DNA of 64,000 bases. It comes from an uncultured Gammaproteobacteria bacterium. Lineage in GTDB: Bacteria > Pseudomonadota > Gammaproteobacteria > DRJJ01. The stretch lies in NCBI GenBank assembly GCA_947258795.1, contig CAMYJU010000009.1:62001-126000 (forward strand), written 5' to 3'. The first letter of the stretch is position 1. The number at the start of each line of letters is the position of its first letter. Shown here piece by piece: positions 1-64,000 of this stretch. Below the pieces are notes generated by a model, which saw only the letters and a list, made by a program, of their open reading frames with translations, searched no databases and was not told the origin of the DNA. The position numbers and the translations under genes are program-made.

Positions 1-2
1 TG

Positions 3-1958
3 TCCACCGATGAACTTGAACAGGTCATTACAAGTATTGATTGGGATAGCGCGTTTGATGACGATCCAAAGCGAGAAGTGCGTCCGATGCGACGCAAGCG
101 AGACGATGACATTTATCTGGTCGAACACAAGCCAGGCTTTAATGACGGCAAACTGGAATTCCCTGCCGGTCTACTTCAAGGACAAACCATTGATCTGATA
201 TTCAAGAAGATCACGCTGCCGGTAGCACATATCCATAACTTCGATAACTTACGAATTCCGTATCGTGCAGTCGCTGCTGATCTCGAGACTGGCGAGGCTG
301 TTGTACTCGGATCAGGTAACCTGGCAAAGGCAATGCGGGCAAGTATGTCGATTCCTGCCATATTCTCCCCGACAGTAATTGATGGCAAGTTGCTGGTTGA
401 TGGAGGTATTGCTAATAACCTGCCCATAAGCATTGCCCGGGAAATGGGGGCTGATGTGATTATTGCAGTGGATATCAGCACGCCTTTACTTGATCGCGAT
501 AAGATAAAGAACGTCTTTTCCATTGCTGAGCAAATTACCGGGCTTATGACCCAGGGCAATACCAAGAAACAATTGAGCACTTTAACTGATAAGGATATAT
601 TAATTCAGCCGGATCTTGGCAATATCACGACCAGCGATTTTAAACGTGCAAACGAAGCGGTTCCCACTGGTATTGACGCGGCAAATAAAATGCAGAAGGA
701 ATTAACGCGTCTATCTCTGTCGGAAGCTCAATACAGACAATATCTCCTGGAACAAGGAGAACAAAAACGGTCACCCCCGATCATTGGCTTTATACGTATC
801 GAGAACGATTCCAATCTTAGTGATGATGTTCTGGCTGCGCGCATCAACATACAGACTGGGAAACCGCTGGACATCACACAACTCGAAAAAGATATCGATC
901 AGATCTATGCACTGGATATATTTCAAAATGTCACTTACATAATCGAAGAAGAACAAGGCCAAACTGGCGTGGTCATTGATGCCAAAGCAAAATCATGGGG
1001 TCCAAACTACTTACAGTTTGGTGCCGCTATCTCAGGCAACATGCAGGGTGAAAACAGCTTCAACGTGGGTGTTGCCTACACGCGTACTGCGATCAATAAA
1101 CTCGGTGGCGAATGGCGTAGTGCCATACAACTCGGTGAAGATCCACTATTGATTACTGAAATTTATCAGCCACTGGATGTCGGATCGAAATATTTTTTCA
1201 CCGCCAAGGCACTCCTGGAGAGACGTAATATCAATGTCTTTGCAGATGGCGATCAGGTAGCAGAGTTTCGGGCCACACGTGGCGGCGCCTCGATTGCCGC
1301 CGGTCGCACGCTAGGTACCTGGGGCGATATTCGGGTCGGCTTGCGTCGCACAACCGGTGACCTTGAAGTCCGCGTCGGCGACCCATCCAATCCTGAATTT
1401 GATTTTGAGACAGGTGAAGGCTTCATTTTGTTTGAGGTGGATACTTTCGACAATGCCAACTTTCCTCATTACGGTACCCACGCCAGCCTGGAGTGGATTG
1501 CATCGCGCGACAGCCTGGGTGCGGATACTGACTTCGATCAGATACTGGCGAGTTATACTTACGCAAAAAGTTTTGGCCGTAATACCCTGCTTGGTGGTGC
1601 CACTTACCAAACCACCCTGGATGATGATGCGCCTATTCAAAGTTTATTCCGTGCCGGAGGATTCTTTAATCTATCCGGCTTTCAACAGAATGAACTCTCC
1701 GGGCAACACTATGGCAGGTTGGCGCTTGCTTATTTCCGTCGAATAAACGACTTCGAACTCCTGCCCACCTATCTCGGTGCATCACTTGAGTATGGTAATG
1801 TCTGGCAAGACGAGGAAGACATCGATCTGGATAATGCCCTGGCCGCTGGCAGTATCTTTCTCGGCGTCGATACCGTTGTTGGTCCGATTTATTTTGCCTA
1901 TGGCCATGCAGAGGGCGGCGAAGACAGCCTTTATTTCTTTCTTGGCAGATTGTTCTAG
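3..1958 (+). CDS. patatin-like phospholipase with POTRA and outer-membrane beta-barrel (5' partial)
   Basis: The reading frame is open from base 3, so the true start and the nucleophile-serine motif GxSxG lie upstream of the window. The visible 651 residues contain the catalytic-Asp motif DGG (about 399-407, LLVDGGIANNLP), which completes the Ser-Asp dyad of patatin lipases. A POTRA-like segment follows (about bases 770-990), then alternating beta-strands to the C-terminus, which ends in Phe as outer-membrane barrels do. This layout matches the RssA/PlpD type (type Vd autotransporter-like), where the lipase is carried across or held at the outer membrane. Substrate is unknown. No neighbour suggests an operon; the gene ends 260 bp before a minus-strand tRNA. 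Confidence 0.85.
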   Translation, partial: STDELEQVITSIDWDSAFDDDPKREVRPMRRKRDDDIYLVEHKPGFNDGKLEFPAGLLQGQTIDLIFKKITLPVAHIHNFDNLRIPYRAVAADLETGEAVVLGSGNLAKAMRASMSIPAIFSPTVIDGKLLVDGGIANNLPISIAREMGADVIIAVDISTPLLDRDKIKNVFSIAEQITGLMTQGNTKKQLSTLTDKDILIQPDLGNITTSDFKRANEAVPTGIDAANKMQKELTRLSLSEAQYRQYLLEQGEQKRSPPIIGFIRIENDSNLSDDVLAARINIQTGKPLDITQLEKDIDQIYALDIFQNVTYIIEEEQGQTGVVIDAKAKSWGPNYLQFGAAISGNMQGENSFNVGVAYTRTAINKLGGEWRSAIQLGEDPLLITEIYQPLDVGSKYFFTAKALLERRNINVFADGDQVAEFRATRGGASIAAGRTLGTWGDIRVGLRRTTGDLEVRVGDPSNPEFDFETGEGFILFEVDTFDNANFPHYGTHASLEWIASRDSLGADTDFDQILASYTYAKSFGRNTLLGGATYQTTLDDDAPIQSLFRAGGFFNLSGFQQNELSGQHYGRLALAYFRRINDFELLPTYLGASLEYGNVWQDEEDIDLDNALAAGSIFLGVDTVVGPIYFAYGHAEGGEDSLYFFLGRLF

Positions 1959-2218
1959 TTTCACGTAATAGACAAAAGCGCGACGCTAAGTATTACTGCG
2001 GACTGATCTCGCTGATTTCAGCTTTCATGGCCTGCGCCATACCTGGACGAACTATGATGATCTACCAGCCATTCTACTCCAGCTGTTATAGCAACCGAAT
2101 GGCCTGAAAAGCATTGATATGGTGAAACTTAAAGTTAGCCTACCCGCCAATTACTTGGCGGAGAGTGCGGATAACCTTAATTAAGTATGGATTTAGGAGT
2201 ATAACCCATTGAAAAAAT
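1959..2218. other. intergenic region, no gene seen
   Basis: This 260-bp gap lies between the patatin gene and the minus-strand initiator tRNA. A T-run on the minus strand just past the tRNA 3' end (AATTTTTTC, about 2211-2218) may help end transcription. I see no convincing ORF or hairpin. Confidence 0.4.
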
Positions 2219-2295
2219 TGGTAGCGGGGACAGGATTTGAACCTGTGACCTTCGGGTTATGAGCCCGACGAGCTGCCAGACTGCTCCACCCCGCA
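2219..2295 (-). tRNA. initiator tRNA-fMet (CAT)
   Basis: The reverse complement folds as a 77-nt tRNA with encoded CCA. The anticodon loop is CTCATAA (anticodon CAT), and the anticodon stem carries the three consecutive G:C pairs (GGG/CCC) that mark initiator tRNAs. The first acceptor pair is a T:T mismatch; a mismatch at 1:72 is another initiator hallmark, although C:A is more usual. The T-loop is TTCAAAT. It lies alone, just downstream of the terminator of the DsrE-like gene. Confidence 0.95.
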
Positions 2296-2318
2296 ACTGG
2301 TGTGCGCATACTAAGCCA

Positions 2319-2345
2319 CAAAAAAGCGGGCGACTAGCGCCCGCT
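2319..2345 (-). terminator. rho-independent terminator of the DsrE-like gene
   Basis: On the minus strand an AGCGGGCG/CGCCCGCT-type stem with a very short loop is followed by six T residues. It sits about 40 bp beyond the stop of the DsrE-like lipoprotein gene. Confidence 0.85.
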
Positions 2346-2386
2346 AATATTGCTAATAGTTATTATTTTTAGTATCTAGTCAGCTA

Positions 2387-2848
2387 TTAAGGCTTGATGT
2401 AGTAGTAGCCTTTCTGCTGCAGATCAGCCAACTGAGCAACGCCTGATGGAATAACCTTGGCATTCAGATTGATTTTGTTCTTGTCAATCTTCTTGCCACG
2501 GATGGTGTTGGCGCAAATCTGGAATTTAACACCACGGTTAGCCAGCTTCTGGATGGTTTCTTCGAAACCACGGCCTTTCTTATCCTTGCTGCCATCAACC
2601 AGTGAGAAAGCACCTTTACTGTGAGTAACAATAATGATTTCAACATTCTTGTCGCCCAGCGCGTTCAGGTGGTTTTTAACGTTACGGAATGCGCCAAATG
2701 CGCTATTGATGTCATTTACGTGGTACGCAACTTTCTGCTGCATATAGCCATTCTTCGCTGGCTTCAGGTTCTCTCCACCGCAGGCTACCAGTGAGGCTCC
2801 CAGCACAGTTGTAGCCGCAATCAGGGAAATACGTTTAATGTGACTCAT
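2387..2848 (-). CDS. DsrE/DsrF-like lipoprotein
   Basis: This is a 153-residue protein. I start it at the ATG at 2848 because GGAGGAG lies about 7 nt upstream; an ATG 18 nt earlier has no such site. Residues 1-23 form a lipoprotein signal ending in the lipobox LVAC (C23). The rest resembles the DsrE/TusD fold: an internal IIIVTHSKGAF strand-loop and a late conserved cysteine (C112, in QICANT) at the place of the sulfur-carrying or active Cys. Proteins of this kind are often found near sulfur metabolism, but an envelope-anchored form has no certain role. The gene is monocistronic with its own terminator; upstream is an AT-rich promoter region. Confidence 0.75.
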   Translation of the reverse strand: MSHIKRISLIAATTVLGASLVACGGENLKPAKNGYMQQKVAYHVNDINSAFGAFRNVKNHLNALGDKNVEIIIVTHSKGAFSLVDGSKDKKGRGFEETIQKLANRGVKFQICANTIRGKKIDKNKINLNAKVIPSGVAQLADLQQKGYYYIKP

Positions 2849-3069
2849 ACAACACTCCTCCAACATATATATGTAATTGTAAACAATAGTTAATATTGCA
2901 AGTCTTATTCCATAAACTACCGATGGATATATTTATTTTATTTCCTATAACTATCATATAGTTACCGGTATATTAGTACGTGTTTTTATATATATAAGCT
3001 TATTTTTACCTCCTTTTTATATGCATGTTGCAGTATTTCAGCTATAAATATCATTGTTTTTTGCAATAC

Positions 3070-4425
3070 TCATTCGACTTCCTCATAGCGCCTTAGTTTG
3101 CGCCACAGCGTGGTCTTGTCGATACCCAGGATTTGTGCGGCACGCGTCTTTTTGCCGCCGGCATGCTCCAGCACATGGCGGATATATTCCTGCTCGAGCT
3201 TCTCCAGCGAGACAAAATCTTCCTCGGGGAAACGCATGCCGTCACTTTCTTCCTGTTTCGGGATACTTGGCAGGCGCCCGGCCTCAGGCCAGCTTAATAC
3301 CGGACTGTCAGCAAGGATAATGCAGCGTTCAACCACATTGCGAAGTTCACGTACATTGCCATGCCAGTCATGCTCATACAGATGGCGCATGGATACCGGA
3401 TCAAAACCCTGCACACGTCGGTCATAGCGCTCCGAAAACTCGCCAAGAAAATGTTCAACCAGTGAAGGAATGTCTTCCCGCCGATCGTTCAGGGGGGGGA
3501 CATGAATATTGACCACGTTCAGTCGATGATAAAAGTCATGCCTGAAATCCCCGTTAGCGACCATTGCGGCGAGATCGCGGTTACTGGCCGCGATGATGCG
3601 TATATCGATCGCGATCGGCTCAGTACTGCCGACACGGGTTACGCGCTGATTTTCGATGGCACGCATAAGCTTGACCTGCATCGCGTCCGAGATATTACTG
3701 ATCTCGTCCAGGAACAGGGTGCCACCACTGGCCTGCTCCATTAATCCCCTTTTACGCTGACTGGCGCCAGTAAACGCGCCCTTTTCATGCCCGAACAATT
3801 CACTTTCCAACAAGGTTTCGGTCAGTGCACCACAATCAATGACAACAAAGGGTGCATCACTGTCAGGACCACAGTCGTGCAGGGCGCGGGCGACCAGTTC
3901 CTTGCCGGTACCGGACTCTCCTTCGATGATAACGTTACAACGCACATCGGAGACCTTATCGATGGTCGCGAACAGGGATTTCATGACCGGTGTGTCACCG
4001 ATCATGCCGAAGCGGTTGCGGTCCTGTCTAAGCTGGCGTTTAAGCAGGCGATTCTCGTCCTTGAGCTTGACCGATTGCTGGGTACGCTCGATGATCAGTT
4101 TGAGTTCCTTGAAGTCGAACGGCTTCTTGATAAAGTCGGTTGCGCCCAGTTTCATGGCTTCAACCGCGTTCTCCACCGATGAGTAACCGGTCATGACCAA
4201 CACCGGCATGTCCTCGTCGATTTCACGCAGTTTCCCCAGCAGCTCGAACCCGGTCATACCGGGCATACGTAAATCGGTAATCACCAGGTCCGCACCGGTA
4301 TTGTTGACTTCATCAATGGCTTCCTGCCCGGACTGGTAGGTCTTGCACTGGATATCACAGCGGTCACAATGCCGCTGCATAACTGAACAGGTTACAGGAT
4401 CATCATCTACAAATAATAATTTCAT
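3070..4425 (-). CDS. sigma54-dependent response regulator (NtrC family)
   Basis: This 451-residue protein has the full NtrC layout. The receiver domain has an acidic pocket at D7-D9, phosphoacceptor D51 and K101. The AAA+ domain has Walker A GESGTGKE at 169-176 and the sigma54-contacting GAFTGA loop at 216-221. The C-terminus is a Fis-type helix-turn-helix ([16 protein letters not shown]). It should activate RNA polymerase-sigma54 at -24/-12 promoters when phosphorylated. The cognate kinase gene lies 18 bp upstream in the same operon. Target genes are unknown; I could not identify a -24/-12 site nearby. Confidence 0.93.
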
Positions 4426-4443
4426 AATTCATGTTACGGAACA

Positions 4444-6384
4444 TCAGGCCGTATTAAGTAAATCTGTGGATTCACCTGACTCCGCTCCATGATTGACAGG
4501 TAATTCGATACAAACCAACAAACCGCCTTCCGGGCGATTATCCAATGAAATAGTGCCACCATGCTTGTTGACAATACCATAGCTGACAGAGAGACCCAGG
4601 CCGGTACCAGTGCCCTCCGGCTTGGTGGTGAAGAACGGGCTGAACACACGCGACAGGTCTTCCTGACTGATACCACTACCCTGATCGGTAATCTCGATAT
4701 GCACAGTCTGTTCGTTATCCAGGCGTGCTAGCACGCCAATCACCGAATCGATATGTGACTCATGAATTGCGTTGATCAGGATATTGATCAATACCTGCTG
4801 CAATTGCGCTGCATCCCCGAACATCATCAACGGATGTTCAATATCAACATCCATCCTGATGCTGGAAGTCTCGAGCCGGTGATTGAATACCGTCAGGGTG
4901 TTATCCAGCAGTTCAGCCATATCGAACGCTTCTGACTTGGGCTCGGTTTCACGGGCAAAATTCAGGATACCCTGTACGATACGGGCACAGCGTTTACCTT
5001 CACCGGTTAGCGCCTTGAGATCGGCTTTCGCCTGGACGTCATGATCGGGTATCGCGTCATCAATCAGTGAGGCCAGTGACATGATATTCATCAACGGGTT
5101 ATTGATTTCATGACCGATACCCGCTGCCATCTGCCCTACTGCGGCAAGTCGGTCTGCCTGCTTGGCCGCTATCTCAGCCTTGTCACGCTCATCCCTGGCG
5201 CTCGATAACTTGTCGCACAGGTAGTTAAAGGCCTTGCCGGCCACGCCAATCTCGTCGCTGCGCAGGTCCTGGTAACGGGTTTGTCTCTCACCATCGGCAA
5301 ACCGGGTGATGATCTGCGCCAGTTCATGGACCGGTTCTGCCAATCTTGCCGATGCCCAGCGCGCAATCAACAGGCTGAATATCATACCGACAATAATCAG
5401 TCCGGTTACCCAGTTGCGCAGGTTACCAAGTGGCGCGAGTATGGTGTCACGATTACTGTCGATAATCAGTAGCCACTGTGTGTCCCTGTCCTGATACGGA
5501 TAAAATTTGTGGTAGAAAAACATGCGTTCATCGTCTGTTACCACAACACCCTGGTCGGAGCCTTTCTTGATCGATGACCACTGACCGGTTTTCAGTAGTC
5601 GGGGTAAGCGGTAGTCTGTCCCGACCTGGTTCGCAAAACGCCAGTCAGCATTCTTATGGTATAGAAAAATGCCGTCCCTTTCCGCATCCGTGTTCAGTTC
5701 AACGATATAGGCCTGGCCCTGGAACGCGCCTAGCGCCGCCTCAACCGCATCGTCGAAGCGCTTGCCCCACATATTGACGATCAGCATACCCAGGTTCAGT
5801 TCAAGCTCGTCCCGTATCGGCGCAGTATAGCGCACCATGGCCGGACAGAACTCGACCTCACCGGACACCTTGCCTCGTTCGAAATTCGAGATATTGATCT
5901 CGTCGTCTGATTTTTTCGCCTGCTTGAAAAAGGGTTTATAGGCGATATCTTCAACGAACGGCAGGCCCGACTGGTTCTTGTGCTTGTTTGCTATCAAGCG
6001 ACCTTCTTTCACCTTGACCAGAGTCTTGCCATCGACATCAGTAAAACGCAGGGCCTGTATACTCGGGACGGTCGACTGATAGTTCAGGAAAAAGGCCATA
6101 AGCTGGGTAGCGCGCTCTTCATAACGCTCATAGTCGCGGTTATGAAGCATTTGCGCAAAGTCCCTGACCACCGGCACCTTGGACAGCCCCCGAACCAGGG
6201 ATTTCTGGTTATTCATCAAGGTGTCGATCTCACCAGCCATCTTGAACAGAGTGGTGTACAACTCCTGGCTGGTACGTTGTTCGAGGTCCTTTTCGATATG
6301 GTTGACCACACCAAACAACAATACCAGCAATGGCACGATGGCCATCAGGCTGATCACAAGAAACAGTTTTTGACGTAACAGCAT
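4444..6384 (-). CDS. membrane sensor histidine kinase, partner of the NtrC-type regulator
   Basis: This 646-residue kinase has a transmembrane helix at about 7-27, a periplasmic sensor region of about 300 residues (double-Cache-like by length and pattern), a second helix at about 324-343 and then a HAMP linker. The HisKA domain has phosphoacceptor H425 in GHEINNPL. The HATPase domain has an N-box (NILINAIHES), DQGSG and GTGTGLGL. The type resembles AtoS/ZraS/DctB-like kinases that pair with sigma54 activators. It is transcribed ahead of its regulator. The periplasmic domain gives no clear ligand. Confidence 0.92.
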   Translation of the reverse strand: MLLRQKLFLVISLMAIVPLLVLLFGVVNHIEKDLEQRTSQELYTTLFKMAGEIDTLMNNQKSLVRGLSKVPVVRDFAQMLHNRDYERYEERATQLMAFFLNYQSTVPSIQALRFTDVDGKTLVKVKEGRLIANKHKNQSGLPFVEDIAYKPFFKQAKKSDDEINISNFERGKVSGEVEFCPAMVRYTAPIRDELELNLGMLIVNMWGKRFDDAVEAALGAFQGQAYIVELNTDAERDGIFLYHKNADWRFANQVGTDYRLPRLLKTGQWSSIKKGSDQGVVVTDDERMFFYHKFYPYQDRDTQWLLIIDSNRDTILAPLGNLRNWVTGLIIVGMIFSLLIARWASARLAEPVHELAQIITRFADGERQTRYQDLRSDEIGVAGKAFNYLCDKLSSARDERDKAEIAAKQADRLAAVGQMAAGIGHEINNPLMNIMSLASLIDDAIPDHDVQAKADLKALTGEGKRCARIVQGILNFARETEPKSEAFDMAELLDNTLTVFNHRLETSSIRMDVDIEHPLMMFGDAAQLQQVLINILINAIHESHIDSVIGVLARLDNEQTVHIEITDQGSGISQEDLSRVFSPFFTTKPEGTGTGLGLSVSYGIVNKHGGTISLDNRPEGGLLVCIELPVNHGAESGESTDLLNTA

Positions 6385-6500
6385 GCCTACATATTAGCAC
6401 AGGGTGCAAATTGCAGCGTACTTTTTATGAGGATTTTTAGAATATTAGGATATTTTAATAGTACTCATTAGCCGTAGACCCTGAATGACACAAACCAGGA

Positions 6501-7940
6501 TCAGGCCAGGGCCGCAACACACAGCGCCATCAGCGACCCGGGGAACAGCCCCAGACCCAGCACCACGATGCCGTTCAGGCTCAGTGCCAGGCGCATATCT
6601 GCGCTGCCTTCCAGTACCTGCTCGTCTTCAGGTGCATCAAAGTACATCAGTTTAACCATACGGATATAGTAAAAGGCACCGATCACCGAGAAGAATACTG
6701 CAACGATAGCCAGCCAGGTCATGTCATTGTTGATCACAGCTTCCAATACCCACAGTTTGGCGAAGAAACCGACGGTTGGCGGCACCCCTGCCATGGAAAA
6801 CATCAGGATCAACATCACAAACGCATACCAGGGATTACGCTGATTCAGGCCTTTATAGTCATCCAGCTGGTCTGCCTCAAAGCCGTTACGACTCATCAGG
6901 ATAATTACCCCGAATGCACCCAGCGAGGTGATCGCATAGGTAATGGTGTAGAACATCGCAGCTGAATAACCGGCCTTGTCAGCTGCGATAATACCCAGCA
7001 GGATGAAACCGACATGTGAAATCGTTGAATAGGCCAGCATACGTTTCAGATTGGTCTGTGCGATCGCAATCACGTTACCGATGGCCATAGACAGGACTGC
7101 CAGCATGATCAGCATGGTCTGCCAGTCTGACTGCAGGCCCGGCATGGTTTCGACCAGCAGGCGCATGACCATTGCAAAAGCGGCGATCTTCGGTGCCGAC
7201 GCGATGTAAAGGGTCACGGAAGTCGGTGAGCCATGATAGATATCCGGCAACCACATATGGAAAGGTACCGCACCCAGTTTGAATGCCAGTCCAACGATAA
7301 TAAACACCAGTCCGAATGCCTGGATCTGTTTGCTGGCTGTACCGGAGTTAATGCTGTCGTTGATTGCAGAGATATCCAGTGTACCGTTGGCACCGTACAG
7401 CATCGACATTCCGTATAACAGCATGCCCGATGCAATCGCACCGAGTACGAAATACTTCATTGCAGACTCGGATGCCACCATCGAGTCCCTGTCATAGGCG
7501 ACCAGCGCGTACATGGAAAGGGACAGCAGTTCCAGACCCAGATAGATGGTCAGGAAATTATGTGCCGAGATCATCACCATCATACCCATCATGCCGAACA
7601 GGCCGAGCGCATAATACTCGCCCTTCAGCAGGCCACGCTTGGTCAGGTAGGCCCTGGAATACAGGAATATACCAATCATCACGACATACATGGCCAGTTT
7701 CAGTAACACTGACATACTGTCATTGACAAACATGCCCGAGAATGTCACCACGGTATCCGTGCCGAACTGATTGAAAGTTAATACGGCAGCGACAATAACG
7801 GTTAACTGCGTCAGGTAGTAGGTAATGCTGCGACGCGCATCACTCAGAAACTGATCCAGGATCAGGATCACACATGTCATGGCCAGAACAAACATTTCCG
7901 GGTAGGCCTGGGTGAAATCCGGCATCGTAAAATTGATCAT
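6501..7940 (-). CDS. nuoN: NADH-quinone oxidoreductase subunit N
   Basis: The 479-residue polytopic protein is the antiporter-like membrane subunit N of complex I. It belongs to the Mrp-antiporter-related family of proton-pumping modules and shows the family core, with conserved lysines in hydrophobic helices and the [17 protein letters not shown] segment. It is the last gene of the nuoA-N operon, 51 bp after nuoM. A 116-bp AT-rich gap separates it from the histidine kinase gene; I see no strong terminator there. Confidence 0.97.
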
Positions 7941-7991
7941 TGCTTTACACCTGAACGCATTGTCTGCTGACTGTCTATCATAATCCTGGCT

Positions 7992-9515
7992 CTACAACTT
8001 GCTTACCGATACATGTTGTAACAGGTTGGCGACACTGGCATGCATCACATCAACCAGTGGCGCAGGCCACAGGCCCAGCACCAGTACTGCGACTGCCAGC
8101 GTAGATAAAATAACAAACTCCCGGCCATTGAGATCCTTCAGTGCAGCGACATTGTCATTGGCCACTTCACCGTATATCGTGCGCTTGACCATCCACAGGG
8201 TATAGGCCGCGCCCAGTATCAGCGTGGTTGCAGCCAGGAAGGCATACCAGAAATTAGCCTGAAAGCTGCCGATAATAACCATGAACTCGCCAACAAATCC
8301 CGAGGTGCCTGGCAGGCCGGCGTTGGACATCGCGAAAAATACCATTAGTGCCGCAAACACCGGCATGGTATTGGCTACACCGCCATAGTCATTAATATTC
8401 CGGCTATGCATGCGATCATAAAGCACCCCTACACACAGGAACAGTGCACCCGAGATAAAGCCATGGGAGATCATCTGTACCAAGCCTCCCTCGACACCGA
8501 GTACGGCCTTTTCCCAGCCACCGGTCTTGTCGAAAATATCGTATGCGATGAAAAAGCCCAGCGTAACAAAACCCATATGGGCAATGGATGAGTATGCAAT
8601 CAGCTTTTTCATATCGCTTTGGATCAGCGCGACGAAACCGATATAAACCACCGCGACCAGGGACATCAGGATGATCAACCAGCTCAGTTCATTACTCGCA
8701 TCCGGAGTAATCGGCAGGCTGAAACGCAGGAAGCCGTAGCCACCGATCTTCAACATGATCGCGGCCAGGATCACTGACCCACCGGTAGGTGCTTCCACGT
8801 GCGCATCAGGCAACCAGGTGTGCACCGGCCACATCGGTACCTTGACCGCAAATGCGAGCAGGAACGCAAAAAAGATATAGATCTGTTCGACCCGACCCAG
8901 TGACAGCGCATGAAAGTCCAGTATCGAGAAGGTTCCCTGGGTCTGTATTCCTTGAGAATGCATATACATATAGATCAGCGCGACCAGCATGAACACCGAG
9001 CCGAGGAAGGTATACAGGAAGAACTTGATGGTTGCATAGACACGGCGCGGCCCGCCCCAGACACCGATGATCAGGAACATCGGGATCAGCATGGCCTCCC
9101 AGAACACATAGAACAACACCGCATCCAGCGCACTGAACACACCGATCATGATGCCTTCCATAATCAGGAAGGATGCCATGTACTGGCTAACCCTGGACTT
9201 GATCGATTCCCAGCCTGCGAGTACGACCAGTACCGTGGTAAACGAGGTCAACAGGATCAGCGGCATCGAGATGCCGTCTATACCCAGATAGTAATGAACA
9301 TTGAAGTGGTCGATCCAGGGCATTTTCTCAACGAACTGCATCTTGGCAGTGCTTGAGTCAAAATGGCTGTACAGCGGCAGTGTCAGGATGAAGGTTGCTA
9401 CAGAAGTGATCAGCGCAATTGGACGAGCTGCCCGTTCACCGCTGATCAGCAGTAACAGACCACCCAGCACGGGCAACCAGATTACAACACTCAGGATTGG
9501 CCATTCCAAAGACAT
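7992..9515 (-). CDS. nuoM: NADH-quinone oxidoreductase subunit M
   Basis: This 507-residue multi-spanning subunit is the second antiporter-like proton channel of complex I. Family signatures include VFYVFWEAMLIPMF (key Glu in a helix), a PMWPVHTWLPDAHVEAPTGGS loop and IAYSSIAHMGF. Length is normal. It is co-transcribed with nuoL (11 bp upstream) and nuoN. Confidence 0.97.
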   Translation of the reverse strand: MSLEWPILSVVIWLPVLGGLLLLISGERAARPIALITSVATFILTLPLYSHFDSSTAKMQFVEKMPWIDHFNVHYYLGIDGISMPLILLTSFTTVLVVLAGWESIKSRVSQYMASFLIMEGIMIGVFSALDAVLFYVFWEAMLIPMFLIIGVWGGPRRVYATIKFFLYTFLGSVFMLVALIYMYMHSQGIQTQGTFSILDFHALSLGRVEQIYIFFAFLLAFAVKVPMWPVHTWLPDAHVEAPTGGSVILAAIMLKIGGYGFLRFSLPITPDASNELSWLIILMSLVAVVYIGFVALIQSDMKKLIAYSSIAHMGFVTLGFFIAYDIFDKTGGWEKAVLGVEGGLVQMISHGFISGALFLCVGVLYDRMHSRNINDYGGVANTMPVFAALMVFFAMSNAGLPGTSGFVGEFMVIIGSFQANFWYAFLAATTLILGAAYTLWMVKRTIYGEVANDNVAALKDLNGREFVILSTLAVAVLVLGLWPAPLVDVMHASVANLLQHVSVSKL

Positions 9516-9526
9516 TCAGCGCCCCT

Positions 9527-11488
9527 TTACGACGAATAAATTACCCATGACAACAGACCCAGCAGGCCCAGGATCATGGCAAATGCATAATGATAGAGAT
9601 AACCGGACTGTACGTTACGAATAATGCCCGAGATCCAGCCGACTGTTTTGGCTGAACCATTTACTATCAGTCCGTCAATCAGGCGCACATCACCGTTGCG
9701 CCAGAACAGATTACCGAGACCTCTTGCACCACCGGCAAACACAATCTCGTTAAAACGGTCGAAACCGTATTTCTCGACCAGCATGGTATATAACAGGCCA
9801 GACTTGTTCTTGATACTCTCGGCAATATCCGGTCGTTTCATATACAGGAACCAGGCCGTGAACACGCCCAGCATCGCCAGTACGAACGGCGGTTGCATCA
9901 CACCATGGGTAACCATGCCAGCCGGTCCATGCCAGGATTCGCCAACCGCAGCCAGCGCATTATGTTCAGGCAACACGAAGATTGATGCTCCGAAATAGTC
10001 ACCAAACAGCATCGGCCCAATCGTATACCAGCCGACGATCGCCGACGGGATAGCCAGCAGGATCAGTGGCACGGTAACCACGGCCGGTGTTTCATGCAGG
10101 TGTTCACGGGTATGCTCGTCCATGCGCTCCTGCCCATGGAATACCAGGAAGAACATGCGGAAGCTGTATAAAGCGGTGATGAACACGCCACCCAGTACCG
10201 CGGCATAGGCAAAACCCGAACCGGCAATATCGGAATGCGCCACCGCTTCGATAATGGCGTCCTTGGAGAAGAACCCGGAGAAGCCCGGGAAGCCGATCAG
10301 GGCCAGCGAACCGATCAGTGAGGTCCAGTAGGTGATCGGCATGTATTTTTTCAGACCACCCATCTCGCGCATATCCTGTACGTGATGCATCGCGATTATG
10401 ACCGAACCGGCACCAAGGAACAGCAGCGCCTTGAAGAAGGCGTGGGTCATCAGGTGGAAGATCGCGGCGGAATACGCCGAGGCACCCAGCGCAACTGTCA
10501 TATAGCCCAGCTGTGACAGCGTCGAATAGGCCACCACACGCTTGATGTCATGCTGCACCAGGCCCAGCAGCCCCATAAACAGGGCCGTAATCGCTCCTAT
10601 CGTGATCACAACACTCAGTGCGGTCGCCGACAGTTCAAACAATGGCGACATGCGCGCAACCATGAAGATACCTGCGGTAACCATGGTCGCCGCATGGATC
10701 AATGCCGAGATCGGGGTCGGGCCTTCCATCGAATCAGGCAGCCACACGTGCAGTGGCACCTGTGCCGATTTACCCATCGCGCCGATAAACAGCAGGATGC
10801 AGACCACGGTCATCGCCGACCACGGCACACCGGCAAAGATCTCGATGTTCTGTGATGCGATCGTATCGGCCTGACCGAACACGGTCATGTAATCCAGTGA
10901 ACCGGTGAAATAGACAATCGCCGCGATGCCGAGCAGGAAACCGAAGTCCCCGACGCGGTTAACCAGAAACGCCTTCAGGTTCGCATAAATCGCTGTTTCA
11001 CGTTTGAACCAGAAACCGATCAGCAGATAGGAAACCAGCCCGACCGCCTCCCAGCCGAAGAACAGTTGCAGGAAGTTGTTGGACATGACCAGCATCAGCA
11101 TCGAGAACGTGAACAGTGCGATATAGCTGAAGAAGCGCTGGTAACCGGGATCTTCCTTCATGTAACCAATGGTATAGATATGCACCATCAGCGATACAAA
11201 GGTGACCACGACCAGCATTACCGTGGTCAGCTTGTCAATCAGGAAGCCGATTTCGAACTGGATACCCTGGCTGATCATCCAGACATACACGGTCTTGTTA
11301 TAGGTCTCCGCCCCGTCGATAACGATGTGTTTGAATACCAGCATGGATAGCGCAAATGCAACCGCAACACCGAGTATGGTCACCCAGTGTGAAGCCGCCC
11401 TGCCGATTTTCCACCCGAACAAGCCAGCCACGATTGCACCGAACAGCGGTGCAAGCGGGATTGCCAAATATATGTTTTCCATATTCAT
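9527..11488 (-). CDS. nuoL: NADH-quinone oxidoreductase subunit L
   Basis: This 653-residue protein is the distal proton-pumping subunit of complex I, with about 16 membrane helices and the long C-terminal lateral helix expected from its length. Motifs include FFGWEAVGLVSYLLIGFW, VPLHVWLPDSMEGPTPISALIHAATMV (written here as a landmark only) and VAYSTLSQLGYM. The start lies 1 bp from the end of nuoK, so translation is probably coupled. Confidence 0.97.
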   Translation of the reverse strand: MNMENIYLAIPLAPLFGAIVAGLFGWKIGRAASHWVTILGVAVAFALSMLVFKHIVIDGAETYNKTVYVWMISQGIQFEIGFLIDKLTTVMLVVVTFVSLMVHIYTIGYMKEDPGYQRFFSYIALFTFSMLMLVMSNNFLQLFFGWEAVGLVSYLLIGFWFKRETAIYANLKAFLVNRVGDFGFLLGIAAIVYFTGSLDYMTVFGQADTIASQNIEIFAGVPWSAMTVVCILLFIGAMGKSAQVPLHVWLPDSMEGPTPISALIHAATMVTAGIFMVARMSPLFELSATALSVVITIGAITALFMGLLGLVQHDIKRVVAYSTLSQLGYMTVALGASAYSAAIFHLMTHAFFKALLFLGAGSVIIAMHHVQDMREMGGLKKYMPITYWTSLIGSLALIGFPGFSGFFSKDAIIEAVAHSDIAGSGFAYAAVLGGVFITALYSFRMFFLVFHGQERMDEHTREHLHETPAVVTVPLILLAIPSAIVGWYTIGPMLFGDYFGASIFVLPEHNALAAVGESWHGPAGMVTHGVMQPPFVLAMLGVFTAWFLYMKRPDIAESIKNKSGLLYTMLVEKYGFDRFNEIVFAGGARGLGNLFWRNGDVRLIDGLIVNGSAKTVGWISGIIRNVQSGYLYHYAFAMILGLLGLLSWVIYSS

Positions 11489-11489
11489 G

Positions 11490-11795
11490 CTAGCCCTTCA
11501 TCGTATCCAGTTCTTCCACATTGATCGTACTGCGATTTCGGAACAATACGACCAGTATTGCCAGCCCGATGGCGGCTTCAGCTGCGGCAACCGTCAGAAT
11601 GAAAAACACGAACACCTGCCCCGCGATATCATTCAGGAAATGAGAAAACGCAATAAAATTGATATTGACCGCAAGCAACATCAGTTCGATGCACATCAGC
11701 AGGATGATCACGTTTTTACGGTTCAGGAAGATGCCTGCAATCGAGATGCAGAACAAAATCGCTCCCAGAATCAGGTAATCGGTCAGCAACAGCAT
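11490..11795 (-). CDS. nuoK: NADH-quinone oxidoreductase subunit K
   Basis: A 101-residue subunit with three membrane helices. The conserved membrane glutamates lie in [11 protein letters not shown] and in the [10 protein letters not shown] helix, where NuoK carries the two acidic residues needed for proton transfer. It is placed between nuoJ (36 bp upstream) and nuoL, as in most nuo operons. Confidence 0.96.
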
Positions 11796-11831
11796 GGCAT
11801 CACCTTGTCGTTTTTCATATCACACATAAAA

Positions 11832-12428
11832 CTAGCTCTCTGTATCCATATCCTTGACGATACGGATACGGTCCGACTTTCTGACCTTCACCTGATTGCC
11901 CGGCGTCTGGTAACGGGTGTCCTTGCGCTTGCGCAAGGTCAACGATATCGCTGCTACAATCGCAAGCAACAGGATCACGGCCGCGATCTCGAACACAAAC
12001 AGGTAGTCGGTATACAGCACGTTTCCGATCGCGCGTGTGTTGCTGTACTCAACACCATGCTTGACCGGCGTGAACTTGCTGTTATCAAAACCGCCAAGCA
12101 GGAAGTAGGACATCTCGATAATCACCACGACCGCCACGGTCGCGCCTACCGGCAGGTAACGGGTAAAGCCGGCGCGCAACACGGAAACATCGATATCCAG
12201 CATCATCACCACGAACAGGAACAGCACCATGACCGCACCCACGTACACCAGTACCAGGGTCATGGCCAGGAATTCCGCCTCCAGCATCAGCCACAAGGCA
12301 GCCGTTGTAAAGAACGCAAGCACCAGAAACAGAGCCGCATGCACGGTATTACGTACGGTGATAACTCTCAGCGCGGATACCACCAATATTGCCGCGAAGA
12401 AGTAAAAAATAATTTTTTCGAAACCCAT
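11832..12428 (-). CDS. nuoJ: NADH-quinone oxidoreductase subunit J
   Basis: A 198-residue membrane subunit with five predicted helices and the typical MVLFLFVVMMLDID segment in the third helix, the region with a pi-bulge in known structures. The charged C-terminal tail is normal for the family. The + strand opposite nuoK-J-I carries a long open frame rich in His and Gln; I regard it as an antisense artefact. Confidence 0.96.
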   Translation of the reverse strand: MGFEKIIFYFFAAILVVSALRVITVRNTVHAALFLVLAFFTTAALWLMLEAEFLAMTLVLVYVGAVMVLFLFVVMMLDIDVSVLRAGFTRYLPVGATVAVVVIIEMSYFLLGGFDNSKFTPVKHGVEYSNTRAIGNVLYTDYLFVFEIAAVILLLAIVAAISLTLRKRKDTRYQTPGNQVKVRKSDRIRIVKDMDTES

Positions 12429-12458
12429 GATTATCTCTGTTCCAAACTCATCGACGTG

Positions 12459-12947
12459 CTAGCGGTACCTGGCATCAGCTGTCCTGGCCGCTGCGATCTG
12501 TTCTTCGTACTTGTCACCAATTGCAAGCAGCTTTTCCTTGGTCATGATCTGCTCGCCCCTGTTTTCAAAATGGTATTCATAAATCTGAGTTTCCACGATC
12601 GAGTCAACCGGGCAGGCCTCTTCACAGAACCCGCAGAAGATACACTTGAACAAATCAATATCGTAACGGGTGGTACGACGCGTTCCGTCCTCGCGTTCTT
12701 CCGAATCGATTGTGATCGCCAATGCCGGGCAAACCGCTTCACACAACTTACAGGCAATACAACGCTCCTCACCGTTTTGATAACGCCGCAGTGCATGCAG
12801 GCCCCTGAAACGGTTTGAGATCGGGGTCTTTTCCTCCGGGTACTGGATGGTAATCTTGCGTACAAACAGATAACGCCCGGTCAGTCGCATACCTTTCAGC
12901 AACTCCCACAAGGTCATACTCTTTATAAAATGGGTCAAACCACTCAT
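12459..12947 (-). CDS. nuoI: NADH-quinone oxidoreductase subunit I (two 4Fe-4S clusters)
   Basis: This 162-residue ferredoxin-like subunit carries clusters N6a and N6b. Both CxxCxxCxxxCP motifs are intact: C63, C66, C69, C73 and C102, C105, C108, C112. An amphipathic N-terminal helix anchors it at the membrane arm. It passes electrons from NuoG to NuoB. The start is 18 bp past the stop of nuoH. Confidence 0.97.
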
Positions 12948-12965
12948 TCGATATCCCCTGTCCGC

Positions 12966-14006
12966 TTATCCAAACCAGGGTGGCAGCTTGGCCACGATGG
13001 CTACGGCCAGTACAACCAGCCACACAATAGTTACCGGTATCAGAACCTTCCAGCCCAGGCGCATGATCTGGTCATAGCGATAGCGCGGGAAGGTAGCCCT
13101 GAACCACAGGAAGCAGAACATAAAGAAAAATGTCTTCATCACCAGCCAGAAGATACCCGGTATCCAGGCCGTCGCCGCACCCAGCAGCGGAATGCCTTCA
13201 AATGGTGACAGCCAGCCACCCCAGAACATCAGTACGGTCAACATAGAAATCAGGATGATGTTGGCATATTCGGCCAGGAAGAATACCGCGAACAACATAC
13301 CCGAATATTCAACGTGGAAGCCGGCCACGATCTCCGACTCGCCTTCCGCGACATCGAACGGTGCACGGTTGGTCTCGGCCACACCGGATATCAGGTAGAC
13401 CATGAACAGGGGTAACAACGGTAACCAGTACCAGTGCCAGAACCCACCGGACTGTTGTAACACGATTTCACGCAGATTCAGGCTGTGTGCGGCCATCAAC
13501 ACACCAACCAGTGCAAAACCCATCGCAATTTCATAGGAAACGATCTGCGCCGCGGAACGCATTGCGCCGAGGAAGGCATATTTCGAGTTCGATGCCCAGC
13601 CGGCAATAATCACGCCGTATACACCCAGTGAGGTCAACGCGAGGATATATAACAGTCCGGCATTGATATCGGCCAATACCAGGCCATCGCCAAATGGCAC
13701 CACCGCCCAGGCGGCCAGCGCCGGCGCGATTGCAAGGATCGGCGCAATTACAAACAGGTAACGGTTGGCCTCGGCCGGCATGACGATTTCCTTGAACATC
13801 AGCTTGACCGCGTCCGCGATCGGCTGACCCAGGCCGAACATCCTGAAACCGAAGAAGCCAACACGGTTCGGTCCTATACGGACCTGCATAAAGCCGATCA
13901 GCCTGCGTTCTGCATAGGTCAGATAAGCGACCGCCGTCATCAACGGTATCAGAATCGCAAATATCTTCAACAAGATAATGATCAAGTCGTATGCCAGTTC
14001 GTACAT
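12966..14006 (-). CDS. nuoH: NADH-quinone oxidoreductase subunit H
   Basis: A 346-residue, about eight-helix subunit that forms much of the quinone-binding chamber. Characteristic loops include [13 protein letters not shown], the acidic [20 protein letters not shown] loop and the C-terminal [17 protein letters not shown] segment. Its ATG overlaps the TAA stop of nuoG by one base (TAATG), implying translational coupling. Confidence 0.97.
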
Positions 14007-16393
14007 TAATCCGCTTCCAGTTCTATATCGCCAAACAGGTCACCCAGTTGTGCAGTATGCTCGGTACCACCCGGTATCCACACGCACTGATCAGGAACCC
14101 CGTCGTCGATGACGAGTTCCATGCGAATGCGGTTGTTTGCCTGTTTTACAAAAACCCGGTCCATGTCACGTAGCTGCATTTTGCCGGCCAGCTTGCTGTT
14201 TATCCTGATCATCTGATCCTGCGCGACCGGTGTCTTCTGTAGTGAGTCTGCACGTCGGGTAATGTTATCAACGCCGTATATCGAGATACCTGTCAGTCGT
14301 TGCAGGCCGGCATCGGGCTGGTCGAACAGTTTGACCGGCACCCTGTCGACAGGTGGTTTGCCCGCTGCCACATCAATCACGTGGCTTGCCAGTTCTTCCC
14401 TGACCTGTTCGGAAGACATGTAATCACATGCCGACAGGTCCAGCAGGTTGCCCAGTACGCGTAACACCTTCCAACCTGGTCGGGATTCGGCATGCGCGCT
14501 GACCGCACCCTGGAAACTTTGCCAGTTGCCTTCTATGTTGACAAAGGTGCCGGATGTCTCGGTGTAGGGCGTGACCGGCAGCAGCACATCGGCATAGCCA
14601 CGCATGGTGTCGGTCACATATGGTGTCAGGCAAACCACATGTTCGGCTGCGGTCAGCACCTTGATGGTCTGTTCCGCATTCCAGCAATCGTATTCAGGTT
14701 CAAGGTTGAACAGGACGTAGGCCTTCAGTGTTCCGGAAAGCATTTGGCCCGCATCCATACCTGGGTCGGCCCGATCTTCTCCGGCCGTTTTACGATGCGG
14801 CAGGATGCCGGCCTGACAGGCGCCGGCCGTGTTGGCCCCGTCAGTCAGGTAACCCAGCGTCACACCGGCCGTTTCTGCAAGTTGTGTCGCCAGTACCTCG
14901 AGTACGGAATAATGCGGATGAGAAATAGCCTGTACACCGAGGATGACACTACCCTGTTCCGCATCCATCAGTTTAGTCGCAATGCGCTTGTGTTCATCAC
15001 CCGGTTCGTTATGTGCAAGGATATCGCTCAGATCAGACGGTGCCTGCTGGTTGTTCAGCTCCAGCACGGCACGGGTTACCGCCGCCAGATGATTGATCAC
15101 GCCGCTGGGACAACCGAGCAGTTTTTCATCCTGCTCGAAGTGCGTGTCATAGTCACGCATGTTCAGTGACATGATGCTTGCGCCGTTCAGACTGGCCTTG
15201 CGCAGGCGATGCGCAATAATCGGTTGCTCCTTGCAGATATTACTACCGATCATCAGCACCGCGTTCTGTTCATCCAGCTCGGCGATGGCGACACCCAGGC
15301 TGGGTGACACCGGCGCGTTGTCCTGATCGGAAAAGTCGGTCTGACGCAGTCGATGATCGATATTACTGATACCCAGATGATCGGCAATCCGGAACAACAG
15401 GTACATTTCTTCCAGTGTTGCATTCGGTGATACCAGTATACCGACCTGGTCTTCACCGTGTTCGGCGACAGCGGTTTGCAGGATCTCTGCGGTACGTGCC
15501 AGCGCAATCTGCCAGTCCTGCCTGGTCCATTCACCATGGTCCAGAACCGCGGGCTCGCCCAGTCGGTCCTGATGCATCAGCCCCTCATAGCTGAAACGGT
15601 CCCGGTCAGATAACCAGCATTCATTGATATGCTCGTTATCCAGCGGTACCACGCGATTGACCTGGTCACGAAAGGTATGAATATTGATATTGGAGCCCAC
15701 GCAATCATGTGCGGCAACCGAGTTTGACTGGTTCAGCTCCCAGGCCCGGGCTGAGTATCTGGATGGTTTCGCGGTCAGCGCGCCGACCGGACACACATCA
15801 ATGATGTTACCTGACATTTCGGAGCTGATCGCTTGCTCGATATAGGTACCTATCAGGGTATGCTCGCCGCGTCCGACCGCACCCATTTCACGTAGACCGG
15901 CGATCTCCTGCCCGAAGCGCACACAGCGTGTGCAATGGATGCAGCGGGTCATCTCGGTCGCAATCAGTGGACCGAGGTTCTTGTCCATGACCACACGCTT
16001 GCCTTCAGTGTAGCTGGATACGTCGCCACCATAACCCATGGCGACGTCCTGCAGCTCACACTCGCCGCCCTGATCACAGATCGGGCAATCCAGCGGATGA
16101 TTGATCAACAGGAATTCCATCGTGCCTTTCTGTGCACCACGCGCCAGCGGTGAATCGGTGTATACCTTCATACCTTCCATGACCGGTGTGGCACAGGCAG
16201 GTAAGGGTTTGGGTGCCTTTTCAACCTCGACCAGGCACATGCGGCAGTTGGCAGCTATCGACAGTTTCTCGTGGTAACAGAAACGCGGTATGTTGATACC
16301 GTTACGATCAGCTACCTGAATGACCATCTCATCAGGATGGGCTTCCAGGGTGACGCCATTGATCTCAATTTCGAATGTTGAATTATCGCTCAT
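14006..16393 (-). CDS. nuoG: NADH-quinone oxidoreductase subunit G
   Basis: This 795-residue peripheral-arm subunit has an N-terminal 2Fe-2S ferredoxin domain ([15 protein letters not shown] followed by PACATP), then the His/Cys-ligated 4Fe-4S motif ([14 protein letters not shown]) and a [10 protein letters not shown] 4Fe-4S motif. A large molybdopterin-oxidoreductase-like domain follows; in NuoG it is structural and lacks the cofactor. It relays electrons from NuoF toward NuoI. It lies 24 bp after nuoF. Confidence 0.96.
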
Positions 16394-16417
16394 CTGACAA
16401 TATGGTCCCTACAACAC

Positions 16418-17695
16418 CTAAACATCTGCCTCGACCATACAGCGCTTATGATCGATGTGATACTGGAATTCATCACGGTAATGCTTCAAAAAACTCTGAA
16501 CCGGCATGGCTGCCGCATCGCCCAGCGCGCATATGGTCCGGCCGGCTATTTTTCCAGCCACATCATCCAGCTGATCAAGGTCTTCCGGCCTGCCCTGCCC
16601 GTGTTCGATGCGATGGATAACACGGGCCAGCCAGCCTGTACCTTCACGGCACGGCGTACATTGACCGCAAGACTCGTTATAGTAAAAATGCGACAGGTTC
16701 TGCAGTACCTTGACCATACAGGCGGTCTCATCGATCACGATCACCGCACCGGAACCCAGCATGGTACCGGCAGATGCCAGTGAGTCGTAATCCATATCCA
16801 GATCTATCATAACCTCGCCCGGAACCACCGGGACAGACGACCCCCCCGGGATCACGGCCTTGAGTTTGTGCCCTTCGCGGACACCACCAGCCATTTCCAG
16901 CAGTTCGGAAAACGGTGTGCCCATCGGTATTTCGAAGTTACCCGGGTTATTCACATGCCCGGATACACAGAAGATCTTGGTGCCGCCATTGTTCGGCTTG
17001 CCGATATCCAGAAACCACTGACCGCCGTTGCGCAGAATTTCGGGCACGGACGCCAGCGATTCGGTGTTATTGATGGTGGTGGACTTGCCATATAAACCGT
17101 AGGCGGCCGGAAATGGCGGCTTGTATCTTGGCTGCCCCTTTTTACCCTCGATGGATTCAAGCAGCGCGGTTTCCTCGCCGCAGATATAGGCGCCGGCACC
17201 CAGATGATTGTACAGATCAAAATCTATGCCTGAACCCAGGATATTGTTGCCCAGCAGGCCCGCCTTACGTGCCTCCTCGATCGCGGCCTCCATACGCTCA
17301 TAGGGTTCCCAGAACTCACCGCGGATGTAGTTATAACCCACCGTGGCGCCGATCACATAGCCGGCGATAATCATCCCTTCGATCAGGGCATGCGGATTGT
17401 AACGCAGGATATCACGGTCCTTGCAGGTACCCGGCTCACCTTCGTCCGAGTTACAAACGATATATTTCTGTCCGGGCAGGTCGCGGCGCATAAAGCTCCA
17501 CTTCACACCGGTCGGGAAACCGGCGCCACCACGGCCACGCAACGCAGACTGTTTAAGCTGTTCGATAATTTCTGCCGGCGGGGTTTTTTCCTTCAGTATT
17601 TTTTTCAATACCTCATAACCGCCACCCAGCTGGTAGGCATCCAGCTGCCAGGACTTATCCAGATGTATATTCTTGAAACAGACTTCGTTTGCCAT
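16418..17695 (-). CDS. nuoF: NADH-quinone oxidoreductase subunit F (NADH- and FMN-binding)
   Basis: This 425-residue subunit oxidises NADH at the tip of the peripheral arm. The glycine-rich NADH/FMN-binding motif [10 protein letters not shown] is at about 54-63, the [15 protein letters not shown] segment follows, and the N3 4Fe-4S ligands are in [11 protein letters not shown] plus a later Cys (RTICALGD). It starts 3 bp after the nuoE stop. Confidence 0.97.
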
Positions 17696-17698
17696 GAT

Positions 17699-18205
17699 TC
17701 AGTCCAGGTCCTGGAGTATCTTGTCCAGTATTTCAGGAGTCAGATGCTCATAATATTGCTTACCGATCATTGCCGCCGGTGCGCCGACACAGGCACCCAG
17801 GCACTCAACTTCCTTGATGGAAAACTTTCCGTCTTTTGTTACTTCACCCAGACTGACACCCAGGTTTTCCTGCAGATAATCCAGCAGCTTGCCTGATCCG
17901 TTCAGCATGCAGGAGATACTGTTACAAATGCAGATCTTGTTCTGACCGACCGGCTGGTGCTCATACATGGAATAGAAGGTAGCGACCTCGTAAACAGCGA
18001 TACGCGGCATGTCCAGGTAGTAAGCCACGGCGTCCATCAGCTCGTTGGTCAGCCAGCCGCCGTTTTCTTCCTGCATGATACGCAGAGCTGACATTACCGC
18101 CGACTGTTTCTGCTCAGGCGGATAATTAGCCACCCACTTGTCTATTTCCGCACAGACCGGGGCGGTCAGTACATTTCCAAATCTTTTCTGCTGTTCGGAA
18201 CTCAC
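17699..18205 (-). CDS. nuoE: NADH-quinone oxidoreductase subunit E (2Fe-2S)
   Basis: This 168-residue thioredoxin-fold subunit carries cluster N1a. The four ligands are present as C94-x4-C99 and C135-x3-C139. The N-terminal helical part contains the usual [11 protein letters not shown] segment. Its ATG overlaps the nuoD stop by four bases. Confidence 0.97.
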
Positions 18206-19455
18206 CGGTCGACATCTCCGAATACAATATCCTGGGTACCGATCACCGTGACGACATCCGCCAGCATATGTCCTTTCACCATGTCATTCATAGTGGACAG
18301 ATGGGCGAAGCCCGGCGCCCTGATTTTCACACGATAAGGCTTGTTGGCACCATCCGATACCAGATAAATCCCGAACTCACCCTTGGGGTGTTCTATTCCC
18401 GTATACACTTCGCCTTCCGGCAGACAGAAGCCTTCGGTAAACAGCTTGAAGTGATGAATCAGTGCTTCCATATCACCTTTCATGTCCGCCCTCTTTGGCG
18501 GCGCGAACTTGTGACTCTCGGCAATTACCGGGCCCGGGTTTTCGCGCAACCATTCGATGCACTGTCTGATAATACGGTTGGACTGACGCATCTCTTCCAT
18601 ACGCACCAGGTAACGATCGTAACAATCGCCATTTACACCAATCGGAATATCAAAATCCATGCGCTCGTAGACTTCATAGGGTTGCTTCTTGCGCAGATCC
18701 CATTCAATGCCTGAACCACGCAACATCGGTCCGGTAAAGCCGAGTTGTTTTGCTTCGTCCGGTGACACAATCGCAATATCAACCAGACGCTGTTTCCAGA
18801 TACGGTTATCGGTCAGCAGGGTTTCGTATTCATCGACATAGCCCGGGAAATGATCGGTAAAGTCTTCCAGGTAATCCAGCAAGGAACCCTGACGATTTTC
18901 GTTCAGGCGTGACGCTTCCTTTTCAGTGCGGAACTTGCCGGTCTGGTATTGCGGCATGAAATCCGGCAGGTCACGATAGACACCGCCCGGACGGTAGTAG
19001 GTCGCATGCATGCGTGAACCGGATACCGCCTCATAGGCATCGATCAGGGTCTCACGCTCACGAAATGCATACAGGAAGATGGTCATTGCGCCCACGTCCA
19101 ACGCATGGGTTCCGAGCCACAACAGGTGATTCAGAATTCGGGTGATCTCGTCATACATCACACGTATGTACTGGGCGCGTTCCGGTACCGTTACGCCAAG
19201 TAGTTTTTCGATGGCCATCACATAACAATGTTCGTTACACATCATCGACATGTAGTCGAGCCGGTCCATATAACCGATGCTCTGGTTATAGGGCTTACTT
19301 TCGGCGAGCTTTTCGGTAGCCCGGTGCAACAGGCCAATATGGGGATCGGCACGCTGGATGACCTCGCCGTCCATCTCCAGGATCAAACGCAATACACCAT
19401 GCGCAGCCGGATGCTGGGGACCGAAATTCAGGGTCAAGTTACGCAACTCAGGCAT
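18202..19455 (-). CDS. nuoD: NADH-quinone oxidoreductase subunit D
   Basis: A 417-residue subunit related to NiFe-hydrogenase large subunits; with NuoB it forms the quinone-reduction site. Conserved features are [13 protein letters not shown] near the N-terminus and the C-terminal VFGDVDR. I choose the ATG at 19455 over one 27 nt earlier because AAAGGAGG precedes it and the length then matches the family. The start overlaps the end of nuoC by 8 bp. Confidence 0.97.
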
Positions 19456-20158
19456 CGTTGGAGGCCTCCTTTGCGTCGTCATCCCCGCTGTAACGCGAGT
19501 CTTCTCTTATCACGCGCGGTACCAGCACCCTCGGCTCGATACTGACCGGCTCATAGATCACGCGTTTCTGCTCTGCGTCATAGCGCATTTCAACCTGACC
19601 ACTGAGCGGGAAGTCCTTGCGGAACGGATGCCCGATAAAGCCGTAATCGGTCAGGATACGACGCAGGTCCGGGTGTCCCTCATACACGATGCCGAACAGG
19701 TCGAAGGACTCGCGCTCGAACCAGTTGGCGCCCTTCCAGATACCGGTGACCGACTGCACAGTCGGAAAATCGTTATCCTGTGCGTATACGCGAGCAATCG
19801 CACGATAATTCAACTCGGTGGATAACAGCTGATAGACCGATGCGAAACGCCGACCCGGTCTGGCCTGCAGCTCATCTGCCATATTGGTGATACGCTCCAC
19901 ACCGCGGCTGAACCCGGTATTGACCGAGTCATCGGTCTGCCACTCGGCGACGCCATAGGCGAGATAATCCACACCGCAGACATCAATCAGGGTGTCGAAA
20001 CGAAACGCAGGTTCATCTCGCAATGCCTCAAACACCGACAGCATCTTGTCGACCGGTATCTCTATGATCACCTGATCGATCGACGACAGCTCGCAGCTGG
20101 TCAGATCATCTCCAAATCGGGCCCTGATCAGGTCAGTCAGTTGTTCTACATTGCTCAT
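19448..20158 (-). CDS. nuoC: NADH-quinone oxidoreductase subunit C
   Basis: The 236-residue 30-kDa-type subunit of the peripheral arm begins at MSNVEQL (20158). The open frame continues 64 codons upstream, but that part overlaps nuoB and is not NuoC-like. The signature [23 protein letters not shown] is intact (a structural subunit without cofactors). In this operon nuoC and nuoD are separate genes, not the nuoCD fusion seen in enterics. Confidence 0.95.
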
Positions 20159-20174
20159 GTTTTGTGTGATCCTG

Positions 20175-20654
20175 TCAGGTACGCGCGATGGTACTGGTGC
20201 GCCTGATCTTGTTCTGTAATTGCAAAACACCGTATAGCAGGGCTTCAGCGGTCGGCGGGCAGCCAGGGACATAGATATCCACCGGCACGATGCGGTCACA
20301 ACCACGCACCACGGAATAGGAGTAATGGTAATAGCCACCACCATTGGCACAGGAGCCCATCGAAATCACCCAGCGTGGTTCCGCCATCTGATCGTAGACC
20401 TTGCGTAAGGCCGGGGCCATTTTGTTGGTCAGGGTACCGGCCACAACCATGACATCCGACTGGCGTGGTGACGGCCGGAACAGCATGCCAAACCGGTCCA
20501 TGTCATAACGCGATGCACCGGCGTGCATCATCTCGATCGCACAACAGGCCAGACCGAAGGTCATCGGCCACATCGAGCCGGTACGCGCCCAGTTGATCAG
20601 CTTGTCGGCCGAGGTGGTGATCACCCCTTTTTCAAGTACGCCCTCTATTCCCAT
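20175..20654 (-). CDS. nuoB: NADH-quinone oxidoreductase subunit B (cluster N2)
   Basis: Starting at [10 protein letters not shown] (20654), the protein has 158 residues plus stop, normal for NuoB; longer starts would run deep into nuoA. The ligands of the terminal 4Fe-4S cluster N2 are visible: adjacent C37-C38, then C102 (GSCANGG) and C132 (VPGCPP). The cluster reduces ubiquinone at the interface with NuoD and NuoH. The first codons overlap the nuoA end by 10 bp. Confidence 0.97.
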
Positions 20655-21001
20655 TCCAGCGCACCCTTTTTCCATTCGTAGATGAAGCCGATTACCAGTA
20701 TGCCGAGGAAGATCATCATGGAGGTGAAACCGAACCAGCCCATTTCGTTCATCACAATGGCCCATGGAAACAGGAAGGCAATCTCCAGATCAAAAATAAT
20801 AAACAGTATAGCGACCAGGTAATAACGCACGTCGAAAGTCATGCGCGAATCTTCGAACGCCTCGAATCCACACTCATAAGGAGATGTCTTGGCCTCATCC
20901 GGACGATGCGGACCCATTATGGCTCCGATGACAATGGGACCGATCCCGAAAGCGATACCGATACCGATAAACACCAGGATAGGCAGGTAATTTTCCAGCA
21001 T
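20645..21001 (-). CDS. nuoA: NADH-quinone oxidoreductase subunit A
   Basis: This 118-residue subunit with three membrane helices is the first gene of the operon. The conserved [10 protein letters not shown] loop (with the redox-state-sensitive Cys) and [12 protein letters not shown] helix are present. GGGGAG lies about 13 nt before the ATG, and the operon promoter lies about 90 bp upstream. Confidence 0.96.
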
Positions 21002-21091
21002 TACTTCATTAACTCCCCCGACCGGTCGTGCTTAGTAAAGCAAAACATAATATTATTTTTTTTATGTTCGTTATTTTTTAGTGTGCGCAGC

Positions 21092-21121
21092 AGTCTAGGC
21101 CAGTTACGCACAAACTGTCAA
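21092..21121 (-). promoter_or_regulatory. sigma70-type promoter of the nuo operon
   Basis: On the minus strand the -35 box TTGACA (21116-21121) is an exact consensus match. An 18-bp spacer follows, then TAGACT (21092-21097) as -10. This would give a leader of roughly 80-90 nt before nuoA. Nothing else in the gap competes with it. Confidence 0.7.
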
Positions 21122-21182
21122 GTTAATGAAATATTATTTATAATAATAATTTCAGTAACTTAAAACATTTTTTTGCGTGTAT

Positions 21183-21211
21183 AAAAAAACGGTATCGGTC
21201 CATGGATACCG
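21183..21211 (-). terminator. rho-independent terminator after tRNA-Leu
   Basis: On the minus strand CGGTATC and GATACCG form a 7-bp stem (21205-21211 with 21190-21196) around an 8-nt loop, followed by a run of seven T. It closes the tpiA-secG-tRNA-Leu transcription unit and isolates the nuo operon. Confidence 0.8.
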
Positions 21212-21318
21212 GCTAATGACTTAATTTAAATAGGTTTTAATGAATCGGCCATGACCTGGGTCAGTTCTCGGTCAATCAGTCGACGGATTCAGGGACGTTC
21301 AGGGATTTGGGGATGGGT

Positions 21319-21403
21319 TGGTGCCGATGGCCGGAGTCGAACCGGCACAGCTTGCGCTACTGCCCCCTCAAGACAGCGTGTCTACCAGTTCCACCACATC
21401 GGC
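21319..21403 (-). tRNA. tRNA-Leu (GAG)
   Basis: The reverse complement is an 85-nt class II tRNA with encoded CCA. The anticodon stem CTGTC/GGCAG holds the loop TTGAGGG, giving anticodon GAG. It has a long variable arm and a TTCGACT T-loop. It follows secG closely, a common arrangement in non-enteric Gammaproteobacteria. Confidence 0.95.
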
Positions 21404-21425
21404 ATATCTCATGCAGTACTTATTC

Positions 21426-21893
21426 TTATTGCGCCGGTACTGCAGGCTTATCGGTCTCGCCGCTGTTTTCGACAGTGGGCGCTGCTGGCTGTTCCGCCGG
21501 TACGGCAGGGACTTCTGTCGCCGGGGCGGTTTCAATGGCCGGTACCGGTGGGACATCGGTATCGGGCGCCGCGGTAGCTGGCACACCCGGAACCTGCGGG
21601 ACCTCGGTCTGGCTGGCCGGCTGCTCCTGGTACTTGTCCGCGAGATCGGTGCTTTCAGCGGTATTGCGATGCGCGAGTATTGCCAGCGCCAGGCTCACGG
21701 TGAAAAACAGCGTCGCCAGTATCGCCGTGGTACGGCTCATGAACGAAGTACTGCCACTGGCACCGAACACGGTGGCCGACGCCCCACTGCCGAACGCGGC
21801 ACCGGCATCAGCGCCCTTGCCATGCTGTAACAGGATCAGCACGATCAGACCAATGGACAGTAACAGATGTAAAATCAGTAAAATTGATTGCAT
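21426..21893 (-). CDS. secG: preprotein translocase subunit SecG with a long acidic/Pro-Ala tail
   Basis: This 155-residue inner-membrane subunit stimulates SecYEG translocation. The first ~75 residues are typical: two membrane helices around LLQHGKGADAGAAFGSGAS. The remaining ~75 residues are a low-complexity tail of Pro, Ala, Thr, Val and Glu, with repeated VPAxPA/EVPAVPA-like units. The usual length is about 110-130 residues, so the tail is long. It starts 14 bp after tpiA. Confidence 0.93.
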   Translation of the reverse strand: MQSILLILHLLLSIGLIVLILLQHGKGADAGAAFGSGASATVFGASGSTSFMSRTTAILATLFFTVSLALAILAHRNTAESTDLADKYQEQPASQTEVPQVPGVPATAAPDTDVPPVPAIETAPATEVPAVPAEQPAAPTVENSGETDKPAVPAQ

Positions 21894-21907
21894 AGTAACA
21901 GCCTGTG

Positions 21908-22660
21908 TTATTGGGCCGCGTCACAGATCGCCAGGAACTCGCCGGCCTGTAACGACGCACCGCCGATTAATCCGCCGTCGATATCCGGCATACCAAACAG
22001 CTCTGCCGCGTTGCTGGCCTTGACACTGCCGCCGTACTGGATAATGACCTTTTCTGCGACTGTGCTGTCTGTAGCGGCCAGCTTGTTACGAATAAAGGCA
22101 TGGACTTCCTGTGCCTGGCCAGGTGTCGCGGTCTTGCCGGTACCGATCGCCCAGACCGGCTCGTATGCAATCACCGCATCAGCCAATGCAGCGATACCTT
22201 CCAGATTGATCACCGCATCCAGCTGACGGGCCACAACCGCTTCGGTGGTACCGTTTTCACGTTCTTCCAGCAGCTCGCCAACACATAGTATAGGTGTAAT
22301 GCCGGCACGACGTGCCGCGGCAAAACGCGCAGCCACCAGTTCATCACTTTCGCCATACAGGCTGCGGCGCTCGGAATGGCCAACAATCGCGTATTGGCAG
22401 CCACTATCCTTGAGCATGGAGCCGGCAATCTCGCCGGTATAAGCGCCACTGTCCTGGTCACAGACATTTTGTGCCCCGACCGCGATGGCTGAACCATCTG
22501 CCAGGCCGACTACCTTCGGGATGTACAGGGCGGGTGGGCAGACTGCGATATCGGCACCTGTAATACTGCTGGCACCGGCCTTCAGGCCTTCCATCAGTGT
22601 GCAGATGCTTTGCAGCGATCCATTCATTTTCCAGTTTCCAGCTACCAGCTTGCGGCGCAT
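21908..22660 (-). CDS. tpiA: triosephosphate isomerase
   Basis: This 250-residue TIM barrel interconverts dihydroxyacetone phosphate and glyceraldehyde 3-phosphate. The substrate-binding NWK motif has K11, the electrophilic His is in IVGHSERR, and the catalytic Glu is in AYEPVWAIGTG. AGGAGAAT lies before the ATG. The gene heads a unit with secG and tRNA-Leu. Confidence 0.97.
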   Translation of the reverse strand: MRRKLVAGNWKMNGSLQSICTLMEGLKAGASSITGADIAVCPPALYIPKVVGLADGSAIAVGAQNVCDQDSGAYTGEIAGSMLKDSGCQYAIVGHSERRSLYGESDELVAARFAAARRAGITPILCVGELLEERENGTTEAVVARQLDAVINLEGIAALADAVIAYEPVWAIGTGKTATPGQAQEVHAFIRNKLAATDSTVAEKVIIQYGGSVKASNAAELFGMPDIDGGLIGGASLQAGEFLAICDAAQ

Positions 22661-22840
22661 ATTTATTCTCCTAAAACAGCTGCCCGGCCAACCTGGAATG
22701 AGCCCGGGACCCGGCTTTCGCCAATAAAATCAAGGCGGCAAGCTTACCGGTCATGGCGCAAAAAATCAATGCCGATACCGGTCGGTCGCTGATAAATCAG
22801 TGCAATATCATAAAATTAAAGGCCGACTGGCCAGTTGGAA

Positions 22841-24187
22841 TCAGGCGCAGGCACTAACCGTGGTCTCGACCACATCGGCCAGTTGCCGGGCCAGCTTGCT
22901 GACCTGCGCATCGTCGCGGCCCTCGACCATGACCCGAATCAATGGCTCGGTGCCCGACGCCCGTAGCAGCACCCGGCCACTGTCACTGAGCTCTGTCTCG
23001 GCCTCGGCAACGGCCTGCTGTATCGGCTCCATGCCGTCGATATCCATGCGCCTGGGCATTTTCACATTGATCATAGTCTGCGGGTATTTCTGCATGCCGG
23101 ATTTGATTTCATGCAGGGTCTTCTGCTGCAAGACCATCGCCGACAGAACCTGTAGAGCTGAGACCATACCATCACCGGTGGTAGTGCGGTCCAGACAAAT
23201 GATATGACCGGATGATTCGCCGCCAATATAAGAACCCGATGACAATAACATTTCCATTACATAGCGGTCACCCACCTTGGCACGTTGAAACTCGATGTCA
23301 AGGTCCTTCAATGCATGTTCCAGTCCCAGGTTACTCATCAGGGTGCCCACGACACCGCCCTGCAGCTGGTTCTGCGCCAGTCGGTCACGCGTAATGATAA
23401 ACAGGATTTCGTCACCATCGACGATCTCGCCTTTATGATCGACCATGATCAGGCGATCACCATCACCATCCAGCGCAACACCCAGGTCGGCACCGCTCTT
23501 GAGTACCGTATCGACCAGTTGCTGTGGCATGGTCGAACCAACGCCGTCATTGATATTCAGCCCATCCGGCTGGTCGCCGATGGTAATCACTTCAGCACCC
23601 AGTTCGACCAGCACCATCGGCGCGATATGGTAGGTTGCACCGTTTGCGCAATCGACCACGATTTTCAGGCCACGCAAATCGACGCGATACGGCATGGTAC
23701 TCTTGCAGAACTCGATATACCGACCCGCGGTGTCGCTGACCCGTTCCGCCTTGCCCAGTTTGTCAGACTCGACGGTTTTCATCGCGTTGGACAGCTCTGC
23801 TTCGATCGCATGCTCGATACTGTCAGGCAGCTTGGTGCCTTCCGATGAAAAAAACTTGATACCGTTATCATAATGCGGGTTATGCGAAGCACTGATCACG
23901 ATCCCGGCATCGGCATGCAGGGTCCTGGTCAGATAGGCAATGGCTGGAGTTGGCATCGGACCGAGCAAGCCTATATCGGTACCGGCCGCGGACAGACCTG
24001 CCTCCAGTGCCGACTCGAACATATAGCCTGATATACGGGTATCCTTGCCAATCAGTACACGCCCGCTGCCCTGTTGCGCAAGCACTCTGCCGGCGGCCCA
24101 GCCCAGGCGCAGCATGAACTCTGCGGTAATTGGTTCTTCACCGACACGGCCGCGTATCCCGTCTGTCCCAAAATATTTTTTACTCAT
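22841..24187 (-). CDS. glmM: phosphoglucosamine mutase
   Basis: The enzyme converts glucosamine 6-phosphate to glucosamine 1-phosphate for UDP-GlcNAc synthesis. I start it at [13 protein letters not shown] (24187), the family's conserved beginning; an ATG 18 nt upstream lacks a ribosome site, whereas GGAG lies 12 nt before this one. The phosphoserine is S101 in SASHNP, the metal loop is DGDGDR, and the C-terminal phosphate-binding loop is [12 protein letters not shown]. The protein has 448 residues. Confidence 0.96.
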
Positions 24188-24348
24188 ACTACCGGCAATC
24201 TCCATTCAAACGCTTTGCTAGCGATTGGTTTTAGAAACCAATCCTGACATTCTAGTACAAGGCATCTCATCCAGCTATTGCCATGATAGCTCTCTTCAAT
24301 GCAATTACACCCACAGCTTCACCATACAATAATCTGGTGTGTAGTGAG

Positions 24349-25185
24349 TTATGCCATCATAACCGCCATACATACTTTTATCGCATCGATTGTAGCGCCG
24401 ACATCGTGTACCCGCACAATATTGGCACCTGACATCACCGCGATCACGGCGGCGGCCAGGCTACCATACAGGCGCTGGTCCACCCCGGCATCCAGTACGG
24501 CACCAATCATGCTCTTGCGTGACAGGCCCACCAGTACAGGCAGCCCCATCGTGCCGATGCGCTGTAACTCTGCAAGCAAAGTGTAGTTCTGCTCCTGCGT
24601 CTTGCCAAAACCGAAACCAGGATCGAGCACGATGCGCTCACGAGGTATGCCGGCCTCGACACAGGCCGCTATGCGTTGTTCCAGAAAATGCATGATATCG
24701 CCGGTCACGCTGTCATACTGCGGATTGTCCTGCATCTTCTGCGGATCACCCTGCATATGCATCAAACAAACCGCTACCCCGGCATCCGCCGCAGCCTGCA
24801 GCGCACCCGGCTGCTGCAGTGCACACACGTCGTTAATCATCCCGGCACCGGCCGCCACCGCCGCGCGCATGACCTCGGGCTTGCTGGTATCAATCGAGAT
24901 GGGCGTCGTGATGCCGGCCAGCCTGATCGCCTCAATCACCGGGATCACGCGTTGCAATTCCTGATCAAGGCTCACCGGTTCGGCGCCCGGACGAGTGGAT
25001 TCACCGCCGATATCCAGGATTGCAGCGCCCTCGCTAAACAACTGCCGGGCATGTTGTACTGCATTATCCAGGCTGGCGTAGCGACCGCCATCAGAAAACG
25101 AATCCGGTGTGACATTCAAAACCCCCATCACAACCGGTCGTGACAAATCCAGGGTCTGATTGTTACACACCAGGTTCATAGACAT
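24349..25185 (-). CDS. folP: dihydropteroate synthase
   Basis: A 278-residue TIM-barrel enzyme of folate synthesis that joins p-aminobenzoate to 6-hydroxymethyl-dihydropterin pyrophosphate. Both signatures are present: MGVLNVTPDSFSDGG and GESTRPGA near the N-terminus, then DPGFGFGK. It lies between ftsH and glmM, the usual ftsH-folP-glmM order. Confidence 0.96.
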   Translation of the reverse strand: MSMNLVCNNQTLDLSRPVVMGVLNVTPDSFSDGGRYASLDNAVQHARQLFSEGAAILDIGGESTRPGAEPVSLDQELQRVIPVIEAIRLAGITTPISIDTSKPEVMRAAVAAGAGMINDVCALQQPGALQAAADAGVAVCLMHMQGDPQKMQDNPQYDSVTGDIMHFLEQRIAACVEAGIPRERIVLDPGFGFGKTQEQNYTLLAELQRIGTMGLPVLVGLSRKSMIGAVLDAGVDQRLYGSLAAAVIAVMSGANIVRVHDVGATIDAIKVCMAVMMA

Positions 25186-25222
25186 CTTTCAGAATCAAAC
25201 AGACTGACTGCAGCCATACTAC

Positions 25223-25253
25223 GAAAAACGGCGGAACCAGGTCCGCCGTTTCC
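25223..25253 (-). terminator. rho-independent terminator after ftsH
   Basis: On the minus strand a long GC-rich stem (AAACGGCGGA with TCCGCCGTTT) around a short loop runs into TTTTTC. It falls between ftsH and folP, so folP may have its own promoter or depend on read-through. Confidence 0.8.
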
Positions 25254-25272
25254 GTTGATTACCAGTTATAGA

Positions 25273-27210
25273 TTAGTGTTCGCCTGCCGGGCCACCGATG
25301 GTGGAACCCTGGTCCTTGTCGGATGAGGCCTCACTGCTGTCAACCGGGTTGCCGGGACCGGGCTCATCGGTATCTTCCCAGTCTGCCGGTGGTTTCGGCG
25401 TACGATGCGCCATCAGGTCCTGGATCATGGCCGTATCGATGGTTTCGTATTTGACCAGGGCATCTGCCATCGCATGCAGAATATCCATATTCTCGGTCAG
25501 TATGGTTTCAGCACGCTTGTAGTTACGATTGATAAAGCTGCGTATCTCTTCATCGATCGTATGCGCCGTTTCATCTGACACATTCTTGTGCTGGGTCACA
25601 GAGTGACCGAGGAACACCTCACCATCGTCTTCACTATAGGTCAACGGACCCAGGCGGCTGGACAGCCCCCATTTGGTGACCATGTTCCGCGCGATTTCCG
25701 TCGCACGCTGAATATCATTCGAGGCACCGGTGGTCACGCTGTCCGCACCGAATATCAGTTCCTCGGCAATACGGCCGCCGAACAGACTGGACAACTGGCT
25801 TTCCAGACGCTGCTTGCTGTAGCTGTAACGGTCCTCTTCCGGCAGGAACATGGTTACACCCAACGCTCGACCACGCGGGATGATGGTGACCTTGTAAACC
25901 GGGTCATGTGACGGTACCAGCAGACCAACGATCGCATGTCCGGCCTCATGATAGGCGGTCAGCTTCTTCTCTTCATCACTCATGACCATGGACTTGCGCT
26001 CGGCGCCCATCATGATCTTGTCCTTGGCGTGTTCGAAATCGTCCTGATCGACCAGGCGCTTGTTGGCGCGTGCCGCAAACAGCGCGGCCTCGTTGACCAG
26101 GTTGGCCAGATCGGCGCCGGAAAAACCGGGTGTGCCGCGCGCGATTATGGACGGCTTGATATCATCAGCCAGCGGCACCTTGCGCATGTGTACACGCAGG
26201 ATCTGCTCACGACCACGTACATCAGGTAATGGCACCACGACCTGGCGGTCAAAACGGCCCGGGCGCAGCAGCGCCGGATCGAGTACATCCGGGCGGTTGG
26301 TTGCCGCAATCACGATTACGCCTTCATTACCTTCAAAGCCGTCCATCTCGACCAGCAACTGGTTCAGGGTCTGCTCGCGTTCATCATGCCCGCCACCAAG
26401 ACCGGCACCACGATGACGGCCGACCGCATCAATTTCATCAATAAAGATAATGCAGGGCGAGGCCTTCTTGGCCTGCTCGAACATATCACGCACACGGGAC
26501 GCACCGACACCGACAAACATCTCGACAAAATCTGAACCGGAAATCGTGAAAAACGGCACCTTGGCTTCACCGGCAATGGCCTTGGCCAGCAGGGTCTTGC
26601 CGGTACCGGGGGCACCGACCATCAATACACCACGTGGAATCTTGCCACCCAGTTTCTGGAACTTGCCCGGATCACGCAGAAATTCGACCAGTTCACCGAC
26701 CTCTTCCTTGGCCTCGTCGACACCGGCGACATCACTGAAATTGATCTTGACCTGGTCTTCGCCGAGCATGCGCGCGCGGCTCTTGCCAAACGACATCGCG
26801 CCACGGCCACCGCCGCCGCCCTGCATCTGGCGCATGAAAAAGATCCACACACCGATCAATAACAACATCGGGAACCAGGAGATAAAGATCTGCTGCCACA
26901 TCGACGGGCGTTCCGGTGGCATGACTTCCAGCGAAACACCGTTCTCGATCAGGTCCTTGACCAGCCCGGACTCATCGCCGAGTGGTGCATAGGTGACAAA
27001 GCGTTGACCGGTATTGGTCTCACCATGAATGGTATGCCCATCCATGGTCACTTTCTTGATGCGGCCGCCCTTCACCTCTTCCAGGAACTGGGAATAGGTC
27101 GCCTTTTGCTGACTGCTGCTGCTGGGGCCAAACTGGTTGAAAACGGTCATCAGGATGATCGCAATAACCACCCACAACACAAGGTTTTTAGCCATGTCGT
27201 TCAACGTCAA
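25273..27210 (-). CDS. ftsH: ATP-dependent zinc metalloprotease FtsH
   Basis: This 645-residue membrane-anchored AAA+ protease degrades sigma32, LpxC and damaged membrane proteins in model species. It has an N-terminal helix (about 9-25), a periplasmic domain, a second helix (108-126), Walker A GAPGTGKT (199-206), the SRH region and the zinc motif HEAGH (421-425). The C-terminal tail is acidic and Ser/Pro-rich. It follows rlmE by 36 bp, as in many gammaproteobacteria. Confidence 0.97.
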
Positions 27211-27246
27211 AATCCTCTGAATACGGCACGTATGCCATTTACCCTA

Positions 27247-27867
27247 CTATAGTTTACAACCCGTGGCCAGTGCATAGACCTCGCGGCTACGCGGCCTGGA
27301 GGCCTTGGGTTTTCTAAAGACCACTTTTTTAAAATGCTTACGCATCTCGCGTATATAATCATCAAAGCCCTTGCCTTGAAATACCTTGACGACCATAGAC
27401 CCGCCGGGCTTTAGCACTTGTCTGGCCAGATCCAGCGCGAGTTCACATAAATACATTGCCTGCGGCTGATCAACCACCGCCATACCACTTATATTGGGGG
27501 CCATATCGGATAAAACAAGGTCTGCCCGGCTTTCTCCAAGCGTCTGCAACAATTGGTCCAGCACCGCCTGTTCGCGAAAATCCCCCTGAATGAATTCGAC
27601 CCCGGCAAAACTGTCGATCGGCAGCAGATCCAGAGCCACCACCCTGCCCTGATCACCAACCCGGTCGGCGGCATATTGTGACCATCCCCCCGGGGCCGCA
27701 CCCAGATCGACCACGGTCATACCCGGTTTGAGCAAATGGTCTTTCTGATCCAGTTCGATCAGCTTGTACACTGCACGCGAACGATAGCCGTCTTTCTGTG
27801 CCTGGCGCACATAGGCATCATCAAAATGTTCGCGCAACCAGCGCCCGGAACTTTTACTGCGAGCCAT
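27247..27867 (-). CDS. rlmE: 23S rRNA 2'-O-ribose U2552 methyltransferase
   Basis: This 206-residue SAM-dependent RrmJ/FtsJ enzyme methylates U2552 of 23S rRNA in the 50S subunit. I start it at [10 protein letters not shown] (27867); the frame is open further upstream but overlaps the neighbouring gene and is not conserved-looking. The SAM motif is [13 protein letters not shown], with the K-D-K-E tetrad at about K35, the Asp of LVLSDMAP, the Lys of MVVKVFQG and a late Glu. It overlaps the upstream small membrane gene by 14 bp. Confidence 0.95.
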
Positions 27868-28138
27868 GTCGGTCGCCGGCGTGTTGCAGCAGGATGCGCC
27901 GTACCCGGTAAATAATCCAGCCAGCCGCCAGCGCACTGCACAGGAACAGGATGCCTGCCTGCAGCCAACCATCGTCCGCCAGGGTTCTGCCCAGCACCAG
28001 CCACAGCAGCAGCAGCACCACGATGATGATGCCGAGATCCAGTTTGACCCCGTTAAAAGGACTGGCCTCGACACGCATGCCGCTGCGACCCGCTGATTCA
28101 GGCCCTGATTGTGGTAGACTGTCGTCCTTTTCGTTCAT
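27854..28138 (-). CDS. small two-helix membrane protein, unknown function
   Basis: A 94-residue frame starting at MNEKDD (28138). It has a charged N-terminus and two hydrophobic segments ([14 protein letters not shown] and [15 protein letters not shown]) followed by a basic tail. I do not recognise a family. It is plausible as a gene because it fills the gap before rlmE, overlaps its start by 14 bp and would share its promoter, which is divergent from yhbY. Confidence 0.5.
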
Positions 28139-28154
28139 GGTCAAAATTCACTGT

Positions 28155-28451
28155 ATGTCACTAACACCAAAACAAACACGACACCTTCGTAGCCTCGCAC
28201 ACCATTTAAAACCAGTGGTGATTATCGGCGGTGCCGGACAGACCGAGGCGGTGATGCGCGAAATCGATCTGTCGCTGGCCCATCACGAGTTAATCAAGGT
28301 CAAGATACAGGCCGCAGACCGCGATCAGCGTAAGGCCATGATCGAGGAAATCTGTGACACCCTGAATTGCGAATGCGCCCAGACCATTGGTCATATAGCG
28401 GTATTATACAGGCCGGCAGACAAACCGGTCATCACTTTACCGAAAGACTAG
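28155..28451 (+). CDS. yhbY: YhbY-type ribosome-assembly RNA-binding protein (CRM domain)
   Basis: This 98-residue protein is a stand-alone CRM domain associated with 50S precursors. Conserved features are LTPKQTRHLRSLAHHLKPVV, the GxxG-type loop GGAGQTE and HHELIKVKI, followed by the C-terminal VLYRP. I prefer the ATG at 28155 by family alignment; an in-frame ATG 18 nt earlier is possible. It is divergent from the rlmE unit, as usual. Confidence 0.93.
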   Translation: MSLTPKQTRHLRSLAHHLKPVVIIGGAGQTEAVMREIDLSLAHHELIKVKIQAADRDQRKAMIEEICDTLNCECAQTIGHIAVLYRPADKPVITLPKD

Positions 28452-28469
28452 CGAAAACCGAATTATGTA

Positions 28470-28550
28470 GTCATTGCGAGCGCCAGTGAAGCCATCTTTC
28501 TGATTTCGCTACCAGCCTTAGGAAATTGCTTCGTACTTCATTGCATGTAC
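28470..28550. repeat. degenerate copy of a GTCATTGCGAG-type intergenic element
   Basis: The stretch begins GTCATTGCGAGCGCCAGTGA and ends with ATTGCTTCGTACTTCATTGC. This resembles a palindromic interspersed repeat of the form GTCATTGCGAG...CGCAATGAC that I recall from many bacterial genomes. Only one decayed copy is present in this window, so the call rests on resemblance. Confidence 0.4.
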
Positions 28551-28584
28551 CCCACCCGTCCCGGGTCGAGACAACCCTATCTAG

Positions 28585-29046
28585 CTACAACAGGTCAGGA
28601 CGTCTAGGAAACACCACCAGCACCAGCCCCAGCAGACTATTGGTCATGAACAGCACTTGCGAGATGCCATGTAGACGGCCAAATTGGGCCTTGTTTGCCA
28701 TCTGGTCCAGGCCTTGCATTTTTAGCTCGACCATCATTGGCTGCAGGTACCACTGACCGATCACGATCACCACTACCATTACCAGAATCAACCACGCACG
28801 TAGCTGTTTCCAGACCGGCAGACTGCCGGTCATCGCATCCAGCAACAGGATCAGCGCGCAGCCGATACCAATATAGGACATGACCGTGAACAGACGCCCG
28901 GCCACTTCACCGGCGGTTTGCCGGTCGAGCATGTTGAACAGCACCGGCGCGACCAGATAACCGGTCACCCACATGCCGCCGACCCACAGCGTCAGCGCGA
29001 TACGAGCAGCCGTGGAGCCGGATAACAGGTCACGTGTAATCGACAT
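28585..29046 (-). CDS. DUF4149-family membrane protein
   Basis: This 153-residue protein has four predicted helices and the DUF4149/TMEM205-like start (LWVGGMWVTGYLVAPVLF). Molecular function is unknown. It follows greA by 3 bp and is the last gene of the carA-carB-greA unit, a conserved arrangement in non-enteric Gammaproteobacteria. It converges with yhbY. Confidence 0.8.
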   Translation of the reverse strand: MSITRDLLSGSTAARIALTLWVGGMWVTGYLVAPVLFNMLDRQTAGEVAGRLFTVMSYIGIGCALILLLDAMTGSLPVWKQLRAWLILVMVVVIVIGQWYLQPMMVELKMQGLDQMANKAQFGRLHGISQVLFMTNSLLGLVLVVFPRRPDLL

Positions 29047-29049
29047 ATA

Positions 29050-29529
29050 CTAGATGTATTTGACGTCGGTGATTTCCAGCTCGCGGATCCCGCCCGGGGC
29101 ATCCAGCTGCACGACATCGTCAACGGACTTGCCGATCAGCACACGCGCGATCGGCGAACTGATCGAGATCTTGCCGTGCTTGATGTCGGCCTCGTCATCA
29201 CCAACGATCTGGTAGGTCAATTCAGTATCTTCATCGATATCCAGCAGTTCTACCGTGGCGCCGAAAATCACCTTGCCACCGGCATTCATCTTGGTTACAT
29301 CAATGACCTGGGCATGGGACAGCTTGCCTTCGATATCGGCTATACGCCCCTCGATAAAGCCCTGTTCCTCGCGTGCGGCATGATACTCGGCATTTTCTTT
29401 CAGATCACCATGCTCACGCGCCTCGGCAATGGCCGCAATCACCTTAGGACGGCGCACGTTCTTCAGTTCCTTGAGTTCCTCACGAAGTCGTTCAGCACCC
29501 TGTGCCGTAATCGGTATTTTCCCGCTCAT
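29050..29529 (-). CDS. greA: transcription elongation factor GreA
   Basis: A 159-residue factor that stimulates RNA polymerase to cleave backtracked transcripts. It has the N-terminal antiparallel coiled coil (about 8-75) with acidic tip residues ([14 protein letters not shown]), followed by an FKBP-like C-terminal domain ([16 protein letters not shown]). Its ATG overlaps the carB TGA by four bases. Confidence 0.97.
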
Positions 29530-32500
29530 GCCGATTTCCCCTTGTTCAATAATTGGTGCAAATCCTGTAATGAATTGACTTCATCCAGATCCTGCTTCTG
29601 CAAGGCCATACAGGTCGCCCTGGCGCCGGCCATGGTCGTGGCATAGGTGACCTTGTGATTCAATGCCTCCCTGCGAATGGCGTATGAATCAGCAATAGCC
29701 TGTTTGCCTTCGGTCGTATTCACGATCAGTGCAATTTCCTCATTCTTGATCATATCCACAATATGCGGGCGGCCTTCGGCCACCTTGTTGATCAGGGTAC
29801 AGTCAACACCGGCCTCCTGGATAGACTTGCCTGTCCCTTTTGTGGCATAGATATCAAAACCGAGTTCGGCCAGGTTCCTGGCAATCTCGACGGCATCCTG
29901 TCTGTCACTATCACGCACACTGACAAAGGCCTTGCCCTTGTCAGGCAGGGATACACCCGCACCCAGCAGGGATTTACCAAATGCCTCGGCAAAATCCCTG
30001 CCGACCCCCATGACCTCGCCGGTAGATTTCATTTCCGGACCGAGCAACGGGTCGACACCCGGGAATTTCACAAATGGGAATACGGATTCCTTGACCGTAA
30101 AATAGTCCAGCCTGTCCGGCGCAGTCGCGTTCTGCTGCGCCAGGCTCTGGCCTACCATGCAACGCGCGGCAATACGCGCCAATGGCAGGCCGGTGGTCTT
30201 CGACACATACGGTGCGGTACGTGATGCACGTGGATTGACCTCGAGAATATATATCGTATCGCCCTGGATCGCGAACTGGGCGTTCATCAGGCCGACCACC
30301 TTCAGTTCCAACGCATACTGGCGCATGTGTTCGCGTAACTGTTCCTGAATCTCTTCGCTCAGGGTATAAGGCGGTAGTGAACAGGCCGAATCACCGGAAT
30401 GCACGCCGGCCTGCTCGATATGTTCCATGATGCCGCCGATCAGCACCTGTTCACCGTCACAGATTGCATCGACGTCGACTTCCACCGCGTCATCCAGAAA
30501 CCGGTCCAGCAGTACTGGTGAATCATTCGATACCTGCACCGCCTCTTTCATATAGCGTTGCAGGCCTTCCTCGTCGAAAACGATTTCCATCGCCCGGCCA
30601 CCCAGTACATAGGACGGACGCACCACCAGCGGAAAACCGATCTCGCTGGCCGCCTGTATCGCCTGTTCCTCGGTACGCGCAGTGCGGTTCGGCGGTTGCA
30701 GGAAGCCGAGTTTTTCGACCAGCTGCTGGAAACGTTCACGGTCTTCGGCCAGGTCGATCGAATCCGGGCTGGTACCAATAATCTTCGCACCGGCCGCCTC
30801 GAGATCACGCGCCAGTTTCAACGGCGTCTGGCCACCATACTGCACAATCACACCGGCCGGCTGTTCCAGCTCGATGATCTCCAGTACATCCTCCAGTGTC
30901 AGCGGTTCGAAGTACAGGCGATCCGAGGTATCGTAGTCGGTCGACACCGTTTCCGGGTTACAGTTGACCATGATGGTTTCGTAACCATCCTCACGCATGG
31001 CCAGTGCCGCATGCACACAGCAGTAATCAAACTCGATACCCTGACCGATTCGGTTCGGGCCACCACCGAGCACCATGATTTTCTGGCGGTCACTGGGCTG
31101 TGCCTCGCATTCCTGGTCATAACTCGAGTACATATAGGCGGTAGACGTCGCAAACTCGGCCGCACAGGTATCAACCCGTTTGTACACCGGCCTGACGCCG
31201 AGTGACTGGCGATGTGTACGTACTTCCTGTTCTGTACATTGCAACAGCGTTGCGAGGCGATGATCGGAAAAACCCTTGCCCTTCAGTGCGCGCATGCCGG
31301 CCTCGTTCAGGTCGGACAACTGTTTGTTCGCCAACCCCTGTTCCTCGCGGATCAGGTCTTCGACCTGCACCAGGAACCACGGATCGATAGCGGTCAGTTG
31401 ATGGGTTTCCTCGATGCTCATGCCGCTACGGAATGCATCACCAAGGTACCAGATGCGTTCGGCACCAGGCACCCGTAATTCCTTGGTCAGTAACTGGTTC
31501 GCCGATTCCTGGGTGACATCGATCCTGGGGGTCAGCCCATCGACGCCGGTCTCGAGACCGCGTAACGCCTTTTGCAAGGATTCCTGAAAGTTTCTGCCGA
31601 TTGCCATCACCTCACCGACCGATTTCATTTGCGTGGTCAGGTGTGCATCGGCATGCGGGAATTTCTCGAACGTGAAACGCGGGACCTTGGTGACCACATA
31701 GTCGATCGACGGCTCGAATGATGCCGGGGTTGCGCCACCGGTAATATCGTTCTGCAATTCATCCAGGGTGTAACCGACCGCGAGCTTGGCAGCGACCTTC
31801 GCAATCGGAAAGCCGGTGGCCTTGGAGGCCAGTGCGGATGAGCGCGACACACGCGGGTTCATCTCGATAATAATCATGCGGCCATCTTCGGGATTGATCG
31901 CGAACTGGACATTCGATCCACCGGTATCGACGCCGATCTCGCGCAATACCGCCAGCGAGGCGTTGCGCATGATCTGGTATTCCTTGTCGGTCAGGGTCTG
32001 CGCCGGCGCAACGGTAATCGAGTCGCCGGTATGCACACCCATCGGGTCGAAGTTTTCGATCGAACAGATAATGATGCAGTTGTCTTTATGGTCACGCACC
32101 ACTTCCATCTCGTACTCTTTCCAGCCGAGCGCGGATTCCTCGATCAGCAGTTCCGTGGTCGGTGACAGGTCCAGGCCACGTTCACAGATCTCGACAAACT
32201 CTTCCTTGTTATAGGCAATCCCGCCACCGCTACCACCCATAGTAAAGGACGGACGGATAATGGTCGGAAAGCCGATCGATGCCTGTACCTGTAACGCCAC
32301 TTCCATACTGTGCGCAATCGCCGAACGTGGCATGTCCAGACCGATCTTGCGCATCGCCTGGCGGAACAGGTCACGGTCCTCGGCCTTGTCGATGGCTTCA
32401 CGGGTTGCACCGATCATCTCGACACCGGATTTTTCCAGCACTCCCTCGCGTACCAGGTCCAGCGCACAGTTCAGTGCGGTCTGGCCACCCATGGTCGGCA

Positions 32501-32759
32501 ACAGCACATCCGGGTGCTCTTTTTCGATAATCCTGGCCACTGTCTGCCAGCGTATCGGTTCGATATAGGTCGCATCGGCCATCTCCGGATCGGTCATGAT
32601 CGTGGCCGGGTTGGAGTTGACCAGGATGACGCGGTAACCCTCTTCACGCAGGGCCTTGCAGGCCTGTGCACCGGAGTAGTCAAATTCGCATGCCTGACCA
32701 ATTACAATTGGCCCGGCGCCGATAATCAGGATGGATTGGATGTCAGTTCTTTTTGGCAT
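29526..32759 (-). CDS. carB: carbamoyl-phosphate synthase large subunit
   Basis: This 1077-residue enzyme makes carbamoyl phosphate from bicarbonate, ATP and CarA-derived ammonia, for arginine and pyrimidine synthesis. The two homologous ATP-grasp halves are seen, each beginning with [17 protein letters not shown]- or [17 protein letters not shown]-type motifs. The C-terminal MGS-like allosteric domain follows (about from [11 protein letters not shown]). Length is normal. Confidence 0.98.
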
Positions 32760-32782
32760 ATAACTCTAACTATTTTCTGTTA

Positions 32783-32881
32783 CCCCCCTCTCCTCCCGGG
32801 AGAGGGTTGGGGTGAGGGGGTCAATAAGATAACTCGTCATATTTTATACCCTCATCCTAGCCTTCTCCCTGAGGGAGAAGG
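32783..32881. repeat. palindromic intergenic repeat, copy A (carA-carB gap)
   Basis: It consists of a first inverted repeat (CCCTCTCC...GGAGAGGG), the conserved block GTTGGGGTGAGGG, about 35 variable bases, CCCTCATCCT, and a second inverted repeat (CTTCTCCCTGAGGGAGAAG). The inner blocks GGGGTGAGGG and CCCTCATCC are nearly complementary, so the whole element can fold on itself. Copy B lies at 37305-37405. It sits in the carA-carB transcript. Confidence 0.8.
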
Positions 32882-32949
32882 AATAACCACTATGATCGGG
32901 CTATACCAATACATATCATTGAATAGCTTCAATCAGCTTGAAATCCAGG

Positions 32950-34095
32950 CTACTCGCCCTGCTTACCCCGGTACTGCTGGATCATTTCAATAAACTGGTC
33001 AAACAAGGGCGCAACATCGTGCGGCCCGGGACTCGCCTCAGGATGCCCCTGAAAACTGAACGCCGGCACATCGCTGCGCGACACACCCTGCAACGAACCA
33101 TCAAACAATGAACGATGGGTAGCCTTCAGATTGTCAGGCAAACTCGCCTCGTCGACTGCAAAACCGTGGTTCTGGCTGCTGATCATGACCACGCCACTGG
33201 CCAGGTCCTGTACCGGATGGTTGGCACCGTGATGGCCGAATTTCATTTTCTTCGTGCTGGCGCCACTGGCCAGCGACAATAACTGGTGACCCAGACAGAT
33301 ACCGAACACCGGCACCGCCGCGGCGAGGATCTCCTGGATCGCACTGATCGCGTAGTCACAGGGCTCCGGGTCCCCGGGTCCGTTGGACAGGAAAACGCCA
33401 TCCGGCTGCATCGCCAGCACCTCGGCCGCCGGCGTCTGCGCCGGGACCACATGCACCTGGCAACCACGGTCTGCGAGCATGCGCAGGATATTGCGCTTCA
33501 CACCAAAGTCGTAGGCTACCACACGCCAGGGGCGGTCCGCGCCGACATCCTGATGGCCGTGTTCCAGGGTCCAGCTACCCTGGTGCCAGTCATAGGCCTG
33601 CGCCGAGCTTACCTGTTTGGCCAGGTCCATACCCTGGAGGCCCGGGAAAGCACGCGCCGCGGCCAGTGCAGCGGCCTCGTCGATCTGGTCACCGGCAACG
33701 ATACAACCTGCCTGTGAGCCCTTTTCACGCAGGATACGGGTTAACCGGCGTGTGTCGATATCGCTGATGCCAACCAGCCGGTGTTCAGTCAGATAGTCAG
33801 ACAGGGCTTGCTGGCTACGCCAGTTGCTGGTCAGCATCGGCAGGTCACGTATCACCAGGCCACCGGCATGGATACGATCGCTTTCCTCGTCTTCGGGGTT
33901 GGTGCCGACATTGCCGATATGCGGATAGGTCAGCGTCACGATCTGTTGACTGTAGGAAGGGTCGGTAAGGATTTCCTGATAACCGGTAATAGCGGTATTA
34001 AAAACCACTTCACCGGTGGTTTCACCATCAATGCCTATGGACAAACCATGAAAAAGGCTGCCATCAGCCAGAGCAAGTAGCGCCGCATTGCGCAA
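32950..34095 (-). CDS. carA: carbamoyl-phosphate synthase small subunit (TTG start)
   Basis: This is the glutaminase subunit feeding ammonia to CarB. The nucleophile Cys is in FGICLGHQ, with His and Glu in [10 protein letters not shown]. No ATG fits. A GTG at 34119 is open, but GAGGAGG lies inside that stretch, 5 nt before a TTG at 34095 that begins [17 protein letters not shown], where the family starts. I therefore choose the TTG, giving 381 residues, close to the 382 of E. coli. carB follows after 190 bp containing repeat A. Confidence 0.93.
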
Positions 34096-34122
34096 GGAAA
34101 CCTCCTCATTCAGACACACAAA

Positions 34123-34151
34123 AGCGGGAGAGCCCGATGGATCATCCCGCT
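34123..34151 (-). promoter_or_regulatory. hairpin with T-tract in the carA leader, possible attenuator
   Basis: On the minus strand AGCGGGA pairs with TCCCGCT (7 bp, 15-nt loop) and is followed by TTTTGTG, about 20 nt before the carA ribosome site. It looks like a weak intrinsic terminator. It could instead end transcripts arriving from the upstream small membrane-protein genes. Confidence 0.4.
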
Positions 34152-34299
34152 AGGAAAACTGCGAAGCTGGAGGTACAAAGCACCTATACCAGATTGGACG
34201 GTAATTATACGGTATCCGACAGCCCAGGTCTATTCCAAACCACCCTGTAGAAGGCCAGCGGCCCCGTCAACGGTGTATGGCTACGACCCGGCAACAGCC

Positions 34300-34650
34300 T
34301 CAGGTATAGTACTCAGTAATTACCCATGACAAAGCCATGAGCAAGACTCCAAGTATTACAATCATATAAGCTACGAGAAAGGGGCGTTTGAACTTCTTGT
34401 CAAAATGCTCATAGAATTCAAGCTGCCCGGTACGTTTGGCAAACCAACGTGATGCAAAAACTGAGATGTACTGAGGTAAACGCGCCATTTGAAAAAAAAT
34501 ACTGTCGTGTTCAAATTCATGTCCATATATGTACTTATCGATTTCTTTCATTCTCGTTCGTCCCAGTACAATCAGCATAACAAACGTAATCAGCCCACAG
34601 AGCATGGCTAAAATAAACGCCACTAACGATAGCAGTTCTGCTGTTTCCAT
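34300..34650 (-). CDS. small membrane protein, paralog 2 (candidate immunity)
   Basis: The 116-residue protein has two hydrophobic segments, about 8-30 and 91-112, flanking a charged middle with GRTRMKEIDKY, FASRWFA and YEHFDKKFKRPFL. I know no family for it. It is the same length as the adjacent upstream gene and about 54% identical by gapless hand alignment, so the two arose by tandem duplication. Both lie downstream of a glycine-zipper protein on the same strand. Duplicated small membrane proteins behind such a gene suggest immunity proteins; that is inference. Confidence 0.65.
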   Translation of the reverse strand: METAELLSLVAFILAMLCGLITFVMLIVLGRTRMKEIDKYIYGHEFEHDSIFFQMARLPQYISVFASRWFAKRTGQLEFYEHFDKKFKRPFLVAYMIVILGVLLMALSWVITEYYT

Positions 34651-34717
34651 ATATTAAAGCGGGTCAATCATAGGGTGCAGAATCCATTGGTTATTGCACC
34701 CCGCAGGCTCTTGATAA

Positions 34718-35068
34718 TTACAAATAATACTTGTCAATAAACAAACCGCTTAGTAACAAAAAAAGACCTAATAACACAAACATAGATGCAAGAAGAAAAG
34801 GGCGTTTAAATTTCTTGTCAAAGTGCTCATACATATCAAGATGCCCAACAAGTCTGGCGTACCAGCGCGAAGCAAAAATATTTGCATATATCGGGAATCG
34901 GACAAGTTGATAGAAAATGCTATCGTTATCTACATTAAACCCATAATAGTATTTATCTACTTCTTTCATGCGGGTTCGACCAATTATGATGACCATCACC
35001 AAATATACAATCCCACAAATAATGAACGCAAAAAATGTAATCAACGATAACAGATCTGCAGTATTCAT
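34718..35068 (-). CDS. small membrane protein, paralog 1 (candidate immunity)
   Basis: A 116-residue protein aligned without gaps to the next gene (about 63 identical positions). It has two hydrophobic segments at the ends and the shared core GRTRMKEVDKYYYG, DSIFYQ and YEHFDKKFKRPFL. The gene is AT-rich compared with the housekeeping neighbours. It starts 78 bp after the stop of the glycine-zipper gene and ends 67 bp before its paralog. Confidence 0.65.
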   Translation of the reverse strand: MNTADLLSLITFFAFIICGIVYLVMVIIIGRTRMKEVDKYYYGFNVDNDSIFYQLVRFPIYANIFASRWYARLVGHLDMYEHFDKKFKRPFLLASMFVLLGLFLLLSGLFIDKYYL

Positions 35069-35146
35069 AAATCCATGTCATCCAGCCATAATAATAAAAT
35101 ATTTTCAGAAATGAGCCAGCTCAAGTCATAATGACTACTATGCGTA

Positions 35147-36178
35147 TCAGTATATAGACTCATATAAGACAGCACCCCTGTTTTTTCCAAACCCACCTCC
35201 CGCAGCCCCCCCGACATAGCCCCCTGCACCCGCCCCAACCAGAGCACACCAGAACAAGCTGCTACCACCTGATGGAAGACCAAAGACCAGATTGCAAGTA
35301 GCATAGCCCAGTGGAGCACCTACCCAACCTCCAAAAGCTGAACCAATAAGCGAACCACCAAGCCGTCCGCCCTGGACATATTTGCTTTTGGTGCATTCCT
35401 GTTCCCGGCCCGTGATACATGCCTTATGGATCAGCACTCCGCTTTGACCGATATCCAGCGCCACACCGGCATAACCAATGCGGCTGAGCAGCCTGCCATA
35501 TTTGCCGACCCGGGCGTAGTTGTCGGCAAAATCGGGAATGGTTTGCACCTGACTCGGGAGCCGGTTCCACTGGTGCAGGATGCTTTTGGTGCTCAGGCCG
35601 AGGCTGTTTTTCAGGTTGCCGACCTGTAGGTTGGTGCCTGCCAATTGTTGCCCCACCATGCGCCTCAAAACCGCATTCATCTGGTCAAAAATGGCCTTGC
35701 GTTGTTGATAAAAGCGCTGCTGATTCAGTTTCCTGTTGCTGTTAAAGGTGTCCACATACAGGCGTTCGAGCCGTTTCAGCAATCCCTCCAGTCGTTTCTT
35801 ATGATGATTGAAAAACGTAGTGGAAATACCGATCGCCGTGCCCGAGTGGGCCAGGATATTGTTAATCAATTCATAATTCTCGGCGACGAAGCTTGCTTCT
35901 TTCGGGCTCAACTGCACCTGCATACGCTCGATATCCGCCGCCACTGCTGCCAGATCATATTCGAATGCGGTGCACACCGTCTGTCCGGGTGGGGTAACGA
36001 CCACCACCTGACCCGGCAGTACCGATGTTTGAATATGCTGGTTAACGCTCAGGAAGTGGTCTTTGGTGGCCGGGTCAGGGTTCTGGTACAGACTCGCAAT
36101 CAGGCTGTCTATTGACTGGGCGCGTGTGACCGGATGAAAAAAGGCTTGATCGGGTACGCTCTTGATTGACTTGCTCAT
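35147..36178 (-). CDS. glycine-zipper C-terminal protein, candidate secreted or membrane-active effector
   Basis: The 343-residue protein has no signal peptide. Its N-terminal half is soluble-looking, with a conserved-sounding VLPGQVVVVTPPGQ strand pair and a basic helical stretch (about 120-175). The C-terminal ~90 residues are glycine-zipper repeats (GGSLIGSAFGGWVGAPLG, then GAGAGGYVGGAAGGGFG), which can insert into membranes. I do not recognise a named family. The context of two paralogous small membrane proteins directly downstream resembles an effector with immunity genes, for instance a type VI-type effector. No secretion genes are in the window, so this remains inference. Confidence 0.6.
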   Translation of the reverse strand: MSKSIKSVPDQAFFHPVTRAQSIDSLIASLYQNPDPATKDHFLSVNQHIQTSVLPGQVVVVTPPGQTVCTAFEYDLAAVAADIERMQVQLSPKEASFVAENYELINNILAHSGTAIGISTTFFNHHKKRLEGLLKRLERLYVDTFNSNRKLNQQRFYQQRKAIFDQMNAVLRRMVGQQLAGTNLQVGNLKNSLGLSTKSILHQWNRLPSQVQTIPDFADNYARVGKYGRLLSRIGYAGVALDIGQSGVLIHKACITGREQECTKSKYVQGGRLGGSLIGSAFGGWVGAPLGYATCNLVFGLPSGGSSLFWCALVGAGAGGYVGGAAGGGFGKNRGAVLYESIY

Positions 36179-36456
36179 GGCACCTGTTCCTTGTGCTGAT
36201 GTTCCATTTTTTCCTGCTAATAATGATAGACAGGCGGCAAGATTTCAAGCTATCAACAAGCCAAAGTTACGTCAACATTCCACGACAGGCTCCAAGCTCT
36301 ACAGACTGGACCGCCAAAGTAGATCAGCCCTGTCGGCGCAATGCCCTGTTTATCTCGCCGAATCCCTTCGGGCTTCATTGTGAGTACGCTACGCTTTTAG
36401 CGTCAGTGCAATCGCACCTACGTATCCGGTTCACCGTTGCGTATCAGCGTACAGCA
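36179..36456. other. intergenic region upstream of the glycine-zipper gene
   Basis: This 278-bp stretch separates the glycine-zipper gene start from the dapB stop. I see no ORF with a convincing start. Short Gly/Ser-codon-free fragments give no recognisable remnant. Confidence 0.3.
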
Positions 36457-37405
<949 letters not shown>

Positions 37406-37486
37406 TTCTCAATTCATAGCACAGAGTTATTCAATCTAATCATGCCTTGAATCGGGGTTGCGATTCACCCGGTCAGGAGGCAGTGA

Positions 37487-38626
37487 CTAGAATTTGATTT
37501 TATCAACAAAACTCTTCACACCATCAATCCAGGAACTGGCCTTCGGATTGTGGTGCTGGTGTTTCTGATCCAGCGATGCCTGGAACTGCTGTAGCAGCTC
37601 TTTCTGCTGACCGGTCAGCTTCACCGGGGTCTCGACCATGACCCGGCACATCAGGTCACCGGTGGCACCGCCACGCACCTGTTTGACCCCCTTGCCACGC
37701 AGTCGGAACACACTGCCACTCTGGGTCTCGGGTGGAATCTTGAGCTTGACCTTGCCATTCAGGGTCGGCACTTCCAGTTCACCACCCAGCGCCGCGGCCA
37801 CAAAACTGATCGGCACTTCGCTGTGCAGGTTGCTTTCCTCGCGTGTGAATATCGGGTGTGGCTTGACGTTGATCTCGACATACAGATCACCCGGTGGTCC
37901 GCCGTTTTCACCGGCCTCGCCCTCACCGGACAGACGGATGCGGTCGCCGATGTCGACACCGGCCGGCACCTTGACCGACAGGGTCTTGGTTTCCTTGACC
38001 CGACCCTGTCCGTGACACTTGCCACACGGATCGCCGATCATCTTGCCGGTGCCATGACAACGCGGACAGGTCTGCTGCACCGAGAAAAAGCCCTGCTGCA
38101 TACGTACCTGGCCGTGACCACCACAGGTGGTGCAGGTGCTTGGGGAACTGCCCTTCTTCGCACCGGAGCCATCACACTCGGTACAGGGAACCATGCTCGG
38201 CACCTTGATCTTGACCGTGGTGCCGGCAACGGCGTCTTCCAGATCCAGATCCAGTCGGTAACGCAGGTCGGATCCGCGATAGGCGCGCTGACCTCCGCCG
38301 CCACCACGACCGCCACCACTGAAGATGTCACTGAACACATCACCGAAGATGTCACTGAAGTTGGCACCACCACCGAAACCGGCGCCGGCACCGGCAGACG
38401 GATCCACACCGGCGTGACCGAACTGGTCGTAGGCGGCACGTTTCTGTGCATCACTCAGTACGTCGTAGGCCTCCTTGGCCTCCTTGAACTTGGCTTCGGC
38501 CTCGCTGTCATCCGGATTGCGGTCCGGGTGATATTTCATGGCCAGACGTTTGAAGGCCTTTTTGATCTCTGCATCCGAGGCATTTTTTGCGACGCCCAGA
38601 AGTTCGTAATAATCCTGTTTTGCCAT
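37487..38626 (-). CDS. dnaJ: chaperone DnaJ
   Basis: This 379-residue type I J-protein stimulates DnaK ATPase. It has a J domain with HPD at 33-35, a Gly/Phe-rich region, four zinc-binding repeats ([32 protein letters not shown]), and substrate-binding C-terminal domains. It lies 154 bp downstream of dnaK; a strong hairpin occupies the gap. Confidence 0.98.
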
Positions 38627-38707
38627 TTTGTTTTATTCGCCTGGTAACGTTTACGACCATGACTGGCCAGAACAGGCCTGACCATTCTATTCTGTACTGC
38701 CAGACAG

Positions 38708-38746
38708 CACACAACGACAGGCGGGATACCCGGCTGTCGTTGTGTG
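38708..38746 (-). promoter_or_regulatory. perfect 13-bp hairpin between dnaK and dnaJ
   Basis: CACACAACGACAG (38708-38720) and its exact complement (38734-38746) enclose a loop that itself contains CGGG-ATA-CCCG. There is no T-run, so it is not a normal terminator. An RNA hairpin here could stabilise the dnaK part of the mRNA or lower read-through into dnaJ. Confidence 0.6.
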
Positions 38747-38780
38747 ATGCCAGCCTGCCGCAGCAGGCCCTGATTCCGAC

Positions 38781-40709
38781 TTACTTCTTGTCGTCCTTGA
38801 CCTCTTCAAACTCGGCATCAACCACATCGTCAGCTGCCGCATTATCATCAGCAGGCTGTTCTGCAGCCGCTTCGCCGGCCCCGGCCTGTGCCTGTTGGGC
38901 ATAGGCACGCTCGGCTATCTTGCCGGCCTTTTCGGTCAGATCCTTGGTTTTGGCCTCGATCTCTTCCTTGTCTTCACCTTTCAGTGCGGTCTGCAAGGCC
39001 TCGATCGCAGCCTCGATCTGGGTCTTCTCTTCCGCCTCGACCTGGTCGCCCAGATCATCAAGCGACTTTTTGGTCGCATGGATCAGGTTGTCCGCCTGGT
39101 TGCGCACCTCGACCAGTTCATGGAACTTGCGGTCTTCATCCGCATGCGCCTCGGCATCCTTGACCATGTTGTCGATTTCATCATCCGACAAACCACTGGA
39201 GGCCTTGATTGTGATCGACTGCTCCTTGCCGGTGGCCTTGTCTTTCGCAGACACATGCAGGATACCGTTGGCATCGATATCAAAGTTCACCTCGATCTGC
39301 GGTACACCACGCGGTGCTGGTGGAATATCGGCCAGGTCGAAGCGACCCAGCGACTTGTTGGCCGTGGCCATTTCACGCTCACCCTGCAAGACATGTACGG
39401 TCACCGCACCCTGGTTGTCCTCGGCAGTTGAAAACACCTGGCTGGCCTTGGTCGGGATCGTGGTGTTCTTGTCAATCAGCTTGGTCATCACGCCACCCAG
39501 GGTTTCGATACCCAGTGACAGCGGCGTGACGTCCAGCAGCAGTACGTCCTTGACCTCACCACCCAGTACACCACCCTGGATAGCCGCACCCATTGCAACG
39601 GCTTCGTCCGGATTCACGTCACGACGCGGCTCCTTGCCAAAGAAATCCTTCACGGTATCCAGCACCTTGGGCATACGGGTCTGACCACCAACAACGATGA
39701 TATCGTCCAGCTCGGAAGCAGACAGGCCGGCGTCTTTCAATGCCAGCTTGCAAGGTTCCATCGAACGCACGATCAGTTCGTCGACCAGTGACTCGAGTTT
39801 GGCGCGGGTCACCTTGATGTTCATGTGCTTAGGACCGGATGCATCAGCGGTGATATACGGCAGATTCAGATCGGTCTGCTGACTGGAAGACAGCTCGATC
39901 TTGGCCTTTTCCGCGGACTCCTTCAGACGCTGTAATGCCAGTGGATCATTGCGCAGATCCACACCCTGGTCTTTCTTGAATTCGTCGACCAGGTAATCGA
40001 TCAGGCGCTGGTCAAAGTCTTCACCACCGAGGAAGGTGTCACCATTAGTGGACAGTACCTCGATCTGGTGCTCATCGTCGATTTCCGCAATCTCGATAAT
40101 GGAAATATCGAAAGTACCACCACCGAGGTCATAGACTGCGACCTTGCGGTCGCCTTCCTGCTTGTCCATACCAAAGGCCAGTGCCGCAGCGGTTGGTTCG
40201 TTGATAATACGTTTAACAACCAGGCCGGCAATCTTGCCGGCATCCTTGGTAGCCTGACGCTGGGAATCGTTAAAGTAGGCCGGAACGGTAATCACCGCCT
40301 CGGTCACTTCTTCACCCAGGTAATCTTCTGCGGTCTTTTTCATCTTCTGCAATACACGAGCAGAGATTTCAGGCGCAGCCATTTTCTTGCCGTTGACCTC
40401 GACCCAGGCATCGTCATTATCCGCCTTGACGATCTTGTACGGCACCAGGTCGATGTCTTTCTGTACCTCCTTGTCAGCGAACTTGCGGCCGATCAGACGC
40501 TTGACCGCGAACAGGGTGTTCTGCGGGTTCGTGACCGCCTGACGCTTGGCTGACTGGCCTACCAGCACCTCGTTGTCATCGGTGAATGCAACGATTGATG
40601 GCGTGGTACGGTCACCCTCACTGTTTTCGATGACCTTCGGACTACCGCCCTCCATCACTGCAACACAGGAGTTGGTGGTACCCAGGTCGATGCCAATGAT
40701 CTTACCCAT
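38781..40709 (-). CDS. dnaK: chaperone DnaK (Hsp70)
   Basis: A 642-residue Hsp70. The nucleotide-binding domain begins [17 protein letters not shown] and has the phosphate motif [13 protein letters not shown]. The linker [16 protein letters not shown] leads into the substrate domain and an Ala/Gln-rich lid ending in EEVKDDKK, close to the family's C-terminal EEVKD-type end. Start and length are canonical. Confidence 0.98.
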
Positions 40710-40778
40710 TGTCTGAAATCTCCGTTATTAAGCTTCTGTTATATGTAAAAATTCTTTGAATTAACTGATTACTGAACT

Positions 40779-40807
40779 ATGTATGGTCGGCCAGCGGCCT
40801 TTTCAAG
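40779..40807 (-). promoter_or_regulatory. sigma32-like heat-shock promoter for dnaK
   Basis: On the minus strand CTTGAAA (40801-40807) is followed after 14 bp by CCATACAT (40779-40786), close to the sigma32 consensus CTTGAAA / CCCCATnT. It overlaps the end of grpE and lies 70 bp before dnaK. Confidence 0.6.
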
Positions 40808-41417
40808 CCTGTTCATCAATCTGTTGCCCGGAACCACCGTTTTGAGCCGCCTCCTGTCCGCCGGTCGATACGATGACCAGGGCCGGACGAATCAGGCGCC
40901 CGTTCAGGGTATAGCCCTTCTGCACCACGGTGACGACGGTATTGTTTGGGATATCTGTCACTGCCTGGGTCGACATGGCCTGGTGCAGTTCTGGATTGAA
41001 TTTTTCACCGCCCGGATCGACCGCGATGATCTCGAATTTCTCCAGCGCGCTGCTCAGCATCTTCAGAGTCAGCTCGGCACCTTCCATCAGTTTTTCCGGG
41101 TCGACCTGTTCGCCACTGGCGGCCTGGATACCCAGTTCCATACTGTCACGCACCGGTAACAGCTCCAGCGCGATCTTTTCCAGTGCAAACTTGTGCGCGT
41201 TTTCCAGGTCACGGGCATTGCGCTTCCTGACGTTTTCCAGTTCCGCCTGCAGATGCATTACCTTGTTCCAGTTTTCATCGGCCTTGGCCCGCTCGTCCTC
41301 GAGCAGCCCCGTCAATTCCTGATGATCGGGTGCAGCCTCATCCCCGGCCTGCTCTGGTGCCTCATCGGCCTGCTCGGACTCGATGCTTTCATTAAGGTCT
41401 TTTTCCATGTCTGTCAT
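40803..41417 (-). CDS. grpE: nucleotide exchange factor GrpE
   Basis: A 204-residue cochaperone that releases ADP from DnaK. It has a long acidic/coiled-coil N-terminal part (to about 90) and a C-terminal beta domain with HQAMST and GYTLNGRLIRPALV. The ATG at 41417 has AGGG before it; a second in-frame ATG lies 9 nt downstream. It follows hrcA by about 80 bp. Confidence 0.96.
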   Translation of the reverse strand: MTDMEKDLNESIESEQADEAPEQAGDEAAPDHQELTGLLEDERAKADENWNKVMHLQAELENVRKRNARDLENAHKFALEKIALELLPVRDSMELGIQAASGEQVDPEKLMEGAELTLKMLSSALEKFEIIAVDPGGEKFNPELHQAMSTQAVTDIPNNTVVTVVQKGYTLNGRLIRPALVIVSTGGQEAAQNGGSGQQIDEQA

Positions 41418-41495
41418 GTAGTTACCCTGACTTATTCATTCTGTTTGTTAAACTGTGTGCACGTCCCGCAGGACGGGTGTTGTTGATATGTGGGA

Positions 41496-42548
41496 TTAAC
41501 CCCTGGAATTCAAGGCCGCGCCCAATACTTTTGCGGTGATATCGACGATCGGGATGACCTTGTCATAGGACATCCTGGTTGGACCGATCACACCCAGTAC
41601 CCCGACTACCTGGTTATCGACCGAATAGGGCGCGGTGACCACGCTGCAATCGCCAAGCACCTGGTAGCCCGATTCATCACCTATATATATCTGTATGCCC
41701 TCGTTATGCAGGCACTGGTCCAGCAGATGGATGATCTCCTGCTTTTCATTGAATGCCGCAAACAGCTTGCGCAGGTTGTCGATGTCAGACAACTCCTTGA
41801 ACTGCATCAGGTTGGTTTCACCGGCCATGACCACGCTGTCCTCCTGCCCGGCCGGTTCTTCAAACACCTTTTCGGCCATCTCGACCGCGCGTGCCATCAG
41901 GTTGTCCATGTTCTCCCTGGCCAGCTGCATTTCATCGATGATGCTCTGACGCACGGTGGAGATATCAGCACCACTGAATTTCTCGTTCAGATAATTGGCG
42001 ACCTGCTGCAACTCAGCTTCGCTGTACTGACGATTCAGTGTGATCACCCGGTTGTGCACTTCCTGTTCGTTGGTAACCAGTATCGCCAGCACCCTGGAAT
42101 CAGACAGCGGCAGGAACTCGACATGGCGCAGCGCAGTGCGTTGCGAGCGCGGCACCATCACCACGCCTGCCAGCCTGGTCAGACCTGACAACATCTCGGA
42201 GGCGCTGGCGACCATGGTCTGTGTATCAGAAACCGCTTCAAATGTATCTCTTATATCATTGATTTTCTTTTGATTGATATGCTCGATCGTAAGCAAGCTA
42301 TCGACAAAGAAGCGCAGACCCTGGTTGGTGGGCACACGACCGGCCGAGGTATGCGGCGAGCTGACCAGCCCCAACGATTCCAGGTCGGCCATCACATTAC
42401 GTATGGTCGCCGGACTGACCTTCAGATTGGCCGCCTGCGCCAGGTTTTTGGAACCGACCGGCTGACCGTCGAGCATATACTGTTGCACCAGGGCCTTTAA
42501 CAGGGCCTGGTTGCGTTCACTAAGCTCATTTTGAGATTTATCTGACAT
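41496..42548 (-). CDS. hrcA: heat-inducible transcription repressor HrcA
   Basis: The 350-residue repressor binds CIRCE and is folded by GroEL in known systems. I start it at MSDKSQNELSERNQ (42548), because the longer frame would run through CIRCE and its promoter. The winged-helix region includes GSKNLAQAANLKVSPATIRNVMADLE and PHTSAGRVPTNQGLRFFVD. hrcA is absent from enterics, so it points to another gammaproteobacterial lineage. Confidence 0.96.
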   Translation of the reverse strand: MSDKSQNELSERNQALLKALVQQYMLDGQPVGSKNLAQAANLKVSPATIRNVMADLESLGLVSSPHTSAGRVPTNQGLRFFVDSLLTIEHINQKKINDIRDTFEAVSDTQTMVASASEMLSGLTRLAGVVMVPRSQRTALRHVEFLPLSDSRVLAILVTNEQEVHNRVITLNRQYSEAELQQVANYLNEKFSGADISTVRQSIIDEMQLARENMDNLMARAVEMAEKVFEEPAGQEDSVVMAGETNLMQFKELSDIDNLRKLFAAFNEKQEIIHLLDQCLHNEGIQIYIGDESGYQVLGDCSVVTAPYSVDNQVVGVLGVIGPTRMSYDKVIPIVDITAKVLGAALNSRG

Positions 42549-42574
42549 CTGTACTGATACTTGGCTCGCGGGCT

Positions 42575-42605
42575 GACTGGCACTCTTTATGTTAGAGTGC
42601 CAGTC
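42575..42605 (-). promoter_or_regulatory. CIRCE operator overlapping the hrcA promoter
   Basis: ACTGGCACTC and GAGTGCCAGT form an inverted repeat with the 9-bp spacer typical of CIRCE (consensus TTAGCACTC-N9-GAGTGCTAA). On the minus strand the spacer holds a -10 box TAACAT (42589-42594), with TTGACG at 42612-42617 as -35 and 17 bp between. HrcA bound here would block its own operon. Confidence 0.85.
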
Positions 42606-42721
42606 TGACAGCGTCAATATTGATCGGATTGCTGTCACCGCAGGTCTGGGAATGCAGACACTTGGAGTCGTGTATCGCTCATGGTAACGTTGCCGAATAG
42701 CGGAAATATGATAACAACAGC

Positions 42722-43600
42722 ATGAAGCAGTCATTCAACACAATTGGCCTGATCGGAAAATACGGCGATCCCAGTATTTCGGAAACCCTGGTGCTGATAG
42801 ATGACGACCTGTGCCAGCGCGGCCTGCAGGTACTGCTCGACCAGGATTCCACCCTGCCGGAACAGGCCTGCAGTGCCACCCTGGCGTCGCTGGACCGGAT
42901 CGGACAGGAATGCGACCTGGCCATTGTGGTTGGCGGTGACGGCACCCTGCTGCATGCTGCGCGCACACTGAGCAACTACGATATCCCGATGATGGGTATC
43001 AATCTGGGGCGTCTGGGCTTCCTGGTGGATATCTCCGCCCCGGACATGCATCAACAGCTGACCGATATCCTGTCTGGCCGCTATCAGGTCGATGACCGCA
43101 TGCTCCTGCATGTCGATGTGCTGCGCGACGATGAATGCATCTTCTCGAGTAACGCGCTGAATGATGTGGTCCTGCACAAGTGGGAAATTGCCCGCATGAT
43201 CGAGTTTCAGACCCTGATAGACAGCCAGCATGTGCACACCCAGCGTTCCGATGGCATGATCGTCGCCACCCCGACCGGCTCGACTGCCTATGCCTTGTCA
43301 GGCGGAGGACCTATCGTACACCCGCAGGTAGCGGCCATCCTGATCGTGCCCATCTGTCCGCACACGCTCAGTAATCGTCCGATCGTGGTACAGGCCGACA
43401 GTGCGATCGAAATCGTGATTACCCACGGCGGCGAAAGCGAAGGCCAGCTGACCTGTGACGGCCAGATCCATACTCGCCTGGACAGCGGTGATATCGTGCG
43501 TATCAAGGCCAGCGCCCGTCATCTGCAACTGCTGCACCCGAATAATTATGACTATTTCGATATCCTGCGCGCCAAGCTGGGCTGGGGCAGCCATCACTAG
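42722..43600 (+). CDS. nadK: NAD kinase
   Basis: The 292-residue enzyme phosphorylates NAD to NADP. The signature GGDGTLLHAA is at 71-80, the second motif NDVVLHK and the GSTAYALSGGGPI segment follow. It is divergent from hrcA and 30 bp before recN, the common nadK-recN pair. Confidence 0.97.
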   Translation: MKQSFNTIGLIGKYGDPSISETLVLIDDDLCQRGLQVLLDQDSTLPEQACSATLASLDRIGQECDLAIVVGGDGTLLHAARTLSNYDIPMMGINLGRLGFLVDISAPDMHQQLTDILSGRYQVDDRMLLHVDVLRDDECIFSSNALNDVVLHKWEIARMIEFQTLIDSQHVHTQRSDGMIVATPTGSTAYALSGGGPIVHPQVAAILIVPICPHTLSNRPIVVQADSAIEIVITHGGESEGQLTCDGQIHTRLDSGDIVRIKASARHLQLLHPNNYDYFDILRAKLGWGSHH

Positions 43601-43630
43601 GCGATCCTGCCAGGAACCGGTTTACTGCTC

Positions 43631-45304
43631 ATGCTGACATCGATAGAAATCCGTAATCTTGCCGTGGTCGAGCACGCCACCCTGTCACTCGAGTCCGGCA
43701 TGACCGCGCTGACCGGTGAAACCGGTGCCGGTAAATCCATCCTGGTGGACGCCCTGGGCCTGGTACTGGGGGATCGCGCCGATAGTAATGTTATCCGCCA
43801 GGAAGCCGAACGTGCGGAAATCAGCCTGACCGTTGAAGTTAACCAGGTTACTGACGCCCGGGACTGGTTGGCGCAGCATGATCTAGATGACGATGGCCTG
43901 TGTATCATCCGCCGCGTGATTACCCGCGAGGGCCGTTCGCGTGGCTATATCAACGGCCGCGCCTCGACCATGCAATCATTGAAGGAACTGGGTGAGATGC
44001 TGGTCGATATCCATGGCCAGCATGCCCACCAGTCGCTACTGCAACGCGACATCCAGCGTACATTGCTGGATGAATATGCCGGTCTGGATGAACAGGTATC
44101 CCGCCTGTCAGGACTTTATAGCGAGTGGAAAACCAAAACCGAACGCCTGCAGCAACTGCAAAGCGATTCCGACGAACGCCTGCAGCGGCAAGACATGCTG
44201 CGCTACCAGGTACAGGAACTGAACGAACTGGACCTGCAGGAAAACGAGTGGGATGAACTCGGTAATGAACACAAACGCCTGGCCCATGCCAGTGAGTTGA
44301 TGCAAAGCACACAGCAGGCCCTGGCTCTGCTGTATGAAGCAGACCAGGGCAGCGTACAACAGCAGCTGGAAACACTGGCCGCAGATCTGACCCGGCACAG
44401 TGAACTGGATGAACGCCTGCAACCGGTAGTCAGTCTGCTGAATGAGGCGGCCATCCAGGTCAATGAGGCCGTGAACGAGCTCAGGCACTACCATGATCAC
44501 CTGGATATGGACCCGTCACGTCTGCAATGGCTGGATCAACGTCTCGGCCTGATCCACGAGCTGGCACGCAAACACCATTGTGAGCCCGGACAACTGCTGC
44601 AACGCCAGCAACAACTAATCGCAGAACTGGATGAAATCGACAGTGGTGATGCAACCCTGGCCAGGCTGGAAAGCGAGATCCAGACATTGCAGGATGAGTA
44701 TGACAAACTCGCCGCCCGCATCGGCAAGCAACGCCGCAACAGCGCCAGTGCTTTCAGCCAGGCTGTAACCGCAGAACTGCAGCAACTGGGAATGCCCGAG
44801 GCCCGCTTCGAGATCGCTATTGAAGAATTCGACCCACCCCGCCGTAGCGCGAATGGCACACAGCGCATCGAATTTCAGGTTTGTGCCAACCCGGGCCAGG
44901 CCATGCAGTCGATCAGTCGGGTCGCGTCAGGTGGTGAACTGTCACGCATCAGTCTCGCTATCCAGGTAATCGCGGCCGACAATACCCATATCCCGACCCT
45001 GATCTATGATGAAGTGGACACCGGTATCGGCGGTGGTGTCGCCGAGGTGGTCGGGCGGCGCCTGCGCAGTCTCGGCAACTCACGCCAGGTCCTGTGCGTG
45101 ACCCATTTACCCCAGGTCGCGTCGATGGCGCATCACCATTTACAGGTCAGCAAATCCAGCCATGATCAGCAAACCCATACCCGTATCCAGCCGCTGGACC
45201 GTAATCATCGTATCGATGAGATCGCGCGCATGCTGGGTGGCATGGAAATCACCAGCCAGAGCCGGGCGCATGCCGAGGAAATGATCGCGCTGGCAGAAAA
45301 TTAA
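43631..45304 (+). CDS. recN: DNA repair protein RecN
   Basis: This 557-residue SMC-like ATPase acts in double-strand break repair. Walker A GETGAGKS is at 29-36, a long coiled coil covers the middle (about 150-370), and the ABC signature ASGGELSRISLA and Walker B LIYDEVDTGIGG lie near the C-terminus. Its stop overlaps the convergent fur stop by four bases. Confidence 0.97.
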   Translation: MLTSIEIRNLAVVEHATLSLESGMTALTGETGAGKSILVDALGLVLGDRADSNVIRQEAERAEISLTVEVNQVTDARDWLAQHDLDDDGLCIIRRVITREGRSRGYINGRASTMQSLKELGEMLVDIHGQHAHQSLLQRDIQRTLLDEYAGLDEQVSRLSGLYSEWKTKTERLQQLQSDSDERLQRQDMLRYQVQELNELDLQENEWDELGNEHKRLAHASELMQSTQQALALLYEADQGSVQQQLETLAADLTRHSELDERLQPVVSLLNEAAIQVNEAVNELRHYHDHLDMDPSRLQWLDQRLGLIHELARKHHCEPGQLLQRQQQLIAELDEIDSGDATLARLESEIQTLQDEYDKLAARIGKQRRNSASAFSQAVTAELQQLGMPEARFEIAIEEFDPPRRSANGTQRIEFQVCANPGQAMQSISRVASGGELSRISLAIQVIAADNTHIPTLIYDEVDTGIGGGVAEVVGRRLRSLGNSRQVLCVTHLPQVASMAHHHLQVSKSSHDQQTHTRIQPLDRNHRIDEIARMLGGMEITSQSRAHAEEMIALAEN

Positions 45305-45720
45305 CCGGTGTCTTTCTGACAGTCCGCACAGATCCCGTAGATATACAGCACATGGTCGGTCATCTGATAGCCGGCACGTTCGGCGATATCGTGTTGCAGC
45401 TTTTCGATGGTCTCGTCGACGAACTCATCGACCTTGCCACAGCGCACGCACAGGATGTGATCGTGATGCGCACCCTGGTTCAGCTCAAACACCGAGTGGC
45501 CACTGTCGAAATGATGGCGTGAGACCAGACCGGCGGATTCGAACTGGGTCAGTACCCGGTAAACCGTGGCCAGACCGATTTCCTCGCCCTCGTCGATCAG
45601 GTTGCGATAGACGTCTTCCGCGCTGAAATGACGGCGCTCGCTCTTTTCGAGTATTTCAAGGATCTTTACCCGTGGCAGGGTCAGTTTCAGGCCTGCCTTC
45701 TTGATATCACTGGATTCCAC
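45301..45720 (-). CDS. fur: ferric uptake regulator Fur
   Basis: A 139-residue metal-dependent repressor with an N-terminal winged helix (ATVYRVLTQFESAGLV), a dimerisation domain with metal-binding H85, H86 and H88, and two zinc-binding CxxC pairs, C91/C94 and C131/C134. It is divergent from bamE, the classic fur-bamE arrangement. Confidence 0.97.
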   Translation of the reverse strand: MESSDIKKAGLKLTLPRVKILEILEKSERRHFSAEDVYRNLIDEGEEIGLATVYRVLTQFESAGLVSRHHFDSGHSVFELNQGAHHDHILCVRCGKVDEFVDETIEKLQHDIAERAGYQMTDHVLYIYGICADCQKDTG

Positions 45721-45799
45721 GGTAAACCTTTTCTTAGCTAGTAGTCAGGTGCTTGTTACATGCGTTATCATTGTCGCGTTGTATATGCGGACAATGTAA

Positions 45800-46306
45800 A
45801 TGAAAACGCTTCTCATTACTATTATATTCCCAACCGTGTTGTTTGTCACCGGTTGCAGCCTGCTACAGCCACATAGTATCGATGTGCAGCAGGGCAATAT
45901 CATCTCCCAGGAAAGAGTCAATCGGCTCCAGCCTGGTATGAATAAAAAACAGGTGCTGTTTGTGATGGGCTCCCCGATCATCGAGGACCCGTTTCATCAC
46001 AACCGCTGGGATTATGTTTATACCATGGAACGCCAGCACAAACTGGAGTCAAACCGTAAAATGACCCTGGTGTTTCAGGATGACAGACTGGTCAGCATCG
46101 AGGGTGACCTGCAACCGCAAGCGCAATCGGATCAGCGTGCTTCCGGGTCACGCAGTGAAGTCATTACCATTACCCCGAAACAGGAGAAGGTCGGTATCTT
46201 CAGTTCGATGATGAACGTGTTTTCAGACGATGATGACGAGGCCCAGCCGGCCGAAGCGAGCCAGCCTGAGCCAGACACAGACGAACAGGACGCCTCTACA
46301 CCCTGA
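45800..46306 (+). CDS. bamE: outer-membrane assembly lipoprotein BamE (SmpA/OmlA)
   Basis: A 168-residue lipoprotein with lipobox FVTGC (C19). The BamE fold is recognised by VNRLQPGMNKKQVLFVMGSPIIEDPFHHNRWDYVY. It belongs to the BAM complex that folds outer-membrane proteins. A tail of about 50 residues rich in Gln, Asp and Glu extends past the conserved domain. Confidence 0.95.
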   Translation: MKTLLITIIFPTVLFVTGCSLLQPHSIDVQQGNIISQERVNRLQPGMNKKQVLFVMGSPIIEDPFHHNRWDYVYTMERQHKLESNRKMTLVFQDDRLVSIEGDLQPQAQSDQRASGSRSEVITITPKQEKVGIFSSMMNVFSDDDDEAQPAEASQPEPDTDEQDASTP

Positions 46307-46334
46307 TCAGGAGATTGGCGCGATGTCCGATGGA

Positions 46335-47351
46335 TCAGGGCAATTTCTTCTCATGATGACCACCGAACTGATAACGCATCGCCGATAACAGACGGTTGGC
46401 GAAATCCGATTCCTGCTGGGATGTAAAACGATCGAACAAGGCTGCTGTCAGCACATGCGCCGGGGTTCCGCTTTCGATGGCCGCGATGCTGGTCCAGCGC
46501 CCTTCCCCGGAATCGGACACCCGGCCTGAAAAATCATGTAGTTCAGGATCCTCCCTGAGCGAGATCGCAATCAGATCCAGTAACCAGGAGGTCACCACAC
46601 TCCCCCGCCGCCAGAGCTCCGCGACCTCGGCCGTATCAATGTCGAACTGGAAATGCTCCGGATGCTGTAACGGCGAGGTCTCGGCATCGGCCTGTCGATC
46701 CAGGTTGCCGACATTGGCATGTTTGAGGATGTTCATACCCTCTGCAAATGCGGCCATCATGCCGTATTCAATGCCGTTATGAACCATCTTGACGAAGTGC
46801 CCTGCACCACTGGGACCACAATGCAGGTAACCCTGTTCCGAACTGGCCGGCTCACCGCCACGCCCGGGTGTGCGTTCGATATCACCAATACCGGGGGCAA
46901 TGGTTTTGAACACCGGCTCCAGGTGTTTGACCACATCGTTCTCACCGCCGATCATCAGGCAGTAACCGCGCTCCAGCCCCCATACGCCACCACTGGTACC
47001 GACATCTACATAATGCAGGCCGCTGGCCCCCAGGGTTTCGGCCCTGACGATATCGTCCTTGTAGTAGGAGTTACCACCATCGATAATGATATCGCCCTGC
47101 TGCATCAGGCCTGCCAGTTCATCCACCACGGTATCGACCACTGCCGCGGGCACCATCACCCAGACCACGCGCGGTGTCTCAAGCTGACTGACAAACCCGC
47201 CCAGGTCGGCAGCACCGCTTGCCCCTTCCTGTTCCAATGCGGTAACGGCATCGCCATCGCGATCATAGACCACACAGGTATGACCATCGTTCATCAACCT
47301 GCGCACCATGTTGGCACCCATACGACCCAGACCCAGCATACCTATTTGCAT
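46335..47351 (-). CDS. gnd: 6-phosphogluconate dehydrogenase, short decarboxylating type
   Basis: The 338-residue enzyme oxidises 6-phosphogluconate to ribulose 5-phosphate. I start at MQIGMLGLGRMGANMVRRL (47351), preceded by AGGGAG. The dinucleotide motif GLGRMG and the active-site segments DVGTSGGVWG and KMVHNGIEYGMM are intact. The ~340-residue length marks the short class, often NAD-dependent, rather than the ~470-residue E. coli Gnd. It is divergent from glk. Confidence 0.92.
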   Translation of the reverse strand: MQIGMLGLGRMGANMVRRLMNDGHTCVVYDRDGDAVTALEQEGASGAADLGGFVSQLETPRVVWVMVPAAVVDTVVDELAGLMQQGDIIIDGGNSYYKDDIVRAETLGASGLHYVDVGTSGGVWGLERGYCLMIGGENDVVKHLEPVFKTIAPGIGDIERTPGRGGEPASSEQGYLHCGPSGAGHFVKMVHNGIEYGMMAAFAEGMNILKHANVGNLDRQADAETSPLQHPEHFQFDIDTAEVAELWRRGSVVTSWLLDLIAISLREDPELHDFSGRVSDSGEGRWTSIAAIESGTPAHVLTAALFDRFTSQQESDFANRLLSAMRYQFGGHHEKKLP

Positions 47352-47558
47352 CACAAACTCCCTGTTAATGGCCACTATCGATCATTACACAAACTATCGT
47401 AGTCGCGTTAACACATTCCAGCAACCATACTTCGACTGGATGATTGCCTGCTCATCAGTAACGCTGACTGTCCCGGCATTGACTCGTGACGGGTCCTGCG
47501 GGAATATCCAGTCAGGCAGGACTACTACGACAACAAGGCAGACAAAGGAGAAACGGCA

Positions 47559-48542
47559 TTGAAAGTCATCACTGGTGATATCGGCGGCACCAAGACCGCA
47601 CTGGCACTGATTGATATCACAGGGCCGATACCGGAGATCCTGGCAACCGCATCCTTTGTCAGCCAGGATTATGAATCACTGGATGATATCGTCCGGCAGT
47701 TTATCGAGACACAACATTCTGCGCCTGAATATGCCTGCCTGGGTATTGCCGGTCCGGTACGTGACGGTGTCTGTATAACCACCAATCTTCCCTGGCATAT
47801 CGATAGTACCAAACTGGCTGACGCTACCGGTCTGCGCAAGCTATGGTTGTTAAATGACCTGGAGGCCCATGCCTGGGGTATCAATGTCCTCGGTGAACAG
47901 GATTTCTGTATCCTCAACCAGGGCCAGGCGGACCCGAACGGTAACGCCTGCATAATTGCGGCCGGCACCGGACTCGGACAGGCCGGACTGATTGTCGAAA
48001 ACGGTCAGCACCGCCCGTATGCGACCGAGGGCGGTCACACCGACTTTGCGCCGCAAACAGAACTGGACATGGCCCTGTTGCGATATCTGCAGCAACACCA
48101 TGATCACGTCAGCTGGGAGCGAGTCGTGTCAGGCATGGGCATCGTGAATATTCACGCGTTCCTGTGTGACCACCATGGTGTTACGCCGCCGCGCTGGCTG
48201 GTCGATGACATGGAAAATGGTGACAGTGCGGCATCGATAAGCAATGCGGCGCTATCCGGTACCGATGAAATCTGTGCTGAGACCCTGGACCTGTTTGTAC
48301 GCCTGTATGGTGCCGAGGCAGGCAACCTCGCGCTGAAGACCAAGGCCACGGTGGCGGTCTATATCGGAGGCGGTATCGCACCACGCATTCTGCACAAACT
48401 GCAGGAACCGGCATTCATGCAGGCCTTTAATGCAAAGGGTCGTATGGAAGCGCTGATGCGGGCGATGCCGGTCAAGGTCATCCTGAATATAAACATGGCA
48501 TTATACGGACCGGCTGTTTATCTAGCCACGCAACTCAAATAG
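47559..48542 (+). CDS. glk: glucokinase (TTG start)
   Basis: This 327-residue ROK-unrelated bacterial glucokinase (Glk family) phosphorylates glucose. It begins GDIGGTKTALALID (ATP phosphate-binding) and has LNDLEAHAWG, AAGTGLGQAGL and EGGHTDFAP. The only start that fits is TTG at 47559, with AAAGGAG 8 nt upstream. With the divergent gnd it suggests a small sugar-phosphate region. Confidence 0.94.
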   Translation: MKVITGDIGGTKTALALIDITGPIPEILATASFVSQDYESLDDIVRQFIETQHSAPEYACLGIAGPVRDGVCITTNLPWHIDSTKLADATGLRKLWLLNDLEAHAWGINVLGEQDFCILNQGQADPNGNACIIAAGTGLGQAGLIVENGQHRPYATEGGHTDFAPQTELDMALLRYLQQHHDHVSWERVVSGMGIVNIHAFLCDHHGVTPPRWLVDDMENGDSAASISNAALSGTDEICAETLDLFVRLYGAEAGNLALKTKATVAVYIGGGIAPRILHKLQEPAFMQAFNAKGRMEALMRAMPVKVILNINMALYGPAVYLATQLK

Positions 48543-48561
48543 GCTCGTGCTCAACGCCCGC

Positions 48562-48900
48562 CTACTTTTCATCTGATTGACTATCTGCTTCGCGTGCGCC
48601 TTTTTTCATCACCTTGCCCGCCGCGGCACGCTGCCTTCTGACCTCTTTGGGGTCTGCGATCAGGGGCCGGTAGATCTCCACCCGATCTCCGTCTTTTAAC
48701 ACCTTGTCCAGCTTGGTGAGCTTGCCAAATATACCGACCTTGCTCTGCTCTGCATCCAGGTCCTGGAAATAGCCACTGACACCCGATCTCAGGATTGCCT
48801 GCTTAACCGTCGTACCAGGCTCCACCTCCACCTCCAGGATCAGTTGCTCATCAGGCAGGGCGTAGGCCACTTCCACCTTTATTTTGTCATCCTTTCCCAT
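48562..48900 (-). CDS. rnfH: RnfH family ubiquitin-fold protein
   Basis: A 112-residue protein from MGKDDKIKVEV (48900) with the beta-grasp features of RnfH/RatB: VEVEPGTTVKQAI, VGIFGK and GDRVEIYRPLIADPKEVRRQRA. The tail is basic. Function is unclear in the family. Its start overlaps the ratA stop by about 14 bp, the usual ratA-rnfH pair. Confidence 0.93.
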   Translation of the reverse strand: MGKDDKIKVEVAYALPDEQLILEVEVEPGTTVKQAILRSGVSGYFQDLDAEQSKVGIFGKLTKLDKVLKDGDRVEIYRPLIADPKEVRRQRAAAGKVMKKGAREADSQSDEK

Positions 48901-49324
48901 ATACCTGATCCGCCCGTTTACAGAAAGAATCAACCAGGCTATCGACTATCTTGCCAAATACCGGACCGATCACCATGCCCATCATACGGTTGGCATATTC
49001 AAACTCCATATCAACCGATATCTTGCAGGCATTTTCCTCCAGTTCCTCAAAGGTCCAGAAGCCCTGCAAATGCCTGAACGGCCCTTCCACCAGTTTTACC
49101 TCGATGATCTTGTTTTTCTGCATACGATTAACCGTGGTAAAACTCTTGTTCACCGCACCCTTGGCGATTTCGATACTCGCCTTGGCATGGTCCTCATCGC
49201 GTTCCAGTACCATCGTGGACTTGCACCAGGGCAGAAACTCCGGATAAGACGCAATATCGTCTACCAGATGATACATCTCGCTGGCCTTGTGCATAACCAG
49301 GGCACTTTTCTTTACACTTGGCAC
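48887..49324 (-). CDS. ratA: RatA/PasT family START-domain protein
   Basis: A 145-residue coenzyme Q-binding/START (Coq10-like) protein with the typical start VKKSALVMHKASEMYHLVDDIASYPEFLPWC. RatA has been described as a ribosome-association toxin; other work links the family to ubiquinone function. Both are knowledge of the family, not seen here. Confidence 0.93.
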   Translation of the reverse strand: MPSVKKSALVMHKASEMYHLVDDIASYPEFLPWCKSTMVLERDEDHAKASIEIAKGAVNKSFTTVNRMQKNKIIEVKLVEGPFRHLQGFWTFEELEENACKISVDMEFEYANRMMGMVIGPVFGKIVDSLVDSFCKRADQVYGKG

Positions 49325-49351
49325 TTTATATACCGCCTGAACTAACCTGAT

Positions 49352-50803
49352 CTAATTATTGATTAAACGGATGATCCACGCCAGTGCACCGGTTGCGTTG
49401 AGCAACACGACAAAGATCGCGACCGGAGTAACATAGCGTATTAAACCGCGCCAGCACTGATATGACCAGTTTGACATGGACAATTCCTGTTTGCTGACAT
49501 CACTTTTCAATAACCAGCCTGTATAGATTGCTATCAGGATCCCGGATATAGGCAACAGCAGCTTGGCCGTCATGAAATCAATCAGTGTGAAAAAGCTCTG
49601 GCTATAGAATTTATGTTCAAACATCGGGCTGTAATGCCCCAGCCAGGCAGACACCGCCGTTAACATATCGCGAAGATTCAGGCCGGTAAACGACAGCATG
49701 CTGACCAGCCCCAGCAACCACACACAAAAACCGGCCCAGGCGCTGGCGTGAGGCCTGGTCATGCCGCGACTTTCCACCAGCCAGGCCACCGCCGGTTCCA
49801 GCAGCGATATGGCCGAGGTCAGCGCCGCGATACTCAATAATACAAAAAACAGTGTTCCCAACAGGATGCCGGCCGGCATTTGCCCGAACACGTACGGGAA
49901 AATGCGAAACAGTAACCCCGGATCCGAGCGGATCATAATTCCTTCCAGCTGAAAGCTGAATACCAGCGGAAAAATAGCCAGACCGGCAAGGATCGCGATC
50001 ATGGTATCGGTAATAATAATGGCTGAACTCAAACCACAGATAGACGAACGCTGGCCGATGTAGGAACCATATACCATGATAGCCCCCATACCCAGGCTCA
50101 GCGTGAAAAACGCGTGCCCCATCGCGGTCAGTACCACGTCCGGCGTTATCTTGTGAAAATCCGGATGAAACAGGAACGCAATCGCGTTATAAACATCGGC
50201 ATTGCGTACCGCATAAATCACCAGGACGACCAGGATGACCAGTAGCACAGGCATCATCCATGTGACCGCGAACTCCAGACCCCTTTTGACACCGCGTGAC
50301 ACCACCATTACCGTGGTCAGCATAAACAGGGTATGCCAGGCGAGCAGGTGCTCAGCGTCGCTCGCAAACCGGGCAAATAGACTGACCACACCATCCATGG
50401 TCTGACCCATAAACAGGCCGGATGCAGCGCGCACGGTATAGGCGTAAGCCCAGCCACCGATCACACTGTAATACGACAGGATCAGACAGGCGATCAGCAT
50501 GCCCACCACTCCCAGCCATTTCCATAACCGGGAATGGCCATGAATCTGCGAAATCCTGCGCAGTGCGTTGACCGGTGAACGACGCCCCATGCGCCCAAGC
50601 ATAATCTCGGCCATCATCAATGGCAGACCGATCAGGAACAGGCATAACAGATAGACCAGCAGGAAAGATCCGCCGCCGCTGGAACCGGCTACATACGGAA
50701 ACTTCCACAGGTTGCCGAGCCCGACCGCCGATCCGGTTGCAGCCAGAAAAAAGGTAAATCTGCCGGCCCACTCGCCGTGTATGGTATCCCGCTCGGTGGT
50801 CAC
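49352..50803 (-). CDS. sodium:neurotransmitter symporter family transporter
   Basis: This 483-residue polytopic protein has the SNF/NSS (LeuT-fold) signature GSAVGLGNLWKFPYVAGSSGGGSFLLVYLLCL at the first helices. It probably imports an amino acid with sodium. Its start overlaps the end of the AGCS symporter gene by four bases, so the two are co-translated. Substrate is not identifiable. Confidence 0.92.
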   Translation of the reverse strand: MTTERDTIHGEWAGRFTFFLAATGSAVGLGNLWKFPYVAGSSGGGSFLLVYLLCLFLIGLPLMMAEIMLGRMGRRSPVNALRRISQIHGHSRLWKWLGVVGMLIACLILSYYSVIGGWAYAYTVRAASGLFMGQTMDGVVSLFARFASDAEHLLAWHTLFMLTTVMVVSRGVKRGLEFAVTWMMPVLLVILVVLVIYAVRNADVYNAIAFLFHPDFHKITPDVVLTAMGHAFFTLSLGMGAIMVYGSYIGQRSSICGLSSAIIITDTMIAILAGLAIFPLVFSFQLEGIMIRSDPGLLFRIFPYVFGQMPAGILLGTLFFVLLSIAALTSAISLLEPAVAWLVESRGMTRPHASAWAGFCVWLLGLVSMLSFTGLNLRDMLTAVSAWLGHYSPMFEHKFYSQSFFTLIDFMTAKLLLPISGILIAIYTGWLLKSDVSKQELSMSNWSYQCWRGLIRYVTPVAIFVVLLNATGALAWIIRLINN

Positions 50804-52353
50804 CGACCCTCCCCGGTCTCGGCAGTGACTTCACGATCCAGTTCACCACTGCGTAACCTGGCCAGATAGTCCTTCAGTGCAGTACGCACCTTGCCGTGCA
50901 GCAGGTACAATGCAATGAAGTTCGGAAAGGCCATACCAAGCAACAGCAGGTCACTGAACTCGAGAATATTCCCTGCACTGGTCATGGATCCGACGATAAC
51001 GAACAATACAAATATCACCCGGTAAGCCATGGACGATTTTTCACCGAACATATAAGTCCAGCAACGTTCGCCATAGTATGACCACGCAATCATGGTTGAA
51101 TAGGCGAACAACACGACCGACACAGTCAGCACGATCGGGAACCAGGAGATGACCGTACCAAAGGCATAAGAGGTCAGTGCGGCGCCTTCCTTGTTCGCCA
51201 CCATGGTGGCGGTTTCAGGTGCGTTATAGACACCGGTAATAATGATCACCAGCGCGGTCATAGTGCAGATAACGACGGTATCTATGAATGGCTCCATCAG
51301 AGCCACGATACCTTGCCTGATCGGATATTTGACTCGCGCCGTTGCGTGCGCAATGGCCGCTGAACCGATGCCCGCCTCGCTGGAGAACGCGGCGCGTTTG
51401 AAGCCCTGCACCAGCACTCCGATCATGCCACCAATGCCGGCAGCCGGGGTGAAGGCCTCGGTAAAAATCTTGCCTATGGCAGCCGGTACCTGATCGGCAT
51501 TGGTCACAACGATCCAGACACAGGCCAGCAGGTAAATCAGCACCATGGTCGGTACGATCGCCTCCGCGGTATGCGCAATACGGCGGATGCCACCAATAAT
51601 CACAATGCCGACCATGAAACTCATGATCACCCCGAAGATCCACGGCTCATTTGCGATGATCGGGATCTGCTGCTTGACTGCATTCATCGCCTGGTTGACC
51701 TGGAAGGCATTGCCGCCACCGAGCGAAGCGCCGATCGCCAACACGCAAAACAGCATCGCCAGTACCCTGCCGGTCCCGGCCCAGCCCTTCTCGCCAAAGC
51801 CACGCGACAGGTATTCCATCGCCCCACCCATGATGTGACCATCAGGACGTACCTCACGATACATCTGCGCCAGCGTGGCCTCGGTAAACTTGGAGGTCAT
51901 ACCCAGTAGCCCGGCAACAATCATCCAGAAGGTTGCACCCGGCCCGCCGATAATGATCGCAATCGCGACCCCGGCAATATTACCGAGCCCGACCGTTGCC
52001 GACAGCGCCGTGATCAACGCCTGAAACGAACTGACCTCACCCTTCGCACTCGGCAACTGGTATTTACCCCTGAGGATCCGGTAGGCATGACGGAACATGA
52101 ACAGATTGACGAAACCCATGCGCACGGTCAGGAACACGGCGCCGACCACCAGCCAGGCCACAATAAACGGCATGGTTTGTTCACCCGGTATCACATCAAA
52201 AAAGAACACGTTGGCCAGATAACCGTTGATTTCACCAAACCAGTCATTCAGGGTTTGCGTGGTCTCACTTTCCGCCTGGGCGAAGGCGGTGGAGGCCATG
52301 GAAAAATATAGAACCGGTACCAGGAGTCGATACAGCCACGTTTTCTTGTTCAT
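50800..52353 (-). CDS. alanine/glycine:cation symporter (AGCS family)
   Basis: The 517-residue protein begins with a cleavable-looking hydrophobic segment ending in AFAQAES and then has about 10 helices. AGCS motifs include FQALITALSATVGLGNIAGVAIAI and GPGATFWMIVAGLLGM. It should co-transport sodium with alanine or glycine. It is upstream of, and overlaps, the SNF gene. Confidence 0.93.
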   Translation of the reverse strand: MNKKTWLYRLLVPVLYFSMASTAFAQAESETTQTLNDWFGEINGYLANVFFFDVIPGEQTMPFIVAWLVVGAVFLTVRMGFVNLFMFRHAYRILRGKYQLPSAKGEVSSFQALITALSATVGLGNIAGVAIAIIIGGPGATFWMIVAGLLGMTSKFTEATLAQMYREVRPDGHIMGGAMEYLSRGFGEKGWAGTGRVLAMLFCVLAIGASLGGGNAFQVNQAMNAVKQQIPIIANEPWIFGVIMSFMVGIVIIGGIRRIAHTAEAIVPTMVLIYLLACVWIVVTNADQVPAAIGKIFTEAFTPAAGIGGMIGVLVQGFKRAAFSSEAGIGSAAIAHATARVKYPIRQGIVALMEPFIDTVVICTMTALVIIITGVYNAPETATMVANKEGAALTSYAFGTVISWFPIVLTVSVVLFAYSTMIAWSYYGERCWTYMFGEKSSMAYRVIFVLFVIVGSMTSAGNILEFSDLLLLGMAFPNFIALYLLHGKVRTALKDYLARLRSGELDREVTAETGEGR

Positions 52354-52520
52354 GCGTGTTCCCTATGCGCAGCAATACGCCGAATGTTATTTTTTAGTGT
52401 AAAGACCTTTGCATGATTCAGGTTTTTGTGCAAGCGACATACCTTAATATAAGGCCTACAGGAAAAGCCGTACAAAGATCACTGCTACTTATTATGCAGA
52501 TCAACCGCCAAATCACAACA

Positions 52521-52551
52521 ATGACACGGCCCTGACGCATTCCGGTATAAT
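52521..52551 (+). promoter_or_regulatory. possible promoter giving a leaderless smpB mRNA
   Basis: TATAAT (52546-52551) ends only 6 nt before the smpB ATG at 52558, with ATGACA (52521-52526) upstream as a loose -35 at 19 bp. No Shine-Dalgarno precedes the ATG. If this promoter is used, the transcript would begin at or near the AUG. Confidence 0.4.
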
Positions 52552-52557
52552 CCCGGC

Positions 52558-53031
52558 ATGGCACGAAAAAAACCCAAGAAATCAAGTAATACCATCGTTT
52601 CGAATAAAAAAGCCCGGCATGACTACTTCATCGAGGAACACCTCGAGGCCGGGCTGGTGCTGGAGGGATGGGAAGTTAAATCGCTGCGTGAGGGCAAGGG
52701 CCAGCTGGTTGACAGCTATGTATTGCTCAAGGGCGGTGAGGCCTATTTACTCGGTTGTGTCATCTCACCGCTGTTATCCGCCTCCACCCATGTCGAGCCG
52801 GACCCGAGCCGCACCCGTAAGTTATTGTTACACAAGGATCAAATCACCAAACTGATCAGCCAGGTCGATCGCAAGGGCTACGCAGTCGTGGCCCTGTCAC
52901 TGTACTGGAAAAAGGGCCGCGTCAAGGTCGATATCGGCATCGCCAAGGGTAAAAAAGACTATGACAAGCGTGCTGTGCAGAAGGACCGCGACTGGCAGCG
53001 TACCAAACAGCGCATCCTCAAACACGGATAA
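52558..53031 (+). CDS. smpB: SsrA-binding protein SmpB
   Basis: This 157-residue RNA-binding protein delivers tmRNA to stalled ribosomes. It has the family pattern [32 protein letters not shown], followed by the basic C-terminal tail ([26 protein letters not shown]) that occupies the mRNA path. Its RNA partner ssrA is encoded about 500 bp downstream on the same strand. Confidence 0.97.
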
Positions 53032-53161
53032 AGCCTCCGCACAAGCCCGCTCCCGGGTAATATTGCACAGGTTTGCCGCCAAACTTTCACAGAAAAAACA
53101 GCCTGTCTGCGTGATGATGTAATTGTCCATATTGCATTCGAATTATTTGCGGAGAGCCACC

Positions 53162-53455
53162 ATGTACACATATACCGAATCAGACACTGAACTACCCATC
53201 CAGTCCTACAGCGACAGCCATGCGGTTGCAACTGAATGTTTTGCAATCATTTATGTCAAGAACTCGCTGGACAAGGGACGCCAGGCCAATATTGTCAATG
53301 AACTGAACTCCATGATCGGCGTTGAAGAGGCCCATTTCAATCCGGAACGCCAACACCTGCTGGTCGCCAAATATAACCGCTTCCAGCTGCGGGCACAGGA
53401 TATCGTTAAGGAACTGCATCGACAGAACCTGCACGCGGTGATTGCAGGCTGTTGA
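53162..53455 (+). CDS. small ferredoxin-fold (HMA-like) protein without metal cysteines
   Basis: A 97-residue protein starting at MYTYTESDTEL (53162), preceded by GGAGAG. The C-terminal ~70 residues have the beta-alpha-beta pattern of HMA-like domains (FAIIYVKNSL...IVNELNSMIGVEEAHFNPERQHLLVAKY...), but the CxxC metal motif is absent. Function unknown. It lies between smpB and ssrA. Confidence 0.65.
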   Translation: MYTYTESDTELPIQSYSDSHAVATECFAIIYVKNSLDKGRQANIVNELNSMIGVEEAHFNPERQHLLVAKYNRFQLRAQDIVKELHRQNLHAVIAGC

Positions 53456-53483
53456 AGCCGGTTTCCGGTAATTATTGCCAAAT

Positions 53484-53514
53484 TTCAGGCCTGCGGGATT
53501 GAAACAGGCCTGAA
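53484..53514 (+). promoter_or_regulatory. perfect 10-bp palindrome overlapping the ssrA promoter
   Basis: TTCAGGCCTG and CAGGCCTGAA are exact complements around an 11-nt loop. The loop's last bases are the -35 box of the ssrA promoter. There is no T-run. It may terminate or process the upstream transcript, or act as an operator. Confidence 0.5.
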
Positions 53515-53527
53515 CTGCCTATATATT
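53499..53527 (+). promoter_or_regulatory. sigma70-type promoter of ssrA
   Basis: TTGAAA (53499-53504), a 17-bp spacer and TATATT (53522-53527) precede the mature 5' end by 12 nt. This is a strong, stable-RNA-like promoter with the short pre-tmRNA leader expected. Confidence 0.75.
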
Positions 53528-53631
53528 GACTAGTACCAAGGGGGCGACCTGGCTTCGACGTGGGTTACGAAACCTGAGGTGCATGCCGAGGAACAGACTA
53601 CCTCGTTAATCCAGCTGTAACACTTATAGTT

Positions 53632-53664
53632 GCCAACGACGACAACTACGCATTAGCCGCTTAA
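53632..53664 (+). other. tmRNA proteolysis tag reading frame
   Basis: From the resume codon GCC the frame reads ANDDNYALAA and stops at TAA (53662-53664). The upstream bases ATAGTT match the conserved resume-codon context (E. coli ATAGTC). The tag ends in the LAA degron recognised by ClpXP and related proteases. Confidence 0.9.
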
Positions 53665-53884
53665 AAACCGGTGTAATGCCCTCTGGCTGAAGCCGTGTCT
53701 ATGCGTTCAGATTTCAGGGGTCATCCTCATAGAATCGCGATGAAGCACGTTCGGGGTGGATTCGTTAAAACTTAACCGGAACCGCCTGTTGTGATCCCTG
53801 CCCGTTGGGTAGCAGCAGGTTAAATTAATTAACGGTATAAGCATGTAGAGCCAAAGGCAGAGGATTTGCGGACGCGGGTTCGAT

Positions 53885-54135
53885 TGGAAATGGTCGCCAT
53901 GGGGAGTGATCCCCATTGGAAAAAGAGGGCTCATACGGTGAACGCTAAGGGATTTATCCTATGCCAACGCCGTCCGGTGAATGGGAAACCAGTAAGCCGG
54001 CTAGAGACTCATAGGCTCCTAAAGCACATGGTGTTATGGAGTACTAGGGTGGGCATTTCGCTCACAACACGCCCTCCCCTGCATTATGCAGGTGAAGGAA
54101 TAGTCCGGCCCTGAATGAAAATTCAGGAACAGCCG
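53885..54135 (+). other. group I intron in the T-loop of ssrA
   Basis: The 251-nt insert has hand-foldable group I elements. The last exon bases CGAT pair with intron GTCG (53893-53896), placing the required U-G wobble at the 5' splice site (P1). A 7-bp hairpin with GTGA loop follows (53899-53916, P2-like). GACT (54006-54009) can pair with AGTC (54102-54105) as P7, with a CCTGCA/TGCAGG hairpin (54078-54092) as P8 just before. A hairpin with GAAA loop (54110-54127) matches P9, and the intron ends in G (54135). No ORF lies inside. It lies between T-loop positions 59 and 60 (tRNA numbering). Subgroup not assigned. Confidence 0.9.
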
Positions 54136-54159
54136 TCCCGCCGCCTCCACCAATATAGA

Positions 54160-54194
54160 CCCTGGCTGGTAAAACAGCCGGGGTTTTATATTAT
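54160..54194 (+). terminator. rho-independent terminator of ssrA
   Basis: A 9-bp stem (CCCTGGCTG with CAGCCGGGG, one G-T pair) around GTAAAA is followed by TTTTATATTAT. It starts 8 bp after the CCA end, showing that the first 3' exon copy is the functional end of the gene and that the endonuclease gene lies outside the tmRNA transcript. Confidence 0.9.
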
Positions 54195-54210
54195 CGCGTA
54201 AGGAGCAAGG

Positions 54211-54654
54211 ATGGCCACTTACAAAAAAACCAACCAACTCAATTCTGTTGATGCTGCCTATATTGCGGGACTTATCGATGGCGAAGGTACAATTTCGCTT
54301 ACACGAAGACACAAGAACGAAAACCGTCAACTTGAAATTAGTATCAGTAATACCGAGATACCACTCCTGAAATTTGTACTTGAGTGCGTGGGAACTGGAC
54401 GGATAACCCGAAAGAAGGTCTATTCAAACAAACATACACCTAGTGCCACTTACATAGTTAGTAATCGACAAGCGCTTGATCTGCTCGAACAAATCACACC
54501 ATATTTACGTACCTATAAGAGAAAACGAGCGAAAATATTGTTAGCAGACTATCTACGCCTGACGCCTCGGAATGGCAAATACACGGAAGATCTACATATG
54601 GAAAGAGATAAATTTATTTCTAAATTTCTTGAGACAAAGCCAACATTTATCTAA
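54211..54654 (+). CDS. LAGLIDADG homing endonuclease (single motif)
   Basis: A 147-residue protein with one LAGLIDADG motif, IAGLIDGEG at 18-26 (acidic catalytic residue E25), followed by the usual beta-strand DNA-binding pattern (TISLTRRHKNENRQLEISISNTEIPLL). Single-motif enzymes act as homodimers. AAGGAG precedes the ATG by 5 nt. The gene is AT-rich compared with the host. It lies downstream of the ssrA terminator, between two copies of the ssrA 3' end, not inside the intron. The likely target is an intronless ssrA T-loop. Confidence 0.88.
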   Translation: MATYKKTNQLNSVDAAYIAGLIDGEGTISLTRRHKNENRQLEISISNTEIPLLKFVLECVGTGRITRKKVYSNKHTPSATYIVSNRQALDLLEQITPYLRTYKRKRAKILLADYLRLTPRNGKYTEDLHMERDKFISKFLETKPTFI

Positions 54655-54670
54655 ATATAAAAATTCGGAG

Positions 54671-54695
54671 GGTTCGATTCCCGCCGCCTCCACCA
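54671..54695 (+). repeat. second, intronless copy of the ssrA T-arm and acceptor end
   Basis: GGTTCGATTCCCGCCGCCTC plus CACCA repeats the uninterrupted tmRNA 3' end. An 18-bp identity (TCCCGCCGCCTCCACCAA) is shared with 54136-54153, the real 3' exon. There is no terminator behind it. It looks like the original chromosomal 3' end left behind after insertion of the 3'-exon/terminator/endonuclease segment. Confidence 0.9.
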
Positions 54696-55113
54696 ACCAA
54701 AAGCTACATTTATATATATTTCAATAAGTTATAATTTTGCCAAAATTAAAAGTTAACCAAATTTGGTCAACTTTTGGCATATTTAGGCATAGCGTGGTCA
54801 AAATTTGGTCAACTTTTTTGCAATGGTGTAGCACTACGAAATTCACCAGTACGCACCTCAATATGCCTATGGCTCACTCTGAGTTTTATTGGAAATCATC
54901 GCTCAAAGTCCAGAAATGAATCATTTTCTATAGGGTCAATCCTGTCAGCCTGCTTCAGAGCAGACAGCAATAACCGCCATTAAGCCAAAACCCCCTTCCC
55001 TGAAAAATTGCGCAGAAAAACCTATATTACACTCGACACAATAACCTATTAATGGTACAACCTAATAACCTAGGTTTGGCACGCTGTAAAAACCAATGAA
55101 GAGAACGTAGAAC
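54696..55113. promoter_or_regulatory. AT-rich gap with operator-like palindromes before the fic gene
   Basis: This 418-bp gap contains GTTAACCAAATTTGGTCAAC (54752-54771), a 20-bp palindrome with one mismatch. The core AATTTGGTCAACTTTT recurs at 54802-54817. No gene is convincing here. The repeats could bind a regulator of the downstream Fic gene, possibly its own AbiEi-like domain; that is inference. Confidence 0.5.
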
Positions 55114-56664
55114 ATGGTAGCTCCTTCAGAAAAACTGGCCCGATCTCTTGAAGCTTTGAAATCGCTTCAGGATCGTGGCGTGGTCGCTATCCGTTCAAGC
55201 GACCTGGAACGTCTCGACCGGGAACGTCTTGTTAAGAACGGTTTTCTGCAATCTGTAATGAAGGGATGGTACATCCCTTCCCGTCCTGATGAGGTGGCCG
55301 GTGAAAGCACAGCCTGGTATGCCTCATTCTGGGATTTTTGCGGCTCATATCTGAACGAGCGTTTTGGGACAGACTGGTGCCTGTCACCTGAACAGTCCCT
55401 GCTATTGCATGCCGGAAACCGAACAGTGCCACGCCAGCTATTGGTCCGCTCGCCAAAAGGTGATAACAAGATCACAGGACTCCCGCATGACACATCACTC
55501 TTGACTGTCCGGTACAACATGCCGGATGAGCAGGACATAGAAGTAACAAAAGGTCTGAACCTGTATGCCCTGATTCCAGCCTTGATTGATTGTACGCCCA
55601 GATTATTTCAGCAAAATCCGACCGACATTCGCGCTGCACTATCTATCATTCCTGATGCCTCAGAAGTCCTTGCAAAACTACTTAAGGGCGGGCATACCAC
55701 CATTGCCGGGCGGCTAGCTGGCGCATTTCGTAATATTGGTCGTGATCGCATTGCGGACGATATTGTAAAGACTATGCGCGCTGCCGATTTTGACGTGAGG
55801 AAATTTGATCCGTTTGATACAAAACTGCCTGTCATCCTATCCAGCAGAGAACTTTCTCCTTATGTAAATCGCATACGTCTAATGTGGCATGCGATGCGCG
55901 AACCAATCATAGAACGCTTCCCGGAAGCACCGGGTATTCCTAAAGACATCAAGACTTATATACAACATGTTGAGGATATTTATGTCACCGATGCCTATCA
56001 CTCTTTATCAATTGAGGGTTATCGTGTCAGTGCTGAATTGATTGAGCGGGTGCGAAATCAGAGCTGGAACCCGGACGAAGACGAAGATGACCGGGAACAG
56101 CGCAATGCCATGGCAGCGCGCGGCTACTATCAGGCCTTCCAGGCCGTCAAAGAAAGCATCACAAAGGTCCTCAAGAACGACAACCCCGGCATCGTTGTCG
56201 ATGACGATCACGGCACATGGTACCGGGAGCTGTTTGCGCCCAGCGTTACAGCAGGTATTTTGCAGATTGCTGACCTTGCAGGCTACCGAAATGACCAGGT
56301 CTATATCCGCTACTCCCTGCACACCCCCCCAAAGCGGGAAGCGGTACGTGACCTCATGCCTGCGCTTTTTGATCTTATCAAAGAAGAAAATAACCCGGCT
56401 GTCCGGGTTGTACTGGGACATTTCATGTTTGTGTATATTCATCCTTATATGGACGGCAACGGGCGCATGGGACGGTTTTTAATGAATGTCATGCTAGCCG
56501 CTGGCGGCTATCCGTGGACGGTCATACCCGTAGAAGAGCGCAACGCCTATATGGAAGCACTCGAAGCCGCCAGTACCGCTGAGGATATTGGTCCTTTCAC
56601 TGACTTTCTTGCCACTCTGGTCAGAGATAACCTTGAAGGTAAACCAGGACCAACAGTGCCCTGA
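55114..56664 (+). CDS. Fic family protein with AbiEi-like N-terminal domain
   Basis: This 516-residue protein has two parts. Residues ~10-60 (ALKSLQDRGVVAIRSSDLERL... FLQSVMKGWYIPS) resemble the winged-helix start of AbiEi-type antitoxins, and the AbiEi-like region continues to about 240. The C-terminal Fic domain has the catalytic motif HPYMDGNGRMGR from H443. An inhibitory-helix motif S-x3-E-G lies at S297-E301-G302, upstream of the Fic core (class II, self-inhibited type). Fic enzymes usually transfer AMP to Ser, Thr or Tyr; the target here is unknown. No separate antitoxin gene is adjacent. Location just past ssrA suggests horizontal gain. Confidence 0.85.
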   Translation: MVAPSEKLARSLEALKSLQDRGVVAIRSSDLERLDRERLVKNGFLQSVMKGWYIPSRPDEVAGESTAWYASFWDFCGSYLNERFGTDWCLSPEQSLLLHAGNRTVPRQLLVRSPKGDNKITGLPHDTSLLTVRYNMPDEQDIEVTKGLNLYALIPALIDCTPRLFQQNPTDIRAALSIIPDASEVLAKLLKGGHTTIAGRLAGAFRNIGRDRIADDIVKTMRAADFDVRKFDPFDTKLPVILSSRELSPYVNRIRLMWHAMREPIIERFPEAPGIPKDIKTYIQHVEDIYVTDAYHSLSIEGYRVSAELIERVRNQSWNPDEDEDDREQRNAMAARGYYQAFQAVKESITKVLKNDNPGIVVDDDHGTWYRELFAPSVTAGILQIADLAGYRNDQVYIRYSLHTPPKREAVRDLMPALFDLIKEENNPAVRVVLGHFMFVYIHPYMDGNGRMGRFLMNVMLAAGGYPWTVIPVEERNAYMEALEAASTAEDIGPFTDFLATLVRDNLEGKPGPTVP

Positions 56665-57057
56665 CCACCAACAACACAACAAGCGGGCAGGTTTCAGGGG
56701 CGGTGTAACACACTGGGACTGACAAAAATGCGGCATCGGCCAGTACGCTACTTGTCAATATTTGCGAATATTGGGGATATATTCCACTATTTCCTACAAT
56801 ATTATTCTGAAACCCTTTTTTCTTTGACCGGCTACATGGCGGGATGGCCGATAACACGTTTTTTACGTACCTGGTTTACGCCCTTCCACACCCTGAATCT
56901 GGTTATATTAGCCTCGGCATTATTCTACAAGCACCGCAAAGTAGCCAGCCAAATTCTTCCTTCAAGCCGAACAGCAGCCAGAACAAGGCCAGGGTTCACC
57001 ATCCGCGAACCAACTACATCAATCCAATGACCATGTAATGTGAATAAGGAGTGCCCA
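56665..57057. other. gap between fic and the cold-shock pseudogene
   Basis: This 393-bp stretch contains one open frame of 100 codons (56728-57030) with two hydrophobic patches, but no ribosome site, no recognisable motif and a composition that gives no support. I leave it as non-coding or decayed DNA. Confidence 0.4.
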
Positions 57058-57138
57058 ATGGAAGGACAAGTCAAATACTTTAGCGAGTAGAAGGGATATG
57101 GATTCATAGTCGCGGAGGGCGGATCGGGTTTTAATGTG
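57058..57138 (+). pseudogene. truncated cold-shock protein gene with in-frame stop
   Basis: After AAGGAG and ATG the frame reads MEGQVKYFSE, then TAG, then KGYGFIVAEGGSGFNVISV. The CspA RNP-1-like KGYGFI segment and the start GxVKYF are clear, but codon 11 is a stop and similarity ends after about 30 codons, where 65-70 residues are expected. It is a decayed remnant. Confidence 0.8.
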
Positions 57139-57389
57139 ATCTCGGTCAAAACTTGGTCGCTGATTTTTTATTATCAGCAGGTCCAAGAATTCCACTAATT
57201 TTCGTCTTAAACAGGCTTTCTCTAACTGTAAAAAGATTGATACCAGCCCTGTACTACACAAAATAGTAAGCCCTGCAATGCAGGGCTTAGTTAGGGTCTC
57301 TGCTTCTATTATTAAAGATATTTCAAGAACAAATCGAGTCTAACCCTTTTGGTTTTCAGAGACATCCTTTTAAAATAATGTTTAATATA
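57139..57389. other. intergenic region with a hairpin near 57268-57290
   Basis: TAAGCCCTGC and GCAGGGCTTA form a 10-bp stem around AAT. On the minus strand it is followed by ACTATTTTGT, so it may be a weak terminator for the lipoprotein operon ending at 57390. Nothing else is recognisable. Confidence 0.45.
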
Positions 57390-57959
57390 TCAACTACTCC
57401 TCTTGATACTAAAGGTTTCGACAAGACTCTGATAGGCTTCTTGATCGCGATTGAAGTAATGCAAGGTAGGGGCTCGATAGTACAGCGCATACAGACCCTG
57501 CTGAGTAACAAATCCGTTTACCTTGGTTTCATAACGCAGACCGGACTCAAGCTTGTAACGAATATGCACAGAAAAACCCTGGTGACCGTCTATAGTCACA
57601 GGCTGGTTGCTGACAACCTCCATACCGGGCATGCCGTTATCCTGTGAAGCACGAATTTCAGCTATGGTCAGTTCGGCCAGTTCCGACGGCAACATATCAA
57701 CAGAGGCTTCTTTCTTTAATTTTGGAAAGGCCTCTTTGGATGTACTGTAGATAACGCCGATTCGTTGCAGATCGGGGCCGTCCTTGGAAAGCTGAATACT
57801 TTCTCCGTCATCCTGCAACATCCAGCCAGTCGGGGCCTTGAACGCAAAATAGGAATTCTGATACAGACGACCCTGCTCGTTAACCTTGACCCAGCCTCCG
57901 CCGCAGGCCGACAGTAATAGCAGACTCAGCGAAATTGATATAATGCGAATATAAAACAT
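57390..57959 (-). CDS. lipoprotein of unknown function (PsbP-like fold possible)
   Basis: A 189-residue protein with a signal peptide and lipobox LLSAC (C19). The mature part (YFAFKAPTGWMLQDDGESIQL..., ending EAYQSLVETFSI) resembles PsbP/DUF1795-type domains by its opening FxAPxGW and closing pattern, but I cannot assign it. It is the last of three genes, 12 bp after the M48 peptidase gene. Confidence 0.7.
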   Translation of the reverse strand: MFYIRIISISLSLLLLSACGGGWVKVNEQGRLYQNSYFAFKAPTGWMLQDDGESIQLSKDGPDLQRIGVIYSTSKEAFPKLKKEASVDMLPSELAELTIAEIRASQDNGMPGMEVVSNQPVTIDGHQGFSVHIRYKLESGLRYETKVNGFVTQQGLYALYYRAPTLHYFNRDQEAYQSLVETFSIKRSS

Positions 57960-57971
57960 TTCTGGTTACCT

Positions 57972-59102
57972 CTAATTTCTATTCAGACTGGCGCGATAAT
58001 TTTCTATATAGGCACGGTCAGGCGCGTCCGGTGCAAGTCGCAGGTACTTGCTGAACATTTTCTCGGCCTTCTGTGTTTGTTTGGCTTTCATATGATGGAT
58101 GCCAAGCGCCCGGTAGGATGCAACAAAGTGTGGCGCGTGCGTGACAGCGAATTGATAGGCTTTTTCAGCTCGTTCACTATCGCCATCCTCACCACGCAAA
58201 CGATATGCCTCTCCTAGATAAAACCTGGCTTCAGGCGGATAGCGATTGACATCACTGTTGACTGTCAACATCAACAGTACGCTCTGATATTTTCCAATAG
58301 CCAGATAATCCTCCAGCATTTTCAGGCGCAAGCCTGATACCATTTTCTGGTAAGCAGTCTGGCCCGTATAACCCTGCCTGCCTGGCATACTCGTTGATAG
58401 TTCGGTAAAGCTGTCGATGCGTTCGACCAGATCCGGGTGGCTGGAAAAGAAGTAAGGCTCTTCTATTTTCAGCGCCTCAACTTCGGCAAGTAAATACTGG
58501 AATGTAATAGCGGCCTGGCTGACATCATACCCCGCATTTAACAGTCGATTATAACCGTCCGCATCGGCCTCGCGTTCAAGGTCACGTGAAAAACCGTAAA
58601 TTGACGAAGCAGCCATCAGCTCACCAATCATAGGGATGCCAGTAGCAATAGTTATTCCCATTGAAAGGACATTGTAACTCTCGACATTTCGTCTCTGCTG
58701 CCAGCCATGCTTCCTGATAAAATGCACACCTTCATGAGCAAGCACTGTTGCCATCTGGGCCTCGTTATCCAGACGTGCCAGTAGGCCGGTATTCATATAA
58801 ATACTACCATTTGGCAATGCAAATGCATTCAGGCTGGGTGAGTCCAGTACCCTGACTAGAATAGAACCCTTGTACTCCGGATACAGTTTATCCATGACCT
58901 GCTGCACATAATCCTGGAGTTTATGATCCGCATACAGATTGTCACTAACTTCAAGACTATGATCCAGCTCACCGGCGGCATGCCAGAGCCGGCTTTCTTC
59001 ACCGCTTAGCCGTTTTGTCTGATTAGCGTCTTCAAAAGGCTTTATTGCCGAATTATTACAGGCAACCAGCAACCCCGCCACGATGTACAACAACCAACGC
59101 AT
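57972..59102 (-). CDS. M48 family lipoprotein metalloprotease with TPR-like C-terminus
   Basis: A 376-residue protein with lipobox LLVAC (C15). The zinc motif is HEGVH (H123, E124, H127), with a further ligand in SRDLEREAD (E176/E178). The C-terminal ~120 residues are helical repeats with TPR character (YLGEAYRLRGEDGDSERAEKAYQFAV, ALGIHHMKAKQTQKAEKMFSKYLRLAP). The layout recalls BepA/YfgC periplasmic proteases, but here the protein is lipid-anchored. It starts 2 bp after the upstream lipoprotein gene, so the three form an operon. Confidence 0.88.
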   Translation of the reverse strand: MRWLLYIVAGLLVACNNSAIKPFEDANQTKRLSGEESRLWHAAGELDHSLEVSDNLYADHKLQDYVQQVMDKLYPEYKGSILVRVLDSPSLNAFALPNGSIYMNTGLLARLDNEAQMATVLAHEGVHFIRKHGWQQRRNVESYNVLSMGITIATGIPMIGELMAASSIYGFSRDLEREADADGYNRLLNAGYDVSQAAITFQYLLAEVEALKIEEPYFFSSHPDLVERIDSFTELSTSMPGRQGYTGQTAYQKMVSGLRLKMLEDYLAIGKYQSVLLMLTVNSDVNRYPPEARFYLGEAYRLRGEDGDSERAEKAYQFAVTHAPHFVASYRALGIHHMKAKQTQKAEKMFSKYLRLAPDAPDRAYIENYRASLNRN

Positions 59103-59104
59103 GT

Positions 59105-59884
59105 TCAGCCGTCGTCTTCATTTTCATTACTGGCGAGCTGGGATGTTTGATCAGGCAGGCCTGGAAAACCGGACATCAGGCTTAATGCAAAGCTTTTGGC
59201 ATCATCCGTTTCCCGCAGATCAATCGCGCCGGTCTGCACAACATGATTCAGCCAAAGAATATCACCGGTCTTGAAATCCACCAGACCACCAATAAGGATG
59301 GTATGACCCATTTGTATTCCGACCCCGAAAACCGCGCCTACAACTGCTGCGGTCTTGCGTCCGGAAGATGAAATCACATCTTCTCCCACCACAATCAGTC
59401 CGGCATCGATATCGTACTTGTCTTTCAGAAAACTCAATCCATCGCCGATGGTATAATCAAAGTGAGCCTGCTTGAAGTTCCATGAACCATTGACAGGTAA
59501 CCCTGTCCAGAGGGCGTTGCTGGCCACTACATTAAATAGTTTCAAATGTTCTTCAAGCTGCTTCTGTTCAACAGGGTTCAGGCTTGATGTGTCCACCTGA
59601 CGTGAAAACACCTGCTTGTTGGCCGGATCACGAACAAACAACATGGCTTGCCGAACATTGTCTTCCGCCTTTTCGCTCCATTCAGGCACTTCTTCCATAC
59701 TGCCGCCCAGCGACAACTCCGAAACTTCTACATCGACAGGAAGGAGTGCAGCACTTTGTATCGGGCGCGCCTTCGGATCTTCCTTCAAGGTATAGTGAAG
59801 CTTGTGCCCTGGACCGGCCACACAGCCGCCCAGCAACAAGGTCAGACATACAATCCCAACCATGACATAGCGTGATTCCGCCAT
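59105..59884 (-). CDS. lipoprotein of unknown function, first gene of the M48 operon
   Basis: I start it at MAESRYVMVGIV (59884) because GGGAGGAAG lies directly upstream and a signal peptide with lipobox LLGGC (C19) follows; an upstream start would add 42 residues before the signal. The 259-residue protein has a Gly-rich stretch (KTAAVVGAVFGVGIQMGHTILIGGLVDFKTGDILWLN), which recalls the DUF799/GNA1162-like group of putative lipoproteins. Function not known. Confidence 0.75.
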   Translation of the reverse strand: MAESRYVMVGIVCLTLLLGGCVAGPGHKLHYTLKEDPKARPIQSAALLPVDVEVSELSLGGSMEEVPEWSEKAEDNVRQAMLFVRDPANKQVFSRQVDTSSLNPVEQKQLEEHLKLFNVVASNALWTGLPVNGSWNFKQAHFDYTIGDGLSFLKDKYDIDAGLIVVGEDVISSSGRKTAAVVGAVFGVGIQMGHTILIGGLVDFKTGDILWLNHVVQTGAIDLRETDDAKSFALSLMSGFPGLPDQTSQLASNENEDDG

Positions 59885-60310
59885 CGAACTTCCTCCCTTA
59901 ACACACTTCAGACCAGGACTACCGCTTACCTGTAATAGTTGTTTTAGTAAACCCGGTAAATTACTTACAAAAAGTATACCTGAAAAGATAACGCTATTGC
60001 TATAGTACACTACATATAAGACACACCTTATATAACATTTAACTTAATGAATAATAATTAATTTATATAATCCATGTGTTTCAATCGTGTCCTATTACGC
60101 TATTTAGTGAACGCAGAAAGGCAACAGCTGCCTCACCTCCTTGTCATCCAGTCTGGTCGGAAACTTTAAATCGAGCCCACTCGATGGGGACGCCAAATGC
60201 ATCACATTTTGGAAAGTTTTCGAGTAGTTTTGCTTAAGTTATTTCTATTCATAGCGATAAAAATGTGACGAAGACGCACATCAATAACAACCAGGGCATC
60301 TTTAAATCAC
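59885..60310. other. intergenic region between divergent genes
   Basis: This 426-bp AT-rich gap separates the lipoprotein operon (minus) from the receiver-kinase gene (plus) and must hold both promoters. The 59900-60080 part is very AT-rich. I see no ORF or RNA fold that I can support. Confidence 0.4.
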
Positions 60311-61390
60311 ATGGGACGCATACTCTATATTGATGATCAGGAACTAAACCGCAAACTGCTGGTAAGACAAGTGGGAAAATACGGTCATACTGTTGACGAA
60401 GCAGTTGATGGACGTACCGGTTTGAGCCTGTTAAACAATAATCAATACGATCTGGTACTACTCGATATTGACATGCCTGATCTGGATGGCATTGACGTGC
60501 TCAGGCTTATCAGACAACGGTATAGTATGCTGGAATTACCGATTATCATGCTAACAGCCAATAATCAGGATGAAAGCCTGATCACCGCGATGAATTCCGG
60601 TGCCAATGATTACCTGGTAAAACCAATAAAGGTTAATATAGCCGCTGCACGCATCAAGACCCAACTGGCCCTGGCCCAGTACGCCGCGCTGAAAGACGAT
60701 TTCCTGCGTTTTGCCAGCCACGACCTCAAGAAACCGCTGATGTTTATCCAGGATATTGCTGAGGTGCTACAACAGGATTTTTCGGAAACATTCAACGACA
60801 AGCGATTTGACAGCGATATCCATTCAATTCTGGATACTTGCAAGAACATGCAGACAGTCATCAGTGGCTTTCTGGATCAGAGTAAGCGGGACTTACTACA
60901 GGATTCCAGCGATACCCATGTCAATATCAATCAACTGATCAAGGAAGCTGTCGGAAACAATCTGCATTATGCCAATCAAAAACATCATTTTCTGCATTGT
61001 GAATTACAGAAAAACTTGCCAGAACTAGTTGCCGATCAATTCAGTCTTCGGCAGGTGATTGATAATCTGGTAGGCAATGCAATCAAATTCAGTTCAATCG
61101 GGTCTGGTACGATCATATCTTCTAAGCTGGAAGAATCATGTTTAATCGTATCAATCCAGGACCAGGGACCCGGATTGACTGATAATGATATAGAAAATCT
61201 GTTTATCAAACATGCAAAGCTGAGTAACCAACCTACAGGAAACGAGGATAGCACAGGCATGGGCCTGGCATTATGCAAGGAACTGGTTACACTACTTGGT
61301 GGTGAAATCGGTGTTCAGAACAACGTAGATGCAGGATCAACCTTCTGGATTAAGCTACCAATGGACAACCGAAAAAAGACCTGCGCATAA
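60311..61390 (+). CDS. hybrid protein: N-terminal receiver plus histidine kinase
   Basis: The 359-residue cytosolic protein begins with a receiver domain (acidic D8-D9, phosphoacceptor D52, K104), followed directly by HisKA with H137 (FASHDLKKPL) and a HATPase domain (DNLVGNAIKFSS, DQGPGL, GMGLALCKELVTLLGG). There are no membrane segments or sensor domains. Such receiver-first kinases act as relay nodes that take phosphate from another kinase. Partner unknown. No clear ribosome site; I chose the start because the first strand follows at once. Confidence 0.88.
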   Translation: MGRILYIDDQELNRKLLVRQVGKYGHTVDEAVDGRTGLSLLNNNQYDLVLLDIDMPDLDGIDVLRLIRQRYSMLELPIIMLTANNQDESLITAMNSGANDYLVKPIKVNIAAARIKTQLALAQYAALKDDFLRFASHDLKKPLMFIQDIAEVLQQDFSETFNDKRFDSDIHSILDTCKNMQTVISGFLDQSKRDLLQDSSDTHVNINQLIKEAVGNNLHYANQKHHFLHCELQKNLPELVADQFSLRQVIDNLVGNAIKFSSIGSGTIISSKLEESCLIVSIQDQGPGLTDNDIENLFIKHAKLSNQPTGNEDSTGMGLALCKELVTLLGGEIGVQNNVDAGSTFWIKLPMDNRKKTCA

Positions 61391-61412
61391 ATGAAATCAC
61401 ATTATTTAAGCA

Positions 61413-62585
61413 TCATGTTTTGAAAAAGTTAAACAGGATAGGAATAAGAACTGGTAAAAGTGGCATAACTACCATAGAAAAAAATCCCTGAACGGATTTA
61501 ACATCAAAGGGCCATACAGGAATTTTTCGCTTATACAACATGTGCAGCCCTTCGACTTCTTTTACAATATCGAGATATTGCGCACTCTCTTTATGATTTT
61601 GTATGCCTGATATCTCATGCATCAACTGACTGATTTTATCGCTAATGGGTTTCAGAAACCTGTCCTTGGCCTGTTCCATTTTATTGTGAGCCGAGGCAAG
61701 TGGTAAAAAGAACATAAAAGGGGCCAATAAGGCATAACTGCCTAACAAGGCCGGATTGCCTATATCACAAAACAGGCTTTTATCCTGTACAATCAGTTTA
61801 TCTATAACTTTAAACGAGAGGTAAATTCCAAGCAAAAATAATATATAAGCTTGCTGGGTATCAATTTTTGATATCTGCCTTAAACCACATACACCATCAA
61901 AGTGAAGCGGGTCCAGCTCAACATTAAAATGCTTACTGGAAAAGAATTCATATAGCGTATATATAAAGCCAATCGTTTTAACGACAAAGGTAAAAACAAA
62001 ATACAATAAAAATCCCTGGACAAAAAAGGCGATCATGCCCGCTGGTGTCAGCCCTGTATCTACCAGAATATTTACAGTATTTTCTGAATAAGTCATCCAC
62101 TCATTCGCAGAAGCACTATTTTCAATAATCTGATAAAAATATAAAAGATTAGCAGCAAAAACAGCGATCAAAATAGCTAACCATATGTATGGCCTGTTAA
62201 ATCGCTTATCCAGAGATTTATTATATTCCTCAATACTATTTTTACTTATTCCAGATACCAGAGACTCCAGTAATTTACCCAGAACATGTGGAACAGAAAG
62301 GTAGTACTTGTAGATCAATCCAACGATAAGCGGATAAAGATATATCATCGAGATTGACCAGCTGAAATTTTCCAAATATGAGATATATTCTGCATCACTT
62401 AACTTATCGTGCGCGATAGAGTCAAATAATATAGCTATTGCTGTCAATGGTAGAGATACGACAAGTAGGAAAGCTACTCCGACTGTTATAGGCGCAGTTT
62501 TTCTATCTTTTGCAAAAAGGCGCTTGCTGGAAAGCCAGTTAAGCACTGGTTCGTTTTTAAATATAACCAGATCTTGTAACACCAT
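61413..62585 (-). CDS. polytopic membrane protein, unknown function
   Basis: A 390-residue protein with about seven or eight hydrophobic helices (for example VAFLLVVSLPLTAIAILF, IWLAILIAVFAANLLYFY, GMIAFFVQGFLLYFVFTFVV). The C-terminal end is again hydrophobic. It contains a soluble-looking segment KFLKPISDKISQ before the last helix. I do not recognise the family. It starts 60 bp after the DUF6519-like gene on the same strand and may be co-transcribed with it. The gene is AT-rich. Confidence 0.7.
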   Translation of the reverse strand: MVLQDLVIFKNEPVLNWLSSKRLFAKDRKTAPITVGVAFLLVVSLPLTAIAILFDSIAHDKLSDAEYISYLENFSWSISMIYLYPLIVGLIYKYYLSVPHVLGKLLESLVSGISKNSIEEYNKSLDKRFNRPYIWLAILIAVFAANLLYFYQIIENSASANEWMTYSENTVNILVDTGLTPAGMIAFFVQGFLLYFVFTFVVKTIGFIYTLYEFFSSKHFNVELDPLHFDGVCGLRQISKIDTQQAYILFLLGIYLSFKVIDKLIVQDKSLFCDIGNPALLGSYALLAPFMFFLPLASAHNKMEQAKDRFLKPISDKISQLMHEISGIQNHKESAQYLDIVKEVEGLHMLYKRKIPVWPFDVKSVQGFFSMVVMPLLPVLIPILFNFFKT

Positions 62586-62645
62586 AACTAGAACCCATAC
62601 CGCATGTTAACCTCTCTGACCTGACTTCAAGTTATTACAAAGTTC

Positions 62646-63989
62646 TTATTTCGCAAGTTTGTTGAACTTGCGACGATAATCTTTAGGATTAGCTACTTTA
62701 GGATCAAGTAATGCAAGTGGTGCATAGCTATCCCCTGCATCCAGTGGGCCTATTGCTGCAGGCTGTCCATTTTCCTGTGGCCATTCCACATTACCTGTGA
62801 TTGTTCGAGCCGGAATCCACCACCATGCACCGCTTTGATACCAATGCGCAAGCTCATTGTCTGATGGTTCTGTAAATTGAATCTGAACACCATCTTCAAG
62901 TTCTATCCACTTTCCTTCCTCTATTGGTAAAGCACCATCATCTTGCGTCTCACCGGAATGATCCCAACGACGTAACAATGCGTTTTTCTGGGGATCAATA
63001 TTATGTACTGATGAAGAAGACAGGGTAACCTTCATCGTATCAGAATCTATCTCTATCACTTTCAATAGATTCTCTGGTTTGCGTCGTAATTCGTAAATAT
63101 CATCTACGACTTCTACCCAGTCACCGACTGACAGCCCGAAACGATCATCCCTACCAAGATGCTCGAGCGTAACTACCTCATTATTGAATTCCAGTATTGG
63201 GAAAACGACAGATCCATTTTCCCTTGACCACTTAAACGTCGCACATACTGTACCAGTAGTTTCATTATTCGAATCCTGGCTACAGCCAGGGCCGCTATGA
63301 TGTATCTCTACCCGGTATAACTGGTTTTCCTTGCCTCGATATTCACTCCTAGGTGAAGTGATACATGGCTGATCTGCAGTATCTGGCTTTAGAGCCTGCG
63401 CCTGCAGTCTACCCGTTGTTGGATGAATAATTCCCTTATTTTCTAGTAGAGTTATGAAATCCTCGTATTCCTTTCTATAGTCCCCTTTTGCTTCAGCAGC
63501 AGTGACTTTAACCGCTTTTACTTGCCAAACCGTTTGAATTCGGCTTGTCGTGTCTGGACCTCCCAGGGCTACTTCACGCAGGTGATCATCCTCAAGACTA
63601 GTGATATGACGCCACCAAACGTGAAGATAAACCACGTATTTGTTCGTCCCACTAAGTTCTATTACTTCACTATCAGGAAATGGATAGGCCTCCTGCATTT
63701 TGTACGGAATCTCATCATCATTACGGCAAAAATTGCCATTCACATAATATTTACCTTTCGTTATAAGGAAATTATCTTTTTCGCCACTTTTTCGTATATC
63801 GAAACCATGGTTATCAATCGGACCACCATGCTCCCCAATAATGTCTTCGGCCAGATTCTGCATGCCGATCCATTGCAATAGGGCCTGCTCATTCCAGTCA
63901 GAGTCCAGCTGCACTCTGCCCTGTTGCATCAACACCAGGGAATAGTGTTTGCGCTCGTCATATATAAAGCGGGAAAAATCGCCTTTCAT
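62646..63989 (-). CDS. DUF6519-like protein
   Basis: The 447-residue protein opens MKGDFSRFIYDERKHYSLVLMQQGRVQLDSDWNEQ, which resembles the DUF6519 N-terminal pattern (KGDFSR...VLMQQGRVQLDADWNEQ). Such proteins are found near contractile-injection or phage-tail-like gene clusters in some genomes, but no such genes are visible here. It has no signal peptide or membrane helix. AGGAGGGT precedes the ATG. Upstream context lies outside the window. Confidence 0.75.
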   Translation of the reverse strand: MKGDFSRFIYDERKHYSLVLMQQGRVQLDSDWNEQALLQWIGMQNLAEDIIGEHGGPIDNHGFDIRKSGEKDNFLITKGKYYVNGNFCRNDDEIPYKMQEAYPFPDSEVIELSGTNKYVVYLHVWWRHITSLEDDHLREVALGGPDTTSRIQTVWQVKAVKVTAAEAKGDYRKEYEDFITLLENKGIIHPTTGRLQAQALKPDTADQPCITSPRSEYRGKENQLYRVEIHHSGPGCSQDSNNETTGTVCATFKWSRENGSVVFPILEFNNEVVTLEHLGRDDRFGLSVGDWVEVVDDIYELRRKPENLLKVIEIDSDTMKVTLSSSSVHNIDPQKNALLRRWDHSGETQDDGALPIEEGKWIELEDGVQIQFTEPSDNELAHWYQSGAWWWIPARTITGNVEWPQENGQPAAIGPLDAGDSYAPLALLDPKVANPKDYRRKFNKLAK

Positions 63990-64000
63990 AATACCCTCCT

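Follow-up and report, generated by a model that had tools for sequence, protein, structure and literature searches.

A group I intron in the tmRNA gene and a free-standing LAGLIDADG endonuclease gene as a candidate collaborative-homing pair in Gammaproteobacteria

The ssrA locus of an uncultured gammaproteobacterium raised the question of why a tmRNA gene should be followed by a second copy of its own 3′ end, with an endonuclease gene between the two. The locus lies in a 64,000-nucleotide stretch of contig CAMYJU010000009.1 (hereafter, the window), from a genome labeled G000 whose sister genome is labeled G001. A sequence-only reading of the window had described the order exon 1, intron, exon 2, terminator, LAGLIDADG gene and distal copy, and had reported 18 identical bases in the regions of exon 2 and the distal copy. 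Both descriptions were confirmed, the shared bases being TCCCGCCGCCTCCACCAA, and G001 presents the identical order of parts, including the distal copy. The features of the locus are as follows.

52,558–53,031, + strand: smpB
53,540–53,884, + strand: ssrA (tmRNA) exon 1 (RF00023, E 5e-68; 92% identity to G001), with the T-loop end at GGGTTCGAT
53,885–54,135, + strand: group I intron of 251 nt without an ORF, at T-loop position 7 (TTCGAT^T); 157 bits with its own covariance model
54,136–54,152, + strand: ssrA exon 2 (3′ strand of the T-stem, 3′ strand of the acceptor stem, CCA), an exact match to the spliced ssrA 3′ end
54,157–54,186, + strand: intrinsic terminator 3′ of exon 2 (12 pairs and a T-tail; fold z −3.5)
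54,211–54,654, + strand: free-standing LAGLIDADG ORF of 147 aa (PF00961, E 8e-8; PF14528, E 6e-7)
54,655–54,669, + strand: 15-nt spacer from the endonuclease stop to the distal copy, read directly from the sequence
54,670–54,695, + strand: distal copy, intronless, of the 26-nt 3′ end of spliced ssrA, from T-arm to CCA (26/26 identity)
54,696–54,873, + strand: conserved, island-end-like flank with the inverted repeat AAAAGTTAACC..GGTCAACTTTT (86–88% identity in G001; partial copy at G000:C7)

The start of ssrA at position 53,540 was set by eye from the acceptor-stem pairing. The tmRNA tag read from exon 1 is ANDDNYALAA, exon 2 has the sequence TCCCGCCGCCTCCACCA, and the ATG of the LAGLIDADG ORF is preceded by AAGGAG. 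At window positions 53,548–53,886 the Rfam RF00023 alignment ends at the T-loop, and ARAGORN called no tmRNA at the ssrA locus when run on the window; standard annotation would miss or truncate ssrA genes split by an intron in this manner. Besides the bases held in common with exon 2, the distal copy matches nine bases of the end of exon 1, and it therefore corresponds in full to the final 26 nt of spliced ssrA. With up to three mismatches allowed, this 26-mer has no second occurrence in the genome, and the chance expectation for 17-mer matches with three or fewer mismatches in the window is 0.25.

The window intron, which follows a U at position −1 and ends in a G, has its insertion site and both boundary bases in common with the T-loop group I introns known from tmRNA genes (PMC11915505), and the same site, −1 U and terminal G were found at all 53 loci listed, representing 47 distinct introns. 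A consensus fold for 46 introns comprises 51 base pairs, 30 of which show compensatory changes, a conserved, covarying core of the kind expected of group I tmRNA introns. A search with RF00028, the Rfam group I model, returned no match to the window intron up to an E-value of 5; since Rfam is without a tmRNA-intron model (PMC11915505), we read this as a gap in the library and not as evidence against a group I assignment. The introns fall into two subtypes, and those of the window and of G001 belong to different ones despite the 92% identity of their first exons. In the introns of three loci (L103, L109 and L113), an extra segment of ~70–100 nt lies between the inverted repeats GGGGTCAGAGTCGA and TCGACTCTGACCCC, and looks as if a small mobile element had been inserted into a peripheral loop.

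The published set of tmRNA introns counted endonuclease genes only where they lie within the intron, as they do in 36 of 883 introns, and the same 2025 survey set the resulting 4.1% against 54% for archaeal rRNA introns (PMC11915505). In the window, by contrast, the enzyme is encoded outside the intron, 3′ of exon 2. Searching 369 gammaproteobacterial genomes at the protein level identified relatives of this endonuclease in 18, and ssrA lies directly 5′ of the relative in all 18. The intron covariance model, applied to the same genomes, detected 19 strong introns; a twentieth, in G193, is cut by a contig edge. The enzyme missing from gammaproteobacterial tmRNA introns is present outside them at 16 of these 20 sampled ssrA genes, where it follows exon 2 directly as an intact gene or as a relic. 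Four genomes (G033, G082, G091 and G303) carry the intron without the endonuclease, two (G015 and G080) carry a broken endonuclease relic, never an intact gene, 3′ of an intronless ssrA, and the remaining 347 carry neither (Fisher p = 2e-22 for co-occurrence, uncorrected for shared ancestry). Among 84,980 species genomes, an intron-split ssrA lies 5′ of 30 of 31 endonuclease relatives, the remaining one being a cyanobacterial protein of 31% identity; named hosts include Thiocapsa, Methylophaga, Thioalkalivibrio, Parahaliea and Chromatocurvus. The pairing of intron and endonuclease at ssrA is more than a peculiarity of one locus. Mantel tests of whether the two parts descended together gave only a weak signal, intron and endonuclease distances being weakly correlated (partial r 0.09). 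One contig with both parts, JALOOE010000471.1 (L121), is filed under an Anaerolineae metagenome-assembled genome; its ssrA, intron and endonuclease are of gammaproteobacterial type, and it is probably misbinned.

The endonuclease matches I-MsoI in a profile search of the PDB (E 1e-13), and its AlphaFold model (pLDDT 91) has I-CreI as a Foldseek match (TM 0.7–0.75). The model predicts the alpha-beta-beta-alpha-beta-beta-alpha fold of LAGLIDADG enzymes, and the catalytic-acid motif, D23-G-E25-G, is invariant in all 23 intact members. In fold, size and motif the window enzyme is like the single-motif endonucleases I-CreI and I-MsoI, and it would be expected to act as a homodimer; those two enzymes are encoded within rRNA introns, whereas the window enzyme is free-standing at ssrA. 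Ratios of dN/dS between 0.05 and 0.13 in five pairs of relatives show that the gene is kept by selection in the lineages of those pairs. As a target, the T-loop falls short of a full palindrome, its symmetry by eye being confined to the T-stem (GCGGG-N7-CCCGC); a scan requiring at least 7 of 10 symmetric pairs found no center, and we therefore claim no cut site. At another locus (L245, in G372, about positions 800–1150), an endonuclease gene containing LTPRNGKY appears to be reversed, on the minus strand, 3′ of an intron-bearing ssrA.

The reading that we consider probable is that intron and endonuclease form a two-part mobile unit at ssrA that spreads by collaborative homing, with the distal copy left by one-sided repair. 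The T-loop intron, itself without an ORF, would splice itself out, so that the tmRNA survives, and its presence in the T-loop would destroy the target of the endonuclease. The LAGLIDADG enzyme would cut ssrA genes that lack the intron, in the T-loop or close to it, and the intron would be copied in as the break is repaired from the donor. Long homology would be available on the left only, in exon 1, against 17 nt of exon 2 on the right; repair synthesis would then continue through exon 2, the terminator and the endonuclease gene, and the right-hand end of the recipient would be joined by short or illegitimate homology. The product would be exon 1, intron, donor exon 2, terminator, endonuclease and old 3′ end, which is the order found in the window. 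The old 3′ end, no longer needed, would decay in most lineages and would survive in the window probably because it was also the end of a genomic island integrated at ssrA. One-sided illegitimate repair during intron homing has been documented in phage T4 (PMC2988022). The weak correlation of intron and endonuclease distances and the different intron subtypes of the window and G001 count against this reading.

A free-standing endonuclease gene that adjoins an intron-bearing gene, and lies outside the intron, is the arrangement on which collaborative homing was defined in cyanophage, with the psbA intron and F-CphI (Zeng, Bonocora and Shub 2009, as described in PMC6083498 and PMC3984707). As far as those descriptions go, the psbA system likewise combines an ORF-less group I intron with a separate adjoining endonuclease gene, and its intron interrupts the presumed target and so shields the host gene. 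The ssrA pair differs in that its target is a cellular tmRNA gene on bacterial chromosomes, its enzyme is of the LAGLIDADG family where F-CphI is Endo VII-like, it recurs across many families, its cleavage is predicted only, and a second 3′ end of the target gene may follow the enzyme. A further parallel is trans homing of the T4 nrdB intron by mobE, cited in PMC2988022 alongside I-TevIII, in which, going by that citation, a free-standing endonuclease mobilizes a neighboring intron that lacks a working enzyme, as we propose here, in a phage context and with another enzyme family. We found no account combining group I introns, tmRNA and collaborative homing in the literature, where subscription journals were sparsely covered. 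If the proposed reading is correct, the ssrA pair would represent chromosomal, recurrent collaborative homing at a cellular gene, a system so far described, in the largely open literature consulted, from phages.

Gain, decay and loss are the expected stages in the life of a homing element. Within the genus g80, ssrA is empty of both intron and enzyme in five genomes (G204, G425, G427, G431 and G432), carries the intron and an intact enzyme gene in G421, the intron and an enzyme relic in G435 and the intron only in G429, and is followed in G080 by a relic only, the intron having been lost. The locus types of g80 match the stages expected of a homing cycle, with the enzyme outside the intron, and the genus offers a test ground for the model. 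In the comparison of relatives with and without the intron that the sequence-only reading had proposed, g80 displays every stage; no intronless relative sharing the right flank of the window's distal copy was found, which counts against the proposed reading. The proposal that the free-standing endonuclease serves the adjoining intron was well borne out by the pairing at 16 of 20 introns and 30 of 31 relatives, and comparative sequence evidence of this kind strongly supports collaborative homing of the tmRNA intron by the adjoining enzyme.

Two other accounts of the endonuclease would sever or loosen its link to intron mobility. That it is a maturase, or a bystander hitch-hiking with the ssrA locus, has in its favor that some LAGLIDADG proteins are maturases, with bI3 among the profile and fold matches, and that four introns persist without any endonuclease. 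Persistence of the intron, together with tmRNA genes that look intact where the enzyme is absent or decayed, argues against dependence on a maturase; the acid of the catalytic motif is invariant and the enzymes matched best, those of the I-CreI/I-MsoI group, are DNA endonucleases, and we judge this account very improbable. Only slightly more credible, and still improbable, is that the enzyme cuts the intergenic region downstream of ssrA and homes there by intronless homing, its link with the intron being indirect. Free-standing endonucleases often home beside their target (PMC6083498), and in g80 the gene lies directly 3′ of a native-type terminator; the endonuclease, however, occurs almost only together with the intron, and the intron-free ssrA loci that carry it hold dead relics only, as expected if an active enzyme beside an intact T-loop is not tolerated.

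Where the distal copy came from is less certain than collaborative homing itself. The sequence-only reading held that the inserted segment brought a replacement 3′ end and left the old one as the distal copy, and the evidence supports this in part. The gap between the endonuclease stop and the distal copy measures 15 nt in G000, 20 nt in G331 and 15 nt in L121, a spacing in three lineages that would fit one-sided homing. The L121 copy opens 2 nt into exon 2, and behind it lies a terminator-like hairpin that by eye resembles the one 3′ of exon 2 and folds no better than shuffled sequences; no intronless relative of L121 sharing its downstream gene was found. The G331 copy, degenerate and 540 nt 3′ of exon 2, has a loop that reads GACT, as in the intronless sister G370, where exon 1 of G331 itself reads GAT, a one-letter match that may weakly support an origin from the old end. 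Against these observations, an ssrA 3′-end copy lies within 350 nt downstream of 3 of 66 intronless ssrA genes, where the copies look like integrase attachment scars, so that the endonuclease loci do not stand out by the mere frequency of copies, and the right flank of the window copy resembles an island end. The window copy also reaches 9 nt to the left of the intron site, more than a cut exactly at the insertion site with a 4-nt overhang would leave, which counts against the model. The search for the same downstream copy at other tmRNA introns, likewise suggested by the earlier reading, turned up G331 and L121; just 3′ of the endonuclease stop at the other loci there was mostly no distal remnant, and copies are clear only in the window and L121. 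They are detectable in about 3 of some 40 independent lineages, and since none can be detected at most loci with intron and endonuclease, the distal copy is not a required part. A variant in which intron, replacement exon 2, terminator and endonuclease insert at the T-loop as one composite element, supplying a new 3′ end, with the displaced old end serving as right-hand homology through which the endonuclease can move along with the intron, is possible but leans toward the doubtful.

Rather unlikely, in our assessment, is a scar of attachment. On this account ssrA was the integration site of a tyrosine-integrase island, whose attL and attR (or core sequence) are the two 3′ ends, and the endonuclease lies between them only as a native of the region downstream of ssrA. 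Such an origin would account for the copies at intronless ssrA genes and for several properties of the right flank. The 178 bp 3′ of the distal copy are 86–88% identical in G001, against 74–77% for the neighboring coding genes; the flank recurs at G000:C7:58,762–58,901, joined to a 19-nt ssrA 3′ end and away from any tRNA; it loosely resembles the flank of the intronless ssrA in G425 (score 28, shuffle maximum 26); and the cargo beyond it differs, with a Fic gene in the window (55,114–56,664) and a HigBA-like pair in G001 (L067, 7,569–8,297). Other genomes gave short AT-rich matches to the flank, which we attribute to chance. Like islands that integrate into ssrA by means of a tyrosine integrase, the window locus has a second 3′-end copy downstream and an island-end-like flank; unlike them, it has only 0.5 kb between the copies, an interval consisting of terminator and endonuclease without an integrase, and no tyrosine recombinase gene (PF00589) was found near the locus. 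An island entering an intron-bearing ssrA would, moreover, sit between exon 2 and its terminator and not past the endonuclease, and the start of the copy 15–20 nt past the endonuclease stop in three lineages likewise speaks against a scar. We infer, retaining one-sided homing as the source of the distal copy, that this copy was formerly an ssrA 3′ end at which an island had integrated and that the intron–endonuclease unit inserted ahead of it; the opposite succession, in which an island used the distal copy as its site, is possible.

No near match to the right flank, and no close relative of the endonuclease, was found among viral contigs, phages, plasmids and E. coli genomes. The third copy of the flank (L076, L081) has nif-cluster genes (clpX-like) on one side and an AbiE-like gene pair on the other, and neither a tRNA nor a tmRNA gene is near. 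In G015, contig C29 contains a direct repeat of ~680 bp (L069, 5,426–6,105 and 13,821–14,499), its copies 8.4 kb apart, which begins inside the ssrA 3′ end, in exon 2, and spans the terminator and the endonuclease relic, with the first 300 bp identical. This repeat, which would also suit attachment of an island, probably represents an island or a duplication at ssrA.
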